From assembly GCA_022614805.1 (NCBI GenBank), contig JAKEHY010000015.1:62001-126000 (forward strand): a DNA stretch of 64,000 nucleotides, read 5' to 3'. The notes beneath the pieces are model-generated. The model was not told the origin of the DNA. It saw only the letters and a list, made by a program, of their open reading frames with translations, and did not search any database. How positions within the stretch are numbered: the first letter of the stretch is position 1; every line of letters begins with the position of its first letter. The DNA is from Candidatus Zixiibacteriota bacterium (GTDB lineage Bacteria; Zixibacteria; MSB-5A5; DSPP01). Both the position numbers and the translations under genes were made by a program. Positions 1 through 64,000 of the stretch are shown piece after piece.

Positions 1-2
1 TT

Positions 3-731
3 CTCGACTTAAACTCCCTTCGCTCGACTGCCAAGGGAGCCGAGGCCATCGTTAACGCCGTCGGCATCATCAAGGAAGTAAAGGGCAAAACCTTTGACGG
101 CATCCACCGGCAGGGGGTTGAAAATCTGATTGCCGCCGCAAAGGAGAATGGAATAAAGCGTTTCATCCATATTTCCGCTTTGGGCACCGGTGCTGGCATC
201 GACACGGCCTATTTCCGCACCAAAGAGGCCGGAGAAAAAGTCTTGATGGCCTCCGGCTTGGACTGGACGATTTTTCGACCCTCAATGATTGTCGGCCCCG
301 GCGATGGTTTTTCAACCGAAATGCTGGCGTTGATGAAAAAAGGCCCCTTCATTCCGGTAATAGGGAAGGGGGAGTACAAACTGCAAATGGTTTATATAGA
401 AGATGTGGCCGAATGCGTGGCGTTGGCGTTGCAGAAACCGGAAACCATCGGCCAGACCTATTGCCTCGGTGGGCCGGATATTATGACAATGAACGAGGTT
501 CTGGATTTTCTGGCCCGTTGGAAGGGAATTCACAAACCGAAAATTCATATTCCTCTTTTCATAATGCGCCCGGCTGCCGCCATTATGAAAGCCGTTTTGC
601 CCAACCCGCCGGTTACGCTTGACCAAATAAGAATGCTTTTGGCCGCCTTCACCTGCGACCCGACGGTTGCCTCCCGTGTTTTTGAAGTTACATTTAAACC
701 GTGGGCAGATGCAATAAAGGAGTATTCGTAG
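3..731 (+). CDS. NAD(P)-binding NmrA/NDUFA9-like protein, 5' truncated
   Basis: The reading frame is open to the left edge, so the N-terminus with its nucleotide-binding glycine loop is missing. About 242 residues remain. The segment around HISALGTGAG, then the F-R-P-S-M-I-V-G-P stretch, matches the atypical short-chain dehydrogenase group of NmrA and complex-I NDUFA9-like proteins, which bind NAD(P)H and act as sensors or sugar/isoprenoid-type reductases. The end of the protein has the usual helix-rich tail. It stops at TAG 729-731, directly followed by a perfect palindrome. The substrate cannot be told from the sequence. Confidence 0.75.
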   Translation, partial: LDLNSLRSTAKGAEAIVNAVGIIKEVKGKTFDGIHRQGVENLIAAAKENGIKRFIHISALGTGAGIDTAYFRTKEAGEKVLMASGLDWTIFRPSMIVGPGDGFSTEMLALMKKGPFIPVIGKGEYKLQMVYIEDVAECVALALQKPETIGQTYCLGGPDIMTMNEVLDFLARWKGIHKPKIHIPLFIMRPAAAIMKAVLPNPPVTLDQIRMLLAAFTCDPTVASRVFEVTFKPWADAIKEYS

Positions 732-752
732 GGGTTTGATTAATCAAACCCC
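731..752. repeat. 22-bp perfect palindrome after the first gene
   Basis: Arms GGGGTTTGATT and AATCAAACCCC are exact reverse complements with no spacer, starting on the last base of the preceding stop codon. It could fold as a terminator-like hairpin, but no T-run follows, so it may instead be a protein-binding dyad for the downstream thioredoxin reductase gene. Confidence 0.6.
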
Positions 753-823
753 TATCAAGGTGGAACTCAAATCAACTACAATCGGTTGTATGCTATTATG
801 ACGTGCAAGCGGAAGGGAGAAGA

Positions 824-1780
824 ATGAACGAAAGCTTTGACGTAATCATCGTTGGCGGCGGGCCGGGGGGGCTTTGCGCCGGAATGTATTCAGCCCGCGC
901 CAATTTGAAAACCGTTTTGTTGGAAAAGCTCATCCCCGGCGGGGAGATCGTCAACACCGCCTGGGTGGAAGATTATCCCGGCTTCGAGTTAATTGGCGGG
1001 CCGGAACTGGCCAAGAAAATGGAAGACCACGCCCGCAAATTCGGCCTGGAAATCCGCACCGAGAACGTGACGGAGATATACTCGGACGGTAACGAGAAAG
1101 TCGTCAAGACCGATGAGAATACCTACCGCGCCAAAGCGGTCATCCTCGCCACCGGCGGTTCCCCCAACAAACTCGGCATCCCCGGAGAGTTGGAATACGC
1201 AGGCAAGGGAGTCAGCTACTGCGCCCTCTGCGACGGTGCTTTCTTCAAAGGGGAGGTCATTGCCGTCATCGGCGGGGGAGACGCCGCGGTCGAAGAGGGG
1301 ACCTTCTTAACCAAGTTTGGCAGCAAGATCCACCTCATTCACCGGCGGGATTCCTTCCGGGCGCAGAAAATCATTCAAGACCGCGCCTTTTCCAATCCAA
1401 AAGTAGAGGTTATCTGGAACACTCTGGCGCAAGAAATCGTCGGCAATAGCAACAAAGTTTCCGGCGTGAAGCTGAAAAACGTCCAAACCGGTGAAATGAA
1501 AACCCTCCCGGTCGGTGCCGTTTTCATCTTCATCGGATTCGTTCCCAACTCGCACATCATTCGGGACAAAATCAATAAAGACAAATTGGGCTACATCATC
1601 ACCAACGACCGGATGGAAACCGGCGTCCCTGGTTTGTACGCCATCGGCGACGTCCGCTCCCAGCTTTGCAAACAGGTGACCAACGCCGTGGGGGATGCCA
1701 CCACAGCCGCCGTGGCCGCCCAGAAATACATCGACGCTTTGAAAATCGAACCGGCCCCGGCCTCATCCTCTAAAGGATAA
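824..1780 (+). CDS. trxB: thioredoxin-disulfide reductase
   Basis: This FAD enzyme passes electrons from NADPH to thioredoxin in the cytoplasm. Seen: an N-terminal FAD loop GGGPGG near residues 11-16, the redox pair C133-A-L-C136 followed by DGAFF, the NADPH loop IGGGDAA near residue 153, and the C-terminal FAD motif G-L-Y-A-I-G-D. The 318-residue length is normal. ATG 824 is chosen because GGAAGGGAG lies just upstream; a GTG at 803 in frame would start before that ribosome site. The gene stands alone between a palindrome and a hairpin repeat. Confidence 0.95.
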   Translation: MNESFDVIIVGGGPGGLCAGMYSARANLKTVLLEKLIPGGEIVNTAWVEDYPGFELIGGPELAKKMEDHARKFGLEIRTENVTEIYSDGNEKVVKTDENTYRAKAVILATGGSPNKLGIPGELEYAGKGVSYCALCDGAFFKGEVIAVIGGGDAAVEEGTFLTKFGSKIHLIHRRDSFRAQKIIQDRAFSNPKVEVIWNTLAQEIVGNSNKVSGVKLKNVQTGEMKTLPVGAVFIFIGFVPNSHIIRDKINKDKLGYIITNDRMETGVPGLYAIGDVRSQLCKQVTNAVGDATTAAVAAQKYIDALKIEPAPASSSKG

Positions 1781-1801
1781 ACCAAAGTAGGGTTTCAATT
1801 T

Positions 1802-1861
1802 CCCTCCCCTCAAGGGGAGGGATTAAGGCCTCCGCCGAAGGCGGAGGCCGAAGGGTGGGGT
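1802..1861. repeat. Double-hairpin intergenic repeat
   Basis: CCTCCCCT/AGGGGAGG is followed by a perfect 10-bp hairpin (1827-1836 with 1840-1849, loop GAA), then a GGGTGGGGTC tail. The first hairpin and tail match the element at 30344-30375, so this is a member of a dispersed family. It could also end transcription of trxB. Confidence 0.7.
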
Positions 1862-1900
1862 CATCGACTGATGAAATAGGAGCAGACACCACCACCCGAC

Positions 1901-1928
1901 TTGAATAGATTTCAAAAAAGCGTAAATT
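1901..1928 (+). promoter_or_regulatory. Sigma-70-type promoter of lipA, nearly leaderless
   Basis: TTGAAT (1901-1906), 16-bp spacer, TAAATT (1923-1928). The ATG of lipA begins 9 bases after the -10 box, so the expected transcript start lies only about 2-3 bases before the start codon. Inferred from sequence alone. Confidence 0.55.
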
Positions 1929-1937
1929 GAACAGGAA

Positions 1938-2888
1938 ATGAGTCCGATTACCGTAGAACCGCCGGTTGAAACCAAAACTCCCCAGCGCAAGCCCGACTGG
2001 CTGAAAGTAAGGCTTCCTCTCGGCGGCAACTACCGGCAGACCAAAACCCTGTTGGCCGATTTGGGTTTGAACACGGTTTGTCAGGAGGCGAGCTGTCCCA
2101 ACATCGGCGACTGCTACGAACGCCACACCGCCACCTTTTTACTTTTGGGCCAGCTCTGCACCCGCGGCTGCACCTTCTGCGATATCAAACGGGGCAAGCC
2201 GAACGGCATCGTTGACTTAGAGGACCCCCGCCGGGTGGCAGAGGCGGCCAAGCGTCTCGGTTTGCAATACATCGTCGTTACATCGGTCACCCGTGACGAT
2301 TTGCAGGATGGCGGCGCCTTCATCTTTGCCGAAACGATTAAAGCGATGCGCCGGGCCATCCCCGGCTGTCAGGTGGAGGTTCTCATTCCCGACTTTCGCG
2401 GCAGTTTGGATGCCCTTAAAGTAGTACTTGAAGCCCGGCCGGACGTTTTGAACCACAACACCGAAACCGTGCCCCGCCTGTACCGCAAAGTCCGCCTGGG
2501 GGCCGAATACGGAAGAACCTTGGAGCTTTTGACCCGTTCCAAGCAATTTTACCCCCAAATTCCTACCAAATCCGGCCTGATGGTCGGCTGCGGCGAAACC
2601 AAAGAAGAACTTGTGCAAACGATGCAGGATATTCGCAACTGCGGCACCGACATTTTGACCATAGGCCAGTATCTCTCGCCCGGCGGGTGGCATCTGCCGG
2701 TGGAAAAGTATTATCACCCGGACGAATTCGAGGAACTGCGGGTGGCCGGGGTGAAGATGGGGTATCAATACGTTTTCTCCGGCCCGCTCGTGCGCAGCTC
2801 CTACCACGCCGGCGAGCAGGCGGCGCATCTGAAAAAGAAAGAAGAGCCGGCTACCGCTTCTGGACCTTCGCATTTCTTCGCCGTGTGA
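1938..2888 (+). CDS. lipA: lipoyl synthase
   Basis: Radical SAM enzyme that inserts two sulfur atoms into octanoyl groups on the E2 and H proteins. Both iron-sulfur sites are visible: the auxiliary cluster cysteines C48, C53 and C59 (CQEASCPNIGDC) and the radical SAM cysteines C74, C78 and C81 (CTRGCTFC). Length of 316 residues is typical. The C-terminal R-S-S-Y-H motif that supplies the serine ligand is present. The start ATG sits just after a strong -10 box, and the stop codon overlaps the next gene by four bases (GTGA), so the two are probably co-translated. Confidence 0.95.
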   Translation: MSPITVEPPVETKTPQRKPDWLKVRLPLGGNYRQTKTLLADLGLNTVCQEASCPNIGDCYERHTATFLLLGQLCTRGCTFCDIKRGKPNGIVDLEDPRRVAEAAKRLGLQYIVVTSVTRDDLQDGGAFIFAETIKAMRRAIPGCQVEVLIPDFRGSLDALKVVLEARPDVLNHNTETVPRLYRKVRLGAEYGRTLELLTRSKQFYPQIPTKSGLMVGCGETKEELVQTMQDIRNCGTDILTIGQYLSPGGWHLPVEKYYHPDEFEELRVAGVKMGYQYVFSGPLVRSSYHAGEQAAHLKKKEEPATASGPSHFFAV

Positions 2889-3508
2889 AGCTTTCGGACT
2901 ACGAAAAGCGTTATTCCGCATCCGCCATCATCTACCGGCAGGGGGACAGCCCCGACTCTCTTTTGTTGCTGGAGAAGGGAAAGGTTTCGCTTTCCAAAGT
3001 TCGGGGTGACAAACACTCTCTGCAAAAAATCGTGACCGAAGGGAGCTTCTTTGGTTTGGAGGAGTTTCTTTTGGCCGCCCCGCGCGAAGAAGAGGCCGCC
3101 ACTGCTGAAGATTCGGTGGTCTTGGAGCTGCCCCGCCATCTGGCGGAATCGTACCTGCTTTCCAATCCTCGATTTCTTTCCGAGCTTTGCGAATTTCTGG
3201 CCCGCAAAAGCCGCTGTCTGGACAAGGCCTTCTTTCTGGCCGGCAAATCGGAGGGGGCCCGTCTCTCCGCCGCCTTGTGGCTCACGCTGCAGGTGAGCGG
3301 CAACGGCCAGTCCCCCTTGGGCGCGGACGAAGTCTTGGAAATCCTTTTTTCCGCCACCGGTCTTTCCCCCGACAAAATCGCCGATTTTCTGGCCGAGTTG
3401 GAGCGGCTGGAAATCGTGGGAAAATCCGAAACAAAGCTCTTTTTAAAATCCGCCGAAAAACTCTTCCGCTACGCCGAATACCTCGAAGACAAAGAGCATT
3501 TCGGGTAA
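2885..3508 (+). CDS. CRP/FNR-family transcriptional regulator
   Basis: About 207 residues. The first 110 form a cyclic-nucleotide-binding-type beta roll (Y-R-Q-G-D near residue 18, then L-L-L-L-E-K-G-K-V-S-L). The C-terminal part contains a winged-helix-like stretch (GLSPDKIADFLAEL), but it lacks the usual R-x-x-V-S-R recognition pattern, so the DNA contacts may differ. No cysteine set typical of FNR is seen in the N-terminus. GTG 2885 overlaps the lipA stop. A CRP-like dyad at 4431-4446 in front of the respiratory island is a possible target. The ligand is unknown. Confidence 0.75.
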   Translation: MKLSDYEKRYSASAIIYRQGDSPDSLLLLEKGKVSLSKVRGDKHSLQKIVTEGSFFGLEEFLLAAPREEEAATAEDSVVLELPRHLAESYLLSNPRFLSELCEFLARKSRCLDKAFFLAGKSEGARLSAALWLTLQVSGNGQSPLGADEVLEILFSATGLSPDKIADFLAELERLEIVGKSETKLFLKSAEKLFRYAEYLEDKEHFG

Positions 3509-3531
3509 ACAAAACAGTCTCCGGCCAAAGG

Positions 3532-3548
3532 CCGACCATTTTGGTCGG
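3532..3548. promoter_or_regulatory. CCGACC-N5-GGTCGG dyad upstream of rrf2-1
   Basis: Perfect dyad (arms extend to 7 bp, CCGACCA/TGGTCGG). The same 6-bp arms with the same 5-base gap occur upstream of the second Rrf2 gene at 13753-13769. In both cases the dyad lies 26-27 bases before the -35 box, which argues for an operator; a terminator stem is the alternative. Confidence 0.55.
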
Positions 3549-3574
3549 ATATCCCAAAAAAATTATAAAAAAGC

Positions 3575-3603
3575 TTGACAGGCGGCCGATACGATAATAG
3601 ATT
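3575..3603 (+). promoter_or_regulatory. Promoter of rrf2-1
   Basis: TTGACA at 3575-3580 and TAGATT at 3598-3603 with a 17-bp spacer. The spacer contains CGGCCGATAC, which is repeated in the spacer of the second Rrf2 promoter. Confidence 0.5.
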
Positions 3604-3612
3604 ATTTGTGGA

Positions 3613-3639
3613 TTCAATGGATAAAGTGAATCCATTGAA
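3613..3639. repeat. 10-bp inverted repeat in the rrf2-1 leader
   Basis: TTCAATGGAT (3613-3622) and ATCCATTGAA (3630-3639) are exact reverse complements around a 7-base loop. It lies between the -10 box and the ribosome site, where an autoregulatory operator or an mRNA hairpin would act. Confidence 0.6.
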
Positions 3640-3656
3640 GAAGGAAGGAGGGAAGA

Positions 3657-4121
3657 ATGGCCCGGTTGTTGCCGCTTAGCAAAGGTTGCCAGTATGCAAT
3701 ACGAACGGCGGCCTTCCTTTCCCTGGAGCCGGCGGGAACGGTTTTCCCCCGGCGGGAGGTCAGCCGGCGCACCAAAATCTCCTACGCTTTCGTTTCGAAA
3801 ATCCTGCAAACGCTGACCAGGGCGGGGCTTTTGCACTCCCATCGCGGTTCCAAACGCGGGTATTCGCTGGCTCGCCCAGCCCGCCAAATCAGTCTTTTAG
3901 ACGTGGTTTCGGCCTACGACGGGCCTTTGGGGCATGAGGGGTGCCTCTTGGACGACTACAAACTCTGTCCCGGGGAGCGGGTATGCGCGGTTCACCATCG
4001 CCGGATGGCCATTCAGAAAAAACTGACCGAAAGTCTTTCCTCCGTCTCCATCACCCAGGTGGCCAGAACGCTTTTTACCCGGCACGGGGACGGCCAATTC
4101 AAACTTGCGGAGCACGTATGA
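3657..4121 (+). CDS. Rrf2-family Fe-S transcriptional regulator
   Basis: 154 residues with the Rrf2 winged helix (residues 1-85, including SRRTKISYAFVSKILQTL) and three cysteines C96, C104, C110 in the pattern C-x7-C-x5-C, followed by A-V-H. This arrangement is known from IscR and NsrR, where it holds an iron-sulfur cluster that senses cluster status, iron or nitric oxide. Strong ribosome site AAGGAGGGA before ATG 3657. It stands immediately before the respiratory island and has a close paralog at 13867-14322 with the same cysteine spacing. The last bases form an ATGA overlap with a short downstream frame. Confidence 0.88.
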   Translation: MARLLPLSKGCQYAIRTAAFLSLEPAGTVFPRREVSRRTKISYAFVSKILQTLTRAGLLHSHRGSKRGYSLARPARQISLLDVVSAYDGPLGHEGCLLDDYKLCPGERVCAVHHRRMAIQKKLTESLSSVSITQVARTLFTRHGDGQFKLAEHV

Positions 4122-4285
4122 GCGCGACGCGGGTCTCCCCGGCCATTTTTTTCGAGAAAATTCAATACCTGCCCCAGGGGGGCCTTAACCCCGGACCGGC
4201 GCCTGATGGCTCCACCGAGTTGCCCAACCAGCCATCCACCCAACCCTGCGTGGCGCCGGCCCGGGAAAAAAATAGGCTGCAACCG

Positions 4286-4405
4286 CTCGGCCATATTGGC
4301 GAGCCGGATGACATCGCCTACGGCATTCTCTATCTGGTCTCCGACGAATCGAAATTTGTCGCCGGCAGTGAGCTGGTGATAGATGGGGGGTATACGGCGC
4401 GATAG
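4286..4405 (+). pseudogene. 3' remnant of a short-chain dehydrogenase
   Basis: The last 39 codons before TAG 4405 read as the C-terminus of a classical SDR: L-G-H-I-G-E-P-D-D, then Y-L-V-S-D-E-S, then V-I-D-G-G-Y-T-A-R. The nucleotide-binding and catalytic parts are absent. The frame can be followed back to ATG 4118, which overlaps the Rrf2 stop (ATGA), but the 56 codons before the SDR-like part are proline-rich and unrecognised. A chimeric 95-residue product is therefore possible, though decay is more likely. The final 37 bases recur at 5744-5780. Confidence 0.7.
4367..4403 (+). repeat. Dehydrogenase 3'-end repeat, copy 1
   Basis: 37 bases ending at the stop codon match 5744-5780 at 34 of 37 positions. 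All three differences fall on third codon positions and are silent (gag/gaa, gat/gac, ggg/gga). The two copies bracket the one-heme barrel gene. Confidence 0.85.
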
Positions 4406-4429
4406 CGATATGATTTTTTTTCGACAGGT

Positions 4430-4447
4430 TCGTGAAATTATTCACGA
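4430..4447. promoter_or_regulatory. CRP-like operator before the one-heme barrel gene
   Basis: TCGTGAA (4430-4436) and TTCACGA (4441-4447) form a perfect 7-bp dyad. Read as half sites it is CGTGA-N6-TCACG, one mismatch per half from the classical TGTGA-N6-TCACA site of CRP. A CRP/FNR-family regulator is encoded about 1 kb upstream. Confidence 0.5.
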
Positions 4448-4487
4448 GCAAGATGCAAAAAACCGTTCACAAAGGAAAGAGGAAGTC

Positions 4488-5732
4488 ATGAAAACCCAAT
4501 CGGTCCGATTCAAGCTGGCGATGATAGCCGTCGTGACGGGATTATCCCTGCTGGCATCGTTCAATGGTTTGTTTGGGGTTACGCAGTTTTCGCGGAAGTA
4601 TGACATCGAGTGCAACGCCTGTCATACTTCGTTTCCACGTCTGACTTACTTTGGGGAGCAGTTCCAGCGCAACGGCTACCAATTGCCGGGCGAGGCAGAC
4701 GGGGATGAAAAGGAAAAACAAGCCATCGGCGCCAATCTTTTCGTCGATCGAGTGGAAAACTTCTTCGGCATCCGGATGAGCTTGACGCCTTTGGAGGTGA
4801 AAACCAAGAGCTTGGTTCACAACAACGACACGATAACCGCTGTAAACATCGGGAAAGCCGACTGGCTGCAGCTTTTTACAGCCGGGTCTATTTTCAAGAA
4901 CACCTCCATTTTCATTGAAACCGAAATCACCACGTCGGCGGTGAAGGTCAACTGGTTTTACCTCGGCTTTCATCGCCCCTTCGGAACCAGCGACCTGGTT
5001 CACCTGCGCATCGGCCAGCTTTCCCCTATGGAGTGGCACGGTATTTCCGGGCGGCTGCGGATGATACCCAACGTCAACATTCAGGCCGTTTCGGGCGTTC
5101 AGTCCTCGAACGGGAAGGGGAAGGATTCGCAACCTTTGGCCAGCGCCTTTCCGAGCTTGGAGCTCTACGGCTGGCAAGGCCCGGTACTCTATTCTGTCGG
5201 GATTTCCAACGGCCCGAAGGCAACGGACCCGAACCAGTTCAAAAACTTTTTCGGGACGCTACGGTTTGAGGCCACGGGCGGAAGCTTTGCCGGAAGTTCG
5301 GTCTCCTTCTGGGGATTTCGTGGATACGATACCAAAGACGACAGTACCTTACAGAAACTGAACAATTACTGGCGGGCCTCTCCCGGCTTCAATCTCCGTT
5401 ACCGCTCGCTGGATGTGACCGGAGCTTTCTTCTACGGTGAGGATGGCAACTGGACTTTGGCCACAACGGCGCAGAAAAATTCCTTCCGGGGGGGCGCCGT
5501 TCAGGTGGGCTACAACATTAGCCCCAGGGTGTACGGGATACTCCAATACGACGAGGTGAATTCCCATCTTTCTTCTTCCCTTGATTTTCGGAAAATCACC
5601 CCGTCCATATGGTATATGGCGAGGCAGAATATGCGATTGGGGCTGACCGGACGGGTTGACCTTTTGAAAGAAACGACCACCCATCCGGCCAAGATTCACG
5701 AGCTCATAGCCACCGTTCGCACGATGTTTTAG
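4488..5732 (+). CDS. One-heme outer-membrane beta-barrel protein
   Basis: 414 residues with a signal peptide (basic start, hydrophobic stretch to about residue 28) and a single c-heme motif C-N-A-C-H near residue 40, followed by F-P-R-L-T-Y-F-G. The rest is rich in alternating aromatic and polar residues and ends V-R-T-M-F, as outer-membrane barrels do. Such heme-tagged barrels occur beside extracellular electron transfer genes, so a role as a heme-plugged porin is inferred. ATG 4488 follows GAGGAAG. Bracketed by two copies of a dehydrogenase 3' end, suggesting insertion or duplication at this spot. Confidence 0.75.
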   Translation: MKTQSVRFKLAMIAVVTGLSLLASFNGLFGVTQFSRKYDIECNACHTSFPRLTYFGEQFQRNGYQLPGEADGDEKEKQAIGANLFVDRVENFFGIRMSLTPLEVKTKSLVHNNDTITAVNIGKADWLQLFTAGSIFKNTSIFIETEITTSAVKVNWFYLGFHRPFGTSDLVHLRIGQLSPMEWHGISGRLRMIPNVNIQAVSGVQSSNGKGKDSQPLASAFPSLELYGWQGPVLYSVGISNGPKATDPNQFKNFFGTLRFEATGGSFAGSSVSFWGFRGYDTKDDSTLQKLNNYWRASPGFNLRYRSLDVTGAFFYGEDGNWTLATTAQKNSFRGGAVQVGYNISPRVYGILQYDEVNSHLSSSLDFRKITPSIWYMARQNMRLGLTGRVDLLKETTTHPAKIHELIATVRTMF

Positions 5733-5743
5733 GAGGAAAAGAG

Positions 5744-5780
5744 AGTGAACTGGTGATAGACGGGGGATATACGGCGCGAT
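5744..5780 (+). repeat. Dehydrogenase 3'-end repeat, copy 2
   Basis: Second copy of the 37-base end of an SDR gene, reading S-E-L-V-I-D-G-G-Y-T-A-R then TGA (5780-5782). Nothing upstream of it in this frame resembles an SDR. It starts 11 bases after the stop codon of the preceding gene and ends 29 bases before the next promoter. Confidence 0.85.
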
Positions 5781-5809
5781 GAGGGCTCAAAGGGTCTACC
5801 CAGATTTAC

Positions 5810-5839
5810 TTGACAAGGATATGAGGAAGGTCATATTAT
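5810..5839 (+). promoter_or_regulatory. Promoter of the mtrAB-like operon
   Basis: Perfect TTGACA (5810-5815), 18-bp spacer, TATTAT (5834-5839). The predicted leader before ATG 5961 is about 115 bases and holds no convincing gene. It ends with a ribosome site AGGAGG at 5951-5956. Confidence 0.6.
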
Positions 5840-5960
5840 CAAACGACCTGATGGAACGATTCGGCCCGCATAGGAAGAGAGGGAACTTCAGGATTCCAGT
5901 CGCAAACCCGTTTCTTGTTCATTTCCATCACACACATTTTACCCACAACAGGAGGGCGTT

Positions 5961-6872
5961 ATGACAAAGTTGAAGTTGCTTTCTTCCGGCTTCTTCGGGC
6001 TGGCGGCGGTGGCTTTCGCCGCCTGGGGGCTTTCCGCCTCCGACCCGAAGGAGGTTAAAGGGGAGTATGTCGGCAGCGAAAAGTGCCTGGAATGCCATGG
6101 CGAAAAAATTCTGGCCGACTACCAGCACACGGTCCACTTCGGGGTGGAGCAAAACGCCCAGACGGAGCTGGAAAAGAATATGTGCGAGGCCTGCCACGGG
6201 CCCGGCGGCGGGCACGTGGAAAACACGGAGGACCGGAAACTCCACTGGACCTTCAAGGAGGCGGACGGCGAGACCCCCGAAGAGTGGAACCAGATTTGTC
6301 TGCAATGCCACGAGAAGGGAGTGCAGACGCATTGGACCGGCTCCATGCACGAGAGCCGCGGGCTGGCCTGTGTGAACTGCCATACTTTGATGAAGAAGGT
6401 CTCGGAGGAATTCCAATTGGCCAAACCGACCGCGCCGGAGGTTTGCTTTACCTGCCATAAAATGAAGAAGATGCAGTTCCAAAAATCCTCCCATATGCCC
6501 TTGATGGAGGGGAAGCTGGCCTGCGTGGACTGCCACAACCCGCACGGTTCCCCCAATCCGAGTATGTTGATTGAGAATTCGGTCAACGAGAACTGCACCA
6601 AATGCCATTCTGAAAAGGCTGGACCGATGCTCTGGGAGCATCCGCCGGTGCGGGAAAACTGTTTGAACTGCCACAACCCGCACGGGTCGAACCACGATAA
6701 CCTTTTGGTGGTCAAGCGCCCGCGGCTATGCCAGCGCTGTCACATTGAGGCCCGGCACCCGACCACCCCCCAGTCAGAGGCGACGCAATTTGCCATTGAC
6801 CGGGGTTGCGTAAACTGTCACTCGCAAATTCACGGCTCGAACCATCCCTCCGGGATGCGGTTCCTACGATAG
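5961..6872 (+). CDS. Decaheme c-type cytochrome, MtrA/DmsE family
   Basis: 303 residues with a signal peptide (cleavage after about residue 26) and ten C-x-x-C-H motifs, the number and size of the MtrA/DmsE/PioA family. In that family the cytochrome sits inside an outer-membrane barrel and carries electrons between periplasm and cell surface. The next gene, 10 bases downstream, encodes the matching MtrB/PioB barrel, which strongly supports the assignment. No large surface cytochrome of the MtrC/OmcA type is seen nearby, which is more like PioAB/MtoAB systems that oxidise iron. Direction of electron flow is not shown by the sequence. Confidence 0.92.
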   Translation: MTKLKLLSSGFFGLAAVAFAAWGLSASDPKEVKGEYVGSEKCLECHGEKILADYQHTVHFGVEQNAQTELEKNMCEACHGPGGGHVENTEDRKLHWTFKEADGETPEEWNQICLQCHEKGVQTHWTGSMHESRGLACVNCHTLMKKVSEEFQLAKPTAPEVCFTCHKMKKMQFQKSSHMPLMEGKLACVDCHNPHGSPNPSMLIENSVNENCTKCHSEKAGPMLWEHPPVRENCLNCHNPHGSNHDNLLVVKRPRLCQRCHIEARHPTTPQSEATQFAIDRGCVNCHSQIHGSNHPSGMRFLR

Positions 6873-6882
6873 GGAGGCGAAG

Positions 6883-9081
6883 ATGAAAAAGCTCATTTTG
6901 ACCATACTGGCGGGTGGCTGGGCGACCATTGCTTTGGCCCAAGAGGAAGCGCCAACCGCCAACGGCGGAGGGTATCAAACCTCCGGTTTCTTTGAAGGCG
7001 GCTTCTGGCAGGTTCTCAAAGACCCTGGCTCGGCCAAGTTTCAGGAATACCGGCAGGTGAAGGAATATCTCTTGCTGAATCGCTTCGGTTTCAACCTCTC
7101 GAAAGAAAACTACTACCTTGGCGTGAATGCCAACGAGCTGGGAAAAACCGACCAGCGGGCGACGGCCCGGTTCGGGCTGGTTCGGAAATGGAAAAACAAG
7201 GTCACCTGGTCGCAAACCCCGCATCTTTATTCCACCAGCACGCGGGCGTCTTTCCTGAACGCCGGCGGCGGGGTTTTCATTCTCCCTGACAGCATTCAGG
7301 CCGCCTTGTCATCCGGCAGTTCGTCGGCGGTCACCGCAAAGCTGAAGAGCTTCCTGGACGGGGCCCAGCCCTTCGAGTTGTCGGCCCAGCGAAATACGGG
7401 TGGCGTAACCAGCGAGTTTAAACCCCGCTCCGACCTTACGGTCAAGGCCGGTTACATCAACGAAAGAAAAACGGGAAACAAACAGCTTGGGGTTACCATT
7501 GGATTCAATCCGGTGGAACTTCCCGAGCCCTTAAACTATGAAACCCATCGTTTTTCCGCCTCGGCGGAACTGGCGCGGAAGGATTTTTCGGCCGCGGTGG
7601 CGTACAGCGGGCGGGTTTTCAACAACAAGACCGAGGCCGTGATTCGGGATAACCTCTTCCGCGTAACTACCGATTCGGTGAGCGCCCCCCTGCGTGCCCG
7701 CCTGGCGCTTCCGGTGGACAATATGTCCCACAACTTTACTTTTACAGGCACGTACAATCTTCCCAAACGAACGCGCAGCGTGGCAACAGTAAGTTACGGG
7801 GTGGCTACGCAAAACGAGGACTTTTTGCCGCACACCATCAACAGCGCCTTAAGCGACACCGGCTTGGTCATCCGCCGGCTGGAGGACGGCTCGGTGGTGA
7901 CCAGCTTGGATGGGAAGTTCAAAACTTTTTTGTTCAACTATCAAATTTCCTCCCGGCCGGTCGAAAAACTCACGCTTAAAGGGAAGGCCCGTTACTATGA
8001 GTTCGATAATCAGACGCCCGAGCTTTTCTTCACCAGCCGCGTGAGTTACGACGCGAGTGTGGATACATTCGGGCGCGCCAATCTCCCCTACGAATACATC
8101 AAAAGAAGCGGCGGCGCCGAAGCCGGTTACGAACTCATCCGGCAAGTCCACGCCAGCTTGGGCTACACGCGCGAAGGCATCAGCCGCAACCACCGGGAGG
8201 TGGAGGCCTCAAACGAAGATATTTACAACGGCACCTTGGATATCCGGCCAAACAATTGGGTCACCGTGCGCAGCTCGTATGTCCATTCGGAGCGGAAAAC
8301 CCAAAAATACGACACGCTTTTCTTCGAGGAATCCTTCCCGGAGGGAGAATCGGTGACTAATCCGGCAATGTCTTTGAACGAATTGCGCCGGTTTGACGTC
8401 TACAATCGGAAGCGCGACAAGGTGGAACTCACCAGCCAGCTTTCCCCCATCGATGAATTGGACGTCGGGTTGAACTTTAGCTTTGCCGAGGACGACTTTT
8501 CAGCCGATTACGGTTTGGAAGCGCTCTGGAATTTGGGCTGGGGGATCGATGTCTCCTACATCCCCGTTCCCCGTTTGACCCTTTTTGGGGACATCGGGCG
8601 GGAAGACGGTCGGGGGGAGATGGAGTCCCGTTACCGCGCGGTAGTCGCGAACGTGGGATACGATTCACTCAACAACGATTGGAGCGGCTATTTGAGAGAT
8701 CGCTTTGAGAATTATGGTTTCGGATTTTCCGCCGAGGTGTGGCCCAAAAAACTGGACTGGGGGGCAAACTACGGTTTTACCTACAGTAGGAGTGCCCTCC
8801 TCTCAACGTTCGCCCCCGGCGGCGTCGCAGCCGGCAACGCGGTCAGCTTTCCCAATGTTTACTACAAGCTCCATCGGATTGGTTCGCAGGTGAGCTATCG
8901 GCTCACTAGCCAAACCGCCCTAAAATTCAGTTATTGGTATGAAAAATACCTGGAAACTGACTGGGCAATTGACCCGTTGCAGCCCTTTATGCCCATCGCC
9001 ACCCGTTCGGTCTTTTTAGGGTTCCGGATTCCGGATTACGAGGCGCACATTTTGGCGCTTAAATTGAGCTACGCTTTCTAA
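6883..9081 (+). CDS. MtrB/PioB-family outer-membrane barrel
   Basis: 732 residues with a signal peptide ending A-L-A-Q and a long run of amphipathic beta strands to the terminal L-S-Y-A-F, the usual aromatic end of a barrel. N-terminal G-F-F-E-G-G-F and the R-F-G-F-N-L strand pattern fit the decaheme-associated MtrB/PioB family. The short N-terminal C-x-x-C pair known from Shewanella MtrB is absent, as in PioB-type proteins. It is translated from ATG 6883 after GGGAGG and directly follows the decaheme gene, so the two should form an insulated electron conduit through the outer membrane. Confidence 0.9.
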   Translation: MKKLILTILAGGWATIALAQEEAPTANGGGYQTSGFFEGGFWQVLKDPGSAKFQEYRQVKEYLLLNRFGFNLSKENYYLGVNANELGKTDQRATARFGLVRKWKNKVTWSQTPHLYSTSTRASFLNAGGGVFILPDSIQAALSSGSSSAVTAKLKSFLDGAQPFELSAQRNTGGVTSEFKPRSDLTVKAGYINERKTGNKQLGVTIGFNPVELPEPLNYETHRFSASAELARKDFSAAVAYSGRVFNNKTEAVIRDNLFRVTTDSVSAPLRARLALPVDNMSHNFTFTGTYNLPKRTRSVATVSYGVATQNEDFLPHTINSALSDTGLVIRRLEDGSVVTSLDGKFKTFLFNYQISSRPVEKLTLKGKARYYEFDNQTPELFFTSRVSYDASVDTFGRANLPYEYIKRSGGAEAGYELIRQVHASLGYTREGISRNHREVEASNEDIYNGTLDIRPNNWVTVRSSYVHSERKTQKYDTLFFEESFPEGESVTNPAMSLNELRRFDVYNRKRDKVELTSQLSPIDELDVGLNFSFAEDDFSADYGLEALWNLGWGIDVSYIPVPRLTLFGDIGREDGRGEMESRYRAVVANVGYDSLNNDWSGYLRDRFENYGFGFSAEVWPKKLDWGANYGFTYSRSALLSTFAPGGVAAGNAVSFPNVYYKLHRIGSQVSYRLTSQTALKFSYWYEKYLETDWAIDPLQPFMPIATRSVFLGFRIPDYEAHILALKLSYAF

Positions 9082-9118
9082 CCGGGGGTATAAGAAAGAA
9101 GTAAAGGAGAGAGAGGAA

Positions 9119-9526
9119 ATGAAAAATAAAATGGCAACGGCCGCGCTGGCCGGACTGGCGCTGGTGGCGGCCGGGGTTTGGGCCCAGGAGGCCAAAACGG
9201 TTTCTTCCGGCAAGGACCTCTACACCAAAAAGTGCGGCTCCTGCCACGGCAAGTTGGGGGAAGGCGTTCCGAAAATGGCCACGATGCTTAAAACGACCAT
9301 TCGCGATTTGAGGAAAATTTCTGTCAACGCGGATACCTTGACGGCCTGGAAGAAAATAACTGTCGAGGGAAAAAAGAAAATGCCCGCTTTCAAAACGAAA
9401 TTGTCGGCGGCAGAAATTGATTCCTCATTGGCCCATATGCAGCTTTTGGCCAAAACTTCGGCCAAGGAGGCCAAGCCGGCCGCAACCGACAGCGCTGCGG
9501 ACGCCAAAGCCGTGGAGAAAAAATAA
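9119..9526 (+). CDS. Small periplasmic cytochrome c, copy 1
   Basis: 135 residues with a signal peptide ending V-W-A-Q, one heme site C-G-S-C-H and a likely axial methionine in K-K-M-P-x-F, the class I cytochrome c pattern. The C-terminal 25 residues are Ala/Lys-rich and probably flexible. It is a tandem duplicate of the next gene: both share G-E-G-V-P-K-M-A-T-M-L-K and K-L-S-A-A-E-I-D-S. A soluble carrier between the outer-membrane conduit and inner-membrane complexes is the likely role. Confidence 0.88.
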   Translation: MKNKMATAALAGLALVAAGVWAQEAKTVSSGKDLYTKKCGSCHGKLGEGVPKMATMLKTTIRDLRKISVNADTLTAWKKITVEGKKKMPAFKTKLSAAEIDSSLAHMQLLAKTSAKEAKPAATDSAADAKAVEKK

Positions 9527-9541
9527 ACCTTAAGGAGGCAA

Positions 9542-9952
9542 ATGAAAAACTTCAACCGGCCGTTTACGACCCTGCTTGTTTCCTTGTTCGCAACAGGAGG
9601 GATGTTGGCCCTGGTATTCGCCCAGACGAGCAAACCGACCTTTTCCGGAAAGGAACTTTACGGCAAAAAATGCGCCTCCTGCCACGGCAAGCAGGGAGAG
9701 GGTGTTCCCAAAATGGCGACGATGTTGAAAACGACTATCCGGGACCTGCGGATGCCCAACCTTTCCGCCGACACGCTGGCCGCTTGGAAGAAGTCCATTC
9801 TGGACGGGAAAAAGAAAATGCCCTCTTTCAAAACCAAACTGTCGGCGGCGGAAATCGATTCGGCACTGGCCTATACGGTTGCCCTGGCGAAAGCCGGACA
9901 GTCCGAAAAGACAAGTGCCGGTTCGGACAGCACCAAGGGGGCAATCAAGTAA
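9542..9952 (+). CDS. Small periplasmic cytochrome c, copy 2
   Basis: 136 residues, closely similar to the preceding gene along the whole mature protein, with heme site C-A-S-C-H and K-K-M-P-S-F supplying the probable methionine ligand. Ribosome site AAGGAGG lies before ATG 9542. The duplicate lies 15 bases after copy 1, so both are in one transcript. Keeping two versions may give carriers of different potential or partner choice; that is inference. Confidence 0.88.
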   Translation: MKNFNRPFTTLLVSLFATGGMLALVFAQTSKPTFSGKELYGKKCASCHGKQGEGVPKMATMLKTTIRDLRMPNLSADTLAAWKKSILDGKKKMPSFKTKLSAAEIDSALAYTVALAKAGQSEKTSAGSDSTKGAIK

Positions 9953-9979
9953 TCTCACTGGCACGGAACTCTGAGGCCG

Positions 9980-10435
9980 ATGGCTTCTGAAGGAACGGAA
10001 AAGAAAACCCGTCGGGAATTTTTGAACTTTATTTTGGGGGGCGGATTTACTGCCCTTTTCGGGGCCGTTTTTTATCCCGTCCTGCGGTTTGTTATGCCAC
10101 CGGCCAAGTCGGAAGCCTTCGGAGGGTCGGTATCCGCGGCCAGAATAGGGGAGCTTCCGCCCAATTCGGGAAAAATTTTTCCGCTGGGGGAGAGTCCGGG
10201 GCTGTTGGTTCATACCGCGGAAGGGGAGTACAAGGCCTTCTCGGCGGTCTGCACCCATCTGTCCTGCACGGTGCAGTATCGGCCCGACCTGGGTCACATC
10301 TGGTGCGCCTGTCACAACGGGCATTATGACCTTACCGGCAAAAACGTGGCCGGTCCGCCCCCACGCCCCCTGACGGAATATCCGGTCACCCTTTCGGGGG
10401 ACAACGTAATCGTCAGCCCCAGCCGCGGGGCCTGA
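9980..10435 (+). CDS. Rieske 2Fe-2S protein of a bc-type complex
   Basis: 151 residues. The N-terminus has a twin-arginine signal (T-R-R-E-F-L-N-F) followed by one membrane helix, so the folded domain is exported by Tat and stays anchored. Box 1 is C91-T-H93-L-S-C96 and box 2 is C109-A-C111-H112, giving the two Cys and two His cluster ligands plus a disulfide pair. Only one base separates it from the cytochrome b gene. In the complex it takes one electron from quinol and passes it to a cytochrome c, here probably one of the two upstream or the nine-heme protein downstream. Confidence 0.93.
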
Positions 10436-10436
10436 A

Positions 10437-11516
10437 ATGCGGCTTTTCCCTTCGCTCTACGGATGGGTCAGCGAGCGCCTGGACGTAACACCGCTCGTAT
10501 ATCTGGTCAAAAAAAAATCGGTTCCGGCCCACCGGCACTCGCTCTGGTACTACACCGGCGGGATGACCCTTTTCTTTTTTGGCGTTCAGGTGGCCACCGG
10601 CATTCTGCTTTTGCTCTACTACCGCCCGAGCGCCGAGGCGGCCTACGAGTCGGTGCAGTTCATTATGACCGAGGTAAAATTCGGCTGGCTCATACGTTCT
10701 CTGCATTCTTGGTCGGCCAACTTGATGATTGGGGCCATCTTCGTGCATATGTTTTCCGCTTTTTTTATGAAGGCCTACCGCAAGCCGCGCGAGCTTACCT
10801 GGTTTTCGGGGGCCTTTCTTTTGTTTTTGAGCCTGGCGTTCGGTTTTTCCGGCTATCTGCTTCCGTGGAACAAGCTGGCCTACTTTGCCACCAAAGTCGG
10901 CACAGACATTGCCAGCCAAGTCCCCGTTCTGGGGCATTCCATCCTGGTGTTTTTACGGGGCGGGGAGGAGGTTTCGGGAGCCACGCTGACCCGTTTTTTC
11001 GGTTTTCACGTCGCCATTTTGCCGGCTGCGGCCACTTTTCTTTTGCTTTTGCACCTGCTTTTGGTTCAGGTGCAGGGGATGAGCGTCCCGCCAGCCCTCG
11101 AGAAGAACCCGAACGCAAAAAGCATCCCCTTTTTCCCCAATTTTCTTTTGCGCGACCTGCTGGGCTGGCTTTTGGCCCTTTTGCTTTTGGTCGTGCTGGC
11201 CTCTATTTTCCCCTGGGAACTGGGGGAAAAGGCCGACCCGTTGGCCCCCGCGCCGGCCGGGATTAAACCGGAATGGTATTTCGTATTTATGTTCCAGACC
11301 TTGAAGTTGCTTCCAGCGGAAATTTGGTTCATTCCCGGTGAGTTGGCGGGAATAGCGGCTTTCACCCTGGGGGGAGTTTTGTTGTTTTTGGTTCCTCTTT
11401 TGGACAAAAACCCGACCGGACGGTGGGGCCGCTGGATTTCCCGGCTGGGCTGGATGGTGGCGGCCTACATAGTGGCTTTCACGATACTGGGATACCTATG
11501 GCCGGCCGCAAAATGA
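10437..11516 (+). CDS. Cytochrome b of a bc/b6f-type complex
   Basis: 359 residues with about eight membrane helices. The four heme-b histidines are in R-S-L-H-S-W-S and V-H-M-F in one helix pair and F-G-F-H-V and L-L-L-H-L-L-L in the other. K-P-E-W-Y-F is the quinol-oxidation site motif. The N-terminal part resembles b6 and the C-terminal part subunit IV, joined in one chain, with fewer helices than mitochondrial cytochrome b. No cytochrome c1 follows; a nine-heme membrane-anchored cytochrome overlaps the 3' end (ATGA) and probably takes that place. Confidence 0.93.
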
Positions 11517-12769
11517 CATCGCTTTTAAAAGATGCCGCAAAAGCAAACGGGTTGGTGGTTGCCTTGGTGGGCGCTCTGCTACTCCAAGCGGAAGCGGACG
11601 ACACCTGTCTGGAGTGTCATTTGCAGTTGGAAGACAACCTGCAGGCACCGGCCTTGCAAATCCAAACGGATGTGCATTACCAGCGTGGGATTTCCTGTGC
11701 TGGCTGTCACGGCGGCGACCCCAGCGAGGTGGATCCGGATTCGTCCATGAGCCCGTCGAAGGGGTTTGTCGGCTCACCTAAACCGCGGCAAATTCCCTCC
11801 TTTTGCGCTCGCTGCCATTCAGACGTAGAATATATGAAACATTATAATCCCAAATTGCCCACCGACCAGTTGGCCCAATACAAAACGTCCGTTCATGGAA
11901 AACGGCTGGCCAAAGGGGATACGCAGGTGGCCACCTGCATTTCCTGTCACGGGGTGCACGGTATTTTACGCCCGACCGATACCCGTTCCTCCGTTTTCAA
12001 AACCAACATCCCTAAAACCTGCGCCGGCTGCCACGCCGACAAGAAGCATATGGCCCCTTATCGAATTCACACCAACCAGTACAGCGATTATCTCCAGAGC
12101 GTCCACGGGAAACTGCTTTTGGAAAAAAAGGAACTTTCCGCCGCCGCCTGCACGGACTGCCATGGCAACCACGGGGCCTCCCCTCCGGGGCTTTCGGACG
12201 TGGCCGGCGCCTGCGGCGAATGCCACCCATCCAACCGCGACCTGTTTGAAAAATCGCCGCATAAAGAACCGTTTCAAAAAGCCCGGTTGCCCCAATGCGT
12301 CGCCTGTCACGGCAACCACAAGGTGTTGCCGCCCAGCGACGAATTTTTGGGCGTGAGCGGGGAGGCCGTTTGCATCCACTGCCATAAAGCGGGGTCAAAA
12401 GGGTACGAAGTCTCGGCTGCCTTCAAGACCCTGCTTGATTCGCTCAAGACAGCCACGGAGGAGGCCCGCCAGCTCGTGAAGAAAGCCGAGGTTGCCGGCG
12501 TCAAGGTGGGCCTGACCAAGTTCGATTTGAGGGCCTGCGAGGACGCCATCGTCCGTTCCCGCTCGGAGCTGCATTCTTTTAATCTGGCGGATTTCCGGGC
12601 TTTGGTTCAGGACGGAATGGCCAAGGCCGAACGGGTGAAAAAGGCCTCCCTCCTCTCGCTCGAAGACCTCGAAATTCGCCGCAAGGGCTTAATCTTTTCG
12701 GCCGTTTTGATTCTGTTTCTATGCATCGGATTGTGGTTAAAAATACGCAAGCTGGACAGACGCCAATAG
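11513..12769 (+). CDS. Nine-heme membrane-anchored cytochrome c
   Basis: About 418 residues with an N-terminal hydrophobic signal, nine C-x-x-C-H motifs between residues 30 and 300, a charged helical stretch, and a C-terminal membrane helix ([12 protein letters not shown]). Motifs such as C-x-x-C-H-G-x-H-G recall multiheme cytochromes of the NrfB/c3-like group. ATG 11513 overlaps the cytochrome b stop, so it is translationally coupled; an in-frame ATG at 11498 is an alternative start. It most likely replaces cytochrome c1 as electron acceptor of the Rieske/cytochrome b pair. Confidence 0.87.
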
Positions 12770-12944
12770 AATCTGTAAGTTAAGCTTGACAGCAACCGTT
12801 AACTTGTTTATTTCGGTTGTCGCAAAGCGGCAGAAGAGTTTGGTCTTTTTTCCGTTAATCCAGACGAAATGCCGAACGGCCGATTAAAGCGGTGGAGGAC
12901 GGCATAAAAGCGGGAGAGTTGAAAGGCACTTCAAAGTAATTTCG

Positions 12945-13559
12945 ATGGATGCCGCCGCAACATCCTTTGATTTCTCAAGAGCTTTGGGCGTTGCTTTAAT
13001 CCTCTTATCATCCGGCGTTATCCTGATTGTTGCTTTACGAGCGTTTAAAAAGCCGGAAAAGCCGCGCGCCAAATGGGGGCTTTTAGTGGCCTTTGGCATT
13101 TTGCCGCTGGGTTTGCTTTTGGTTTCGGACGCAATCCTTTTAGGCCAAATGAAGGAGGTAACTTTTTGCGGTTCCTGCCATCCAATGGAGCCTTTTGTAA
13201 AAAGCTTTGGGGACCCGGCTGACTCCACCCTAGCGGCCGTACATGCTAAACGGCACCTGATACCACACCGCCAATGTTACACCTGCCACACCGATTATGC
13301 GTTAATGGGGGACGTCAAGGCCAAGCTGCGCGGACTTAGACACTTGTACGCCTACTACACCAGCGACAACCAAAAGAGGCCCAAACTCTATTCCCCTTAT
13401 CCGAACGCCAACTGCTTGCAATGTCACGCCGGGGCGGCCAAGTACGAAGAAAGCCCGACCCACCAGACCATCTCGGAGGAATTGAAAAAGGGGGAAACCT
13501 CTTGTCTGGACTGCCACGGCCCGGCGCATCCGGGCGGGGGAGAGGGGAGCTCCGAGTGA
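12945..13559 (+). CDS. NapC/NrfH-type tetraheme quinol dehydrogenase
   Basis: 204 residues with two membrane helices (about 12-32 and 45-65), then four C-x-x-C-H motifs. The first is C-G-S-C-H-P-M, the C-x-x-C-H-x-M form typical of NrfH/NapC, in which methionine ligates heme 1. This family oxidises quinol and hands electrons to periplasmic partners such as nitrite reductases or outer-membrane conduits (CymA role). It lies 175 bases after the nine-heme gene; that gap contains a TTGACA at 12786 with only a weak -10 box. It overlaps the next small gene (GTGA). Confidence 0.88.
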   Translation: MDAAATSFDFSRALGVALILLSSGVILIVALRAFKKPEKPRAKWGLLVAFGILPLGLLLVSDAILLGQMKEVTFCGSCHPMEPFVKSFGDPADSTLAAVHAKRHLIPHRQCYTCHTDYALMGDVKAKLRGLRHLYAYYTSDNQKRPKLYSPYPNANCLQCHAGAAKYEESPTHQTISEELKKGETSCLDCHGPAHPGGGEGSSE

Positions 13560-13741
13560 AACCGTTTTTTATTCTGATATTTGAATTGGCCGGACTTCTT
13601 CTGGGGCTTTTGGCGTTTCTTTTTCCCAACGCCACGATGATATTTGTCTTTTTCACCGCTGGAAACCTTTTCATACTAATCGGCTTTTTCGGCTACGTGT
13701 GGCTGGTGTTGAAGGACTTGAAAAAGCACGAAGTTTTGTAG
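13556..13741 (+). CDS. Small two-helix membrane protein
   Basis: 61 residues starting at GTG 13556, which overlaps the stop of the tetraheme gene (GTGA) and follows an AGGGGAG ribosome site. Almost the whole chain is two hydrophobic helices (about 3-22 and 28-52) followed by a basic end, D-L-K-K-H-E-V-L. No family is recognised. The tight coupling suggests a small accessory subunit of the tetraheme dehydrogenase; that is inference. Confidence 0.7.
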   Translation: MKPFFILIFELAGLLLGLLAFLFPNATMIFVFFTAGNLFILIGFFGYVWLVLKDLKKHEVL

Positions 13742-13752
13742 CTCGGGCATCG

Positions 13753-13769
13753 CCGACCGGCCCGGTCGG
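13753..13769. promoter_or_regulatory. CCGACC-N5-GGTCGG dyad upstream of rrf2-2
   Basis: Identical half sites and identical 5-base gap to the dyad at 3532-3548. Here the arms extend to 9 bp (13752-13760 and 13762-13770). It is 27 bases upstream of TTGACA. A terminator for the preceding gene is the alternative, but no T-run follows at once. Confidence 0.55.
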
Positions 13770-13796
13770 CAATTGTAAAAATTCTTCTAATTTTCC

Positions 13797-13824
13797 TTGA
13801 CAAACCGGCCGATACTGTTATAAT
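13797..13824 (+). promoter_or_regulatory. Consensus promoter of rrf2-2
   Basis: TTGACA (13797-13802), 16-bp spacer, TATAAT (13819-13824): both hexamers match consensus exactly. The spacer carries CGGCCGATAC as in the first Rrf2 promoter. Such a strong core promoter is expected to need repression. Confidence 0.75.
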
Positions 13825-13832
13825 AGAGGAGT

Positions 13833-13855
13833 CAGAGGAGTGGGAAACTCTTCTG
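13833..13855. repeat. Inverted repeat in the rrf2-2 leader
   Basis: CAGAGGAGT (13833-13841) and ACTCTTCTG (13847-13855) pair with a single G-T mismatch around a 5-base loop. It sits at the same relative place as the inverted repeat in front of the first Rrf2 gene, although the sequence differs. Confidence 0.5.
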
Positions 13856-13866
13856 AGAAGATTGAT

Positions 13867-14322
13867 ATGATAAGGATACTGCCGCTTTCCAAAGGATGCC
13901 AGAACGCGCTGCGGGCGGCGATTTATTTTTCCACCAAGCCGGCTGGGACGGTCGTTTCCCGAGCGGAGGCCAGCCGGAGGACCAAAATTCCGACCCTTTT
14001 TCTGGCCAAAATCCTGCAAACGCTGACCCGCGCCGGGGTCCTGCGCTCCCATCTGGGGGCGCATCGGGGGTATTCGCTCGCCCGCCCGGCCGAAGAGGTC
14101 AGCCTGTTCGACGTCGTGCAGGCCTATGACGGGCCGGTGGACGATTCGGTCTGCGTTCTGGACGGCTCCAAGCGGTGCCCGGGGGACTTAACCTGCGCTT
14201 TGCACTCCTATTGGGTTGAAACGCAGAAAGGGGTAGTGGCCAAGCTGGCTTCCATCAGCGTGGCGGATGCGGCCAAAATCCTTTACCGGCGGAGAGGGGA
14301 GAATGGCAAAGGGAAAAGATGA
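13867..14322 (+). CDS. Rrf2-family Fe-S regulator, NsrR-like context
   Basis: 151 residues and a clear paralog of the protein at 3657-4121, with the same opening (L-P-L-S-K-G-C-Q), the same winged helix (K-I-L-Q-T-L-T-R-A-G) and the same C96, C104, C110 cluster set followed by A-L-H. ATG 13867 is preferred because it aligns with the paralog; GTG 13840 lies inside the leader hairpin. It is directly upstream of a copper nitrite reductase, whose product nitric oxide is the classical ligand of NsrR. Nitric-oxide sensing is therefore the leading hypothesis. Confidence 0.87.
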   Translation: MIRILPLSKGCQNALRAAIYFSTKPAGTVVSRAEASRRTKIPTLFLAKILQTLTRAGVLRSHLGAHRGYSLARPAEEVSLFDVVQAYDGPVDDSVCVLDGSKRCPGDLTCALHSYWVETQKGVVAKLASISVADAAKILYRRRGENGKGKR

Positions 14323-14435
14323 AAAATGAACGGCTCTTTTGCTCCCGTAGGACTGAAACAGACCAAAGTAACAGTTTGAATCGAAAATGAAGAAGGCAGA
14401 AAATGCAAACCAACAAACAAAACTAAGGAGGAGTT

Positions 14436-15503
14436 ATGAAAAGGTTCAACTTAAGGGTGGAAGTTCTGGCGATGGTTGTCCTGTCCATTGCTGGGGCCTT
14501 CGTTCTGGCCGGCTGCGGTGGCTCGGCCAGCGGGGACGACACCAAAAATATGGTGTACGGTTCAGCGGAATCGAAGCTCTCGATGGAACCGGTCACCGGG
14601 CCGCTTTTCGAAGGGCCGGCGCTCTCCATCGCGCCGGAAGTGAAACCGGCACCGAACGCCACCGAGCACCGGGTGCGCATCGACGTCAACCACGCCGAAG
14701 TGACGGTCAACGACACCATCAAATTCACGGGCTGGTTTTTCGGAGGCGCTTATCCCGGACCCGTTTTGCACGTCCGCCAAGGGGACCGAGTGTTCTTCAA
14801 AATGACCAACCGCTCCAATGAGACAGTGGGGATTTCACCCCCTTCCCCGCATTCCATCGACTTCCACGCGGCGATGGTCAACCCCAAGGACAAATACCGG
14901 GAGCTCATCCCCGGCGCGACCATCGAGTTTGAATGGACGGCCAACTATCCGGGGGTCTATATGTACCACTGCGGCTCTCCAGCCATCCTGCAGCATATGA
15001 TTTACGGGATGGTCGGGATGACCATTGTGGAGCCGAAGGATGGTTATCCCACCAAGGTGGACCGGGAGTACGCGCTGTTTCAATCCGAACTTTATCTGGC
15101 CAGGCTGAAATCGGGGATGTACGTTACGGACATGGCCACAGCCAAAAAGAAAGACCCGATATTCGTCTGCTTCAATGGTCAGCCGTTCCGCCACGTCAAG
15201 GAACCGCTCAAAGCCAAAGCCGGCGAGCGGGTGCGGCTGTACGTGCTCAACTCTGGCCCCTGCGGAACCTCCAGCTTCCACGTGGTCGGCACCCTGTTTG
15301 ACCGGGTCTGGATGGAGGGGAACCCGAGAAACGAAATGCGGGGCGTGGCCACAGTTATGCTGCCCTCCTCCGGGGCGGCCATCGTGGAATTCGTTGTGCC
15401 GGAAAAAGGGATTTACACGTTTGTGGACCACGAATTCGCCGACGTGGAGGCCGGGGCGGCCGGTTTGATTGACGCCTCCGGTGAAGAAGTGGCGATGAAA
15501 TAA
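14436..15503 (+). CDS. nirK: Copper-containing nitrite reductase, lipoprotein type
   Basis: 355 residues with two cupredoxin domains. The signal ends in lipobox L-A-G-C, so the mature protein is lipid-anchored, as in AniA-type enzymes. Type 1 copper ligands H139, C179, H187 and M192 are present, as are type 2 ligands H144, H178 and H332. Catalytic partners D142 (in S-I-D-F-H) and H282 (in S-F-H-V-V-G) are also in place. All residues needed to reduce nitrite to nitric oxide are therefore present. Good ribosome site (AAGGAGGAG). The Rrf2 gene upstream is its probable regulator. Confidence 0.88.
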   Translation: MKRFNLRVEVLAMVVLSIAGAFVLAGCGGSASGDDTKNMVYGSAESKLSMEPVTGPLFEGPALSIAPEVKPAPNATEHRVRIDVNHAEVTVNDTIKFTGWFFGGAYPGPVLHVRQGDRVFFKMTNRSNETVGISPPSPHSIDFHAAMVNPKDKYRELIPGATIEFEWTANYPGVYMYHCGSPAILQHMIYGMVGMTIVEPKDGYPTKVDREYALFQSELYLARLKSGMYVTDMATAKKKDPIFVCFNGQPFRHVKEPLKAKAGERVRLYVLNSGPCGTSSFHVVGTLFDRVWMEGNPRNEMRGVATVMLPSSGAAIVEFVVPEKGIYTFVDHEFADVEAGAAGLIDASGEEVAMK

Positions 15504-15536
15504 CGGGAGGGGAGCGGAAAGGCTGGTGATTGGGCG

Positions 15537-16241
15537 ATGACTGTGAGACAAAGACATGGGAGGAGGGATTCTTCCCGAAGACGACTGCATCACCAGCCTT
15601 TCTTTGTACTCATTTTAACAGTGATTTCATTTTTGGGGTTGACCAGAGCGGGTTGGAGCGGCCAGGCCCCGGCAACGGACTCACTTAAAACCGAAAGCAT
15701 TGACCGCTGCGGGAATCCAAAGGCCGTCAGCCTGCCGATTCAAGGCCGGACAAATTCGGGTCAATCGGAAGGGGTTGCCAGTCGGGGCGAGAAACTCGTC
15801 CTTGAAGGCGGCAAGGGAACGGCGTATTTCTTTTTGGGTTCGCTTTGCCCCTGCACGGACGCCCACAGGCACTCCATTATGGAACTGATGTCCCTGGCGC
15901 CCAAAAAAAGAATCAAGTTGGTGGCCGTGTTTCCCAATAAGGGAGAGTCGGTCGAGCTGGTGGAGCATTTTTTCAAAGGCATTGGATTTAAGATGACCTA
16001 TATCATCGACTCGACCAACCGCTGGGTCAGAAAATTCGACGCCAAAAAGACGCCACAGGTCTTCTTGGTGAACGAAAAAGGACGGGTGGTCTATTCCGGG
16101 CCAATTGACGACTCGGTGGAGAATCTGGGACGGGTCAAGAACGCCTATCTCAAAAACGCTGTTTTGGATTTGGCGGACGGCCGTCCGGTGGCCATTCCGC
16201 GGGCCGAAGGAAGCGGTTGCTGGATAGTGTGGCACCGATAG
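15537..16241 (+). CDS. Exported redoxin-domain protein
   Basis: 234 residues with a basic N-terminus and one signal or anchor helix (about 21-40). A thioredoxin-like fold follows, with C-P-C-T-D in the position of the active site (about residue 104), then a cis-proline K-T-P-Q-V-F-L-V and the redoxin-type ending G-S-G-C-W-I-V. This group (AhpC/TSA-like redoxins) often lies beside copper or heme proteins. The C-P-C arrangement is unlike classical C-x-x-C thioredoxins, so peroxidase or copper-handling roles are equally open. It follows nirK by 33 bases. Confidence 0.65.
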   Translation: MTVRQRHGRRDSSRRRLHHQPFFVLILTVISFLGLTRAGWSGQAPATDSLKTESIDRCGNPKAVSLPIQGRTNSGQSEGVASRGEKLVLEGGKGTAYFFLGSLCPCTDAHRHSIMELMSLAPKKRIKLVAVFPNKGESVELVEHFFKGIGFKMTYIIDSTNRWVRKFDAKKTPQVFLVNEKGRVVYSGPIDDSVENLGRVKNAYLKNAVLDLADGRPVAIPRAEGSGCWIVWHR

Positions 16242-16300
16242 ACGGCCGGTTGCTTGTGCGCTAATTGAATATTTTCCCGCCATAATGAAAGGAGGGACGG

Positions 16301-17371
16301 GTGTGCGCGCGTAAATTTCGAGTCACCGCAACAATTTTAGCAGGCCTGGCTTGGGCTTCGTCCGTCCGTGCGCAGGAAAAACCGGCCGGGAAGGTGTGGG
16401 GGTACGCCTTTGGAGATTACTTTTACAAGTTACACGGAACGGCCGTCGAGGTATCCCCCTCGCAGTATTCGACCGTAACCAAAGATTTTCAGGCGTTTCA
16501 ATTCCGCCGGCTTCAGTTGTATTACGACCACAACTTGAGCGAAAAGTTTTTTGCCCGGTTTATGATGGAAGCGAACGACAAGACCCTGCAGCCGGACGGC
16601 AAATTCGGAGACATTCTGAAAGTCGCCTATGTGGAATGGAAAAACATCATCCCGCGAGGAAATGCCGCCCTGGGTTTGTATCCGGCGCCGACCTGGAGCT
16701 GGCTGACGGAGAGAGTGTGGAACTACCGCTCGGTTGAAAAGACCGTAACCGACTTTCGCGGTCTGGGCGGCCCCGGCGGCGCTTCCGATTTGGGGATAGT
16801 CCTGCGGGGGAATTTTGACGCCGGCAACCGCTACGGCTACGGGATAATGCTCGGAAACGGTACCGGCCAAAAAGCGGAAAACAACAAGTACAAAAAATTC
16901 TACGGCGCGTTGAGCGCCAAGCCTGTGAAGACGGTGATTCTGGAAGCGTACGCCGACTATGAACCGGGCGCAGCGGATAAAAACATTTCCACCCTGAAAG
17001 GATTTGCCGCTTATCAGGCGAGCCGGCTGACCGCCGGGGTGGAGGCCGTGTATCAAACCCAGGAAAATGCCGGCCCGTCCAGTTACGACAAAACCCCCTT
17101 CGGCATCGCCTTCTTTGCCTGGGGGCCGGTTCCCTCGACCGAAAAGCTGAACGCTTTCGTTCGCTTCGACTTTTTCAATCCCAATACGCTGGTGATGGAT
17201 TCTGGCTTTAACGAATATTTCTTCGCGGCGGGGCTGGACTATATGCCAGTGAAAAACGTGCATTTTATGCCCAATCTCTGGCTTAACGCTTTTTCGGGTA
17301 AAAGCCCGGTTGGTTTGAAAAAAGATACCGATGTGGCATTGCGTTTGACTTTTTATTATATATACGAATAA
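16301..17371 (+). CDS. Outer-membrane porin-like barrel
   Basis: 356 residues starting at GTG 16301 behind GGAGGG. Signal peptide to about residue 25 (R-A-Q-E), then alternating beta-strand sequence with many aromatic residues and an end of F-Y-Y-I-Y-E. The pattern resembles phosphate-selective porin O/P-type proteins. No heme motif is present. It may let nitrite or another small solute enter, given its place between nirK-redoxin and the oxidase; that is inference. Confidence 0.7.
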   Translation: MCARKFRVTATILAGLAWASSVRAQEKPAGKVWGYAFGDYFYKLHGTAVEVSPSQYSTVTKDFQAFQFRRLQLYYDHNLSEKFFARFMMEANDKTLQPDGKFGDILKVAYVEWKNIIPRGNAALGLYPAPTWSWLTERVWNYRSVEKTVTDFRGLGGPGGASDLGIVLRGNFDAGNRYGYGIMLGNGTGQKAENNKYKKFYGALSAKPVKTVILEAYADYEPGAADKNISTLKGFAAYQASRLTAGVEAVYQTQENAGPSSYDKTPFGIAFFAWGPVPSTEKLNAFVRFDFFNPNTLVMDSGFNEYFFAAGLDYMPVKNVHFMPNLWLNAFSGKSPVGLKKDTDVALRLTFYYIYE

Positions 17372-17395
17372 TGCCGGCGCAAGAGGAGATGTAGC

Positions 17396-18772
17396 TTGCA
17401 TTACCCTTGGTGGTACGTCCCCTTTCTCAATGCGCCGATGCTCATCGCCGTCATCGCCGTTCTGCACGTTTTAGTTTCGCATTACGCCGTTGGCGGCGGG
17501 CTCTTTCTGGCGGTGGAAACCAGCTTCGCCTACCGCACTAAGAATAAAAGCTATTTGGATTATCTCCGTCAGCACGCCTGGTTTTTCATCCTAATCACGG
17601 TGGTCTACGGCGCCATCACCGGCGTCGGCATCTGGTGGACCATCGGGTTGGCTTCCCCCTTGGCCACCGAGACCTTGATTCATGCCTTCGTTTTCGGCTG
17701 GGCGATGGAGTATGTCTTTTTCGTTCTCGAAATCGTCTCCGCCTTCATTTTCTATTACTACTGGGGACGGCTGGATGCCAAAACACACACCGCCATCGGC
17801 TGGATTTATGCCGGGGCGGCCTGGATCAGTCTGGTATTAATCACCGGCATCACAGCCTTTATGCTCCATCCTGGAAGCTGGCTGGAGAGCAAAAACTTCT
17901 GGGCCGGGTTTTTCAACCCGCAATTTGTCCCGCAAGTTTTCTCGCGCACGGGAGGCTCGTTTCTTTTGGCCTCTCTGTATGTTTATCTGCACGCCGCCTT
18001 CAAGGTGAAAGACTCGGCAATGCGGGATTTGATTGCCGCCCGTTCAGCCCGGCCGGCGCTTCTCGGTGCCATTCTGGTGGTTCTCGGCGGGGTGGGCTGG
18101 TTTGTCTTTCTGCCGGCATCGGCCAAAGCGGCATTGGCGGCGGCCAGTACGCTTAATTTGATGATGGCTTTGATCTTCGCTTTGACCGTCGCCGTTTTTG
18201 CCCTGCTTTACTTCGGGCCGTACCGGAATCCGGGCTGGCTAACGCCTGGATTTGCCATCGTGCTTTTTGTTTTGGGGCTTGCCGCTTTCTCGGCTGGGGA
18301 ATTCGTACGCGAGGCGGTGCGCAAGCCGTTTATCGTCTATAACGTGGTTTTGGGGAATCAGGTTCTGGCCGAAGAAGTTCCGGTTTTGCGGGCCAATGGC
18401 TATCTGGAAAGTGGCAGTTGGATGAGGGCGCACGTCGCCGCCCGCTTCCCGCAGGCAATTGAAAATGGGAAAATCAACGAGGCCAGGTTGTTGGAGCTTC
18501 CCAAAGAGAATCAAATCGAGCTGGGGGAGATGTTGTTTCAGTATTCCTGCAACAACTGCCACGCCCCCAAAAACGGGTTTTCGGCGGCCTCCCATTTGAT
18601 GCGGGGGTGGACAACCGAGATGATTCGAACCTGCTCGCGGGAACCGGAAAAGTTGCATTTTTTTATGCCCCCCTGGGCGGGGACGCCGGAGGAGTCGGAA
18701 CTTTTGACCCAGTACCTGATTTCGATTGCCCCTGCCCATCCTGCCGGGATGTATTTTGGAGATGAACGGTGA
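17396..18772 (+). CDS. bd-like oxidase subunit I with C-terminal cytochrome c
   Basis: 458 residues starting at TTG 17396 after GAGGAG. The first 320 residues hold about nine membrane helices resembling CydA: an early histidine (V-L-H-V-L-V-S-H) and paired glutamates in G-W-A-M-E-Y-V-F-F-V-L-E. The C-terminal 100 residues are periplasmic and carry one c-heme, C-N-N-C-H, with methionine candidates in F-F-M-P-P-W. A fused c-heme points to electron input from cytochrome c rather than quinol, as proposed for the cytochrome-c branch of the bd superfamily. The Q-loop of quinol-type CydA is not obvious. Confidence 0.75.
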   Translation: MHYPWWYVPFLNAPMLIAVIAVLHVLVSHYAVGGGLFLAVETSFAYRTKNKSYLDYLRQHAWFFILITVVYGAITGVGIWWTIGLASPLATETLIHAFVFGWAMEYVFFVLEIVSAFIFYYYWGRLDAKTHTAIGWIYAGAAWISLVLITGITAFMLHPGSWLESKNFWAGFFNPQFVPQVFSRTGGSFLLASLYVYLHAAFKVKDSAMRDLIAARSARPALLGAILVVLGGVGWFVFLPASAKAALAAASTLNLMMALIFALTVAVFALLYFGPYRNPGWLTPGFAIVLFVLGLAAFSAGEFVREAVRKPFIVYNVVLGNQVLAEEVPVLRANGYLESGSWMRAHVAARFPQAIENGKINEARLLELPKENQIELGEMLFQYSCNNCHAPKNGFSAASHLMRGWTTEMIRTCSREPEKLHFFMPPWAGTPEESELLTQYLISIAPAHPAGMYFGDER

Positions 18773-19902
18773 ACCCATCTGATTTGATAGGCCCTTCCAG
18801 TTCGCTCGGCTCTCCGGCGCCGTACTGGTTTTTGGTTTTCTTCAAAATACTCGGCTTCGTTTTGCACATCATTCCAATGAGCTTGTGGTATGCCGGGATA
18901 ATCCTCGCGCTTCTGGTTCGCTGGAAGGGGGGAGAGAACGGCCGCATCTGGTCGGGCCGGCTGATGAAGCAAATGCCGCTTTTGGTGGCCCTGGGTGTGA
19001 ATTTCGGCATCGTGCCTCTGCTTTTCACCCAAGTTTCCTACTATCAGGTTTTCTATCCCGCCACCATCTTGATGGCTTGGTTCTGGCTTTCCGTCATTTT
19101 GCTTTTGACTCTGGCCTACTACGGCGTCTACATTTACGCCTACGGCTTGAAAGAAGGAAATTCCGGGTTGACCCCGTTTCGGCAGGCGGCGGCTTGGATT
19201 GCGGCGATTTTCTTTATTGTAATTGGTTTCTTGTTTTCCAACGCCTTCAGTTTGATGACCAACCTCGGCGGTTGGCCGGCTTTGGCAGAGAAGACCGGTG
19301 AAGCGGGAGCGGTTTTGGGGACGGCACTCAACACGGGTGACTCAACACTGTGGGCAAGATGGCTTATGATGTTCGGGTTGGCCTTGACCACCACTGGTGC
19401 CTACGCCTATGTGGATGCCGGAGTTTTCGGCCGCAAAGAATCGGAGAAATACAGGCTGTGGGCAGGTGGTTTTGCTTTGAAAATCTACACCCTCGGCGCG
19501 GTCTGGTTCGCCCTTTTCGGCTCGTGGTATGTTTTCGGAACTTGGCAGGAAGAGGTCAAAGCAACAATGTTTGCTATGCCTCTTGGAATTTTGACCGTGC
19601 TGACGGCGGTGAGTCCCGGCCTGGTCTGGTTCTGTTTATGGTTTTTCCGGAAGTCGGTGAGCAAACGGGCAGCGTTTTTCGTCGCGCTGACCCAACTTGT
19701 CGTTTTGAGTCTTAACGCAGTAAGCCGGCAGATTGTTCAGAATCTGGAACTGGGAAAATTTTTGGACGTGACCGCCGAGCCGGTCAAAATGCAGCTTTCG
19801 CCCATTGTATTGTTTTTGCTCTTGTTTGTATTCGGAATCGGAGTGGTGGTCTGGATGGTGCGGAAAGTTATCGCGGTGGAAACAAGACCGGCCGCCGGTT
19901 AA
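18769..19902 (+). CDS. bd-like oxidase second membrane subunit
   Basis: 377 residues beginning at GTG 18769, overlapping the stop of the previous gene (GTGA), so the two are translated together. It has about nine membrane helices. The opening L-H-I-I-P-M-S-L-W-Y-A-G aligns in style with the first subunit, so it may be a second CydA-like chain rather than a typical CydB. No heme-c motif is present. It probably forms a heterodimer with the c-heme subunit. Confidence 0.7.
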   Translation: MNPSDLIGPSSSLGSPAPYWFLVFFKILGFVLHIIPMSLWYAGIILALLVRWKGGENGRIWSGRLMKQMPLLVALGVNFGIVPLLFTQVSYYQVFYPATILMAWFWLSVILLLTLAYYGVYIYAYGLKEGNSGLTPFRQAAAWIAAIFFIVIGFLFSNAFSLMTNLGGWPALAEKTGEAGAVLGTALNTGDSTLWARWLMMFGLALTTTGAYAYVDAGVFGRKESEKYRLWAGGFALKIYTLGAVWFALFGSWYVFGTWQEEVKATMFAMPLGILTVLTAVSPGLVWFCLWFFRKSVSKRAAFFVALTQLVVLSLNAVSRQIVQNLELGKFLDVTAEPVKMQLSPIVLFLLLFVFGIGVVVWMVRKVIAVETRPAAG

Positions 19903-19920
19903 GTAACGACTCGGCTGAAA

Positions 19921-20316
19921 ATGCTTTTTCGCGCGCTCGCCGTTTGGCTTCTTTTGGTTGCGCTTGCCATTCTCAATGCCGGCGCCCGCAATGCCTGGAT
20001 AACCCCCGTTGCCGGGGAGCTGGCGGGGCACGTTATCAGCAGTATCACGTTCGGTGTAATAATTTTCGCTGTGGCCTGGCTGTTTGTTGGCTGGATGCGC
20101 CCGGCCAACAGGGCACAGGCCTTGGGGCTTGGTTTTTTCTGGCTTTTGCTGACGGTTTTATTCGAGTTCGGTGCCGGCCATTACCTCTTCGGAAATTCCT
20201 GGGAGAAGCTCGTTGCGGACTATAACATTTTTAGAGAGCGGATTTGGGTTCTTGTGCTTCTTGCAACTTTCCTCGCTCCGTTTCTAACCGCGCGCCTGCG
20301 CGGCTTTATCCTGTAG
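19921..20316 (+). CDS. Small four-helix membrane protein
   Basis: 131 residues, four predicted membrane helices, with E-F-G-A-G-H-Y-L-F-G between helices 3 and 4 and L-T-A-R-L-R-G at the end. No function is known to me for this conserved-looking protein. It follows the oxidase genes by 18 bases and may belong to that transcript. After the stop, an AACCGGC/GCCGGTT hairpin (20324-20341) with only a short T-stretch may end the island. Confidence 0.6.
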   Translation: MLFRALAVWLLLVALAILNAGARNAWITPVAGELAGHVISSITFGVIIFAVAWLFVGWMRPANRAQALGLGFFWLLLTVLFEFGAGHYLFGNSWEKLVADYNIFRERIWVLVLLATFLAPFLTARLRGFIL

Positions 20317-20418
20317 CCAACAAAACCGGCGGCGGCCGGTTCTTGAATATAAGGTTCTGATCTATCCGGTTCGGCTAAAAATTCAAGCCCCATCCCCGTT
20401 CTGCCGATATTTATTACG

Positions 20419-21954
20419 ATGGGGGAGAAACGTGCCCGCGCGGCCGTAAAAGCGACCGTCCTGGCGGTGGACGACGAGCCGCACATTCTGGAGTTGGTTG
20501 GGGAAATGCTTTCGGAAATGGGCAGCTTCCGTGTGCTCAAGGCCAAAGCAGCCCCCGAAGCGTTCGAAATCCTCTCCTCCGACCAGGTCGATATTCTGCT
20601 TTCCGATTTGTACATGGGGGCCTACTCCGGCCTGGACATTCTGCACGAGGCCAAAGCGGCCCACCCCGATATCGTAACCATCTTTATGACCGCCCAGCCC
20701 TCTGTGGAGGGGGCCGTCGCCGTGTTGAAGGAGGGGGCCTACGATTACCTGGTCAAGCCGTTCCGCAAGGACGACCTGACGGCCGCCATCGAGCGCGGAC
20801 TGGAAAAGCAGAAACTGCAGCGGGAAAACATCCACCTGAAAGAACAGCTGGCGCTCTACCAGATTTCCGAAGCGATGGTCGGATCCATCCGGGTGGACGA
20901 GGTGTTGGGGCTAATCCTCGATTTCGTTTTGAAAGAATTCAAGGCCGATACCGCCTCGATTCTGCTCCTGGATTCCGCCACCCGCGAGCTGAAGCTCTCC
21001 CAGTTTCGCGGCAAAACCCGCGACATAGAGGGAAGCTACTTCGTTTTGGGGAACGATCCGGTCTGCCGTTCGGTCGTGGAGTCGGCCAAGCCGAAAGTGG
21101 TCAACAAAACCTCCCCCCTGGTGGCCGGTTCGCCCCAGCCCAAAATCCGCTCGATGGTTTCCTATCCCCTTTTGGCCAAGGGGAACGTTATCGGCGTTTT
21201 GAACCTGGTGCGAACGGAGATTTTGAGCTACTTCACGCAGGGGGAGCTTTTTTCCCTGGGCATCGTCGCCAGCAAAGCCGCCACCGCCATCGACTCCGCC
21301 CGGCTCTACGAGGAACTGGAAGCGGCATACTTCGACACCATCAACGTTCTGGCCAACTCCATCGAAGCCCGCGACCGCTACACCCGCCGGCACACGGACC
21401 GGGTCCGCTACCTGACCGAAATGTTGGCCGTGCAGCTGGGCTGGTCAAGCGAAAAGTTAAAGGAAGTGCGGATGGGGGGAATTCTGCACGACGTCGGCAA
21501 AATTTCCGTGCCCGACAATATCCTGAACAAACCGGGGCCTTTGACTAAGGATGAATTCGCGGTGATGAAAAAACACCCTGAAACCGGCAAGAAAATGCTG
21601 GAAGGAATTGAGTTTTTGCGGCCGGCTTTGCCCTACGTTTTGTACCACCACGAGCAGTACGACGGCAGCGGCTATCCGTTCAGCCTCAAGGGAGAAGAAA
21701 TTCCCTTCGAAGGGCGGCTTTTGGCCGTGGCGGACACCTTCGACGCCATCATTTCCGACCGCCCCTACCGCAAGGGGGCTTCCTTCGAAAAGGCGCTGGA
21801 CGAATTGGTCAAGTTTTCCGGGCGGCAATTCGACCCGACCGTGGTGGCCGCCTTCACGGCGGTCTGGGAGAACAACGTGTTGGACGTCGAATTTTTGGCC
21901 ACCGGAAAATACCTTGATGTTCCGGAAGAATACGTTCCGGCCCGCAAAAAATAG
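20419..21954 (+). CDS. Response regulator with GAF and HD-GYP domains
   Basis: 511 residues in three parts. Residues 10-130 are a receiver domain with phospho-acceptor D63 and a K-P-F motif. Residues 140-300 form a GAF sensor domain. Residues 310-490 form an HD-GYP phosphodiesterase with H357-D-V-G-K and H-H-E-Q-Y-D-G-S-G-Y-P. HD-GYP domains break down cyclic di-GMP, here probably in response to phosphorylation and a GAF ligand. No histidine kinase is next to it. It converges with the M50 protease gene, 10 bases apart. Confidence 0.92.
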   Translation: MGEKRARAAVKATVLAVDDEPHILELVGEMLSEMGSFRVLKAKAAPEAFEILSSDQVDILLSDLYMGAYSGLDILHEAKAAHPDIVTIFMTAQPSVEGAVAVLKEGAYDYLVKPFRKDDLTAAIERGLEKQKLQRENIHLKEQLALYQISEAMVGSIRVDEVLGLILDFVLKEFKADTASILLLDSATRELKLSQFRGKTRDIEGSYFVLGNDPVCRSVVESAKPKVVNKTSPLVAGSPQPKIRSMVSYPLLAKGNVIGVLNLVRTEILSYFTQGELFSLGIVASKAATAIDSARLYEELEAAYFDTINVLANSIEARDRYTRRHTDRVRYLTEMLAVQLGWSSEKLKEVRMGGILHDVGKISVPDNILNKPGPLTKDEFAVMKKHPETGKKMLEGIEFLRPALPYVLYHHEQYDGSGYPFSLKGEEIPFEGRLLAVADTFDAIISDRPYRKGASFEKALDELVKFSGRQFDPTVVAAFTAVWENNVLDVEFLATGKYLDVPEEYVPARKK

Positions 21955-21964
21955 GTTTTTGCCC

Positions 21965-23014
21965 CTACTCCATCGGAACGGGAATAAAAATCAGAATGAA
22001 AATCAAGAGGCAGAGCCAGCCGATGAGAAGGTGGCGGGGACTCAAGGGGGAGTCGTCATCCAGAGTCGGGCCGTGCTCCAGCCGGAGCAAAAACCCGATG
22101 GCCGCCCAGACCCACCAGCCGTAGAACCAGAACCCCAAAGGAACAAGCGAAACCCAGAAAAGCCGCGCCACCACTTTTTGGTTTTTGCCAAAAAGGGCGT
22201 AGGCAATGTGCCCCCCGTCCAAAGAGCCGATGGGGAGCAGGTTTAACATCGTCACCAAAAGCCCGGCCCAGCCGGCAAAACCCAGGGGGGAAATGAGGAG
22301 GGTGTACCCTTCCGGCAAGGGCCCCCAGATTATTTCCGAAAGCCATTTGGTCAAGAGTGAATCACCTAAAGTCAAACCGCCGGTGGTTTCCGGCACCATC
22401 TGGGAGGTGGACAGGCCGTAAAGCAAAGCCGGAATGGCGACGACCAAACCGGCAAGGGGCCCTGCGGCGGCGATTTCCAAAAGCTCCCTTCGATTAAAGA
22501 ACGGAGAGTTTGCCCGGATGACCGCTCCGAACGTGCCGAAGAGCGTGGGGCCGGGGATGAAATAGGGAAGCGAAACTTCCGCCCCAATTCGTTTGGCGGC
22601 AAAAAAATGCCCGGCCTCGTGGCAGGTCAGAATGGCCAGGAGGCCAAAGGCGAACGGCAGGTTTTCGAGAACCAAATTCCAATTTCCGAAAATCGCCATT
22701 CCGTATTGCAGATAGGGAGGGAAAAAGATGACCGAAAGGACCGTGGCGAAAAACAGCCCGGCCGCCAGCCAGGGAAACCGGTCTTTGACCTTTGGTTTTA
22801 TCAGCAAATGAGGAGAGGAGTTACCTCCCGCCAAGCGGGCCTCCCACCCCAGCGGCTCCAGTTGCCGGTTGGTTTCCCCCAGACGAGCCAGGTCGCTTCC
22901 GGCAGCGATTTTGTAATACAACCGGTCCCGAAAAAAGAGTTCCTTTTCCGGTTGCCAGAGAGAGGTGGCGATTCGGTTGACCGCCTCGAGTTCGGCCGGC
23001 TCGAATTTTTTCAT
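21965..23014 (-). CDS. Site-2 protease family (M50) membrane metalloprotease
   Basis: About 349 residues with some seven membrane helices. The zinc site H-E-A-G-H lies in helix 3 and the second motif N-L-L-P-I-G-S-L-D-G-G-H supplies the aspartate. The soluble N-terminal 80 residues and the overall pattern resemble plant EGY1-like proteases, which cut within the membrane. ATG 23014 is chosen; a TTG at 23023 is possible because GGAAGG sits very close to the ATG. Target proteins are unknown; divergent from xseA. Confidence 0.85.
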   Translation of the reverse strand: MKKFEPAELEAVNRIATSLWQPEKELFFRDRLYYKIAAGSDLARLGETNRQLEPLGWEARLAGGNSSPHLLIKPKVKDRFPWLAAGLFFATVLSVIFFPPYLQYGMAIFGNWNLVLENLPFAFGLLAILTCHEAGHFFAAKRIGAEVSLPYFIPGPTLFGTFGAVIRANSPFFNRRELLEIAAAGPLAGLVVAIPALLYGLSTSQMVPETTGGLTLGDSLLTKWLSEIIWGPLPEGYTLLISPLGFAGWAGLLVTMLNLLPIGSLDGGHIAYALFGKNQKVVARLFWVSLVPLGFWFYGWWVWAAIGFLLRLEHGPTLDDDSPLSPRHLLIGWLCLLIFILIFIPVPME

Positions 23015-23067
23015 CCCTTCCAATATACGTCAGCACGGGCCGGACGGAAAAGGAATACAGCCGGTTT

Positions 23068-24321
23068 ATGCTTGTGTTTTGGGAGAAATTTCAGTTACTT
23101 TTACGGCTCGGAGGAGCTATCGAAAAAGTCTGGACGGTATCCGAGCTGACCCGCTCGGTCAAAGAAAACTTGGAAGTGAACTTTCCGGCCATCTGGGTGG
23201 AGGGGGAAGTTTCCAACTATTTGCTGCACACCTCCGGCCACCGCTATTTTTCCCTCAAAGACGAAAGCGCCCAGCTCCGCTGCACCATCTGGCGGGGGGC
23301 GGGACAATATTTGAATTTCGAGCTGGAAGACGGGCTAAAGGTGCACGCCTTCGGCAATCTCACCGTTTATGAGAAACGGGGAGAGTATCAGCTCAACGTG
23401 CTCAAACTTTTGCCCATCGGGCGCGGGGAGCTGGAAATTGCTTTTCAGAAACTGAAAGAGCGGCTTTTCAAAGAGGGGCTTTTTGACGAGGCGCACAAAA
23501 AACCGATTCCGGAATTCCCGGAGCGAATCGGCATCATCACCTCCCCCACCGGCGCGGCGGTACAGGATATGCTCAAAATCTTCCGCCGCCGGTTTCCGCC
23601 CGCCGAGCTATATCTCTACCCGGCCCGGGTGCAAGGGGAAGGGGCGAAGGAGGAAATCGTCGCCGGCATTCAAGCGTTCAATGAATGGGGGGAAGTGGAC
23701 GTTATGATTTTGGGACGGGGGGGCGGCTCACTGGAAGATTTGTGGGCGTTTAATGAAGAAGAGGTGGCCCGGGCGATTTATGCTTCCCGGATTCCTGTCG
23801 TTTCGGCAGTCGGTCACGAAATTGACTTTACCATCGCCGATTTTGTGGCGGATTTGAGGGCGCCAACCCCTTCGGCCGCAGTGGAAATGGTGGTTCCAGA
23901 TAAAGAAGAACTTGAAGGAGTTGTCAAAGGATTGAAGGAACGAATAGGGGGCCTTTTTGCCCATCAATTGGCCCAAGCCCAAGCCCGGTTGGATGCGGTT
24001 TTGGGGAGCTATGGGTTAAAGAAACCAGCGGACTTGGTGAACCAGAAATCGCAGTTTGTGGACGAGCTTTCCCGGCGGGCGCAGCTGGCCTTGAGCAACC
24101 GGCTGGCACAAATGCGTCTGGAGTTAAAATCGGCTGACGAGCGGCTGGCGACCCTTTCCCCCCGGGCCGTTCTGGCAAGGGGGTATTCGATTGTGAGGCG
24201 ACGGCCGGACGGCCGGGTGGTTCGGGAGTATAAGGAGGTTAAAGCTGGTGAAGGGGTGGAATTGATTTTTTCAAAAGGGAAAGCGGAGGCGGAAGTAACC
24301 AGAACCCTGCCGGAAGAATAA
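23068..24321 (+). CDS. xseA: Exodeoxyribonuclease VII large subunit
   Basis: The 417-residue frame has an N-terminal OB fold (V-W-T-V-S-E-L-T-R-S-V-K, then V-E-G-E-V-S-N) and the catalytic core with G-R-G-G-G-S-L-E-D-L-W-A-F-N and V-S-A-V-G-H-E-I-D. With XseB it degrades single-stranded DNA. The start is uncertain. ATG 23068 gives about 17 extra residues without a well-placed ribosome site. A perfect GGAGGAG at 23110-23116 sits in front of an in-frame ATC at 23119, just where homologs begin. The stop shares a base with xseB (TAATG). Confidence 0.93.
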   Translation: MLVFWEKFQLLLRLGGAIEKVWTVSELTRSVKENLEVNFPAIWVEGEVSNYLLHTSGHRYFSLKDESAQLRCTIWRGAGQYLNFELEDGLKVHAFGNLTVYEKRGEYQLNVLKLLPIGRGELEIAFQKLKERLFKEGLFDEAHKKPIPEFPERIGIITSPTGAAVQDMLKIFRRRFPPAELYLYPARVQGEGAKEEIVAGIQAFNEWGEVDVMILGRGGGSLEDLWAFNEEEVARAIYASRIPVVSAVGHEIDFTIADFVADLRAPTPSAAVEMVVPDKEELEGVVKGLKERIGGLFAHQLAQAQARLDAVLGSYGLKKPADLVNQKSQFVDELSRRAQLALSNRLAQMRLELKSADERLATLSPRAVLARGYSIVRRRPDGRVVREYKEVKAGEGVELIFSKGKAEAEVTRTLPEE

Positions 24322-24575
24322 TGAAAAAGGAAAAAGCGCTAACTGAACCTCTGGCATTTAAAGAGCCGAAGTCGTTTGAGGCAGCCCTGACGCGGTTGGA
24401 GGAGATTTCCGCCAAGCTGGAAGCCGGGGAGACCGGGCTGGAGGAGACCCTTTTAATTTACCAGGAGGGGATAGCCCTTTCGGCCTGGTGCCAGAAAAAA
24501 TTGGATGAAGCGAATAAAAAGCTTAAATGGCTGGTCCGCACCAAAGGCGGGGAGATTGAGGTGAAAGAGGAATGA
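24321..24575 (+). CDS. xseB: Exodeoxyribonuclease VII small subunit
   Basis: 84 residues, nearly all helical, with the family signature F-E-A-A-L-T-R-L-E-E-I then L-E-A-G-E-T-G-L-E-E-T-L and a final Y-Q-E-G. It binds XseA to form the nuclease. It overlaps both neighbours: one base with xseA and ATGA with the prenyl synthase gene, the classical xseA-xseB-ispA order. Confidence 0.95.
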   Translation: MKKEKALTEPLAFKEPKSFEAALTRLEEISAKLEAGETGLEETLLIYQEGIALSAWCQKKLDEANKKLKWLVRTKGGEIEVKEE

Positions 24576-25459
24576 ACCAAACAGCAGCCCAAAGCGTCTC
24601 GGTCGATTTGCAAGCCTTTCTTGAGGAAAAGCGGGAGCTGGTTGACCGCTGGCTGGACCGGTTTTTACCGCCGGAGGGTGAGCCCCCGATGGTGTTGCAT
24701 CAGGCGATGCGCTATTCGGTTTTTGCCGGAGGAAAGCGGATTCGTCCGATTCTGGCGATTTTGTCCTTCGAGGCCTCCGGCGGCAAAGGGGATGTGATTT
24801 TCGCCCCGGCCTGTGTGATGGAACTGGTGCACACTTTTTCTCTCGTTCACGATGACCTTCCCTGTATGGATGATGATGACTTGCGCCGCGGCAAGCCGAC
24901 TTTGCATAAGCTTTTCGGCGAGGGGGTCGCGGTTTTGGCCGGGGATGCCCTTTCTGCTTTGGCCTTCGAGCTTCTGGCTCCCTTCGGCCCGGAGGTTTTG
25001 ACCACCTTTACGAAGGCTTTGGGACCCCGGGGGATGCTGGGGGGACAGGTGGGGGATTTGAAGTCGGAGGGAAAGAAAGTGACCCTTTCGCAGGTGGAAG
25101 AAATTCACAAGATGAAAACGGCGGCTTTGATTGCCGCATCGCTCAAGATCGGAGCTCTGGTTGCCGGAGCGCCGAAAGAAGAGGTGGAAGGATTTTTCCG
25201 CTTCGGGGAAAAACTGGGGCTGGCGTTTCAAATCGTGGATGACGTTCTGGAAGCCACCGGCAACGACTTAGCCCTGGGAAAGGTGACCGGGGGGGATCGG
25301 CGCAAGGAAAAGGCGACCTATCCTTCCGTTATCGGTGTGGAAAAATCGAAAACCATTGCGCGCCGGCTGGTTGAGGAGGCAAAATCGGAGATCGTCTTTC
25401 CGGACGGGAATTATCCCTATCTTTCACTCGCGGCGGATTATATTGTGGCGCGGGTATAA
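24572..25459 (+). CDS. ispA: Polyprenyl (farnesyl/geranyl) diphosphate synthase
   Basis: 295 residues. The first aspartate-rich motif is H-D-D-L-P-C-M-D-D (D-D-x4-D, the bacterial short-chain form), with G-G-K-R-I-R-P upstream for diphosphate binding. The second region is F-Q-I-V-D-D-V-L-E. It condenses isopentenyl diphosphate with allylic substrates to make C15 or C20 chains. ATG overlaps the xseB stop. Placement next to dxs gives a compact isoprenoid block. Product length cannot be fixed from the sequence. Confidence 0.92.
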   Translation: MNQTAAQSVSVDLQAFLEEKRELVDRWLDRFLPPEGEPPMVLHQAMRYSVFAGGKRIRPILAILSFEASGGKGDVIFAPACVMELVHTFSLVHDDLPCMDDDDLRRGKPTLHKLFGEGVAVLAGDALSALAFELLAPFGPEVLTTFTKALGPRGMLGGQVGDLKSEGKKVTLSQVEEIHKMKTAALIAASLKIGALVAGAPKEEVEGFFRFGEKLGLAFQIVDDVLEATGNDLALGKVTGGDRRKEKATYPSVIGVEKSKTIARRLVEEAKSEIVFPDGNYPYLSLAADYIVARV

Positions 25460-25511
25460 AAACAATTCATTTTTGAGACGTTGATTCATGAAAAAGTGAA
25501 GAAGACCAAGC

Positions 25512-27407
25512 ATGCTGGAAAAAATTAATTCGCCGATGGATTTAAGGAAGCTAAAACAGGGGGACCTCCCGCCTTTGGCGGAGGAAGTGCGCGAGTATAT
25601 CCTCAAAACGGTCTCCCAAACCGGAGGGCATTTGGCCACCAACATGGGTGCGGTCGAGCTTACCTTGGCTCTCCATTACGTTTTCAACACGCCCCAGGAC
25701 AAAATCGTTTGGGACGTCGGCAACCAGACCTATGCGCACAAGCTTATCACCGGCCGGCGGGAAAACTTCCACATGCTGCGGCAATACGGCGGGCTTTCCG
25801 GGTTCACCAAAATCGAGGAGAGCGAATACGACGTTTTTGGCGCGGGACACGCCTCCACCGCCATTTCGGCGGCCTTCGGCATCGCCTGCGCGCGGGACTT
25901 GGAAAAGGAAAAATACAAGGTGGTGGCGGTCTTCGGAGACGGGGCCTTGACCGGCGGGCTGGCCTACGAGGGACTGAACAACGCCGGAGCCTCGGGCAAG
26001 GATTTTCTGGCGATTTTGAACGACAACTCGATGTCGATTTCCAAAAACGTCGGTGCCATCGCCCAGTATCTGACCAGCTTTCTCGCCGACGAGACCTACA
26101 ACAAAGTCAAAGCGGACATCTGGCAGCTGGTGGGAAAAACCAAAAGCGGCCTCAAGCTCCGCTCGTTGGTTTCCTATATGGACGAAAACGTCAAGGGGTT
26201 CTTTTTGCCCGGAATTATTTTCGAAAAACTGGGCTTCCGCTATTTCGGCCCGATGGACGGCCATGATTTGCCCAAGCTCGTTAAAACCTTGAAACAGATT
26301 AAAAATCTTTCCGGCCCGATTTTGTTGCACGTTCTGACCACCAAGGGAAAAGGTTTTCCGCCGGCGGAACGGGACGCCTCCCGCTTTCACGGCGTGTCCG
26401 CCTTCGACAAGGTGACCGGCGCCTCCTTGGCACCGGCGGCCGGCACATCCTATATGCAGGCCTTCGGCGAGACTATGGTGAAGCTGGCGGAAGCCGGCCC
26501 GGACATCGTCGCCGTCACTGCGGCGATGTGCCAAGGGACCGGGTTGGCGGAATTTTCGAAGAAATACCCGGAGCGTTTTTTTGACGTCGGCATCGCCGAA
26601 GCCCACGGCGGAACCTTCGCCGGCGGGCTGGCCGCGGCCGGAAAAAAGCCGGTTTATGCCATCTATTCCACCTTTTTGCAGCGGGCCTATGACCAGGTGG
26701 TGCACGACATCGCCCTGCAAAGCCTGCCGGTGGTGTTTGCCATCGACCGGGCCGGCCTGGTGGGGGAGGATGGCCCCACCCATCACGGGATTTTCGACAT
26801 CCCCTACCTGCGCTGCCTGCCGAACGTCGTAGTTTCCGTGCCAAAGGACGGTCAGGAGCTGGCCGACCTGCTTTTCACCGCGGTCCACTACAAAAAAGGG
26901 CCGTTTTCCCTGCGCTACCCGCGCTCCGGCATTCCCGACAAACTTACGGGGAAATTTAAGGAGATTGAAATCGGCTCGTGGGAAATTTTGGAAAAAGGGG
27001 AGGGGGTTCTGGTTATCGCCTGCGGGACGATGGTATATCCGGCCCGAAACGTAGTCCGGCAGCTTTTCGAAGAAGGCTACAACATCACCTTGGCCAACGC
27101 CCGTTTCATAAAGCCCTTGGATGAACGGCTCTTGGATTTGCTTTTCACCGACCACCGGGTGGTTCTTACCGTCGAGGAAGGGGCTTTGGCGGGTGGGCTC
27201 GGCTCTGCCGTGATGGAATATATGGAAGCACGCAAACTTTCCGGTATTTCCTTCCGCCGGATGGGGATTCCGGACCGCTTCATCCACCAGGGGGCGCGGA
27301 AAATTTTGCTCGAGGAAGTCAGGTTAACAGAAGAGGGAATCAGAAGCGAGCTGACCCAGATGAATTTGAACCTGGCTAAAAAGAAAAGCCGGGTTGCTTC
27401 GGAATGA
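25512..27407 (+). CDS. dxs: 1-deoxy-D-xylulose-5-phosphate synthase
   Basis: 631 residues, normal length. The thiamine diphosphate motif G-D-G-A-L-T-G-G-L begins near residue 150 and ends with the N-D-N-S segment near 173. The transketolase-like pyrimidine domain follows, with the D-R-A-G-L-V-G-E-D-G-P-T-H-H loop near residue 415. It makes the first committed compound of the methylerythritol phosphate route from pyruvate and glyceraldehyde 3-phosphate. It feeds the adjacent prenyl synthase and overlaps nadK by ATGA. Confidence 0.96.
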   Translation: MLEKINSPMDLRKLKQGDLPPLAEEVREYILKTVSQTGGHLATNMGAVELTLALHYVFNTPQDKIVWDVGNQTYAHKLITGRRENFHMLRQYGGLSGFTKIEESEYDVFGAGHASTAISAAFGIACARDLEKEKYKVVAVFGDGALTGGLAYEGLNNAGASGKDFLAILNDNSMSISKNVGAIAQYLTSFLADETYNKVKADIWQLVGKTKSGLKLRSLVSYMDENVKGFFLPGIIFEKLGFRYFGPMDGHDLPKLVKTLKQIKNLSGPILLHVLTTKGKGFPPAERDASRFHGVSAFDKVTGASLAPAAGTSYMQAFGETMVKLAEAGPDIVAVTAAMCQGTGLAEFSKKYPERFFDVGIAEAHGGTFAGGLAAAGKKPVYAIYSTFLQRAYDQVVHDIALQSLPVVFAIDRAGLVGEDGPTHHGIFDIPYLRCLPNVVVSVPKDGQELADLLFTAVHYKKGPFSLRYPRSGIPDKLTGKFKEIEIGSWEILEKGEGVLVIACGTMVYPARNVVRQLFEEGYNITLANARFIKPLDERLLDLLFTDHRVVLTVEEGALAGGLGSAVMEYMEARKLSGISFRRMGIPDRFIHQGARKILLEEVRLTEEGIRSELTQMNLNLAKKKSRVASE

Positions 27408-28252
27408 AGTTAGGCCTGTTAGCCAACACCGGCCGCCCGGGGGCCGAGGCCGCTATTAGTGAGATTCTAAATTGGGCCGGAAAAGCGGGGGTGGAGGTAG
27501 TAATTCTTTCCGACGGGGGGGCTCCGACCTCCGGCGGAAATTTGGTGTCGGAAGCGGAACTGGTAAGAAAATCGGACACCGTCGTCGCCCTGGGCGGGGA
27601 CGGAACCATTTTGCGGACGGCCCGGGCGGTGGGGGGCTCCCAAAAACCGATTTTGGGCGTCAACATCGGCGGTCTCGGCTTTTTGGCCGAGCTTTCCAAC
27701 CAGAACGTTCCCGCCGCTTTGGAGGCTTTGAAAAAGGGGGAGTATCGGCTGGAAGAGCGGATGGTTTTGCAGGCGGAGTTGAAGGGTCAGAAACACTTTG
27801 CCTTAAACGACGTGGTGGTGGAAAAGGGGGAGGTGCGCCGGCTTTTACGGCTAACGCTTTCGGCCAACGGAGAGTATATCTGCTCCTACGCCTCCGACGG
27901 GCTTATTTTCGCCACGCCGACCGGCTCCACCGCCTACTCCCTTTCGGTGGGAGGGCCGATAATCAATCCGAAGATGAACTTGATTATCGCGGCGCCGATT
28001 TCCCCCCACAGCCTGGTCTCCCGCCCCCTCATTTTTGAACCGGAGGACGTTCTGGAACTTTCCCTTTCGCATCCAGGGAAGGAGGCCATTCTGACCGTGG
28101 ACGGTCAGGTGTCGGTGAAAATGAACTCGGCCGAGCGGCTGGAGGTGAGGCGGGCGCCCCATACGATTCACCTGATTCGCTTCAAGGAAAGTTCCTTTTA
28201 CCAGGTTTTGCGCACCAAGCTCCATTGGGGAATTTTGCCGGGAGAAAAGTAG
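27404..28252 (+). CDS. nadK: NAD kinase
   Basis: 282 residues with the diagnostic G-G-D-G-T-I-L-R (near residue 64), N-D-V-V-V-E and P-T-G-S-T-A-Y-S-L-S motifs. It phosphorylates NAD to NADP with ATP or polyphosphate. ATG overlaps the dxs stop. NADPH supply for the isoprenoid enzymes is a sensible link, but this gene order is also simply common. Confidence 0.95.
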   Translation: MKLGLLANTGRPGAEAAISEILNWAGKAGVEVVILSDGGAPTSGGNLVSEAELVRKSDTVVALGGDGTILRTARAVGGSQKPILGVNIGGLGFLAELSNQNVPAALEALKKGEYRLEERMVLQAELKGQKHFALNDVVVEKGEVRRLLRLTLSANGEYICSYASDGLIFATPTGSTAYSLSVGGPIINPKMNLIIAAPISPHSLVSRPLIFEPEDVLELSLSHPGKEAILTVDGQVSVKMNSAERLEVRRAPHTIHLIRFKESSFYQVLRTKLHWGILPGEK

Positions 28253-28253
28253 C

Positions 28254-28997
28254 TTGAAATACATCGTTGGGGGGCTGGCCGCCGTTCTCCTTTTTTTGGC
28301 CGGGTGGGTCTCCTATTGCGCCACCGGCCTGCCCGACGTAAGCTTTCTTGCGGACGAAAATCCCGCCACCTCGGCCTTTGCGGAAGCGTGGAAAGCCTCG
28401 CAGGAGGCGAAAGGCCAGCCGGCGCAATTTTACCAGGAATGGGTCGATTTCAAAGACATCTCCCCTTATCTGGTCGGAGCCGTATTGGTGGCGGAAGATG
28501 TCAACTTCTGGCAACATTCCGGCTACGACTGGGAGGAGATAAAGCGCGCCTTAAAGAAAGATTTCCAAAAAGGGACCCTTAGCCGGGGGGCTTCCACCAT
28601 CACCCAACAGCTGGCGCGCAATCTTTTTCTGTCGGGCGCCAAAACCCCCACCCGGAAGCTGCGGGAGTTTTTCATCGCCCGCAAGCTGGAGCGGGAACTC
28701 TCCAAAATGCGGATTCTGGAACTGTACCTGAACTGGGCAGAGTGGGGGAAGGGGATTTTTGGGATTGAGGCGGCCAGCTGGGCCTATTTTCAAAAACCGG
28801 TTGCCGACCTCTGGCCGGAAGAAGCGGTGCGGCTGGCCACCATTTTGCCCAATCCAAAAAAATTTTCCCCCTTCTCCGATTCTTCTTATTTACGGCGCAA
28901 AAGAAAGCTGGTTTTGGAGCGTATGTTAAAGTATGGAATGATTTCGGACGGCGATTATGAATTTGCCAAAAAAGAACTGGAGCAGGGGGTCAGTTAA
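28254..28997 (+). CDS. mtgA: Monofunctional peptidoglycan glycosyltransferase
   Basis: 247 residues beginning at TTG 28254 behind GGGAG. One N-terminal membrane helix, then the GT51 domain: V-A-E-D-V-N-F-W-Q-H (catalytic glutamate), G-A-S-T-I-T-Q-Q-L-A-R-N, R-K-L-R-E, and E-L-Y-L-N. It polymerises lipid II into glycan strands on the periplasmic face. No transpeptidase domain follows, so it is the monofunctional type. Confidence 0.92.
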   Translation: MKYIVGGLAAVLLFLAGWVSYCATGLPDVSFLADENPATSAFAEAWKASQEAKGQPAQFYQEWVDFKDISPYLVGAVLVAEDVNFWQHSGYDWEEIKRALKKDFQKGTLSRGASTITQQLARNLFLSGAKTPTRKLREFFIARKLERELSKMRILELYLNWAEWGKGIFGIEAASWAYFQKPVADLWPEEAVRLATILPNPKKFSPFSDSSYLRRKRKLVLERMLKYGMISDGDYEFAKKELEQGVS

Positions 28998-29021
28998 AGC
29001 CGGGATTTTGCGGCGGCGTTC

Positions 29022-30287
29022 GTGCGGCCATTGAAAAACGTCCGGCCGTTTATCCTTGCGCTCGTTATTTTTTCCGGTTGCCGGTACGAACCGCGGCTTT
29101 TGTTTGAGTACTACGGGTTCAAGAAGATCTCCGCCGGGGAGGAACGGGATGCCCGGCGCCCCGAATTTCAGCAAGGGGGAGCACGCATATACTATTTTGC
29201 AAAAACGGATTCGGATTCCCTATTTCAGCTGCGGCTTCTCGATTCCAGCGGAAACCGGAAGATTTTTTCCGGCCTCGTATACAACCCCGACAAGCTGCCG
29301 ATACTTTCCGAAGACGAAACTTTTCTGGTCTTCGAGAAGGCCAGTTTGGACATCAACGGTTACCTGCCCTACCCGTCCCAATTGCGGAAATACTATCCCG
29401 ATTCCGTGTTAAAAAACGCGGCCACCGCACCCATAAAACGGGTTGACCTCTATCGGTTTGACCTAATTGCCGGCCGGGAAGAGCGGCTCACCGTCAGCGG
29501 CAATGCCCGTCTTTTGGGCTTTTACGACCGGCACAATGTCGTCTTTTACACCTTGGTGGATTCAATTTTCTATCTGGACCCGGTGAGACTGACTCCGGTA
29601 CGGCGGGTGGGGCGGTATTTTTCTATCTCTCTTTCGGGATTGAACCGGGAGGAAATTGAACTGGAATGGTCGGTTTTCCGCTCGCCGGACCGGCAGCGTT
29701 CGCTGGTCACGCAAGTGGTCAGCGACTACCAGGATAAGGATTTTAACCGCTATCGGTATTACCTCGTGGAACCGGCCGCCGAAGGGCGTTTGCTGGTCTG
29801 GACGGGCGGGAACGCCGCCTATCATCAGGGCGAGCCCCCGCAGGTGGCCTGGCTGGATGACCGCCGCTTCTTGACGAAAGTGGTGAAGACCAAGACCTAT
29901 TTGGAGGAGGGGCACAGTTCCGATTTGCGGCTGCTTTACGGCGCCGGCCCGGTTTCGGTCGTGCACAAAGGGGAGGTCTGGGAAATTGACGTCGTTCGCG
30001 GCCGGGCCAAAAAGCTCTGTCCCGTCCAGCCCGATTTCGAGTTCGTTCTTTCGGCTGACCGGCGCTTTCTGTTCACCGTGTACCGGGAACGGCAGTGGCA
30101 GGTGGTGGCGCGGGTGAACACGGTGACTCGTAAGTTTGAGGAAATCGGACGGATTGAACACGGCCAAATTTCCGATTTGGCGCCCAATCTGGACGGAACC
30201 CGCCTCTTGTTCACCCTTCAGGACGAAACAGGCAGGGGAACGGTTTATTTGGCCGATTTGCGAAAACCGAAGTGGAAAAAGGATTGA
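29022..30287 (+). CDS. Probable lipoprotein with beta-propeller-like repeats
   Basis: 421 residues. A short hydrophobic start ends in I-F-S-G-C, a plausible but weak lipobox. The rest shows repeated beta-rich blocks (for example R-L-L-F-T-L-Q-D and R-F-L-F-T-V-Y-R) like TolB-type propellers. No enzymatic motif is seen. GTG 29022 is used; TTG 29031 is an alternative. It lies 24 bases after mtgA, so it may be an envelope protein of the same transcript. Confidence 0.55.
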   Translation: MRPLKNVRPFILALVIFSGCRYEPRLLFEYYGFKKISAGEERDARRPEFQQGGARIYYFAKTDSDSLFQLRLLDSSGNRKIFSGLVYNPDKLPILSEDETFLVFEKASLDINGYLPYPSQLRKYYPDSVLKNAATAPIKRVDLYRFDLIAGREERLTVSGNARLLGFYDRHNVVFYTLVDSIFYLDPVRLTPVRRVGRYFSISLSGLNREEIELEWSVFRSPDRQRSLVTQVVSDYQDKDFNRYRYYLVEPAAEGRLLVWTGGNAAYHQGEPPQVAWLDDRRFLTKVVKTKTYLEEGHSSDLRLLYGAGPVSVVHKGEVWEIDVVRGRAKKLCPVQPDFEFVLSADRRFLFTVYRERQWQVVARVNTVTRKFEEIGRIEHGQISDLAPNLDGTRLLFTLQDETGRGTVYLADLRKPKWKKD

Positions 30288-30343
30288 TGGGTAGACCCGT
30301 TTTTTTTGTCCTTTGCAAGGGGAAATCCCCGTTTCTTGCTTCT

Positions 30344-30375
30344 CCTCCCCTGCAGGGGAGGACTAAGGTGGGGTG
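30344..30375. repeat. Intergenic hairpin repeat of the 1.8-kb family
   Basis: CCTCCCCT/AGGGGAGG around GC, then ACTAAGGTGGGGTG. Same layout and near-identical core as the element at 1802-1861, without its second hairpin. Confidence 0.7.
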
Positions 30376-30394
30376 AACGTTTAACTAGGGAAAG

Positions 30395-31153
30395 ATGAAA
30401 GTCAAGCTTGCGCTGTATCAAAAAAAATCGGATGGAGTTTTTGATTTGGATAAAATTGAAAAGCTCATCGGCCGGGGGGTTGATTTTATCTGCCTGCCGG
30501 AGTATTGTTTTATACCGCTCCAAGCCGCCTCGCAGTTGGAGGCGGCCAAGGATTTAAAGAAAAACCTTGACCTACTTGCCGCACTCTCGGTTCGGCTGGA
30601 CAGTGTGTTGATAGGCGGAAGCCTTATCGAAGAGGAGGCGGGGAAGTTTTACAACACCTGCTACGTTTTTGACAGGGGGTGGCCGGTCGGAAAATACCGG
30701 AAGGTCAACTTGTACCGAAGGGAAGCCGGAAAAGGGGTCTCGACCGGCAGCCGTTATGAAGTGTTTGAAATCGGAGGCATTCGGGTCGGGGTTCTGATTT
30801 GCGCCGACGTTTTATTTCCCGAATCGTATCAAAAATTAGCTGAAATGAAACCGGATGTCATCTTTGTGCCGACCACTTCTCCCTATCGGGCCGACGATAC
30901 CTTGGAAGCCAAGGAAAGAAGGGATTCAGATTACTTTTTGGCCGGGGCGAAGACCACTTCGGCCTATGTGGCCAAATGCTGCGCGGCGGGGGTGCTTTTG
31001 GGCGGGCGGCTGCAGGGAAGGAGCTTAATCGCCGCACCCTGGGGAATCCTAAAGCGGGTGCCGTTTGAGGACGAAGACAAAGAGCTGGTTTTGACGGCGG
31101 AGTTGGATTTTGATGAGTTGAAACAGTACCCTCTGCGGCATTCCGGTTGTTAA
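30395..31153 (+). CDS. Nitrilase-superfamily amidohydrolase
   Basis: 252 residues with the Glu-Lys-Cys set of the carbon-nitrogen hydrolase fold. E is in C-L-P-E-Y-C-F (near 36), K in K-Y-R-K-V-N-L-Y (near 110) and C in V-G-V-L-I-C-A-D (near 136). Such enzymes cleave amides or nitriles. The sequence does not indicate which substrate. It stands alone between a repeat and a tRNA gene. Confidence 0.85.
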   Translation: MKVKLALYQKKSDGVFDLDKIEKLIGRGVDFICLPEYCFIPLQAASQLEAAKDLKKNLDLLAALSVRLDSVLIGGSLIEEEAGKFYNTCYVFDRGWPVGKYRKVNLYRREAGKGVSTGSRYEVFEIGGIRVGVLICADVLFPESYQKLAEMKPDVIFVPTTSPYRADDTLEAKERRDSDYFLAGAKTTSAYVAKCCAAGVLLGGRLQGRSLIAAPWGILKRVPFEDEDKELVLTAELDFDELKQYPLRHSGC

Positions 31154-31219
31154 AGAAAAAAGCTGAACCCTTTCCGGTTGACACTCCCCCGTGCGCCGCT
31201 ATATTTGATTTGAAAGCAT

Positions 31220-31293
31220 CGGGGCGTGGCTCAGCCTGGTAGAGCACTTGGTTCGGGACCAAGGAGTCGCTGGTTCAAATCCAGTCGCCCCGA
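31220..31293 (+). tRNA. tRNA-Pro(CGG)
   Basis: Complete cloverleaf: acceptor CGGGGCG (31220-31226) pairs with CGCCCCG (31286-31292), anticodon stem CTTGG/CCAAG around loop TTCGGGA (anticodon CGG), and T loop TTCAAAT. The 3' CCA is not encoded. Confidence 0.95.
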
Positions 31294-31348
31294 TATATTT
31301 TCAGCAATGGGAGCCATTCATCCTCGACACTTTTTCGGATAAAAGGGC

Positions 31349-31804
31349 TTGAGACCTATTATTGCCGTGGTGGGGGGGTCGACTGTTCCCGCAGAAGTTT
31401 ACCGGACGGCTCGTGAAGTAGGACAGGAAATCGCGCTTGCAGAGGCGATTGTGGTGACCGGCGGGCTGGGGGGCGTGATGGAAGCCGCCGCAAAGGGAGC
31501 GAAGGAAAAGGGGGGTACTGTGGTCGGCATCCTGCCCGGCTTTTCCAAAAGCGAGGCCAATCCCTACGTGGATATTCCCATCGTGACCGGCTTGGGGGAT
31601 GGCCGGAATGCGTTAATCGTTCAAACGGCACAGGCGTTAATTGCCCTTCCGGGGGAATACGGCACCCTCTCCGAGATTGCCCTGGCGCTCAAAATCGGAA
31701 AACCGGTGGTGAGTCTGGGAGGTTGGGAGATTTCGGCTGATATCATAAAGGCGAAATCACCGAAGGAGGCGGTGGCAACCGCGCTTAAGGCCATTGGAAA
31801 ATGA
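31349..31804 (+). CDS. LOG-like protein (TIGR00725 type)
   Basis: 151 residues, Rossmann-like, starting at TTG 31349. V-T-G-G-L-G-G-V-M-E-A and L-P-G-E-Y-G-T-L-S-E match the P-G-G-x-G-T-x-x-E signature of the lysine-decarboxylase-like/LOG group, with the second G replaced by E. LOG proteins release free bases from nucleoside monophosphates. An adenine phosphoribosyltransferase two genes downstream would fit a purine-salvage role; this is inference. Confidence 0.8.
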   Translation: MRPIIAVVGGSTVPAEVYRTAREVGQEIALAEAIVVTGGLGGVMEAAAKGAKEKGGTVVGILPGFSKSEANPYVDIPIVTGLGDGRNALIVQTAQALIALPGEYGTLSEIALALKIGKPVVSLGGWEISADIIKAKSPKEAVATALKAIGK

Positions 31805-31862
31805 GTCAAAAGAAGAGCCTGCTCTTTTCCCGGAATGACAAAAGCAGAGTCCGTACGGCGAT

Positions 31863-32141
31863 ATGGGACAGGCAGCCGTAAGAGCAATTGTATCCGGTTT
31901 GGTTCAGGGGGTCGGGTATCGATTTTACGCCATCGGCCACGCCCGCCGGCTGGGTCTTACTGGTTACGCCAAAAACCTGCCGGGCGGAAATGTTGAAGCC
32001 TATGCCGAAGGGGAAAGGGGGCTTCTGGAAGAATTTTTGAAGCTCTTGCGCGCAGGGCCGGCGGCGGCGGACGTTTCCGGCGTTTCGGTTGAATGGGCCA
32101 AACCATCCGGCCGGTACAAAAGCTTCAGCATTGAATATTAG
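31863..32141 (+). CDS. acyP: Acylphosphatase
   Basis: 92 residues, standard length. G-L-V-Q-G-V-G-Y-R-F-Y carries the catalytic arginine, and L-T-G-Y-A-K-N-L carries the catalytic asparagine. It hydrolyses acyl phosphates such as acetyl phosphate or carbamoyl phosphate in the cytoplasm. Confidence 0.93.
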   Translation: MGQAAVRAIVSGLVQGVGYRFYAIGHARRLGLTGYAKNLPGGNVEAYAEGERGLLEEFLKLLRAGPAAADVSGVSVEWAKPSGRYKSFSIEY

Positions 32142-32201
32142 TCCGCTTTGGCTTATTTTGCCTGTAGTGCCGAAAAACCGTTCCACGTCGAGGAGGAAGA
32201 C

Positions 32202-32723
32202 TTGGATTTAAAAAGCAAAATCAGAAACATTCCGGATTTTCCCAAAAAGGGAATCGTCTTTCGCGACATCTCGACTTTGCTGCAAGACAAGGAGGCCTTC
32301 AACCACGCTGTTGACCGGCTGGCGGAGCGGTATCTGGACAAAAAAATCGATATGGTTGCGGCCATCGAAAGCCGGGGGTTTATCTTCGGCGGGGCTTTGG
32401 CGGACCGGATGGATGCCGGTTTTGTGCCGGTGCGCAAGCTGGGAAAGCTGCCGTACGAAACGGTCAAGAAGGATTACACGCTCGAATACGGCTACGCCAC
32501 TTTGGAAATGCACAAAGATGCCATCGAGGCGGGACAGCGGGTGCTCATCGTGGATGATTTAATCGCCACCGGCGGAACCCTTCTGGCCACCTGCGGGCTG
32601 GTGGAAAAAGTGGGCGGCACGGTCGCCGGCATCGCCGTTCTAATCGAACTTTCCTTCCTCAAGGGGCGGGAGAAGTTCAGCAAATATGATTTTCATTCGA
32701 TAATACAGTATGAGAGCGAATAG
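32202..32723 (+). CDS. apt: Adenine phosphoribosyltransferase
   Basis: 173 residues starting at TTG 32202, chosen because AGGAGG (32191-32196) precedes it and homologs begin at this point (L-D-L-K-S-K-I-R). F-P-K-K-G-I-V-F-R-D-I and the phosphoribosyl-pyrophosphate motif V-L-I-V-D-D-L-I-A-T-G-G-T are present. It recycles adenine to AMP. One base separates it from lon. Confidence 0.94.
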   Translation: MDLKSKIRNIPDFPKKGIVFRDISTLLQDKEAFNHAVDRLAERYLDKKIDMVAAIESRGFIFGGALADRMDAGFVPVRKLGKLPYETVKKDYTLEYGYATLEMHKDAIEAGQRVLIVDDLIATGGTLLATCGLVEKVGGTVAGIAVLIELSFLKGREKFSKYDFHSIIQYESE

Positions 32724-35222
32724 ATGAGTTCCCCCGAAGTTCAAATGGCGGCGCTTTTGCCGCCCGAGCTGCCGGTTTTGCCGCTTTTATCCACCGTGGT
32801 GTTTCCGCAGGGGGTGAGCACCCTGCAAATCGGGTTCGAGAAAAACATAAAACTTTTTCGCCAAACCGGGGAGGGGGGGCTGGTTGTTCTGGCTGGCACG
32901 GCGGTGGAAAATTTTGAAGAAATCACCGGCCGGGACATTTCCAAAATCGGCGTGGCGGCGCGGGTCTTGCGCCTATCGGAACCGGTTTCAGGCAGCTTGG
33001 AGATCACTCTTGAAGGGCTGGCGCGGGTCAATCTCGTCGAAATCGTTCAGGAAGAGCCATTTCTCGCGGCCCGGGTTTCGGTGGTTTTCGAATCGGATGG
33101 CACGGCGTCCCAGCTTCAGATGCTGGTGGAAAAAGTTTTGGACCGCGCCGGGCGGTTGTTGGAACTGGACCGGCGTTATCCGGCGGAATACCTGCACATT
33201 TTCAACCTGAACGCCAAGAACCCCAGCCGGCTGGCGGACGTGGCGGCCACCATTTTGCACATCGGCATCAAAAGGAAACTGATGGTTTTGGAAACGGTTT
33301 CCGTGCGGGAGCGGCTGGAACGGCTTTTAAAGTTCGTGGAGGAGGAAATCGAGCGGCTGGAAGCCCAGGCGGAGGTCGCGAAACGGGTGGACGTCAATCT
33401 GGAGAAGGCGCAGAAGGAATCCTACCTGCGGGAGCAGTTGCGGGAAATCAAACGCCAGTTGGGGGAGGAGGACCCGCAGGAAAAGGAGGCCTTGCGTCTG
33501 CGAAAAACCATTCAGAAATCCCGCCTGCCGAAGAACGTCCAATCCCAACTGCTGTTTGAAGTGGACCGGCTGCGGATGCTCTCCACCGCTTCGGCCGAAT
33601 ACGGCGCCACCCGGGCCTACATCGATTGGGTCCTCTTTCTCCCCTGGGCGGAGACCTGCGAAGAGCCGGGAACCATCGAAGACGTTGAACGGGAACTGGC
33701 CGCCCGTTTTTACGCCCTGCAGAAACAGAAGGAGAAACTCTTGGAGTATCTCGCCGTTCACCGGTTGAAAAAAAAAGCCAAAGCCGAAGTTTTATGCTTC
33801 GCCGGGCCGCCGGGGACGGGAAGAACTTCCTTCGGGGAAGCGCTGGCCAAAGGACTGGGGCGGGAATTCGTCCGGGTTTCCTTGGGGGGTGTGGAGCAGG
33901 TCTCCGAAATCGTGGGGGAGCGTCGGCAGTCCCTGGGAGCCCAGCCGGGGAAAATCATCCAGAGCCTGTCGGAAGCCGGGGTTTGCAATCCGGTCGTTCT
34001 GCTCGAAGACATCGACAAGCTGGGGCCCGCTCCCGGTGGAAGGGGGGACATTGCCCGGGCCCTTTTGGAAGTTCTGGACGGGGTGGCCAACCGGCATTTC
34101 ACCGATCGGTATCTGGGAATTCCCTTCGATTTGTCCAAGGTTTTGTTTCTGACCACCGCCGATGCCCCGGAGAACATCTCCGAGCTTTTGGCCGAAACCA
34201 TCGATTTGGTGGAATTTCCCGGCTACGTGGAGGAGGAGAAAATAGAAATCGCCCGGAATTTTCTGGTGCCGCGCAAGCTGACGGAGCACGGCCTTTCCGG
34301 GACGGAAATGGTGATTACGGCAGCGGCTTTGGAAAAAATCGTGCGCAACTACACCTCCGAGGCGGGGTTGGGAGGGCTGGAAAAACAAATAGAAATCATC
34401 TGCCACAAATGTGCCCGCCGGCGCCTGGCGGGGGAGAACCACTGGGAAATAACGGAAGCCAACGTGGAACAGTTCCTCGGTCCCCCTTTGTTCCTGCCGG
34501 ACGTGGCGGAGGCCACCCCGGAAGTGGGGGTGGCGACCGGCCTGGCCTGGACCGCTTCCGGCGGGGACATTATGCTAATCGAGGCTTTGAAGATGCGCGG
34601 GTCGGGGCAGGTGATATCGACCGGCTCGCTCGGAGAGGTGATGAAGGAGTCGATTCAGGCCGCCCACAGCTACGTCCGCTCCAAGGCGGATATGCTCGGA
34701 ATTGATTTTGATGAGTTCACCAACCACGACATCCACATCCATTTCCCTTCCGGTGCCGTGCCGAAGGACGGCCCGTCCGCCGGGATTACCGTTTCTCTGG
34801 TCATCGCTTCGGTTTTGGCCAACCAGCCGATAAAAAACGACGTGGCGATGACCGGCGAGGTAAGCCTGCGCGGAAAAGTCTTGCCGGTGGGGGGGATTAA
34901 AGAAAAGGTTTCCGCCGCCCATCGGGTCGGCATCAAGACCGTGGTTATGCCCAAGCAGAATCAGAAGGACCTGGAGGAGGTGCCCGCCTCCGTCCGGCGG
35001 GGGATGCAGTTCGAATTCGTGGAGAAAGTGGACGAGGTTTTTTCCGTCGCTTTCACCAATTTCAAGCCCAAACCGCAGAAAAAATTGGAGGATTTGCTGA
35101 AAAAGGAGCTGCGCAAGGTAAAAAAAGCGGCCCGGCAGAAGCGCAACGGCAAAAAGACCAGAAGGCGGATGGCGGCCAAGAAAAGGGCGGTCGCGGCCCG
35201 AAGCTTCGTCCGGTTTTGTTGA
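32724..35222 (+). CDS. lon: Lon-family protease with degenerate ATPase site
   Basis: 832 residues with N-domain (1-205), coiled helices (206-330), AAA+ module (340-590) and S16 peptidase (600-790). The peptidase dyad S685 (P-K-D-G-P-S-A-G) and K728 (G-G-I-K-E-K) is intact. The ATPase is altered at every key place: Walker A lysine is R367 (G-P-P-G-T-G-R-T), Walker B D-E is E428-D429, sensor-1 Asn is D480, the arginine finger is T492, sensor-2 Arg is G550, and the pore-loop aromatic is S403. The last 45 residues are an unusual Lys/Arg-rich tail. Proteolysis may be ATP-independent or regulated otherwise. Co-transcribed with apt. Confidence 0.92.
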   Translation: MSSPEVQMAALLPPELPVLPLLSTVVFPQGVSTLQIGFEKNIKLFRQTGEGGLVVLAGTAVENFEEITGRDISKIGVAARVLRLSEPVSGSLEITLEGLARVNLVEIVQEEPFLAARVSVVFESDGTASQLQMLVEKVLDRAGRLLELDRRYPAEYLHIFNLNAKNPSRLADVAATILHIGIKRKLMVLETVSVRERLERLLKFVEEEIERLEAQAEVAKRVDVNLEKAQKESYLREQLREIKRQLGEEDPQEKEALRLRKTIQKSRLPKNVQSQLLFEVDRLRMLSTASAEYGATRAYIDWVLFLPWAETCEEPGTIEDVERELAARFYALQKQKEKLLEYLAVHRLKKKAKAEVLCFAGPPGTGRTSFGEALAKGLGREFVRVSLGGVEQVSEIVGERRQSLGAQPGKIIQSLSEAGVCNPVVLLEDIDKLGPAPGGRGDIARALLEVLDGVANRHFTDRYLGIPFDLSKVLFLTTADAPENISELLAETIDLVEFPGYVEEEKIEIARNFLVPRKLTEHGLSGTEMVITAAALEKIVRNYTSEAGLGGLEKQIEIICHKCARRRLAGENHWEITEANVEQFLGPPLFLPDVAEATPEVGVATGLAWTASGGDIMLIEALKMRGSGQVISTGSLGEVMKESIQAAHSYVRSKADMLGIDFDEFTNHDIHIHFPSGAVPKDGPSAGITVSLVIASVLANQPIKNDVAMTGEVSLRGKVLPVGGIKEKVSAAHRVGIKTVVMPKQNQKDLEEVPASVRRGMQFEFVEKVDEVFSVAFTNFKPKPQKKLEDLLKKELRKVKKAARQKRNGKKTRRRMAAKKRAVAARSFVRFC

Positions 35223-35237
35223 AATGGGGATGGTTTC

Positions 35238-35289
35238 GTAGGGGCAAGGCATTTATCCCGAGCGTAGTCGAGGGATGTCTCGCCCTTAC
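35238..35289. repeat. GTAGGGGC-type palindromic repeat
   Basis: Starts GTAGGGGCAAGG and ends CGCCCTTAC, with an inner ATCCC/GGGAT pairing. Related in its ends to elements at 36864, 38597 and 46847. Confidence 0.55.
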
Positions 35290-35314
35290 CCTGAAAACAA
35301 AGCAAAGTGAATAA

Positions 35315-35348
35315 AAAAGAGGCCGGGAGGAGGTTTCCGGCCTCTTTT
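35315..35348 (-). terminator. Terminator downstream of the first PilX-like gene
   Basis: AAAAGAGGCCGG (35315-35326) pairs perfectly with CCGGCCTCTTTT (35337-35348). The A-run on the left acts as a U-run for the minus strand and the T-run on the right serves lon, so it is bidirectional. Confidence 0.85.
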
Positions 35349-35395
35349 GCTTCGGTCCCCGCTAAAGCGGAGCTCTTGCATAATCGAGATGCGGC

Positions 35396-36601
35396 TTACA
35401 ACACCTGCCAGGCCACCGCTTTGTACTTCCCCTTGAGCGGGCTTTCCAGGTCGAGCAAGGCTCGGTCGAAGTGGACGGTGCCGTTGCCGGCATCTTTAAC
35501 CGTTTTTCCGACCAGGGAGCCATATACAACTCCACCGCCGCTTACTTTAATTTCCGCATTGGGAGCATAGATGGCCGCATAGATGGTGGCGCTGCCGGTG
35601 ATGTCGATGGTCAGGCCGGAAGAATAGACCTGCAGGTTGGCTGGTATCGCGGACGTATTGGCAATAATGCCGCCGGCGGCATTCAAGGAGCCGGTCATAA
35701 AAATTACAACCTGTTGGTCTGATGGTATCACGAGCTTGGCGCCGGAAGTCAAAGATATGCTGGAGAAAAAGTAGATGCCGGTGGTCATTGTGATTTGGGC
35801 CGTGCTGCCGCTGGCGGAAAGGGCATAGGTTCCGGAGTTATATGTGGCTCCTCCGGACAAGGTCATACTCGTAGAAACGTCACTATTCCATTTGGCATAA
35901 TCCAAATCGGTTTGGGTAATTGGTTCAAGGGTAACCGTGGAAGCCGAGTTGTTCGACGTTCCGTAGATGGTCATACTGCCGTTGGTTATGATGGTGTCGG
36001 CGGTGGCCACATTGCCGTAGATGGTGGCGTCGCCGCCGACGTGAATCAAACCGTCGCTGCCGATATCACCGCCCATACCACCGGGAGTATAGGCGCCGGA
36101 GTCGGAGTTGTAAGCATCGACCAAAGCGTTTCCAACGACATCAACAGTTGAATCTCCATACACGGCCCGACGGTAAACGCTGCTTCTTTTCTTGGCCAAA
36201 AGCACGTGGATGACCGATTCCGAGCCGTTGGCAAGCCCGGTTGCTACAAGCAGTAGGCTGTCCTTCAGGCCCGGTTCGGTCAAGCTGTCGATGACCTGCA
36301 CGGAGTATTTGGTGTGCCCGATGGTGGCATTGGCAAAGCCGGCCCGCCAGGTGCTGTCGTACAGCATTCCCAAGGCCCGGCTGACGCCCGCTTCGGCGGC
36401 GTAGAAGGCTTGGTTGTTATAAACATTATTGGAAGCGATGGCCCGGTCGGTGTCCGAGGTGCTGAAAGCGCCGAGCGCCAAAAGCGTTACCAAAAGAAGG
36501 ATACCCAAAACAGTAATCAGGGCAAACCCTCCTTGATTCTGAAGATGATGGGGCGTTATCTGTTGATTTGTATGCTGGAACCACTTTGCCATTGCCTTCA
36601 T
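35396..36601 (-). CDS. PilX-like pilin-type protein, paralog 1
   Basis: 401 residues. A leader ends Q-G-G and is followed by F-A-L-I-T-V-L-G-I-L-L-L-V, a type IV pilin-like helix cut by prepilin peptidase, but without glutamate at position 5. The D-T-D-R-A-I-A-S-N-N segment and A-A-E-A-G follow, as in PilX proteins. The long C-terminal part is beta-rich, with A-Y-N-S-D-S-G and G-G-D-I-G-S shared by its two paralogs, then repeated I-Y-G steps suggesting a solenoid. It is probably a minor pilin or surface tip protein. Confidence 0.78.
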   Translation of the reverse strand: MKAMAKWFQHTNQQITPHHLQNQGGFALITVLGILLLVTLLALGAFSTSDTDRAIASNNVYNNQAFYAAEAGVSRALGMLYDSTWRAGFANATIGHTKYSVQVIDSLTEPGLKDSLLLVATGLANGSESVIHVLLAKKRSSVYRRAVYGDSTVDVVGNALVDAYNSDSGAYTPGGMGGDIGSDGLIHVGGDATIYGNVATADTIITNGSMTIYGTSNNSASTVTLEPITQTDLDYAKWNSDVSTSMTLSGGATYNSGTYALSASGSTAQITMTTGIYFFSSISLTSGAKLVIPSDQQVVIFMTGSLNAAGGIIANTSAIPANLQVYSSGLTIDITGSATIYAAIYAPNAEIKVSGGGVVYGSLVGKTVKDAGNGTVHFDRALLDLESPLKGKYKAVAWQVL

Positions 36602-36863
36602 TTCCTATCTTGCCTCGTTGTTTGGGTTTTCGTTCTTCATACCAACCCTCTATATGGCAAGGTCTATACCGTTGCCCGAGTAGGTTTGAATTTCTATGTA
36701 GCTCCGGGCCAACAGTCGTAATTGGCGTTTTGACAGCGGATTAGAATGAAGGACAGGGGAGAGGTATGGGAACCGCCCCCTCTTGCAAACTGCGAAAGTT
36801 GCAACCGGGAGCATAAAAACGCCTGCAGGAAAATGCGAGGAAACAAAACGCCGGAAGGTTTGT

Positions 36864-36913
36864 GTAGGGGCGGGTTTATACTGGTCGCCACCGGCGACCA
36901 TAACCCGCCCGCC
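36864..36913. repeat. GTAGGGGC-type palindromic repeat
   Basis: GGGGCGGGTTAT-like left part pairs with ATAACCCGCCC, with an inner TGGTCGCC/GGCGACCA hairpin. Same family as 35238, 38597 and 46847. Confidence 0.6.
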
Positions 36914-36934
36914 TTTGTCTGCCCATTGTGTTTT

Positions 36935-36974
36935 CCCCCTCTCCATTCAATGGAGAGGGGGCCAGGGGGTGAGG
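36935..36974. repeat. Solo copy of the CCCTCTCCA palindrome
   Basis: CCCCCTCTCCA and TGGAGAGGGGG pair around TTCA, then GGGGGTGAGG. The same core and tail form the ends of the DUF559 element at 52.3-52.8 kb. Confidence 0.75.
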
Positions 36975-36984
36975 ATAAGCGTAA

Positions 36985-37014
36985 AAAGAGGCCCCGCTTC
37001 TTCAGGGCCTCTTT
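36985..37014 (-). terminator. Terminator downstream of PilX-like paralog 2
   Basis: AAAGAGGCCC (36985-36994) and GGGCCTCTTT (37005-37014), loop of 10 bases, A-run on the left. Same stem core as the terminators at 35315 and 38709. Confidence 0.85.
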
Positions 37015-37040
37015 GGTATTCTCGGCCGCGCTTCGAATCT

Positions 37041-38225
37041 TTAAAGCACTTTCCAGGCAACCACTTTGTACCCGCCGCTAGCCAGTCTTTTCGTCAGGTT
37101 GCGGTCGTAGTGGATACCGGCGGTGCCATCGAGATAAACCGACTTGCCGATGACCGAGCCGTACAGGTTGGAGTTGCCATCAACCACGATTTGAGCGTTG
37201 GGGGCGTATATGGCGGCGTACATCGCGGCACTGCCGGTTAGGTTGACGGTCGATCCGGTGGAATAAATCTGCAGGTTCTCCGCTTTCAGTGAATTATTGA
37301 CCAATGTTGCGCCGGCTGCGTATAAGCTATCAGCAAGATAAATGATGACGTTTTCTCCTGACGGAATGATGAGCTGCGCGCCCGATTGCAGTTCGATGTC
37401 GTTGTAATAGTAGGTGCCGGAAACCATGGTGATGTTGTTCCCTACACCGCTTGCCCACAGCCGCCCCGTGGCGGCATTATAAGTGGCGCCGCCGGTCAAA
37501 GTCAGCCCGGCCGGTGCTCTGTTGTTGGCTTGGGCATAGGCCATTTCCTCCGCCGTTATCGGGTCGAGGGGGTCGGCGGGGGCGCTTTGGTCCTCCGTGC
37601 CGTAAATGTTGACGTTAAAGCTCGACTGGATGGTGTCCGGCGTGGTGGCGTCGCCGTACACGTCGGTTGTGCCTTCCAGATAAATCTCGTCGTTGCTTCC
37701 CAAATCGCCGCCCATCCCGTATGGGCTATAGCTGCCCGAGTCCGAGTTGTAGGCGTCCACCAGTGTGGTGCCGCCGAGGCGAAGCAGGGTGTCGCCAAAG
37801 GCGGCGTAGCGGAAGCGGCGCACTTTTTTCGGCGCCACAAGCGCTTCAATTACCGACTCGGAGCCGGGGGAGCCGGGGATTTTGCCCGTGGATTTGATAA
37901 GAAGGGAGTCCTTGAGAACGGGAAACTGGATACTGTCATAAATCACCACGTCATACTTTCCCCGCCCGCCAGCCACGGGCACGCCGGAATAAGTGCCCCG
38001 CCAGGACAAACTGTCCTTCAGCTTGGCGCACGTCCGGACTACGCCGGCTTCGGCGGCGTAATAGGCGTTAGTGGTCTCATAATAGTTGGCGGATATCTTG
38101 CGGTCGGTGTCCGAGGTGGAAAAAGAGACCAAAGCCAGACCGGTGACCAAAGCCAGGATGCTTAAAACCACTATAAAAGCGAAACCCTCTTGGTGTTTGA
38201 ACAAAGAGTTGGAGAGTAGTTTCAT
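37041..38225 (-). CDS. PilX-like pilin-type protein, paralog 2
   Basis: 394 residues from ATG 38225, which has GGAGGAATT in front; an upstream in-frame ATG lacks this. The cleavage site is E-G|F-A-F-I-V-V-L-S-I-L-A-L-V-T, followed by F-S-T-S-D-T-D-R-K-I. The middle shares A-Y-N-S-D-S-G-S-Y and G-G-D-L-G-S with its paralogs. The end, G-Y-K-V-V-A-W-K-V-L, nearly equals the ends of the other two, so all three arose by duplication. Confidence 0.78.
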   Translation of the reverse strand: MKLLSNSLFKHQEGFAFIVVLSILALVTGLALVSFSTSDTDRKISANYYETTNAYYAAEAGVVRTCAKLKDSLSWRGTYSGVPVAGGRGKYDVVIYDSIQFPVLKDSLLIKSTGKIPGSPGSESVIEALVAPKKVRRFRYAAFGDTLLRLGGTTLVDAYNSDSGSYSPYGMGGDLGSNDEIYLEGTTDVYGDATTPDTIQSSFNVNIYGTEDQSAPADPLDPITAEEMAYAQANNRAPAGLTLTGGATYNAATGRLWASGVGNNITMVSGTYYYNDIELQSGAQLIIPSGENVIIYLADSLYAAGATLVNNSLKAENLQIYSTGSTVNLTGSAAMYAAIYAPNAQIVVDGNSNLYGSVIGKSVYLDGTAGIHYDRNLTKRLASGGYKVVAWKVL

Positions 38226-38596
38226 AATTCCTCCTTTCATGTTTCTCATACTTCCAGAGCCCGGGTGAATTTTTCATCGGAGCCTTTACTTGTCGAACTC
38301 TTGAGTAATACTTAAACCGCACTGCCAATGCCGGAAATACCCGATTTCAGGACTATTTTTCAAGTATATGGGAAAGGGCCGTAATCATCGATATGCCAAA
38401 AGATTAAGGGGGGTGGCGTCCCTCTTGAAGTGGGGGATGATTTCAACATTGCAAAATTCAAAAAACCGCAAATTGCGGTAAAAATCTGCAATTTGGGAAG
38501 GAACGTGTGAAAAGATATAGGGAGCGGAGATTGAAGATTCAGGAACACAAGAAATAACATAGGCAAATCCAAATTAGCTCTTACGAAGAAAAATTG

Positions 38597-38643
38597 TAGG
38601 GGCGGGGTTACCCCGCCCAGGGCGAGGAGACCTCGCCCCTACA
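38597..38643. repeat. Double palindrome of the GTAGGGGC family
   Basis: Outer ends GTAGGGGCG and CGCCCCTAC pair with each other, and two inner hairpins (GGGCGGGGT/ACCCCGCCC and GGGCGAGG/CCTCGCCC) lie between, giving a cloverleaf-like potential. Confidence 0.7.
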
Positions 38644-38708
38644 AGAAAGACGGGAATTAGAGGACGAGGTCCGACTTGTCCCGAGCAAGGAGAATCTGCA
38701 AATTGGAT

Positions 38709-38740
38709 AAAAAAAGAGGCCCGAACTTCTTCCGGGCCTC
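38709..38740 (-). terminator. Terminator downstream of PilX-like paralog 3
   Basis: GAGGCCCG (38716-38723) and CGGGCCTC (38733-38740) with a preceding A-run (U-run on the minus strand). Confidence 0.82.
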
Positions 38741-38789
38741 TCGGCATCCCCTCTCAAGCGCTTGCTTTGCGCCCTCCGATGCCGAAGCT

Positions 38790-40031
38790 TTACAGCACCT
38801 TCCAGGCCACCTTGCGGTATTTCGGCTTGAGCGGGTTTTCGAGATGTAAAAGGTCCTCGTCAAAGTGGACTTTTGCGCCGCCGGCATTGTAAAATGAGTT
38901 GCCGACGAAGGAGCCATATACATCCGAGCTTCCCAGCAAATCAATCTGGGCATCAGGGGCGTAAACGCTCAAATAGGCACCGGTGCCGCCGCCGAAGCTC
39001 ACCGAGTCACCGGTGGAGTAAATCTGCAGGTTTTCAGGCTTGAGGGAGGTGTTCTGAATGCTCTGGCCCAAGGCAGTGAAATTTCCGGTCATATAGATTA
39101 TGACCTTGACGCCCACCGGAATTATAAACTCGCACCGGGAAGCTACATAGACATTCGAAAAGTAGTAAACGCCGGACTTGTTGAAGGTAACGGAGCCGGC
39201 GCCCCCCTGAATGGTGAGGTCCTTGGTGGATGAGTTGTAAGAGGAACCGCCGCCGGTTATGGTCAGCGCGGCCGGCGCACCGCTGTACAGTTCGGCGTAT
39301 TTCATTTCGGCCTCGGTAATCGGATCCAGGGTGTTGGTCGGCGCGTTGGAGGAATTTGTACCGTAAATGTCCACGTTTCCGCCGGACGCAATCACTGTAT
39401 CGGTAGTCCCGGCGTCGCCGTGCACCTGGGTATTGCCGGCCAGTTCAATCTGCCCGTTGCTCCCAATGTCCCCCCCGTTGTCGCTGTACATATTGCCGAC
39501 GCTGTCTGGGCCGTTGGTGGCTTGGGCGAGGTAACTGCCGGAGTCCGAATTGTAGGAATCTATCAGGGCGTTGCCGCCCATATAGAGGGCGCTGTCGCCA
39601 AAGGCGCCATACTTGAAGAGCTTGTTTCTGGTCCGGGCCATCAAAACGTCGATGCGGCTTTCGTTTTCGTCGTCTTTTCCGGTGGATACCAAGATGATGC
39701 TGTCCCGCAAGGCCGCACTGTCGGTGCTGTCCACGACCCGGAGCGAGTAGCTGGAGTGCCCGAGCTTCAGGTTGTTAAAGCCAGTTCTCCAGGAGCTGTC
39801 CGCCAGCTTGACGATGGCGTTGGCAATGGCGGCCTCGGCCGCAAAAAAGGCGCGGGAACTGCCCAGGTTGTTGGAAGCAATCTGGCGGTCGGTGTCCGAG
39901 GTGCTAAAGGAGACAAAGGCCAGCCCGGTGACCAACAGCAAAATGCCTAAAACCACGACGAAGGCAAAGCCCTTTTGGTTGCGGCCTGCGGGCATTTTAG
40001 CGCCGTTTTGAAAAGTGTTAAATAAACGCAT
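38790..40031 (-). CDS. PilX-like pilin-type protein, paralog 3
   Basis: 413 residues from ATG 40031 behind GGAGG. Cleavage site K-G|F-A-F-V-V-V-L-G-I-L-L-L-V-T, then F-S-T-S-D-T-D-R-Q-I-A-S-N-N. It shares the A-Y-N-S-D-S-G-S-Y block, the G-G-D-I-G-S-N-G block and the Y-R-K-V-A-W-K-V-L end with paralogs 1 and 2. It follows the PilW-like gene by 17 bases, so these two form a transcript. Confidence 0.8.
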   Translation of the reverse strand: MRLFNTFQNGAKMPAGRNQKGFAFVVVLGILLLVTGLAFVSFSTSDTDRQIASNNLGSSRAFFAAEAAIANAIVKLADSSWRTGFNNLKLGHSSYSLRVVDSTDSAALRDSIILVSTGKDDENESRIDVLMARTRNKLFKYGAFGDSALYMGGNALIDSYNSDSGSYLAQATNGPDSVGNMYSDNGGDIGSNGQIELAGNTQVHGDAGTTDTVIASGGNVDIYGTNSSNAPTNTLDPITEAEMKYAELYSGAPAALTITGGGSSYNSSTKDLTIQGGAGSVTFNKSGVYYFSNVYVASRCEFIIPVGVKVIIYMTGNFTALGQSIQNTSLKPENLQIYSTGDSVSFGGGTGAYLSVYAPDAQIDLLGSSDVYGSFVGNSFYNAGGAKVHFDEDLLHLENPLKPKYRKVAWKVL

Positions 40032-40048
40032 AAAAAACCTCCTTTGGG

Positions 40049-40597
40049 TTAGGGTGCGTTGGGAATCAAAATTTGGGACGAAATCGTCCGGCGGCGGTAA
40101 TCGTTTAGATGCTTGTCGATTTTTTCCGTTCGGGCGGTCAAGCTTACCGTCAGCGCGTTGGTGCCGACCGGTATAAAGTCAATGTCTTCGATGTCTTCCG
40201 CATAAACCGTTGCCGCACCGGAAGTATCCCGGAACATCAATTGCGGGTGTGCGGGCGCCGGTGCCAGCGTATGATTCAGAAAAAACGCAACGGAATCGTT
40301 TTGATTGTAGATAATAAGGGTATCGTGTCCCAAGGCGCCAATCCCTATCCGGTACGGATTTCGGCCCGGTGGAACCCGATAGCCGGCGTTGCGCACATTC
40401 TTGGTGATTTCGGCCAGCGAGAAGGTGCCGGCCTGTTGGGCGTCGGAAACCTGGGCCTGCATATTGCTCGCTTCCTTTTGGCCCAAAAACGCCTGCAGGG
40501 TGACGGCGCTGATTATAGCCAGGATGAAAGCCCCGATTAAAAGCTCGACAATGCTGATACCCTTTGTGTTGTTTAAGGTTTTGAGAAGTTTTTGCAT
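40049..40597 (-). CDS. PilW/PilV-like minor prepilin
   Basis: 182 residues with a canonical prepilin site K-G|I-S-I-V-E-L-L-I-G including glutamate at position 5, followed by a long hydrophobic helix. The globular part has no enzyme motif. Minor pilins of this kind prime pilus or pseudopilus assembly. It heads the cluster of PilX-like genes; no pilus motor gene lies in the window. Confidence 0.8.
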   Translation of the reverse strand: MQKLLKTLNNTKGISIVELLIGAFILAIISAVTLQAFLGQKEASNMQAQVSDAQQAGTFSLAEITKNVRNAGYRVPPGRNPYRIGIGALGHDTLIIYNQNDSVAFFLNHTLAPAPAHPQLMFRDTSGAATVYAEDIEDIDFIPVGTNALTVSLTARTEKIDKHLNDYRRRTISSQILIPNAP

Positions 40598-40923
40598 TTA
40601 AGCTCCCTTGTTTTCGTTCCTCCTTACTTTAGTTTCTCCGAGGTTTGAATACGCAAAAGCAATGCCTCAAACAGGCTTTTTGACTGGAAGTTATTCCGTT
40701 GGCCGACAACAGGTTGCCGCTATGCAAATACTTTGGGGTATGGTGGGAGGGGGTAAAATTATGGCAATTTGCCAATAGAGTAGGGGAGTGCAGTTGATGA
40801 CTACTTGAAAGGGATTTTGAAAGAATTGATTAGTTTACATAATATCTCTTATAGGACAATTAAAACTGACTGCAACCTCGGTAGCCGCAACTTTAGTCGT
40901 GGCCAATTAATCAATTTGGGGAG
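40598..40923. other. Intergenic region between leuS and the pilin cluster
   Basis: About 326 bases with no supported gene. It includes the leader of the PilW-like gene with GGAGG, a near-palindrome TTGGCAAATTGCCA around 40771-40784, and a half copy (40881-40904) of the repeat found upstream of leuS. Confidence 0.55.
40881..40904. repeat. Half copy of the GTAGCC repeat
   Basis: GTAGCCGCAACTTTAGTCGTGGC matches the second half of the 50-bp element at 43436-43485 with a few changes. The two copies lie at either end of leuS. Confidence 0.6.
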
Positions 40924-43380
40924 TTATCGCACCACGACGTTAATCAACTTCTCCGGGACATAGATGGATTTGACCACGCTTTTTCCTTCGAAGTGCGGCG
41001 CCAACTTGGGCAGTTCCTGCAAATGTTTCAAAATCTCCACCTCCGGCATCGTTTTGGGCAAAGTCACCGTATGCCGCAGTCGGCCGTTTATCTGCACGGC
41101 CAGAGTCATTATGGTCTCTTCCAGGGCCTGCTGGTCATGCTTCGGCCAGCCGGAGGCAAGTATCGAAGGTTTATGCCCCAAAATCTGCCAAATTTCCTCG
41201 CTAAAATGGGGCGCCACGGGCGCCAATAGCTGGGTCGCCTTGGAAAGCGCGTAATGAGCCACTTTGGAGTCCTTGGGAACCTCCCCAAAGGTATTCAAAA
41301 GCTCCATAACGGCCGAGATCACAGTATTAAATTGATAGTCGGCATAATCCTCGGCGGCTTTCTTTATGGCCCAGTTGAGTTTTTTGTACAAGGCCCGGTC
41401 GTATTCGGTCGAGGTGTGCATATCCACTTTATAATGCAAAGGCGCCTTAAAGTAATCCTTTAACTCCTGCGCCAGCCTCCAAAAGCGGGACAAAAACCGG
41501 GACTGCCCCAAAACCCCCTCGGTCGTCCAGAGCATCTCTTTGTCGGACGGAGCGGCAAAAAACATCGCCAGCCGCAAAACGTCACAGCCTTCTTTCTCGA
41601 TTTCCTCGATGGGTGAAACCGTATTGCCGAGCGATTTGGACATAACACGTCCCTGGGCGTCCAAAACCATCCCGTGGTTGAACAGGTTTCTTGCCGGCTC
41701 GTCGAAGTTTACATAACCTGCATCCTGTAAGACCTTGGTGAAAAACCGGAAATACAACAAATGGCCAGTGGCATGCTCGATGCCGCCGACATAATTATCT
41801 ACCGGCAGCCAGGTGTTGACTTTCTTCGGCTCAAAAGGGGCTTTCTCGTTTTTCGGATCGGCGTACCGGAAGAGGTACCAAGAGGAGCAAAGAAAAGTAT
41901 CCATCGTGTCCGGGTCCCGCTTGGCCGGCCCGTTGCACTTGGGACAGGTGGTGTTGATGAATTCCGGCACATCCGCCAGTGGCGAGCGCCCCTCCGGGAT
42001 AAAGCTTTTCACCTTCTTGGGCAATAAGACCGGCAGTTCCTCTTCCGGCACGGGAACCATACCGTCTTTGGGGCAGTGTATTATCGGAATTGGGCAGCCC
42101 CAATAGCGCTGGCGGGAAATCAGCCAGTCCCGCAGGCGGTATTCAGTTTTCCTCCTCCCCTTCCCTTCCGCCTCCACCTTATCGGCTATTTTCTGCCAGC
42201 CGACCTCGCAGGGAAGGTCGGAGAAAGCCCCGGAGTTTATAAGTTTGGCCTTTTCGGTGTAGGTGTAGGGGAGTTCAACGTTCCCCTCCATCGGGGCTAT
42301 GACCGGGCGAATCGGCAGGTTGTATTTCTTGGCAAATTCAAAATCCCGCTCGTCATGGGCCGGCACCGCCATAATCATCCCGGTGCCGTAGGTCGCCAAA
42401 ACGTAGTCCGCCATCCAGATGGGAATTTTTTCGCCGTTCAAAGGATTTAAGGCAAAAGCGCCCGTGAAAACGCCGTCTTTTTCGCGCTCGGCGGAGGTAC
42501 GTTCGATATCGGTCTTGCGGCGCGATTTTTCCTGATACGCCTTGACCTCGGATTTCTTTCCCGCCGGTACCGGCAGCTTTTCCAAAACCGGATGCTCTGG
42601 CGCGACAACCATAAAGGTAGCGCCGAAAACGGTATCCGGCCTGGTCGTGAAAACGGTCAAGGGAACGCCGTTTTCCGACTCGAAGCGGATTTCCAGCCCG
42701 GTCGATTTGCCTATCCAGTTCCGCTGCATCGTTTTTACACTCTCCGGCCACCCCTTCAGCTTGTCGATGTCGGCCAGAAGCCGCTCGGCGTAGGCGGTGA
42801 TTTTGAAATACCACTGCTCCAACTCCCGGGTTTCGACCGGTGTGTCGCAGCGCCAGCAAAGCCCCCCCACCACCTGCTCGTTCGCGAGAACGGTTTTATC
42901 CTTGGGGCACCAGTTCACCTTTCCCATCGTCCGGTAGGCCAGCCCCCGTTTGTACATCAACAAAAACATCCACTCCGTCCACTTGTAGTAATCCGGCAGA
43001 CAGGTCGTGACCTCCCGCGTCCAGTCAAAGCAGATGCCGATACGCTTTAAGGTTTCGCGGGAGATTTCAATGTTTTTCAAAGTCCAGGCCTCGGGGTGGA
43101 TGCCCAGTTTGATGGCGGCGTTTTCGGCCGGCAGACCAAAGGCGTCCCATCCGAAGGGATGCATCACCTCATACCCCTCCATCATCTTTTTGCGGGCCAA
43201 AGCGTCCGTTATCGTGTAATTTCGGAAATGCCCCATATGGATGTCGCCGGAAGGATAGATGAACATCGGCACCACCATATATTTTTTCTGCGGCGATTCG
43301 GGTGCCAAAAACAGTTTATGTTCGTCCCAATATTTTTGCCACTTCGGCTCGATTTCTTTAAATGGATAATGCGCCGGCAT
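40924..43380 (-). CDS. leuS: Leucyl-tRNA synthetase
   Basis: 818 residues, class I synthetase. The HIGH motif appears as H-M-G-H in G-D-I-H-M-G-H-F-R-N near residue 46. The KMSKS motif is V-M-S-K-S near 578. Between them lies the CP1 editing domain with T-T-R-P-D-T-V-F-G-A, the site that clears mischarged tRNA. The C-terminal anticodon-binding part is complete. ATG 43380 lies only 8 bases from a good -10 box, suggesting a leaderless message. Confidence 0.96.
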   Translation of the reverse strand: MPAHYPFKEIEPKWQKYWDEHKLFLAPESPQKKYMVVPMFIYPSGDIHMGHFRNYTITDALARKKMMEGYEVMHPFGWDAFGLPAENAAIKLGIHPEAWTLKNIEISRETLKRIGICFDWTREVTTCLPDYYKWTEWMFLLMYKRGLAYRTMGKVNWCPKDKTVLANEQVVGGLCWRCDTPVETRELEQWYFKITAYAERLLADIDKLKGWPESVKTMQRNWIGKSTGLEIRFESENGVPLTVFTTRPDTVFGATFMVVAPEHPVLEKLPVPAGKKSEVKAYQEKSRRKTDIERTSAEREKDGVFTGAFALNPLNGEKIPIWMADYVLATYGTGMIMAVPAHDERDFEFAKKYNLPIRPVIAPMEGNVELPYTYTEKAKLINSGAFSDLPCEVGWQKIADKVEAEGKGRRKTEYRLRDWLISRQRYWGCPIPIIHCPKDGMVPVPEEELPVLLPKKVKSFIPEGRSPLADVPEFINTTCPKCNGPAKRDPDTMDTFLCSSWYLFRYADPKNEKAPFEPKKVNTWLPVDNYVGGIEHATGHLLYFRFFTKVLQDAGYVNFDEPARNLFNHGMVLDAQGRVMSKSLGNTVSPIEEIEKEGCDVLRLAMFFAAPSDKEMLWTTEGVLGQSRFLSRFWRLAQELKDYFKAPLHYKVDMHTSTEYDRALYKKLNWAIKKAAEDYADYQFNTVISAVMELLNTFGEVPKDSKVAHYALSKATQLLAPVAPHFSEEIWQILGHKPSILASGWPKHDQQALEETIMTLAVQINGRLRHTVTLPKTMPEVEILKHLQELPKLAPHFEGKSVVKSIYVPEKLINVVVR

Positions 43381-43388
43381 AGATTAAC

Positions 43389-43416
43389 AATTTATGAAAA
43401 ATAGAAGGTTTGACAA
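43389..43416 (-). promoter_or_regulatory. Promoter of leuS, nearly leaderless
   Basis: On the minus strand: TTGTCA (43416-43411), 16-bp spacer, TAAATT (43394-43389), then 8 bases to ATG 43380. The transcript should begin within one or two bases of the start codon. Confidence 0.55.
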
Positions 43417-43435
43417 GTTTGCCGATTTTGTAATG

Positions 43436-43485
43436 GTAGCCGAGGCTTTAGCCTCGGGCGTTCCCGCGACTAAAGTCGCGGCTAC
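43436..43485. repeat. 50-bp GTAGCC double-hairpin repeat
   Basis: CCGAGGCTTTAGCCTCGG and CCGCGACTAAAGTCGCGG-type hairpins side by side, with ends GTAGC and GCTAC pairing. A half copy lies at 40881-40904. Confidence 0.75.
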
Positions 43486-43500
43486 GTTAGTATCGGGAAA

Positions 43501-44247
43501 TTAAATCCTCAGCTTCCAATTCTGAAAATAGGACAAAGCCGCGTAGTCGGTGAGGTCCACTTTCAAAGGCGTGATGGAAATCTTCCCGGCGTGGATGGCG
43601 GAAAAATCGGACTGGCGCTCGTGGATGTAGGTCGGCTCCCCCCCTATCCAGTAGTAGTTTTTGCCGCGCGGGTCGGTCTTTTTTACCAGAATGTCATTGT
43701 AAACCCGCCGCCCTAATTTGGTGATTTCAGCGCCGGAGAAGCGGCCTCTCTTCAGTTTTGGAAAATTGATGTTCAGAAAAGTGCCGGGAGGCAATTTTTC
43801 GTTGACCAACTGCCGGGCGAATTTGGCAATCCAGCGGGCGGCGGGGCCAAACTTCCCCACTTCCCAGCCGGAATGGGAGATGGCGATGGACGGAATCCCC
43901 AGAATCGTTCCTTCGATGGCCGCCGCCACCGTGCCGGAATAGGTGACGTCATCCCCCAAATTGGGACCTTGATTGATGCCGGAAATGAGCAAATCCGGCT
44001 TTTTGCGCTTCAAAAGCCCGTGGAAAGCCACCATCACGGCATCCGTGGGCGTGCCGTCCACGGCGTAGCGGTCGGCTTCGATTTTGTTAATCCGCAAAGG
44101 GCGGTGCAAAGTCAAAGAATGGCTGGTGGCGGACTGCTCCCGGTCGGGGGCGACGACCAAAACCTTGCCAACTTTTTTGATTTCCTTGGTCAAAGTCAAA
44201 AGCCCCTCGGCCCAAATCCCGTCGTCGTTGGTTACCAGAAAGTTCAT
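43501..44247 (-). CDS. surE: 5'-nucleotidase SurE
   Basis: 248 residues. The metal-binding N-terminus N-D-D-G (residues 7-10), the S-x-T-x-S phosphate loop region (S-A-T-S-H-S-L-T) and S-G-I-N-Q-G-P-N-L-G-D-D-V-T-Y-S-G-T-V are all present. It removes phosphate from nucleoside monophosphates under stationary or stress conditions. It sits between leuS and the AT-rich ATPase gene. Confidence 0.95.
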   Translation of the reverse strand: MNFLVTNDDGIWAEGLLTLTKEIKKVGKVLVVAPDREQSATSHSLTLHRPLRINKIEADRYAVDGTPTDAVMVAFHGLLKRKKPDLLISGINQGPNLGDDVTYSGTVAAAIEGTILGIPSIAISHSGWEVGKFGPAARWIAKFARQLVNEKLPPGTFLNINFPKLKRGRFSGAEITKLGRRVYNDILVKKTDPRGKNYYWIGGEPTYIHERQSDFSAIHAGKISITPLKVDLTDYAALSYFQNWKLRI

Positions 44248-44296
44248 CTAGCTAAAAAATAATGGGTGCGATTATCTTAGGATAAGAAATATGAAA

Positions 44297-46099
44297 CTAA
44301 CCAGGTAAGTTTTTAAGAAACTCTTCAAGGCACAAAACATCAAGAGTCCTGATGCTTTGGATATTAGGAAAGATTAGTCGATGCGTTGCCCCATAATATA
44401 CAACATCATCAGGTTCTAAGTCTTCGATTTCAATGTGCTCCTCTTTGAATTTTCTTTTGTCTAACTTCCAACAGACAAGGAGCTTTATTTCATTTATATG
44501 TTTTTTACCCTCTTCTATGTCATCGAGAATCGCTGAGGCTTCATATTTAAACTCAACGATTATGTCAAAATCTAGCGGGTCTTTTGGAAACACTCCGGCC
44601 TGATTCCTGCCAACCTTGCTTTTTTTTATTCGATAATTTACAATAGAGTCATATTGGTCGAAGGCGCTGTTATGATATGTGCGATATCCTTCCAAAAGAC
44701 CTGCACCTAGAAGCTCGTGAAATATTGCAATGACTGACTGTTCGTTTGAGGGTTCTTTTAGGTATTGTATCTTAGCATAATCCAACGATGGGGCCAACTT
44801 TACTTTTTCCCTTAACTCTTGGAGTTCTTTCTCACGTTGCAGCTCCAACCCCACCGGCTCGGGCATAATCTCGCTTATATGTGGAACCATCTTGGCCCAT
44901 ACTTCCTTCAAGGCAATATTTTTAAACATTTCAACGGCCCGGCCACGCAATGCCTTTCGACCCAAATCAAAACGCAATCCATCATCCTCAAGCATGATGA
45001 ATAAATTGAACCAGTAAGGTGTAGCTCTCGTTCTGGGAGGAGGAACAACTATTCCTGTTGGCATTCTTTTTGTACTTATGAAAATTCCGGGAGTTATGTC
45101 TAATTCATCGCCATTATAAAGGTTATGCTCTTTAGAGATTTCGTCAAAATTTGTTCGAGAGGAAGCAAAAGCATAATATTTTATTTTTCTTCCACCTTTT
45201 TCAGTAGACCCTCGAAGGACTATTGATTTTCCCCTCGCTTTTTTCTCATGGCCGGGTGTCTGGCGCAACTCAAGGTACTTCTGAAATTCTAGCCAGCTAT
45301 TTTTGCTTATATAATCGTGGGGTGCAGCGTAACGGAAGGGGACTGAAACAGTCTCTCCTGGTATTCCATCCTTCCCGGTGTAAGTTAACCTTACCATTAT
45401 GTCCAAGGGAATTTGACCTATCTCCGAACCATAAAGACTACCCGTGTTGCCAATGGCGGTTTTTGTTCGTAGGAGATGAATCAACCTTTCTTGTGTATGA
45501 TCGAATAAATCAAATTCTGAATCGTCCCTTTCAGCGACTTGTATTGTTAATTCGGTAAAGTATCGGTGTGGACGCGAAGATCCATCAAAGGGCCTTACGC
45601 TGAAATCCTTTAGCTTGGGCCTTTCAGCCTGGTTACCTTTGACCCAACTGGACGCACCTGCAACATTCCCCGAACACAATTCTTTGCCATCACAGGTTTC
45701 AATTCCAAGTTTATTTGATGAAAAGCAAATAAAGGTTAAACCAACCCCTTTTTCTCCCCTTGTGTTTTTACCCTTCTTGAACGAGACGTGAGGAATTAAA
45801 ATTTCTCTGAATTGGTCTTGGGGGATGCCTATTCCGGTATCGTAAATTCTTAGAGTTCGAAAAGCACAGTTGAAATCTATTTGGATTAGCGGTTGGACCG
45901 ATTGGTCTTTTTCCCATCGCTGTTCTATACCATCCACTGAATTTTGCAAAGCTTCCGCAAGAATATCCCAAGGATGGCTATAGCTATCCAAAATGTTTTG
46001 GGCTTCGCTACGAAGCCTTTCGTCATTATGGATCCCCTCAAAGAGAAAATCGATCTCTACCTGTGAACCGTTCTCTATCTCAAGAGTTGTCCTGTCCAT
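44297..46099 (-). CDS. GHKL ATPase with possible PD-(D/E)XK domain
   Basis: About 600 residues, strikingly AT-rich. The N-terminal 170 residues form a GHKL (Hsp90/MutL/histidine-kinase) ATP site: E-A-L-Q-N-S-V-D-G (N-box), D-T-G-I-G-I (G1) and G-E-K-G-V-G-L-T-F (G2). The middle probably holds an S5-like transducer fold. Near residue 510, F-D-I-I-V-E-F-K-Y-E gives a D-x(n)-E-x-K pattern as in restriction-type nucleases. This recalls the prokaryotic MORC-like ATPases linked to restriction systems. No partner gene is adjacent. ATG 46099 is preferred, since ATG 46108 lies within the -10 box. Confidence 0.7.
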   Translation of the reverse strand: MDRTTLEIENGSQVEIDFLFEGIHNDERLRSEAQNILDSYSHPWDILAEALQNSVDGIEQRWEKDQSVQPLIQIDFNCAFRTLRIYDTGIGIPQDQFREILIPHVSFKKGKNTRGEKGVGLTFICFSSNKLGIETCDGKELCSGNVAGASSWVKGNQAERPKLKDFSVRPFDGSSRPHRYFTELTIQVAERDDSEFDLFDHTQERLIHLLRTKTAIGNTGSLYGSEIGQIPLDIMVRLTYTGKDGIPGETVSVPFRYAAPHDYISKNSWLEFQKYLELRQTPGHEKKARGKSIVLRGSTEKGGRKIKYYAFASSRTNFDEISKEHNLYNGDELDITPGIFISTKRMPTGIVVPPPRTRATPYWFNLFIMLEDDGLRFDLGRKALRGRAVEMFKNIALKEVWAKMVPHISEIMPEPVGLELQREKELQELREKVKLAPSLDYAKIQYLKEPSNEQSVIAIFHELLGAGLLEGYRTYHNSAFDQYDSIVNYRIKKSKVGRNQAGVFPKDPLDFDIIVEFKYEASAILDDIEEGKKHINEIKLLVCWKLDKRKFKEEHIEIEDLEPDDVVYYGATHRLIFPNIQSIRTLDVLCLEEFLKNLPG

Positions 46100-46106
46100 T
46101 TTTTCC

Positions 46107-46135
46107 ATTATACAATACTTCTAAAAAATAAGCAA
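46107..46135 (-). promoter_or_regulatory. Promoter of the GHKL ATPase gene, leaderless
   Basis: On the minus strand TTGCTT (46135-46130), 17-bp spacer, perfect TATAAT (46112-46107), then 7 bases to ATG 46099. The message is expected to start at or next to the start codon. Confidence 0.65.
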
Positions 46136-46176
46136 GAATAAGCGAGATTATACGAAGGGTAAAAAAGTTGACAGCC

Positions 46177-46836
46177 TTACCACCAAAAACTTCTCCACAA
46201 TAACCGTATAAACCGCGCCGTGTCCAAGGCCGGACGCATAAAGGAGCGCTCGCCATCGTAGCGGGTGGGTATCGATAAAAACTGCGGGTGATACCCCAGC
46301 CGAGCCGCCTTCAAAAGCAGTTCGGATTCGGCTTCGAAGTGCTTGGTTTCCAGTTCTATTTTTGAAAGAATTTCCCGGCCAATCAGCCGGTAGCCGGATT
46401 GGGAGTCGCGGAGCATCGTGCCGGTGAGCATAGAAAGCATCGAAGAGGTAATTTGATTGGACAAAATCCGCGGGAAAGGCATTTTCTCCAAACGGGCCTC
46501 TCGGCAACCGATTATAAAGGCGTTTGACGTAGCCAACTTCAAAAACTCCGGTATTCTCTCCGGGTCGTGTTGGCCGTCAGCATCAAGGGTTAGAACAGCG
46601 GTCGAGCCAGATTCGAGGGCAGCTTTGAAGCCGGTTCTTAAAGCATTTCCCTTCCCCCTATTTCTTTCGAGGCGGATTACGACGGCACCGGCTTGCCGGG
46701 CGACTTCAGCCGTGTTATCGCTGGAGCCGTCGTCCACAACCAAGATGTTGGGCAGGTGTTTTTTAACCTGTGAAAGAAGGGTTGGCAATGACTGGGCGGC
46801 GTTGAAGGCGGGAATGAGTGCTTGAATGACGGACAT
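46177..46836 (-). CDS. GT2 glycosyltransferase, polyprenyl-phosphate type
   Basis: 219 residues. V-V-D-D-G-S-S-D-N-T and L-D-A-D-G-Q-H are the nucleotide-sugar and metal sites of GT-A enzymes, with R-D-S-Q-S-G-Y-R near the acceptor region. The compact form without membrane helices resembles dolichyl-phosphate mannose or glucose synthases that load a sugar on a lipid carrier. The sugar is unknown. Confidence 0.85.
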   Translation of the reverse strand: MSVIQALIPAFNAAQSLPTLLSQVKKHLPNILVVDDGSSDNTAEVARQAGAVVIRLERNRGKGNALRTGFKAALESGSTAVLTLDADGQHDPERIPEFLKLATSNAFIIGCREARLEKMPFPRILSNQITSSMLSMLTGTMLRDSQSGYRLIGREILSKIELETKHFEAESELLLKAARLGYHPQFLSIPTRYDGERSFMRPALDTARFIRLLWRSFWW

Positions 46837-46846
46837 TCGTCAAATT

Positions 46847-46874
46847 GTAAGGGCACGGCGTGCCGTGCCCCTAC
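46847..46874. repeat. GTAAGGGCACGG palindrome
   Basis: GTAAGGGCACGGC and GCCGTGCCCCTAC pair nearly perfectly. Same ends as the GTAGGGGC family at 35238, 36864 and 38597. It lies between a glycosyltransferase gene and a tRNA gene. Confidence 0.65.
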
Positions 46875-46886
46875 GGGCTTTAAAAA

Positions 46887-46963
46887 TGGTCGGGGCGACC
46901 CGATTTGAACGGGCGACCACTCGCACCCCAAGCGAGTGCGCTACCAGGCTGCGCCACGCCCCG
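46887..46963 (-). tRNA. tRNA-Pro(GGG)
   Basis: Minus-strand cloverleaf with acceptor CGGGGCG/CGCCCCG, anticodon stem CTCGC/GCGAG around loop TTGGGGT (anticodon GGG), T loop TTCAAAT. The 3' CCA is encoded (46889-46887), unlike the proline tRNA at 31220, and is followed by a short T-run. Confidence 0.95.
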
Positions 46964-46997
46964 GCCTCTTAAAAGTTACGGGCGGGAGATGCCCAAA

Positions 46998-47333
46998 TCA
47001 AGGGAAAAGTTTTAACAGCTCCTCGATTTCGGCTTTCAATTCCCGGATGGATTTGATAACGCGCTCCTTCCGCACATCCTCCGGGGCGTCACCGTTGGTA
47101 CTGGCCGCCTTCATAAAGCTGCGCGCGCCATCGATGGTGAACTTCCGGTCGTAGAGCAGATGCCGGATTTTCTCGGCCATCTCGATTTCCCGGCTTTGAT
47201 ACATCCGCGCCCCGGAACGCCCCTTTTTGGGCTTCAAGGCCGGAAACTCCTTTTCCCAGAAGCGCAAAACGTAGGGTTCCACCCCCACCCTTTTGGCGAC
47301 CTCCCGGATGGAATAGTAAATTTTGTCCTCCAT
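46998..47333 (-). CDS. MerR-family transcriptional regulator
   Basis: 111 residues. The helix-turn-helix [12 protein letters not shown] and wing R-M-Y-Q-S-R-E-I-E fit the MerR family, with the variant F-W-E-K-E-F-P seen in short MerR proteins. The C-terminal helix lacks metal-binding cysteines. Ribosome site GGGAGG precedes ATG 47333. Target unknown; it may belong with gpsA-plsY-der. Confidence 0.87.
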
Positions 47334-47343
47334 AAGCCTCCCC

Positions 47344-48348
47344 TTAATGCCAGACTTCGGTTTTCAACTCCCGCTCCATCAATTCTTTTAACGCCAGCAA
47401 GGCCGGTTTGTTCTCGAAAAGCATTTCGTGAACTTTTTGAGTAATGGGCATCTCAACCCCATACTTTTGAGCCAACGTTACAGCCGCTTTGGTGGTGTTC
47501 ACCCCTTCCGCCACCATCACCATCTTGGCCAAAATTTCCGGCAGTTTCTCCCCTTTCCCGATTCGCTCCCCTACGAAGCGGTTGCGGGAGTGGCGGGAAA
47601 TCCCGGTGGTAATCAAATCCCCCATTCCAGCAAGGCCGGCAAAAGTTTGCGGCTGGGCCCCCATTTTAACGCCTAACCTCGTGATTTCCGCCAGCCCGCG
47701 GGTGAAAAGCGCCCCTTTGGTGTTGTCGCCAAAGTTCAATCCATCTACCACGCCGCAGGCGATGGCGATGACGTTTTTCAGCGCACCTGCCAGCTCGACT
47801 CCCAACGGGTCGGAATTGGTATAGACCCTTAAAGTGGAACTTGAAAAAAGAGTTTGAACGGCTTCCGCCGCTACGGGGTTTTCGGATGAAGCCACGATGG
47901 CGGTCGGCACCCCGGCAGCCACCTCTTCGGCGTGGCTGGGGCCGGAAAGTACTACGATCTGGTCGCGGACGACCGGCGGCAGGGTGCGCTTTAAAACTTC
48001 GGAGATTCTTTCCATAGACGGAGTCAAACCCTTCGACAAGCTGACCACCAACGTTTTGGATTTTATGAACGGCGCAACCTTGCCGGCAACCTCTTCAACG
48101 GTATGCGAAGGCAGAACAAAAAGCAGAACTTCGCAGCCGAAAAGAGCCTCGGCCAAATCATTGACGAGGTGGACGGAAGATGGCAAAACTATCCCGGGAA
48201 GCCGCGTCGCGTCCTGGCGCCTTTCTTTAAACCGTTTGAAATTCTCTTCGATTCCTTCCCAGAGCCAGATATTGGGTTCTTTTTTTGAGAGATACCAACT
48301 TATGGCCAGCCCCCAGCTTCCGGCCCCGAGGCAGGTGATTTTAGGCAT
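47344..48348 (-). CDS. gpsA: Glycerol-3-phosphate dehydrogenase [NAD(P)+]
   Basis: 334 residues with N-terminal G-A-G-S-W-G dinucleotide loop, S-G-P-S-H-A-E-E-V, and the catalytic K in G-A-L-K-N-V-I-A-I-A. It makes sn-glycerol 3-phosphate, substrate of the next enzyme PlsY, whose gene lies 11 bases upstream on this strand. Confidence 0.95.
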   Translation of the reverse strand: MPKITCLGAGSWGLAISWYLSKKEPNIWLWEGIEENFKRFKERRQDATRLPGIVLPSSVHLVNDLAEALFGCEVLLFVLPSHTVEEVAGKVAPFIKSKTLVVSLSKGLTPSMERISEVLKRTLPPVVRDQIVVLSGPSHAEEVAAGVPTAIVASSENPVAAEAVQTLFSSSTLRVYTNSDPLGVELAGALKNVIAIACGVVDGLNFGDNTKGALFTRGLAEITRLGVKMGAQPQTFAGLAGMGDLITTGISRHSRNRFVGERIGKGEKLPEILAKMVMVAEGVNTTKAAVTLAQKYGVEMPITQKVHEMLFENKPALLALKELMERELKTEVWH

Positions 48349-48359
48349 AAAGCGGCATT

Positions 48360-48992
48360 TTAAGCAATGGGTTTATCCTTCTGCCCTATCTTGCGTTCCG
48401 TTCCGGTTAGAATCCTCTTTAAGTTCCCTCGATGAGTGTAGAATAAAAGCAAAGTCAGAAGAAGGCAAGCAAAAAAAACGGGCATTTCAACTTTTCTTCC
48501 GAAGATGTTGGACAGCAACAAGAAAAAAATTATGGAACCGGCCGCCGCAAGCGAGCCGAGAGATACCATTTTGAAAACAGCAAGAATCAGGCCAAAGACG
48601 ACAACACCAACTATCAATGCAAACGGGTCGAACGCTGCCAGAACTCCGGCCCCGGTCAGGACTCCCTTTCCGCCTTTAAAGCCGGCGAAGAGCGTGTAGA
48701 TGTGTCCGACAACGGCGACAAGGCCGCAACCCAGACTGTACCAAACTTGATACTGCTCCGGCATATCGAAAATCCTGGAAAAGTAATAAGCCGAAATCCA
48801 TCCCTTTCCAGAATCGATGATGGCCGTGATTAAGGCCGGAACGGGCCCCAAAACGCGATAAACGTTGGTCGCACCGGCGTTACCGGAGCCGTGCTGGCGG
48901 ATGTCGATTCCCTTCCATAACCGGGCAAGCCAGATGGAAGTCGGAATGGAACCGGCCAAGTAGCTCAAAAGAATGGGAAGCAGGTATTTCAT
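48360..48992 (-). CDS. plsY: Acyl-phosphate glycerol-3-phosphate acyltransferase
   Basis: 210 residues with several membrane helices. The three PlsY motifs are visible: G-S-I-P-T-S, G-S-G-N-A-G-A-T-N-V, and G-G-K-G-V. It transfers an acyl group from acyl phosphate to glycerol 3-phosphate, the first step of phospholipid synthesis. ATG overlaps the der stop by four bases. Confidence 0.95.
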   Translation of the reverse strand: MKYLLPILLSYLAGSIPTSIWLARLWKGIDIRQHGSGNAGATNVYRVLGPVPALITAIIDSGKGWISAYYFSRIFDMPEQYQVWYSLGCGLVAVVGHIYTLFAGFKGGKGVLTGAGVLAAFDPFALIVGVVVFGLILAVFKMVSLGSLAAAGSIIFFLLLSNIFGRKVEMPVFFACLLLTLLLFYTHRGNLKRILTGTERKIGQKDKPIA

Positions 48993-50341
48993 TTTTTTCT
49001 TGGTTCACGGCGCGCTTTAAAGGATAACTTTATGGGCACCCCGTCAAAACCCAGCTGTTCGCGCAGTTGGTTCAAAATATACCGCTTGTACGAATCCGCC
49101 AAAAGCTTCGGAAAATTCGAGAAAAACACAATCTCCGGCGGTTTGGTGCCGACTTGGGTGCCGTAGTACAACTTGATATGCCGGCCCAAAGCGGCGGGGG
49201 GCGGCTGGACTTGGGTGATTTCTTCGAGAAATGCATTAAGCTTGGAGGTGGTTACCCGCTTGGACCAGATTTCGTACAACTCCGCCGCCAAGGGCAAAAG
49301 CTTGGAAACCCGCTGTTTGGTCAAGGCGGAAATGAAAATGACCGGGGCGAAGAAAAACTCCCCGGCTTTTTTCTGAATCGCATCGGCATATTTTTCGGCG
49401 GTCTTTTCGTCCTTTTCCACCAAATCCCATTTGTTCACCGCCCAGATTAAAATCTTATGCTGGTCCAGAATTTCGCTGGCGATGGCCATATCCTGCCCGG
49501 TCACCCCTTCCATCGCGTCGATGACGAGGAAGCAAACCTCGGCGCGGGAGATGCTGGAGAGGGCCCGGAGATTGGAGTAAAATTCCACATCCTCTTTCAC
49601 TTTGGCTTTGCGGCGCAGGCCGGCGGTGTCGATGAGGGTAAAACTCTGCCCATCCCGCGCCAGCTCGGTGTCAATCGCATCCCGCGTGGTGCCGGGGTTT
49701 GGAGAAACGAGCACCCGCTTTTTGCCTAACAAGGCGTTGACGAGCGAGGATTTACCCACATTCGGTCTCCCCACTACCGCAACCGGTATGCTTTTCTTTT
49801 TCTCTTCCTTGGCTTTGGGCAGGCTTTCGGCGATTTTATCCAAAAGCTCACCCGTGCCACGGCCGGAGGCGGCGGAAACGAAAACCGGCTCCCCCAGCCC
49901 CAAACGGGCAAAGCGGGCCGCCTCCCCTTCTTCCTTTTCGCTGTCCACCTTGTTGACGGCCAGAATCGCCGGTTTGCCGGACTTGTGGAGTATCCGCACA
50001 AGATACTGCTCCTCCTCCTGCGTCCCCACCTGCACGTCGGTGACGAGAACGACCAAATCCGCCTCCTGAATGGCCGTATCCACCTGCTCCCGCACCAGCC
50101 GGGCGATTTCGCCGTGGTCCTGCGGGCCCAACCCCCGGTCCGCATGCCGCCCCGGAATGTAGCCGCCGGAGTCCACCAGATAGAAATTCCGCCGGTTCCA
50201 GTTGGCCAAATGGTAATTCAAATCCCGCGTCACCCCCGGCTGACCGTGGACGATGGCCAGCCGCCTTTTGATAAGCCGGTTGAACAGAGTCGATTTCCCC
50301 ACATTCGGCCGGCCGACGATGGCAACGATGGGAACAGGCAT
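48989..50341 (-). CDS. der: Ribosome-assembly GTPase Der
   Basis: 450 residues with two tandem GTPase domains, each opening with G-R-P-N-V-G-K-S (residues 8 and about 180), plus a C-terminal KH-like domain. It helps assemble the 50S subunit. ATG 50341 (M-P-V-P-I-V-A-I-V-G) is chosen because the -10 box ends nine bases before it; a TTG further upstream would lie inside the promoter. Confidence 0.95.
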   Translation of the reverse strand: MPVPIVAIVGRPNVGKSTLFNRLIKRRLAIVHGQPGVTRDLNYHLANWNRRNFYLVDSGGYIPGRHADRGLGPQDHGEIARLVREQVDTAIQEADLVVLVTDVQVGTQEEEQYLVRILHKSGKPAILAVNKVDSEKEEGEAARFARLGLGEPVFVSAASGRGTGELLDKIAESLPKAKEEKKKSIPVAVVGRPNVGKSSLVNALLGKKRVLVSPNPGTTRDAIDTELARDGQSFTLIDTAGLRRKAKVKEDVEFYSNLRALSSISRAEVCFLVIDAMEGVTGQDMAIASEILDQHKILIWAVNKWDLVEKDEKTAEKYADAIQKKAGEFFFAPVIFISALTKQRVSKLLPLAAELYEIWSKRVTTSKLNAFLEEITQVQPPPAALGRHIKLYYGTQVGTKPPEIVFFSNFPKLLADSYKRYILNQLREQLGFDGVPIKLSFKARREPRKK

Positions 50342-50350
50342 AGAAAAACG

Positions 50351-50378
50351 AATATACTTAGTAGTCAAAAAGGGTCAA
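50351..50378 (-). promoter_or_regulatory. Promoter of der, nearly leaderless
   Basis: Minus strand TTGACC (50378-50373), 16-bp spacer, TATATT (50356-50351), nine bases to ATG 50341. No ribosome site can fit in the expected leader. Confidence 0.6.
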
Positions 50379-50446
50379 CTTTAAGACATTCTCTAAAATA
50401 AATATGGTTGCTTAATTATTCAAAATTTGCCTTATTTGTTACAATT

Positions 50447-50815
50447 ATGGAAAATAAACCCATAGCGGAAATTAAGGTTTTGCGTGCCGTTTATGAGGTT
50501 TTCCAGAAGCAAAAAGGGGCGTATAAGGTCTTAAATCAAAACCGAAAGTTGCCAGATAAAAGATATGAAGATCTCTTGCCCGAAGATACTGTTGAGTTGT
50601 TGCACCGCGAATTAGGTGGACGTGGATTAGAGATAACAGTTGAAAGTGTTGAGAATTCACCTATTGGCGACAAGATTTTGAAAAATAGTGGAAGAAAAGG
50701 GCGAGAGCTCTATTATTTTATTCTGAAAGGTTTAGTTGTTTTATGTGCTTTAGGTCGAGGCAAAGTTATTGAAACGAAAAAAAGAAGTCCAAAAATTCTA
50801 TTTGCTATTTATTAG
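50447..50815 (+). CDS. AT-rich hypothetical protein
   Basis: 122 residues from ATG 50447, distinctly AT-rich next to its neighbours. A charged N-terminal half with Y-K-V-L-N-Q-N-R-K-L-P is followed by a hydrophobic segment (G-L-V-V-L-C-A-L-G) and a basic end. No family is recognised. A TTGCTT/TTATTT promoter-like pair (50408-50437) places the start codon nine bases downstream. It may be a recent acquisition. Confidence 0.5.
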   Translation: MENKPIAEIKVLRAVYEVFQKQKGAYKVLNQNRKLPDKRYEDLLPEDTVELLHRELGGRGLEITVESVENSPIGDKILKNSGRKGRELYYFILKGLVVLCALGRGKVIETKKRSPKILFAIY

Positions 50816-50830
50816 CTTAAGGAACTGACG

Positions 50831-52249
50831 GTGAAAAAACCAACCCTATTTGCATCAGTGGTATTGCTAACAATTAGCTGGAAAGTATCAACCGCTCGAA
50901 ATGGCCCCTTCTTCTGCCAGGAACTCTCCTGGTCACCGGATGGGAAGAGAATTGCCTTTTCGGCGCGGACGGAGAAGGAGCCGTTTGAAATCTACGTGGT
51001 CAACGCCGACGGCTCCGGCTTGAAGCAGCTTACGAATGACTCTTCCGAGGATTATTGGACTTCCTGGTCGCCGGATGGAAAGAAAATCGCCTTCAACTCC
51101 AATCGGGACGGCAACTACGAGATTTACATTATGGATGCCGATGGCAGTAATCCCACCCGTCTGACCAATCACGCCGAAAAGGACATCGGTCCGTCTTTTT
51201 CACCGGACGGGAAAAAAATTGCGTTCACGTCGGTTCGGGACGGAAACTACGAATTGTACGTGATGAATGTCAATGGCACGGGTCTAAAACGCTTGACCAA
51301 TACCCCGCACAAAGAATACAACCCAATTTGGTCGCCGGACGGCAAAAGGCTGGTTTACTACTATGAAAAAGGAGACCGCAAAGACCAGATTTATATCTGC
51401 AACGCCGATGGCTCAAATCCAAGGAACATTACGAATAATGAGGCCAACAATATCTTTCCGGCTTGGATGGCAGGCGGCAAGGAGATCATCTTTACCTCCA
51501 ATCCGAACCGAGTTGAAGGGATTTATTCCATCAAACCGGACGGCTCGGGGCTGAAGTCGGTTAAAACGGGAGAAAGGCGCGCCTTCTTTGCCCGCTATTC
51601 ACCGGATGGCTCCAAGCTGGCCGTCATCACCGGCGGCTGGCCGAGCTCCAACATTACGATTATAAATGCGGACGGGAGCAATCCAATTCCGGTTCAACTT
51701 GCCGGGACGGATGAATACAAGCAGCTTATGGTCGTCCGGGAATTTGCGCAGGCGAGGGCGGGCGGGGATAATATCAGGGCGCTCTCCTACCTTGCCGACA
51801 CCTGCAGGATTTGGTTTGAGAAAAAAGAAGGCCCCGGCCGTCCCTGGAAGATGGACGGCCCCTGGGCGCATTGGGATGAGTTTTTCCATTCAAAACAGAC
51901 CTATCGGGACTGGAAATCGGAAGGAAACGCCGTTTCGGCAATCATCGACGAAACCAACGACTACTATCGCCTGCTCGACTGGGAGCCGGCCCCGGTTCTT
52001 TTGACCTGGTGGCTGGATGGAAATGACAAAATTGCCGGCTATCTGGTAAAGGGATTGGAGGAAGGCCCTGCCAAAAACCGGATGGAAGAATTCAAGGAAT
52101 GGGCGCAAAAAAACCACCCGGAGGAACTGGCCTATCTCTTGCCGGAAGGAAAAATCAACCCGGACGGCGACCGCCCGGAGCGGTGGAGGAAAATTTTGGT
52201 TGAGTGGAGGAAGGCAGCTGGTCTAAAGCCTGTCCTGTTGTCGGATTGA
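50831..52249 (+). CDS. TolB-like beta-propeller protein
   Basis: 472 residues starting at GTG 50831, with a hydrophobic signal-like start. Residues 25-290 hold about six PD40 repeats, each with W-S-P-D-G-K-(R/K)-(I/L)-A-F and N-A-D-G-S, forming a propeller as in TolB. The C-terminal 180 residues (F-A-Q-A-R-A-G-G-D onward) lack this repeat and may be an NTF2-like domain. Likely periplasmic and involved in protein contacts; no enzyme motif. Confidence 0.8.
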   Translation: MKKPTLFASVVLLTISWKVSTARNGPFFCQELSWSPDGKRIAFSARTEKEPFEIYVVNADGSGLKQLTNDSSEDYWTSWSPDGKKIAFNSNRDGNYEIYIMDADGSNPTRLTNHAEKDIGPSFSPDGKKIAFTSVRDGNYELYVMNVNGTGLKRLTNTPHKEYNPIWSPDGKRLVYYYEKGDRKDQIYICNADGSNPRNITNNEANNIFPAWMAGGKEIIFTSNPNRVEGIYSIKPDGSGLKSVKTGERRAFFARYSPDGSKLAVITGGWPSSNITIINADGSNPIPVQLAGTDEYKQLMVVREFAQARAGGDNIRALSYLADTCRIWFEKKEGPGRPWKMDGPWAHWDEFFHSKQTYRDWKSEGNAVSAIIDETNDYYRLLDWEPAPVLLTWWLDGNDKIAGYLVKGLEEGPAKNRMEEFKEWAQKNHPEELAYLLPEGKINPDGDRPERWRKILVEWRKAAGLKPVLLSD

Positions 52250-52290
52250 TATTTCAGATACAAGCCGAACGCCAGCCCTTCTGTATTTTA

Positions 52291-52317
52291 CACCTCACCC
52301 CCTGACCCCCTCTCCAC
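52291..52317. repeat. Truncated outer copy of the CCCTCTCCA palindrome
   Basis: CACCTCACCCCCTGACCCCCTCTCCAC lacks the second arm of the hairpin. Oriented like the left terminal repeat of the DUF559 element just downstream; probably the scar of an older copy. Confidence 0.6.
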
Positions 52318-52322
52318 AAATA

Positions 52323-52819
52323 CACCTCATCCCCGGCCCTTCTCCACGCGTGGAGAAGGGGGAAAAACACCGTTTCGTCCTCCCTCTCCATTTGATGGAG
52401 AGGGAGTTAGAGGGTGAGGTGTCTTTTGGCCGCAACGGCAACAATCTTCGCTAAAACCCTTTCCGTTCGTTTCAGCACTTCCTCATTATCAAATTTCATC
52501 ACCCGCAATCCTCTTCCTGCCAGCTCTTCTTTCCTGATTTTATCGTATTCCCTCTGCTCGGCTTGATTATGCACTTTGCCTTCCAATTCGACGACCAGGC
52601 CTGCCTCGACACAGTAAAAGTCGGCAATGTAGCGACCCAAGGGATGCTGCCGCCGGAATTTCAGCTCGCTCAAGTGGCGGTTTCGCAGGCACTTCCACAA
52701 AAGTTTTTCTGCCGTAGTCGACTCTTTACGAAACTTTCGGCAAAGTTCAAAAACATAAGCCGGAATCATGACTGTCGTTCTCCCTTCTCCACTTGTGGAG
52801 AAGGGTCGGGGATGAGGTG
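52323..52819. mobile_element. DUF559 element with 38-bp terminal inverted repeats
   Basis: The left end 52323-52360 and right end 52782-52819 are inverted copies at 35 of 38 positions. Each is itself a hairpin (CCCTTCTCCAC/GTGGAGAAGGG) plus an outer CACCTCATCCCCG arm. A related palindrome (52382-52421) lies just inside the left end. Between them is a single gene, a DUF559 endonuclease. Solo palindromes of the same family lie at 36935-36974 and 52291-52317. No transposase is present. Confidence 0.65.
52407..52769 (-). CDS. DUF559 endonuclease-like protein
   Basis: 120 residues from ATG 52769. An earlier in-frame ATG (52850) would translate the terminal palindrome and is unlikely. R-K-E-S-T-T-A-E-K-L-L-W, F-R-R-Q-H-P-L-G, D-F-Y-C-V-E-A-G-L-V-V-E-L-E-G and H-N-Q match DUF559, a family of the very-short-patch-repair-like PD-(D/E)XK fold. 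D-F-Y and E-L-E-G hold the likely metal-binding residues. It may cut DNA at the palindromes that surround it; this is inference. Confidence 0.85.
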   Translation of the reverse strand: MIPAYVFELCRKFRKESTTAEKLLWKCLRNRHLSELKFRRQHPLGRYIADFYCVEAGLVVELEGKVHNQAEQREYDKIRKEELAGRGLRVMKFDNEEVLKRTERVLAKIVAVAAKRHLTL

Positions 52820-52864
52820 TCTTACCGGAGTTGAACTGGGGTTGAGACACTTGCTACAAGCCCC

Positions 52865-54136
52865 TTATTGCTTCGCCACTTCCGGCAAAACGGCTTCCAG
52901 GGCGTCTTTCAGCGTGACGATGCCGGAGAGGATGTTTTTTTTGTCAACTACGGGGACGGCCAGGAAGTTGTATTTAATAAATAACTGCCCCACTTTTTTG
53001 CTGGAATCCTTGAGTTTCACCTTTTTCGGGTGCTTGTTCATAACATCGGCGATTCTGGCTTCCGGAGGATGAATCAACAAATCCCGCAAGGAGAAAACAC
53101 CCAGCAATTTTTCCTCTGCATCCACCACGTAGGTATAGTAATTGCTGGCCACCCCCTTGTGATGGGCGCGGAAATTCTCCATAGCGGCCTGGACGGTCGC
53201 CTCAAGCCCTATCGAGAGGTAGCGGGAGGTCATCAAACTCCCCGCCGTTCCTTCCTTGAAAGTCAAAAGCTCCTTCAGTTCCTGGCGGGTTTCCGGCTCC
53301 ACTTTTTCGATAATCTCCTTCCGGGTTTCCTTGGGCAAATCCTGCAATAAATCGGTGGCCTCATCCGGCTCCATTTTCTCAATCACGTCGGAGGCCTGCT
53401 CTCCGGAAAGCGTTTCGATAATGTATTTTTGAAATTCCGGCTTCAATTCCTCCATCGTGTCGGCCTGAATTTCGACGTCCAAAGTATGGAAGACGTGCTC
53501 CCGTTTTTTCCGGTCCAATTCCTCGATGATGTCGGCCAGGTCGGCCGGGTTCAAGTCCTTCAGTCCGCGCGCGGCGACGTTCAATTTCAACCGTTTTTTC
53601 TCCGGGTCGGAGGCGAGCGGCTGGATGTATTTCCAGCTGACCATCCGGTCGGGCAATAGGTAGGAAAAAAGCCACTGGGTTACGCCGTCGGCGATTTTCG
53701 TCCAGCCCAACCGGCGCAGAATGCCGCGAAAGCCGACGTCCACGTGCACCAGCCGCAGCTCCCCCTTGTTGATGAGAAAATGCAGGTCGTTGGCCCGCTC
53801 AATCTTGGAACCGAAGGTGTCCACCACCTGCTTGTCCAGAACCTCGTCGTGCAACAACACCTGCGCCGGGTTGGCGGAAAGCGGACGCAGCTGCTGGGCT
53901 GCCTCCGGTTTGGCCACGAGCGTGTGGCCGTCCAGATGCAGAATATGCTTCCAGTCCAGTTCCCAGTATCCCTTTTTCCACCTCGATTTCAGCACCACCC
54001 GCTCGACGTTTGGAAAAAACTCGTCCAAAACGACGGCGACGTCCACCAGCCGCCCGAGGGAACGTCCGCTCTCGTCCGGCACCGTCCGGCCCAGAAGTTC
54101 GGAGAAAAAAATGAAGGTCTGGATTTCGCTGTTCAT
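52865..54136 (-). CDS. PRC-barrel, MgtE-N and CBS domain protein
   Basis: 423 residues from ATG 54136. Order: PRC-barrel-like domain (residues 3-75, L-G-R-T-V-P-D), a middle region, an MgtE N-terminal helical domain (about 190-300, with D-L-A-D-I-I-E-E-L and D-E-A-T-D-L-L), then two CBS motifs (T-S-R-Y-L-S-I, V-M-N-K-H-P). The five-helix magnesium channel of MgtE is absent, so it is a soluble sensor module. Its start overlaps the PHP gene stop (ATGA). Confidence 0.85.
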   Translation of the reverse strand: MNSEIQTFIFFSELLGRTVPDESGRSLGRLVDVAVVLDEFFPNVERVVLKSRWKKGYWELDWKHILHLDGHTLVAKPEAAQQLRPLSANPAQVLLHDEVLDKQVVDTFGSKIERANDLHFLINKGELRLVHVDVGFRGILRRLGWTKIADGVTQWLFSYLLPDRMVSWKYIQPLASDPEKKRLKLNVAARGLKDLNPADLADIIEELDRKKREHVFHTLDVEIQADTMEELKPEFQKYIIETLSGEQASDVIEKMEPDEATDLLQDLPKETRKEIIEKVEPETRQELKELLTFKEGTAGSLMTSRYLSIGLEATVQAAMENFRAHHKGVASNYYTYVVDAEEKLLGVFSLRDLLIHPPEARIADVMNKHPKKVKLKDSSKKVGQLFIKYNFLAVPVVDKKNILSGIVTLKDALEAVLPEVAKQ

Positions 54137-55176
54137 TCCTTCTTTCCGGTCAAACGGATGTGGTTGGAGTAAATCCACCCTTTGTTCCCTTTCAAAACTT
54201 CGATGCGATACAGCCCCGGCTGGCGGGTCTGGCAGATGAAAGCGTCCCCAAGGGCCTCCTTTACCAACTGCCCGTCGCAAATCAGGCGGAAACGGCCGCG
54301 TTTCGGGGCTTTTGCCGACAGATTCACCAGCCCCTCGATTTCCATCTCCTCCCCTATTATCGCCTCATTCCCCTTTTGTTCGGCCTTGAACTCAAACCCC
54401 CTTGCATCCCCCCAGCGGAAGTTGGAGCCGTACACGCTGCAATTGCGAAAGGCGTCCAACAATTCCTCTTTGGCCAGCTCGAATTTCTGAGAAAGGGGTT
54501 TGCGCAGCATCAAATTCGTGCGCAGGGCCTTGAACTTGACCGCATAGGGAAATATGCGCACGTGGATGGGGCCGAAGATTTTGTGGCGAAAAGCGTGGGC
54601 GTCGGCCGACATTATCCCGCAGACTCTTTGCTTTTGGCTCAACCGGTCCCAGATTTCCAAAACCTCCTTTCTGGGGATGACCAAAAAACGGCGCGGGGTG
54701 AAAAGCATCAGGGGGCGGTTGGCCGGGGTCAAATGCTCCATCCATTCGGACATGTGGTTCCAGACCTCGATGCCATGATACCCAACCGCCTTCCAGGCGG
54801 TCCAGGGATAAAGACCGTATTGCGGCAGGACGCTTCGGGTTTCAATCGGATGGGCGATGATGCCGACGCCGCCGCGGCGGGCCACTTCCGCAACGTATTC
54901 CTCCGCCGAGGCGCCGAACGGAATCGTCTCTTTCAAATTGAAGGCGAGGAAGTGATTTTTATTCTCCCGGTCGTTGATTTCGCAGCCGATGATGGCCAGG
55001 GTTTTGTCATACCACCCCTCCTTCCCCTCCTTCAGCTTCTTCAGGGTGTTATGGTCGGAAAACATCATAAAATCAAGCCCGCATTCCTGGCCGGTTTTGA
55101 CCACTTCGTCAAAAGGCAAGGTTCCGTCGGAGTCGGTCGTATGAATGTGGATGACGCCGGAGTAATGGTAGTACAT
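54133..55176 (-). CDS. PHP-domain metal-dependent phosphoesterase
   Basis: 347 residues. H-I-H-T near residue 12, D-H-N near 43 and A-H-P near 108 are the metal-binding motifs of PHP hydrolases. The C-terminal 110 residues are beta-rich. PHP proteins remove phosphate from histidinol phosphate, nucleotides or sugar phosphates; the substrate here is unknown. It shares one base with the transporter gene upstream. Confidence 0.85.
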   Translation of the reverse strand: MYYHYSGVIHIHTTDSDGTLPFDEVVKTGQECGLDFMMFSDHNTLKKLKEGKEGWYDKTLAIIGCEINDRENKNHFLAFNLKETIPFGASAEEYVAEVARRGGVGIIAHPIETRSVLPQYGLYPWTAWKAVGYHGIEVWNHMSEWMEHLTPANRPLMLFTPRRFLVIPRKEVLEIWDRLSQKQRVCGIMSADAHAFRHKIFGPIHVRIFPYAVKFKALRTNLMLRKPLSQKFELAKEELLDAFRNCSVYGSNFRWGDARGFEFKAEQKGNEAIIGEEMEIEGLVNLSAKAPKRGRFRLICDGQLVKEALGDAFICQTRQPGLYRIEVLKGNKGWIYSNHIRLTGKKE

Positions 55177-56399
55177 CAGATTTTCTTCTCTTTGGGCATT
55201 TTCAAATAGATTAAAAAGCCAAAAAGAACCATCAAGTCAAGCGCCAAAACGGCGGCGCGGTAGGAACCGCTCCCCGCCAGCGGGAGCTTGACCACCAGCC
55301 CCCAAACAATCGGCCCGATGATGGCGGCGGCCCGGCCGGAGAGGGAATAGAGCCCAAAAAACTGCCCCAGCTTTTCTTTCGGCACCAATTCGGCCAAAAG
55401 CGGACGGGAGGAAGTCCAGGTGGCTCCCAAAAACATTCCCACGAAGCCGCCCAGAATGTAGAAAACCCAAACGCTCGGGGCGAAAGCGATGGCCGCCAGC
55501 GATAGCAGCCAGCCAATGAAAACTGACTTCAAAGTTCGGCGGGGGCCGATTTTATCCGTCACCCATCCCGCCAGAAAAGCCCCGGCGATGGCCGCAGTAG
55601 TTGCCAGGGCCAGATAGTTGGTCTTGACGCTGTCCGGAATGGCGTACACTTTTTGCATATAGACCGCCATATAGATGATAATCGTCACAACGGCGTCTTC
55701 GAGTAGAAAGTCGGCAATCAGAAACCGTGTGAGCCCAGGATGGCGGCGGGTTTCCTTGAGAATGTTCCAGAGATTGAAGGAATAGGTCGGCGCAACCAGG
55801 GTCCCTTTGACGTGGCGAGTGTGATAGGCCAGATAAAAGATGGGAATTGAGAAAATCAAAAACATAACGGCGGTCGGAATAAAAGCATCCGCCCTCGTCC
55901 CATCGGCCACAAAAGGCCGAACCAGATACAGACCGGCGATGGTGCCGAAGTAGCCCAGTCCCACGCCGATGCCGGATGTTTTCCCCATTCCCATTTCCTT
56001 GGAGACTTCCGGCAGAAGCGAATTGTAAAAGACAATCCCTCCTTCAAAAAAATAATTGGCTACACCGAAGAGAATCAAGGCCGACAGAGCCATCGTTGCG
56101 ACCGGCAGGCCGGAGTTACCCAAAAGTCCCAACGCGGTCGTGGTGGCGATGCAGAAAAGGGTAAAAACGACGAGAAAACGATGGTGATATAAATGCCGGT
56201 CGGCGAGCGAACCGAGGACGGGCAGCGTCAAAGCGACAACCAACATGGAGAGGGAATAGGAGAGACTGTACGAAAGCTCTTTTTGCCCCAAATCAAAGAT
56301 GACCCACTGGGCAAAGTAAAGCGAGACCACGTTCATCGAAAAGATAGTGTTGGCAAAATCGTAGCTGGCCCAGGCCCAGATTTTCCAGGGGAGCCTCAT
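55176..56399 (-). CDS. UMF1-type major facilitator transporter
   Basis: 407 residues from ATG 56399, about 12 membrane helices. The opening W-A-S-Y-D-F-A-N-T resembles the UMF1/Atg22-like branch of the major facilitator superfamily. G-S-L-A-D-R near residue 75 is the loop 2-3 motif. The cargo is unknown, but Atg22 exports amino acids. One base separates it from the barrel gene upstream. Confidence 0.85.
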   Translation of the reverse strand: MRLPWKIWAWASYDFANTIFSMNVVSLYFAQWVIFDLGQKELSYSLSYSLSMLVVALTLPVLGSLADRHLYHHRFLVVFTLFCIATTTALGLLGNSGLPVATMALSALILFGVANYFFEGGIVFYNSLLPEVSKEMGMGKTSGIGVGLGYFGTIAGLYLVRPFVADGTRADAFIPTAVMFLIFSIPIFYLAYHTRHVKGTLVAPTYSFNLWNILKETRRHPGLTRFLIADFLLEDAVVTIIIYMAVYMQKVYAIPDSVKTNYLALATTAAIAGAFLAGWVTDKIGPRRTLKSVFIGWLLSLAAIAFAPSVWVFYILGGFVGMFLGATWTSSRPLLAELVPKEKLGQFFGLYSLSGRAAAIIGPIVWGLVVKLPLAGSGSYRAAVLALDLMVLFGFLIYLKMPKEKKI

Positions 56400-56400
56400 C

Positions 56401-58329
56401 TTAATTCCACAGGTGCCAGTTGAATCCGAAAAAGTAGGAACGGCCCGGTTGCGGGAGGGAACCCCGCAGGAAGTATTGCCTGTCGAAAAGGTTTTCCACG
56501 GCATAAAAGAAATCGAAATTTTTGACAGCTCCGATGGCTTTGATATTTACCAAAACGGCGTTCTGCTCAAGAGTGGAAGGATTGAAGTCATCGTCAAAAG
56601 CCGAGAAATAATGCACGATTGGAACCAAACGAAATGAAAGGGCTTTAATCGGCTTCACTTCCGGCGTTGTCCAGCGGAGATAGGCCCGGTGTTGGGCGGA
56701 AAGCGGCAGGCCGACTTTGTCCACTCGGTTTCGTATGGATTTCAAGGCATACCCCCCTTTCCACTCTCCGAGAAATTTCAGATCGAACCCGCTTTCCACT
56801 CCCCCGCCCTCCACGTCCCGAAAAGTCGGCTGCCACGGCCCGGTGATGCTTTCCCAAACAAGGTAATTGTCGCTCCGTTCGGCAACCAAGGAGAATCCTC
56901 CTGCGAAACGCCGTGTTTCGATTTTATAAGTGAAGTTAATTCGATTACCCCGTTCCGGCGGGCCGGAATTGGATAGCTCCGTATAGGAAGTTAAAGTTTT
57001 CGGTTCAAAGAATCGATCAAAAACCGATGGATAAATCACCTGGCTGGAAACGGTGACGAAAACGGTTTGGTGAGCTCCCAGCGAACGAGCCAGGCCGACC
57101 CACCCCTCGGGCTTTGGTGATTCCAAGTGTGTTTCGGAGAACTGTCCAATAACCGAAAAGATGGTTTTATCGTCCAATTTGGCAGCCCAAACCGTTCCCA
57201 GTCTGACTTGCCAATCATCCGCTCGGCCGGGGTGCTGATTTAGAATGGTGGCACCGGCGTTTCCGTAAAGCTTTAAAAATGAGCGGCTCAATTCCCGGCT
57301 TAAAGCCAACCCAAAATACGGCCGCCTCTCTTCAACCCGGCGTCGATACTCCGAACTCGAAGGCGTTATTTTCTGGTCCGTCCGCTGGTAGCGCAGGTCG
57401 GCTTCGATTTTTGTGTTTGCCGTCAGCTGACCGTCCATACTGAAGAAGAATGCGTCACGGCGGAAGTTTTTATCCAAATTGAGGTTGAGCGCCGTGTCAA
57501 ACGAAACGATTTTCCCCAATTCCCTGTCCAGTTCGTACCCTCCCTTCCAGCGGTTCTTCGAACCGGCCGGATTTTCCATGGAAAGATGATAGCTTTGCAC
57601 TTCCGTGCGGTTGGGGCTGTCGGTGGTGTCATTGGTTCTAAAACTGCCAATACCTCTGGCAAAAGCTTTTTTCCCGAGCGGGCGCTGCAGGTCGAACACG
57701 GCCGTGGTTTGACGGGAGGATGAAAACGGACTGCCGTTTTCGATTCCTTTCTTCAGTCGGGCGGAAACCAATGATTGCTTGTCACCGGATGTAGATCTGT
57801 GCAAGTGAATGGAAGCCGGCGCCTGCGTGCCGGAAAGAAAGGACAACAGCGGGTGGTCGAAAAAGGAAACGGAATCGACCTGCTCAAACTGCAGGGAAGT
57901 CAGATCCGCCTCGGAAGATTGGGGATAGTTCAGATAAACCGGGGCGTGGGGCTGGCCGTCATATAAAAGCTCCTCCCCCCTCCCTATTCTTCCCCAGTTG
58001 GAAAAACCCCGCTTTTGCCCGAACGGCCCGAGCGAAAAAACGTCAATGGAGGGCTTGAGAAAAAGCAAGGCCGCCAAATCTTCGGGGTTGTACAAATCGG
58101 TTTCCTCCCGGCCAAGCTTGATGGGACTGGAAAAGGAGGAAAGAAGCTCCTCGACTGAAAGGACGGGAATAGTTAGCGAGTAGGTGATAATGGCAAGCGG
58201 GGCTGGTTTTTTCAGGCTGTCGGAAACCTGCAGCGAATCACCTTCGAGGCTGTCGACCGGAGCGGATTGGGCAAAACAAAAAGCCGCTCCAAAGTACAGG
58301 CACCCCGCAAAAACGAGAGCGGCTTTCAA
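56401..58329 (-). CDS. TonB-dependent-receptor-like outer-membrane protein
   Basis: 642 residues with a signal peptide (ends C-F-A-Q-S-A), a plug-like region (D-L-A-A-L-L-F-L-K-P-S, then G-R-G-E-E-L-L-Y-D-G) and a long barrel that ends F-G-F-N-W-H-L-W-N. The ending N-L-F-D-R-Q-Y motif is common in TonB-dependent receptors. A clear TonB box cannot be pointed out, and the protein is shorter than most. It lies five bases after the metalloprotease gene. Confidence 0.7.
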   Translation of the reverse strand: MKAALVFAGCLYFGAAFCFAQSAPVDSLEGDSLQVSDSLKKPAPLAIITYSLTIPVLSVEELLSSFSSPIKLGREETDLYNPEDLAALLFLKPSIDVFSLGPFGQKRGFSNWGRIGRGEELLYDGQPHAPVYLNYPQSSEADLTSLQFEQVDSVSFFDHPLLSFLSGTQAPASIHLHRSTSGDKQSLVSARLKKGIENGSPFSSSRQTTAVFDLQRPLGKKAFARGIGSFRTNDTTDSPNRTEVQSYHLSMENPAGSKNRWKGGYELDRELGKIVSFDTALNLNLDKNFRRDAFFFSMDGQLTANTKIEADLRYQRTDQKITPSSSEYRRRVEERRPYFGLALSRELSRSFLKLYGNAGATILNQHPGRADDWQVRLGTVWAAKLDDKTIFSVIGQFSETHLESPKPEGWVGLARSLGAHQTVFVTVSSQVIYPSVFDRFFEPKTLTSYTELSNSGPPERGNRINFTYKIETRRFAGGFSLVAERSDNYLVWESITGPWQPTFRDVEGGGVESGFDLKFLGEWKGGYALKSIRNRVDKVGLPLSAQHRAYLRWTTPEVKPIKALSFRLVPIVHYFSAFDDDFNPSTLEQNAVLVNIKAIGAVKNFDFFYAVENLFDRQYFLRGSLPQPGRSYFFGFNWHLWN

Positions 58330-58334
58330 AACGG

Positions 58335-60440
58335 TTACTGGCGTATGAGAGCAATTTTGGCCAGCTTTTCCAACTTTCGGGATGCGCCCTTTTCTTCCAT
58401 AATTATTTTGCAGAAATAAACCCCGGAGGCCACCGGCCGGCCGCTGTTATTTTTCCCCTCCCAAAAGAGGGCTTCCTTGGAACTGAAGCTGCCGGGAAGC
58501 TCCAATGTCTCCCGGTACACAACTTCTCCGGCCGAAGAATAGACGACAAGATTGATTTTCCATATACCGGAAAGAGAGTCCAGCGCAATCGGGAACCTGA
58601 CTTTTTCGTCGATTCCGGGCCGAAAGGGATTGGGGCGTCCTTCGACCACCTCGGTAAAACCCGGCGGGATGGAGCTGTCCACGTTGGCGGAATAGGCGAA
58701 AGCGGAGTACTGCCGCCCTGCGCCGGCAGGCAAAAACTCCTTGTTCACCACCGTTGCAATCACTTCCGAGTAGCCGCGGATTCCCGACAAAAAAAGGTCG
58801 GGGGTGCGGCCGGAGGAGTCCGTGGAAGTCTCCGTCAAGAAGCTGTAACTTCGGGGCGGCCCTGTGCTGTCCCGGGCGAGGGAAACTGTGAATGGAGCGG
58901 GGTTTGCAGTGTCGGATTTCAGGGCAAAGTCCATATAGGAACCGCCCCGGCCCGGATTTTGGAGAACAAGATAGGATGCCCCCAAGTCCTCGAAGTAGTC
59001 TATTCCGCAGGTAGCGCTTGGAGACACCTGGTACGGTATGAAGCGGCAGGTGGGGGGGCATTTGGTGCTGCAGGGAAGTCCTATGGCATTGGTGGAACAG
59101 GGGGCGCAAAAGAATTTTACGTAATCCGGAGGGCAGTTGCCGCAGGGAACGGTGAATCTCGGAAAGCGGGTTGGATAATTTACCGTGGAGTCGACGGCCC
59201 GATAGGAATTGAAGGTGGGCCAGAAGGAGTCCTCCGGGGCGTAAAAACTGACGTTTAGAGGGCTGTTGCGCCCGACAAAGTAATTCCAGTGATAAAACTC
59301 CTGCAGGGAAGCCAAAAAACGCTCTGGATAGGAGGCGCCGGACATAAATCCGGCAAAACCGAGCGCACTATCGATCGCCTGAAACAGGTTGAACCCCGAA
59401 ACCGTCGCCATACTCTCCCACACCCGGCGGACGACCGAATAGCCGTAGGTTGGGTTGGGGAAGCGTTTGGAAAGATAATGGCCGTAAATCGCCAGTGCGT
59501 AGGGCCGGAGTATCTGATAGATATCACTACCGCTGGGTTGCTGGAAAGTTCGGAAAGAGTATCCGGGTGCATCGAACCAAAAGGGGAGGTACTGAATGTA
59601 ATCGTTGATTTCGTTGTAAACCTGGTCTTCCATCCAGACCGCCGTGGCCTCCTGCCAGTATAATTTTGGTTGCCCTCCCACTGTTTCGAAATTAAAAGCG
59701 GTGTATGCGAACTGGATGGCGTGGAAAAACTCGTGAGCAGCCGTTACCCGCATCGCGCCGCTGGGACCGATACCGTACAAAGGGTTATTATAAGGGGAGA
59801 AGTCATAATCGTTGTCTAAAATAATGTAAGCCGTGGCGCGGTTGCAAAGCGGCCCAAAGATGTCAGGGTCGCAAGGTGACGTGGATGTCCGCTCTGGAAC
59901 GGTGGCCCCTATAAAGGTGGGTGAAAGTCCCTTTAAATAAACGTCGAACCGGCCGTCTTCACCTTCCGGATAGAAGTCGTCTGCAACCGGAGCGCGGTAA
60001 CCCAGTTGCAGAATTTCTTTTTCCCAAATGGAGTCCAAGACCATTGCCAGCGTATCCACCCATACCGGAATAAGTTGTCCGCCTCGATTGACCTTCACCA
60101 GCGGGTCTCGAACGGCATGGATTCCAGTATCCACATAGTGTATACGGAAGTGACCGGAAGGGGTATCGTATCTTTCAAAGCCGGGTTCCCGGTCGAACGG
60201 CCCTTGCTGGAGAATGGCCTGGACGCGCGGCGAAAGCTCGGAAAACTGCGTCATCATCTCTGTCAGGATGGACGTTCCACATGTTCGTACCGGCGGCAGA
60301 CTGTCGTTCAAACCGGTGGAGGTTTCAGCAAAAATGGAAAATACTCTGTCGATCAAGGCCTGCTCTTCTTCGGCGGTGATGGCAAAAGCGGATGAGGCCA
60401 ATAAAAAAAAGAGCGGGACGCTCAAAAGAAATCGCTTCAT
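58335..60440 (-). CDS. Secreted metalloprotease-like protein with FlgD/T9SS-like end
   Basis: 701 residues. A signal peptide is followed by a zinc site H-E-F-F-H-A-I-Q near residue 230 in a domain resembling the MXAN_6640 family of putative metalloproteases. Three cysteine-rich stretches near residue 450 may bind metal or form disulfides. The last 95 residues (N-P-F-R-P, then W-E-G-K-N-N-S-G-R-P-V-A-S-G-V-Y-F) form an Ig-like FlgD or T9SS sorting domain. Strong ribosome site GAGGAG. It probably acts at the cell surface. Confidence 0.78.
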   Translation of the reverse strand: MKRFLLSVPLFFLLASSAFAITAEEEQALIDRVFSIFAETSTGLNDSLPPVRTCGTSILTEMMTQFSELSPRVQAILQQGPFDREPGFERYDTPSGHFRIHYVDTGIHAVRDPLVKVNRGGQLIPVWVDTLAMVLDSIWEKEILQLGYRAPVADDFYPEGEDGRFDVYLKGLSPTFIGATVPERTSTSPCDPDIFGPLCNRATAYIILDNDYDFSPYNNPLYGIGPSGAMRVTAAHEFFHAIQFAYTAFNFETVGGQPKLYWQEATAVWMEDQVYNEINDYIQYLPFWFDAPGYSFRTFQQPSGSDIYQILRPYALAIYGHYLSKRFPNPTYGYSVVRRVWESMATVSGFNLFQAIDSALGFAGFMSGASYPERFLASLQEFYHWNYFVGRNSPLNVSFYAPEDSFWPTFNSYRAVDSTVNYPTRFPRFTVPCGNCPPDYVKFFCAPCSTNAIGLPCSTKCPPTCRFIPYQVSPSATCGIDYFEDLGASYLVLQNPGRGGSYMDFALKSDTANPAPFTVSLARDSTGPPRSYSFLTETSTDSSGRTPDLFLSGIRGYSEVIATVVNKEFLPAGAGRQYSAFAYSANVDSSIPPGFTEVVEGRPNPFRPGIDEKVRFPIALDSLSGIWKINLVVYSSAGEVVYRETLELPGSFSSKEALFWEGKNNSGRPVASGVYFCKIIMEEKGASRKLEKLAKIALIRQ

Positions 60441-60539
60441 ATACTCCTCAAATTAAGGTCGTTTCAATTCTATGGTTGTGAGGGAGTTTCGCTCCCGAAC
60501 TGGTTCTCCGTTGGACTTTCTCCGCCCACTTTTTTACTC

Positions 60540-62069
60540 TCAACCTTCCAAAGATAATAGCTTCTCGGCGATTTGCCTCATTTTTTCTTTCTCGGCCATC
60601 GCTTCCTGCAGTCTGTTTTTGGCCCTCCAAAGCGTGTCGGAAACATAGTTTTGGTCGGAAATCCCTTTCAGGTTGATTAAAACGTTGAAATAAGCCCCCT
60701 CCGCGGCGGCAAAGGCCAAAGAACCGGCGGTGGCCGCATCGGAGGTGGCGTTCACGTTCCCCTTCTCGGCGACAACCGCGGCCAAGCGCAAAAGTTTGGG
60801 CACCCGTTCCAGAACGGCCAAGGGCACCACATTGACCGCTTTGGAACCCTCCTCCATCTTTTGCCGGCGGGCCGCTTTTTCTTCTTCGGTCTCTTTCGGC
60901 ATACCTAATGCCTGCATCACCACGTTGAAAGATTTGGTGTCCTCCTCCACGGCGTTCTCGAAGTAGCGGCGCAGGCCTTCGGCCGTTTCCAAAGTCTGGC
61001 TTATCTCCCTTTCAACGGCCTGATATTTCTTCTTGCCGATGGTCAGGCGGCAGACCATCGCAATCAGGGCCGCCGCCAAAGCGGCGGTATGGGCGGCGGA
61101 AGCTCCCCCGCCGGGAGCAGGGGACGAGGAGGCAACTTCATCCAAAAAGGATTGTGAACCGACCCCAATGCCGGCCTTGCGCAGCTTTTCTTCCAAAATC
61201 TGGTCGGCCGAAAAATTTTCAAGCTTCAAAAAGTGAATGGCAGCGGCATCCAAAGCGGGCTGGGGAATCAAGCCGACCACCTCGCTCGAGATGGCTTTGA
61301 CCCCTAACTTTCCCGCCTCTTTTTTGACGGCCTCGAAAGCTACGTGCGGCGACGTTTTCAAATAATTGGTCAGGTTCATCGACACTTGAACCTGCTTTTT
61401 CGCTTTAATCTCGAACCCCAATGCTTTGATGGACGGCAGCCCTCCTCCGGCTTCGCGGACGACTTTGGCAATCTGTTTGGCTGCTCCAACATCTTCGGTA
61501 TTCAGATAAACGTTGTAGGCAATCAAAGGCATCCGGGCGCCGATGACCACCGCTCCGGCTTTGGGATGGAGTTTTTCCGGGCCGAAGTCCGGCTTTCTAT
61601 CCGGGTTTTTACCGATTTCCGCTTTCAGCCCTTCATATTCCCCCTTGCGGACGCTGGCCAAGTTAACCCGCTCCGGCCGCGTGGCGGCGGCTTCGTACAG
61701 ATAAACCGGGATTTGCAACTCCTCCCCCACTTTTTGACCCAGACGGCGGGCCAGTTGAACGCACTCATCAAGGGTTATGCCGGAGATGGGAACGAAAGGG
61801 ACGACGTCGGTTGCGCCGAGGCGGGGATGCTCACCTTTATGTTTCTCCATATCAATCAGAAGGGCGGCCCGGGCAATCCCGGCAAAGGCAGCAGAAAGAC
61901 ATTCCTCCGGGCCGCCGGCAAAGGTGATGACGGAACGGTTGTGGTCGGCATCCGATTCCCAATCCAACATTTTGACCTTTCCCCCTTTCTGGATGGCGGC
62001 CAAGAGTTCCTGTATGACTTCTTTGTTTCTCCCTTCGGAAAAATTGGGAACGCATTCCACGATTTTCAT
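60540..62069 (-). CDS. ftcD: Glutamate formimidoyltransferase/formimido-THF cyclodeaminase
   Basis: 509 residues joining two enzymes. Residues 1-290 are the formiminotransferase (V-P-N-F-S-E-G-R, then H-P-R-L-G-A-T-D-V-V-P). Residues 310-509 are the cyclodeaminase (S-S-S-P-A-P-G-G-G-A-S-A-A). It moves the formimino group of formiminoglutamate from histidine breakdown to tetrahydrofolate, then releases ammonia. No hut genes are nearby. ATG overlaps the stop of the upstream gene (ATGA). Confidence 0.95.
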   Translation of the reverse strand: MKIVECVPNFSEGRNKEVIQELLAAIQKGGKVKMLDWESDADHNRSVITFAGGPEECLSAAFAGIARAALLIDMEKHKGEHPRLGATDVVPFVPISGITLDECVQLARRLGQKVGEELQIPVYLYEAAATRPERVNLASVRKGEYEGLKAEIGKNPDRKPDFGPEKLHPKAGAVVIGARMPLIAYNVYLNTEDVGAAKQIAKVVREAGGGLPSIKALGFEIKAKKQVQVSMNLTNYLKTSPHVAFEAVKKEAGKLGVKAISSEVVGLIPQPALDAAAIHFLKLENFSADQILEEKLRKAGIGVGSQSFLDEVASSSPAPGGGASAAHTAALAAALIAMVCRLTIGKKKYQAVEREISQTLETAEGLRRYFENAVEEDTKSFNVVMQALGMPKETEEEKAARRQKMEEGSKAVNVVPLAVLERVPKLLRLAAVVAEKGNVNATSDAATAGSLAFAAAEGAYFNVLINLKGISDQNYVSDTLWRAKNRLQEAMAEKEKMRQIAEKLLSLEG

Positions 62070-62899
62070 TTTCTTTTATACCGGTCGTAGGACTTCAAGC
62101 TGGCGGCCAAAAGGGGCAGCATAATTTCGTGGTGGCCGGTGAAGGCGAAAGCCCGTCCCGATTTCAAAGTCGGGCGGGAAAGCAGATTCACTCTGGGGCG
62201 GTAATGCTGAATCATATCAAAATTGGCGGCCGTAAAGTTTTTGACCGGGCCGGAAACGTTGCGGGCGGCCGAAAGCGCTTTCAGGAAAACCTCCGGCAGG
62301 ATTACCGCGGAGCCGAAGTTGGCCACAAGGCCGCCTTCGTTTAATCCGGCGACGGCGGCAGCTAACACTTTGAAATCCCTCCAGGTCGCTTCGCCGGTCT
62401 CCCCCGCCGGGAAATTGGGATGCTGGTGAACGGTGTCGGTGCCAAAGGCGACAAAAACGGCGGCCGGCAGACCGAGGCGATGGAAGTTGTAAAGCAGGGA
62501 ATACTTTTTATAGGGTGCTTTGGCCCTGTCGATGTAGGCGCCGAACGCTTCTCCGAGGCCGATGTTCCGCCGGGCGGCCAGATAGACCGCAGCGGCGTAC
62601 AACTCGGCGGTTTCACGCACCATGCCAAAGCGGCCGGCTTCGAGCGTTTCATCCACCTCCTCGGAGGTCTGGCCGAAGAAGGCAATCTCCAAATCATGAA
62701 TGGCGCCGGCGCCGTGAAGGGCCAAAGCGGAAATGAATCCCTTTTCGGCCAGGTCAACAAGCAAGGGGGAAAGGCCGCATTTCAAAACGTGCGCGCCGGC
62801 CATCACCAGCCGGGTTTTCTTTTTTCGCCGGGCGGCCAGCCACAGCGAGATGAGCTCCCGCCAGTCTTTTCCTTTCAGGATTTTGGGAAGGGCTTCCAC
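62066..62899 (-). CDS. Conserved hypothetical protein, start unclear
   Basis: 277 residues from GTG 62899. V-M-A-G-A-H-V-L-K-C-G-L-S-P and H-G-A-G-A-I-H-D-L-E-I-A look like conserved binding loops, and D-T-V-H-Q-H-P-N is a possible metal or phosphate site; a deoxyhypusine-synthase-like fold is one guess. Coding continues in frame for about 36 more codons upstream (K-T-Y-S-I-S-R-R-R-H-K) as far as CTG 63007, with no ATG, GTG or TTG. The true start may therefore be a CTG near 63007, ten bases after the sigma-54 activator gene. Confidence 0.65.
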   Translation of the reverse strand: MEALPKILKGKDWRELISLWLAARRKKKTRLVMAGAHVLKCGLSPLLVDLAEKGFISALALHGAGAIHDLEIAFFGQTSEEVDETLEAGRFGMVRETAELYAAAVYLAARRNIGLGEAFGAYIDRAKAPYKKYSLLYNFHRLGLPAAVFVAFGTDTVHQHPNFPAGETGEATWRDFKVLAAAVAGLNEGGLVANFGSAVILPEVFLKALSAARNVSGPVKNFTAANFDMIQHYRPRVNLLSRPTLKSGRAFAFTGHHEIMLPLLAASLKSYDRYKRK

Positions 62900-63017
62900 G
62901 AATTGGACTGTTTCTTTGGATGGGGGCCAAACCGAAGCAAAGGCGCCGACGGCCGCTTTGTGACGGCGGCGGGAGATGGAATAGGTCTTGACTTTCGAGA
63001 GCTCCAGGGCGGGAAAA

Positions 63018-63998
63018 CTACTCGGCAGGGACTTGCTCCGCTTTCTCTTTCAAGCCGTATTCCGCGAGCTTGTTGTGCAGGGTGCGGGCGGTTATCCCCA
63101 GCATTTGGGCCGCTTTGGTTTTGTTCCCCTCCACGGCATCGAGCGTTTTTAGAATCAGGCGCTTTTCCACCTCCTCGATGGTCACGCCCGGGCGCAGCCG
63201 GTCCTCCCCGTCGGCCGCCAGCCCGAGCAAAAGCTCCTTGGGAAAATCGGAGGGCGAAAGGATGTTGGACTGGGCCACCACCACGGCCCGCTCGATGAAG
63301 TTTTCCAGTTCCCGGACGTTGCCGGGCCAGGGATAATCCGTCAAAAGGGAAAGGGCCCGGGGGGCTACTCCGTCTATTTTTTTGCCGTTTTCGGCGGCAT
63401 ATTTCTGGATAAAGTGGGCCGCCAGAAGCGGTATGTCCTCCTTCCGTTCGCGCAGAGGAGGCATCTCCACCTTCACCACGTTCAGTCGGTAATACAGGTC
63501 TTCCCTGAAACTGCCTTTTTTAACCGCCTCCGCCAGGTTGCGGTTGGTGGTGGCAATGACCCGCACGTCCACTTTCAGCGTATAACCGGAACCGACCCGC
63601 TCGAATTCCCGCTCCTGCAACACCCGCAACAACTTGGCCTGCAACCCGATGGGAATTTCGGAAATCTCGTCCAGAAGCAAAGTCCCCCCATCCGCCATCT
63701 CGAAGCGGCCGCGGGTCTGCCGCAAAGCGCCGGTGAAAGCCCCTTTTTCGTGGCCGAAAAGCTCCGATTCAATCAGCCCCTCCGGCAAAGCGGCGCAGTT
63801 GACCCGCACAAAGGGGGACTCCTTCCGGGAGGAATAAAGATGAATGGCGCGGGCGATGAGCTCCTTCCCGGTTCCGGATTCCCCGATTACCAAGACCGTG
63901 GCCCGGCTGGGGGCCACCGATTCCAACAGGTCGAAAACTTTTTTCATCGAGGGCGTGCGGCCAATGATGTTTTCAAATTTTCCGGCCAGCTCCTTTTT
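63018..63998 (-). CDS. Sigma-54-dependent activator (NtrC type), 5' truncated
   Basis: The frame runs off the right edge ([11 protein letters not shown] lies at the edge), so any receiver or sensor domain is unseen. The AAA+ core has Walker A G-E-S-G-T-G-K-E, the GAFTGA loop in full (E-K-G-A-F-T-G-A), and Walker B G-G-T-L-L-L-D-E. The C-terminal Fis-type helix-turn-helix is [13 protein letters not shown]. It drives sigma-54 promoters. Overlap-like closeness to the next gene suggests one transcript. Confidence 0.93.
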
Positions 63999-64000
63999 CA

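Follow-up and report, generated by a model that had tools for sequence, protein, structure and literature searches.

Repeats of the BoxC/PIT/TM class occur in Escherichia coli K-12 and are tied to genome instability, and intrastrand-triplex repeats were reportedly the subject of earlier work by Hoyne and Maher. The triplex motif has the consensus CCCTCNCCCN3-6GGGNGAGGGN3GGGNGAGGG (Holder et al. 2015, PMC4666352), in which a second loop of TTA defines type A and one of CCG defines type B, and inverted pairs of the motif in E. coli always combine an A with a B unit (PMC4666352). Triplex folding of TMECO has been demonstrated in vitro, no stable triplex was found in vivo by Holder et al. using DMS footprinting, and no mobility enzyme has been identified for these repeats (PMC4666352); according to work cited in PMC4666352, PIT elements act neither as promoters nor as terminators in E. 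coli. The second group of close relatives, the REP/REPIN-RAYT systems (PMC3733652, PMC3116915, PMC8266576), resembles the locus described here in several ways: the palindromes are short and carry an unpaired tag on one side, they occur alone or as inverted doublets, they bracket a low-copy enzyme gene, and several independent families can share a genome. The enzyme of our locus is, however, a PD-(D/E)XK nuclease whereas RAYT is a Y1 HUH transposase, and a purine third-strand tail takes the place of the GTAG (or CGTC) tag; because the defining transposase and tag are missing, the element falls outside REP/RAYT, though it is built alike. CGTC-tagged and untagged REPs (Di Nocera et al. 2013, PMC3733652) are palindromic repeats described as having no dedicated transposase, but differ in tag and stem.

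The window, a stretch of 64,000 nucleotides from the genome of a Candidatus Zixiibacteriota bacterium, had received a first-pass annotation that described a DUF559 endonuclease gene between hairpin-forming inverted repeats and proposed that an endonuclease, not a transposase, spreads or maintains the palindromes. Most of the anatomy stood (Table 1): positions 52323-52360 and 52782-52819 are inverted repeats matching at 35 of 38 bases, within a wider repeat (52312-52369 and 52773-52830) that is 83% complementary over 58 nt, and the alignment score of 33.5 compares with a mean of 8.8 and a maximum of 18.0 in 1,000 dinucleotide shuffles. Each end holds a hairpin, 52337-52360 being a perfect 12+12 palindrome from which 52782-52805 differs at two central bases, and the DUF559 gene (PF04480, E=7e-34), on the minus strand, is indeed the sole gene between them. 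The further copies reported at 52382-52421 and 36935-36974 are both full, each with hairpin and purine tail, while 52291-52317, listed as a solo palindrome, is no palindrome by itself because it is a truncated half copy (tail and left arm only). Positions 52322-52422 make up an inverted doublet of one CCG-type and one TTA-type unit, with the stop codon of the DUF559 gene within the second unit. A PD40 beta-propeller gene adjoins the element on the left.

Table 1. Features of the DUF559 element and of related repeat units in the window.
Feature	Coordinates	Strand	Basis or description
DUF559 (YcjD-like, PD-(D/E)XK) nuclease gene	52407..52769	-	Pfam, alignment, AlphaFold2 model
Triplex-motif unit upstream of DUF559 start	52782..52820		Hairpin CCCTTCTCC-ACTTGT-GGAGAAGGG, TCG, GGGATGAGG
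CCG-type triplex-motif unit, outer half of doublet	52322..52360		Inverted partner of 52782-52820
TTA-type triplex-motif unit, inner half of doublet	52380..52422		DUF559 stop codon inside
Truncated unit, tail and left arm only	52290..52316		Half copy, no palindrome by itself
Solo unit without DUF559 gene	36935..36974		Full copy, hairpin and purine tail

Judged by pattern, the window palindromes belong to the BoxC/PIT/TM intrastrand triplex motifs, a known class of putatively triplex-forming repeats that the first-pass annotation had missed. A full unit runs from a pyrimidine arm through a loop, a purine arm and a second loop of 2-4 nt to a purine tail (for example GGGATGAGG or GGGTGAGG), and units stand alone, pair up as inverted doublets or flank the nuclease gene as inverted copies. 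The window units share with BoxC/PIT/TMECO the three blocks, the TTA and CCG second loops, the intergenic setting and the occurrence as singles and as inverted pairs joining type A with type B; they differ in that the known repeats were previously without a linked gene or enzyme, whereas here a DUF559 gene is bracketed across phyla, and in that the stems vary from genome to genome. The purine tail was present in 105 of 136 hairpins near DUF559 genes compared with 15 of 308 other palindromes, and a strict TMECO-like pattern occurred 33 times near DUF559 genes (18 loci) against 17 times in the remainder of about 700 kb.

Across the whole genome from which the window comes (G000), the pattern CCCTCYCCN{2,12}GGRGAGGG is present in 70 copies, against 1 for the pattern read backwards, and a second DUF559 gene lies inside a second palindrome family. 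Among 58 relatives, every one of the 16 with a strong DUF559 match had five or more palindromes, as did 12 of the 42 without one (Fisher p=4e-7); among 97 genomes of the phylum, the same held for 16 of 23 with DUF559 and for 12 of 74 without it (p=3e-6). Both p values are optimistic, since the sets share members and the genomes are related to one another. Fewer than five copies of the searched pattern were present in 7 of the 23 positive genomes, and the 12 negative genomes with five or more show that the palindromes are in part also spread where the gene is absent. One of the latter, the one-contig genome G002, carries 60 palindromes, and no hidden DUF559 gene was found in eight stretches between its close palindrome pairs. 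Such motif-rich, DUF559-negative genomes could be remnants after gene loss or could reflect another driver. The palindromes of G002 (L193-L206) have a common terminal TTAGT/TCAGT after the purine tail, similar to a tag. An open frame of the same genome (L207, 906-1514), which starts with MRKIKYQNWIYEV and resembles a regulatory protein, has two palindrome units near its start, and the sequence reads as if the repeats had entered the coding sequence in frame.

A profile scan of species genomes, for which the profile was built from four DUF559 proteins (a profile of all 17 being too diverse), provided 80 DUF559 loci from more than ten phyla, with usable flanks for 72 DUF559 genes and 272 ORFs within the same loci as controls. 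In this sample, whose loci were chosen for their similarity to flanked proteins and whose flanking fractions may carry that bias, the expectation that DUF559 genes lie beside palindromes more often than by chance was supported: an upstream hairpin was present at 52 of the 72 genes and at 6 of the 272 control ORFs, and hairpins on both sides at 30 and 1, respectively, upstream hairpins being commoner than downstream ones. About 28% of the 72 genes lack the typical upstream hairpin, so that DUF559 genes without flanking palindromes do exist in part. A flank inverted-repeat score of at least 18 was reached at 33 of 78 DUF559 loci (one of which, L060, is a run of N) and at none of 449 controls. 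Palindrome density peaks sharply at distances of up to 250 bp from the gene, where purine-arm-first palindromes of like composition are almost missing; chance or base composition as the cause was rejected by the reversed-pattern, purine-first and control-ORF tests. At most loci the flanks are entire inverted units and not split halves of one unit. Most of the strong DUF559 matches in the class to which the window belongs lie between triplex-type hairpins, with stems that differ by genome, and the examples inspected include loci of Neisseria gonorrhoeae, Picosynechococcus, Azospirillum and Deinococcus. Similarity of protein and of arm were correlated (r=0.26; r=0.20 for pairs below 50% identity; permutation p=0.0005), for which shared ancestry may be a partial cause. 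No flanking hairpins of this kind were seen at four Vsr-type genes (L003, L028, L029, L034). The first of these (G000 C7, L003 1233-1659) follows a putative DNA methylase gene and is itself followed, after about 400 bp, by a triplex-type palindrome. In the open-access literature searched, we found no paper linking DUF559 or ycjD to palindromes or triplex repeats; the repeat class itself is known.

The E. coli gene ycjD is a DUF559 gene (164.2 bits for PF04480, 1e-48) flanked by sapF and fabI, and a TMECO-like unit lies on its downstream side; among complete E. coli genomes, 3,364 of 5,426 contain 80% or more of the sapF-ycjD-fabI stretch used as query. The ycjD-negative genomes were considered as clean empty sites and dropped, an efflux operon adjoining fabI in the two inspected, E2348/69 and A22; this operon, eef, is present where ycjD is absent (PMC12817139). 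The E. coli control genome gave no PF04480 match in the genome search; that strain may lack ycjD, or the search may miss it.

Orthologous sites with and without the element, which the first-pass annotation suggested looking for, do exist. Genome G001, of the same genus as G000 and about 84% identical beside the site, keeps the doublet without a DUF559 gene (C44, about 15790-15890, L131). The PD40 beta-propeller gene is there reduced to its first codons at the repeat doublet; since this gene is largely missing, a deletion in G001 is possible. Along a 19-kb stretch with three palindrome sites in G000, two are empty in G001 and the third is common to both. A further palindrome element, of the form ACCCCAC..CTTCGGCCCCCGC.. 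then TTAATCCCTCCCCTCAAGGGGAGGG (L150 near 3640 and 16808; G000 C1 near 123642 and 136808), is present in G000, whereas G001 lacks it at the orthologous positions. In Deinococcus psychrotolerans, a DUF559 gene whose inverted repeats match at 55 of 57 aligned positions separates paaD from paaZ; in strain QL22 the two are adjacent. No clear target-site duplication or exact junction was found at the compared empty sites, whose flanks are 74-84% identical.

The product of the window gene has 120 aa if the start is placed at the ATG closest to the domain, the open frame itself extending further, to 52850, and scores 116.3 bits for PF04480 against a Pfam cut-off of 20.6. Alignment of 17 relatives showed D50 and E61 to be invariant and residue 63 to be acidic. 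The AlphaFold2 model (mean pLDDT 87) has as its nearest structural neighbours the solved DUF559 protein 3hrl and then the homing endonuclease I-Bth0305I (3r3p), with weaker matches to PvuRts1I/AbaSI and Vsr (1vsr); the modelled protein thus has the PD-(D/E)XK fold and acidic catalytic residues, and DNA cutting is predicted. The Caulobacter DUF559 protein VsrA is needed for the DNA-damage response in cells without a cytosine methyltransferase (PMC12907096), which bears indirectly on DNA cutting by the family. Vsr/VsrA and I-Bth0305I-type nucleases have the same fold as DUF559 by search and model, but Vsr-type genes here are without flanking hairpins and the intron context is absent. A reading of the gene as a defence gene was dropped, PADLOC giving weak matches only.

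Spread of the palindromes by RAYT (Y1 HUH) transposases, with the DUF559 gene as a bystander, could be argued from the occurrence of Y1 genes in 55 of the 58 genomes, including four in that of the window; yet many Y1-bearing genomes have no triplex-type palindrome at all, and the four (L035, L036, L037, L038; G000 C25, C4, C26, C27) each lie in an unrelated REP family (for example GTAGCCGACACTTTAGTGTCGG and CGTAGGCGGCATTTTAATGCCGC), as does the one G002 gene inspected, which is likewise among its own REPs. As the genes are near-universal and the REPs of those examined differ, RAYT was rejected as a simple driver and this origin is highly improbable. It is also quite improbable that the repeats are cis-regulatory, the upstream hairpin controlling expression, with its purine arm as Shine-Dalgarno sequence, and the downstream hairpin serving as terminator. 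The excess of upstream hairpins and the RBS-like spacing of GGAGAAGGGAGAACGACAGTCATG in the window agree with such control, but it leaves unexplained the tens of dispersed copies, the downstream inverted copy and the third-strand tail, and the inactivity of PIT elements in E. coli noted above speaks against it.

The DUF559 gene might instead be cargo, or a homing-type gene settling in triplex repeats that are moved or formed otherwise; the nearest fold outside DUF559 is indeed a homing endonuclease, and repeats without the gene are known, the doublet of G001 among them. Flanks that are mostly whole inverted units instead of one split unit, and a palindrome copy number that tracks DUF559, make this improbable. 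A better, though still rather unlikely, case can be made for processing only, in which DUF559 would be a nuclease of repair type, resolving hairpins or triplexes at sites such as stalled forks; the repeats would arise otherwise, and joint inheritance and transfer would keep the gene close to its substrate. The Vsr-like fold of the model, the DNA-damage phenotype of Caulobacter VsrA (PMC12907096) and the repeat-bearing genomes without DUF559 agree with this, but a repair enzyme acting in trans needs no two-sided inverted bracket, and the control genes have none such. The sequence would fit a nuclease that spreads the repeats as well as one that merely processes them.

What is demonstrated is the anatomy of the element, the linkage of gene and repeat over many phyla, the scattering of palindromes through genomes, and presence or absence at orthologous sites; everything beyond a gene bracketed by repeats is what we infer from these. 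The association put forward by the first-pass annotation holds, lying far above controls, extending over many phyla and including ycjD of E. coli; the role in spreading or maintaining the palindromes is plausible and not demonstrated, because some DUF559 genes lack palindromes and some palindrome-rich genomes lack the gene. With about balanced confidence, we favour a REP/REPIN-like repeat system in which a PD-(D/E)XK nuclease, YcjD/DUF559, takes the place of the RAYT transposase as resident enzyme. Most likely, the nuclease would act on the folded motif and host repair would do the copying or joining, in a manner similar to REP/RAYT. The nuclease gene bracketed by inverted units would be the master copy; its product would recognise the folded motif where it is exposed in single-stranded form, as may happen at a replication fork, and would cut or nick beside it; host repair would then copy or join the unit, and repeats and bracketed gene would thereby persist and spread jointly. 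Several points count against this explanation: a PD-(D/E)XK fold alone does not join strands, DMS footprinting by Holder et al. found no stable triplex in vivo (PMC4666352), motif-rich genomes without a DUF559 match exist, and about a quarter of the DUF559 genes have no typical upstream hairpin. More tentatively, DUF559/YcjD nucleases might be dedicated mobilisers of BoxC/PIT/TM repeats across bacteria, forming selfish, nuclease-driven elements with a folded hairpin or triplex end and no transposase or recombinase.

As a DUF559 gene lies between inverted triplex repeats in many phyla, it is the first candidate enzyme for spreading or maintaining them, and with ycjD the linked nuclease offers a concrete candidate partner that can be studied in a laboratory organism. 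If true, a dispersed palindrome system would be possible without an HUH transposase, and a protein family still called a domain of unknown function would have a testable role.
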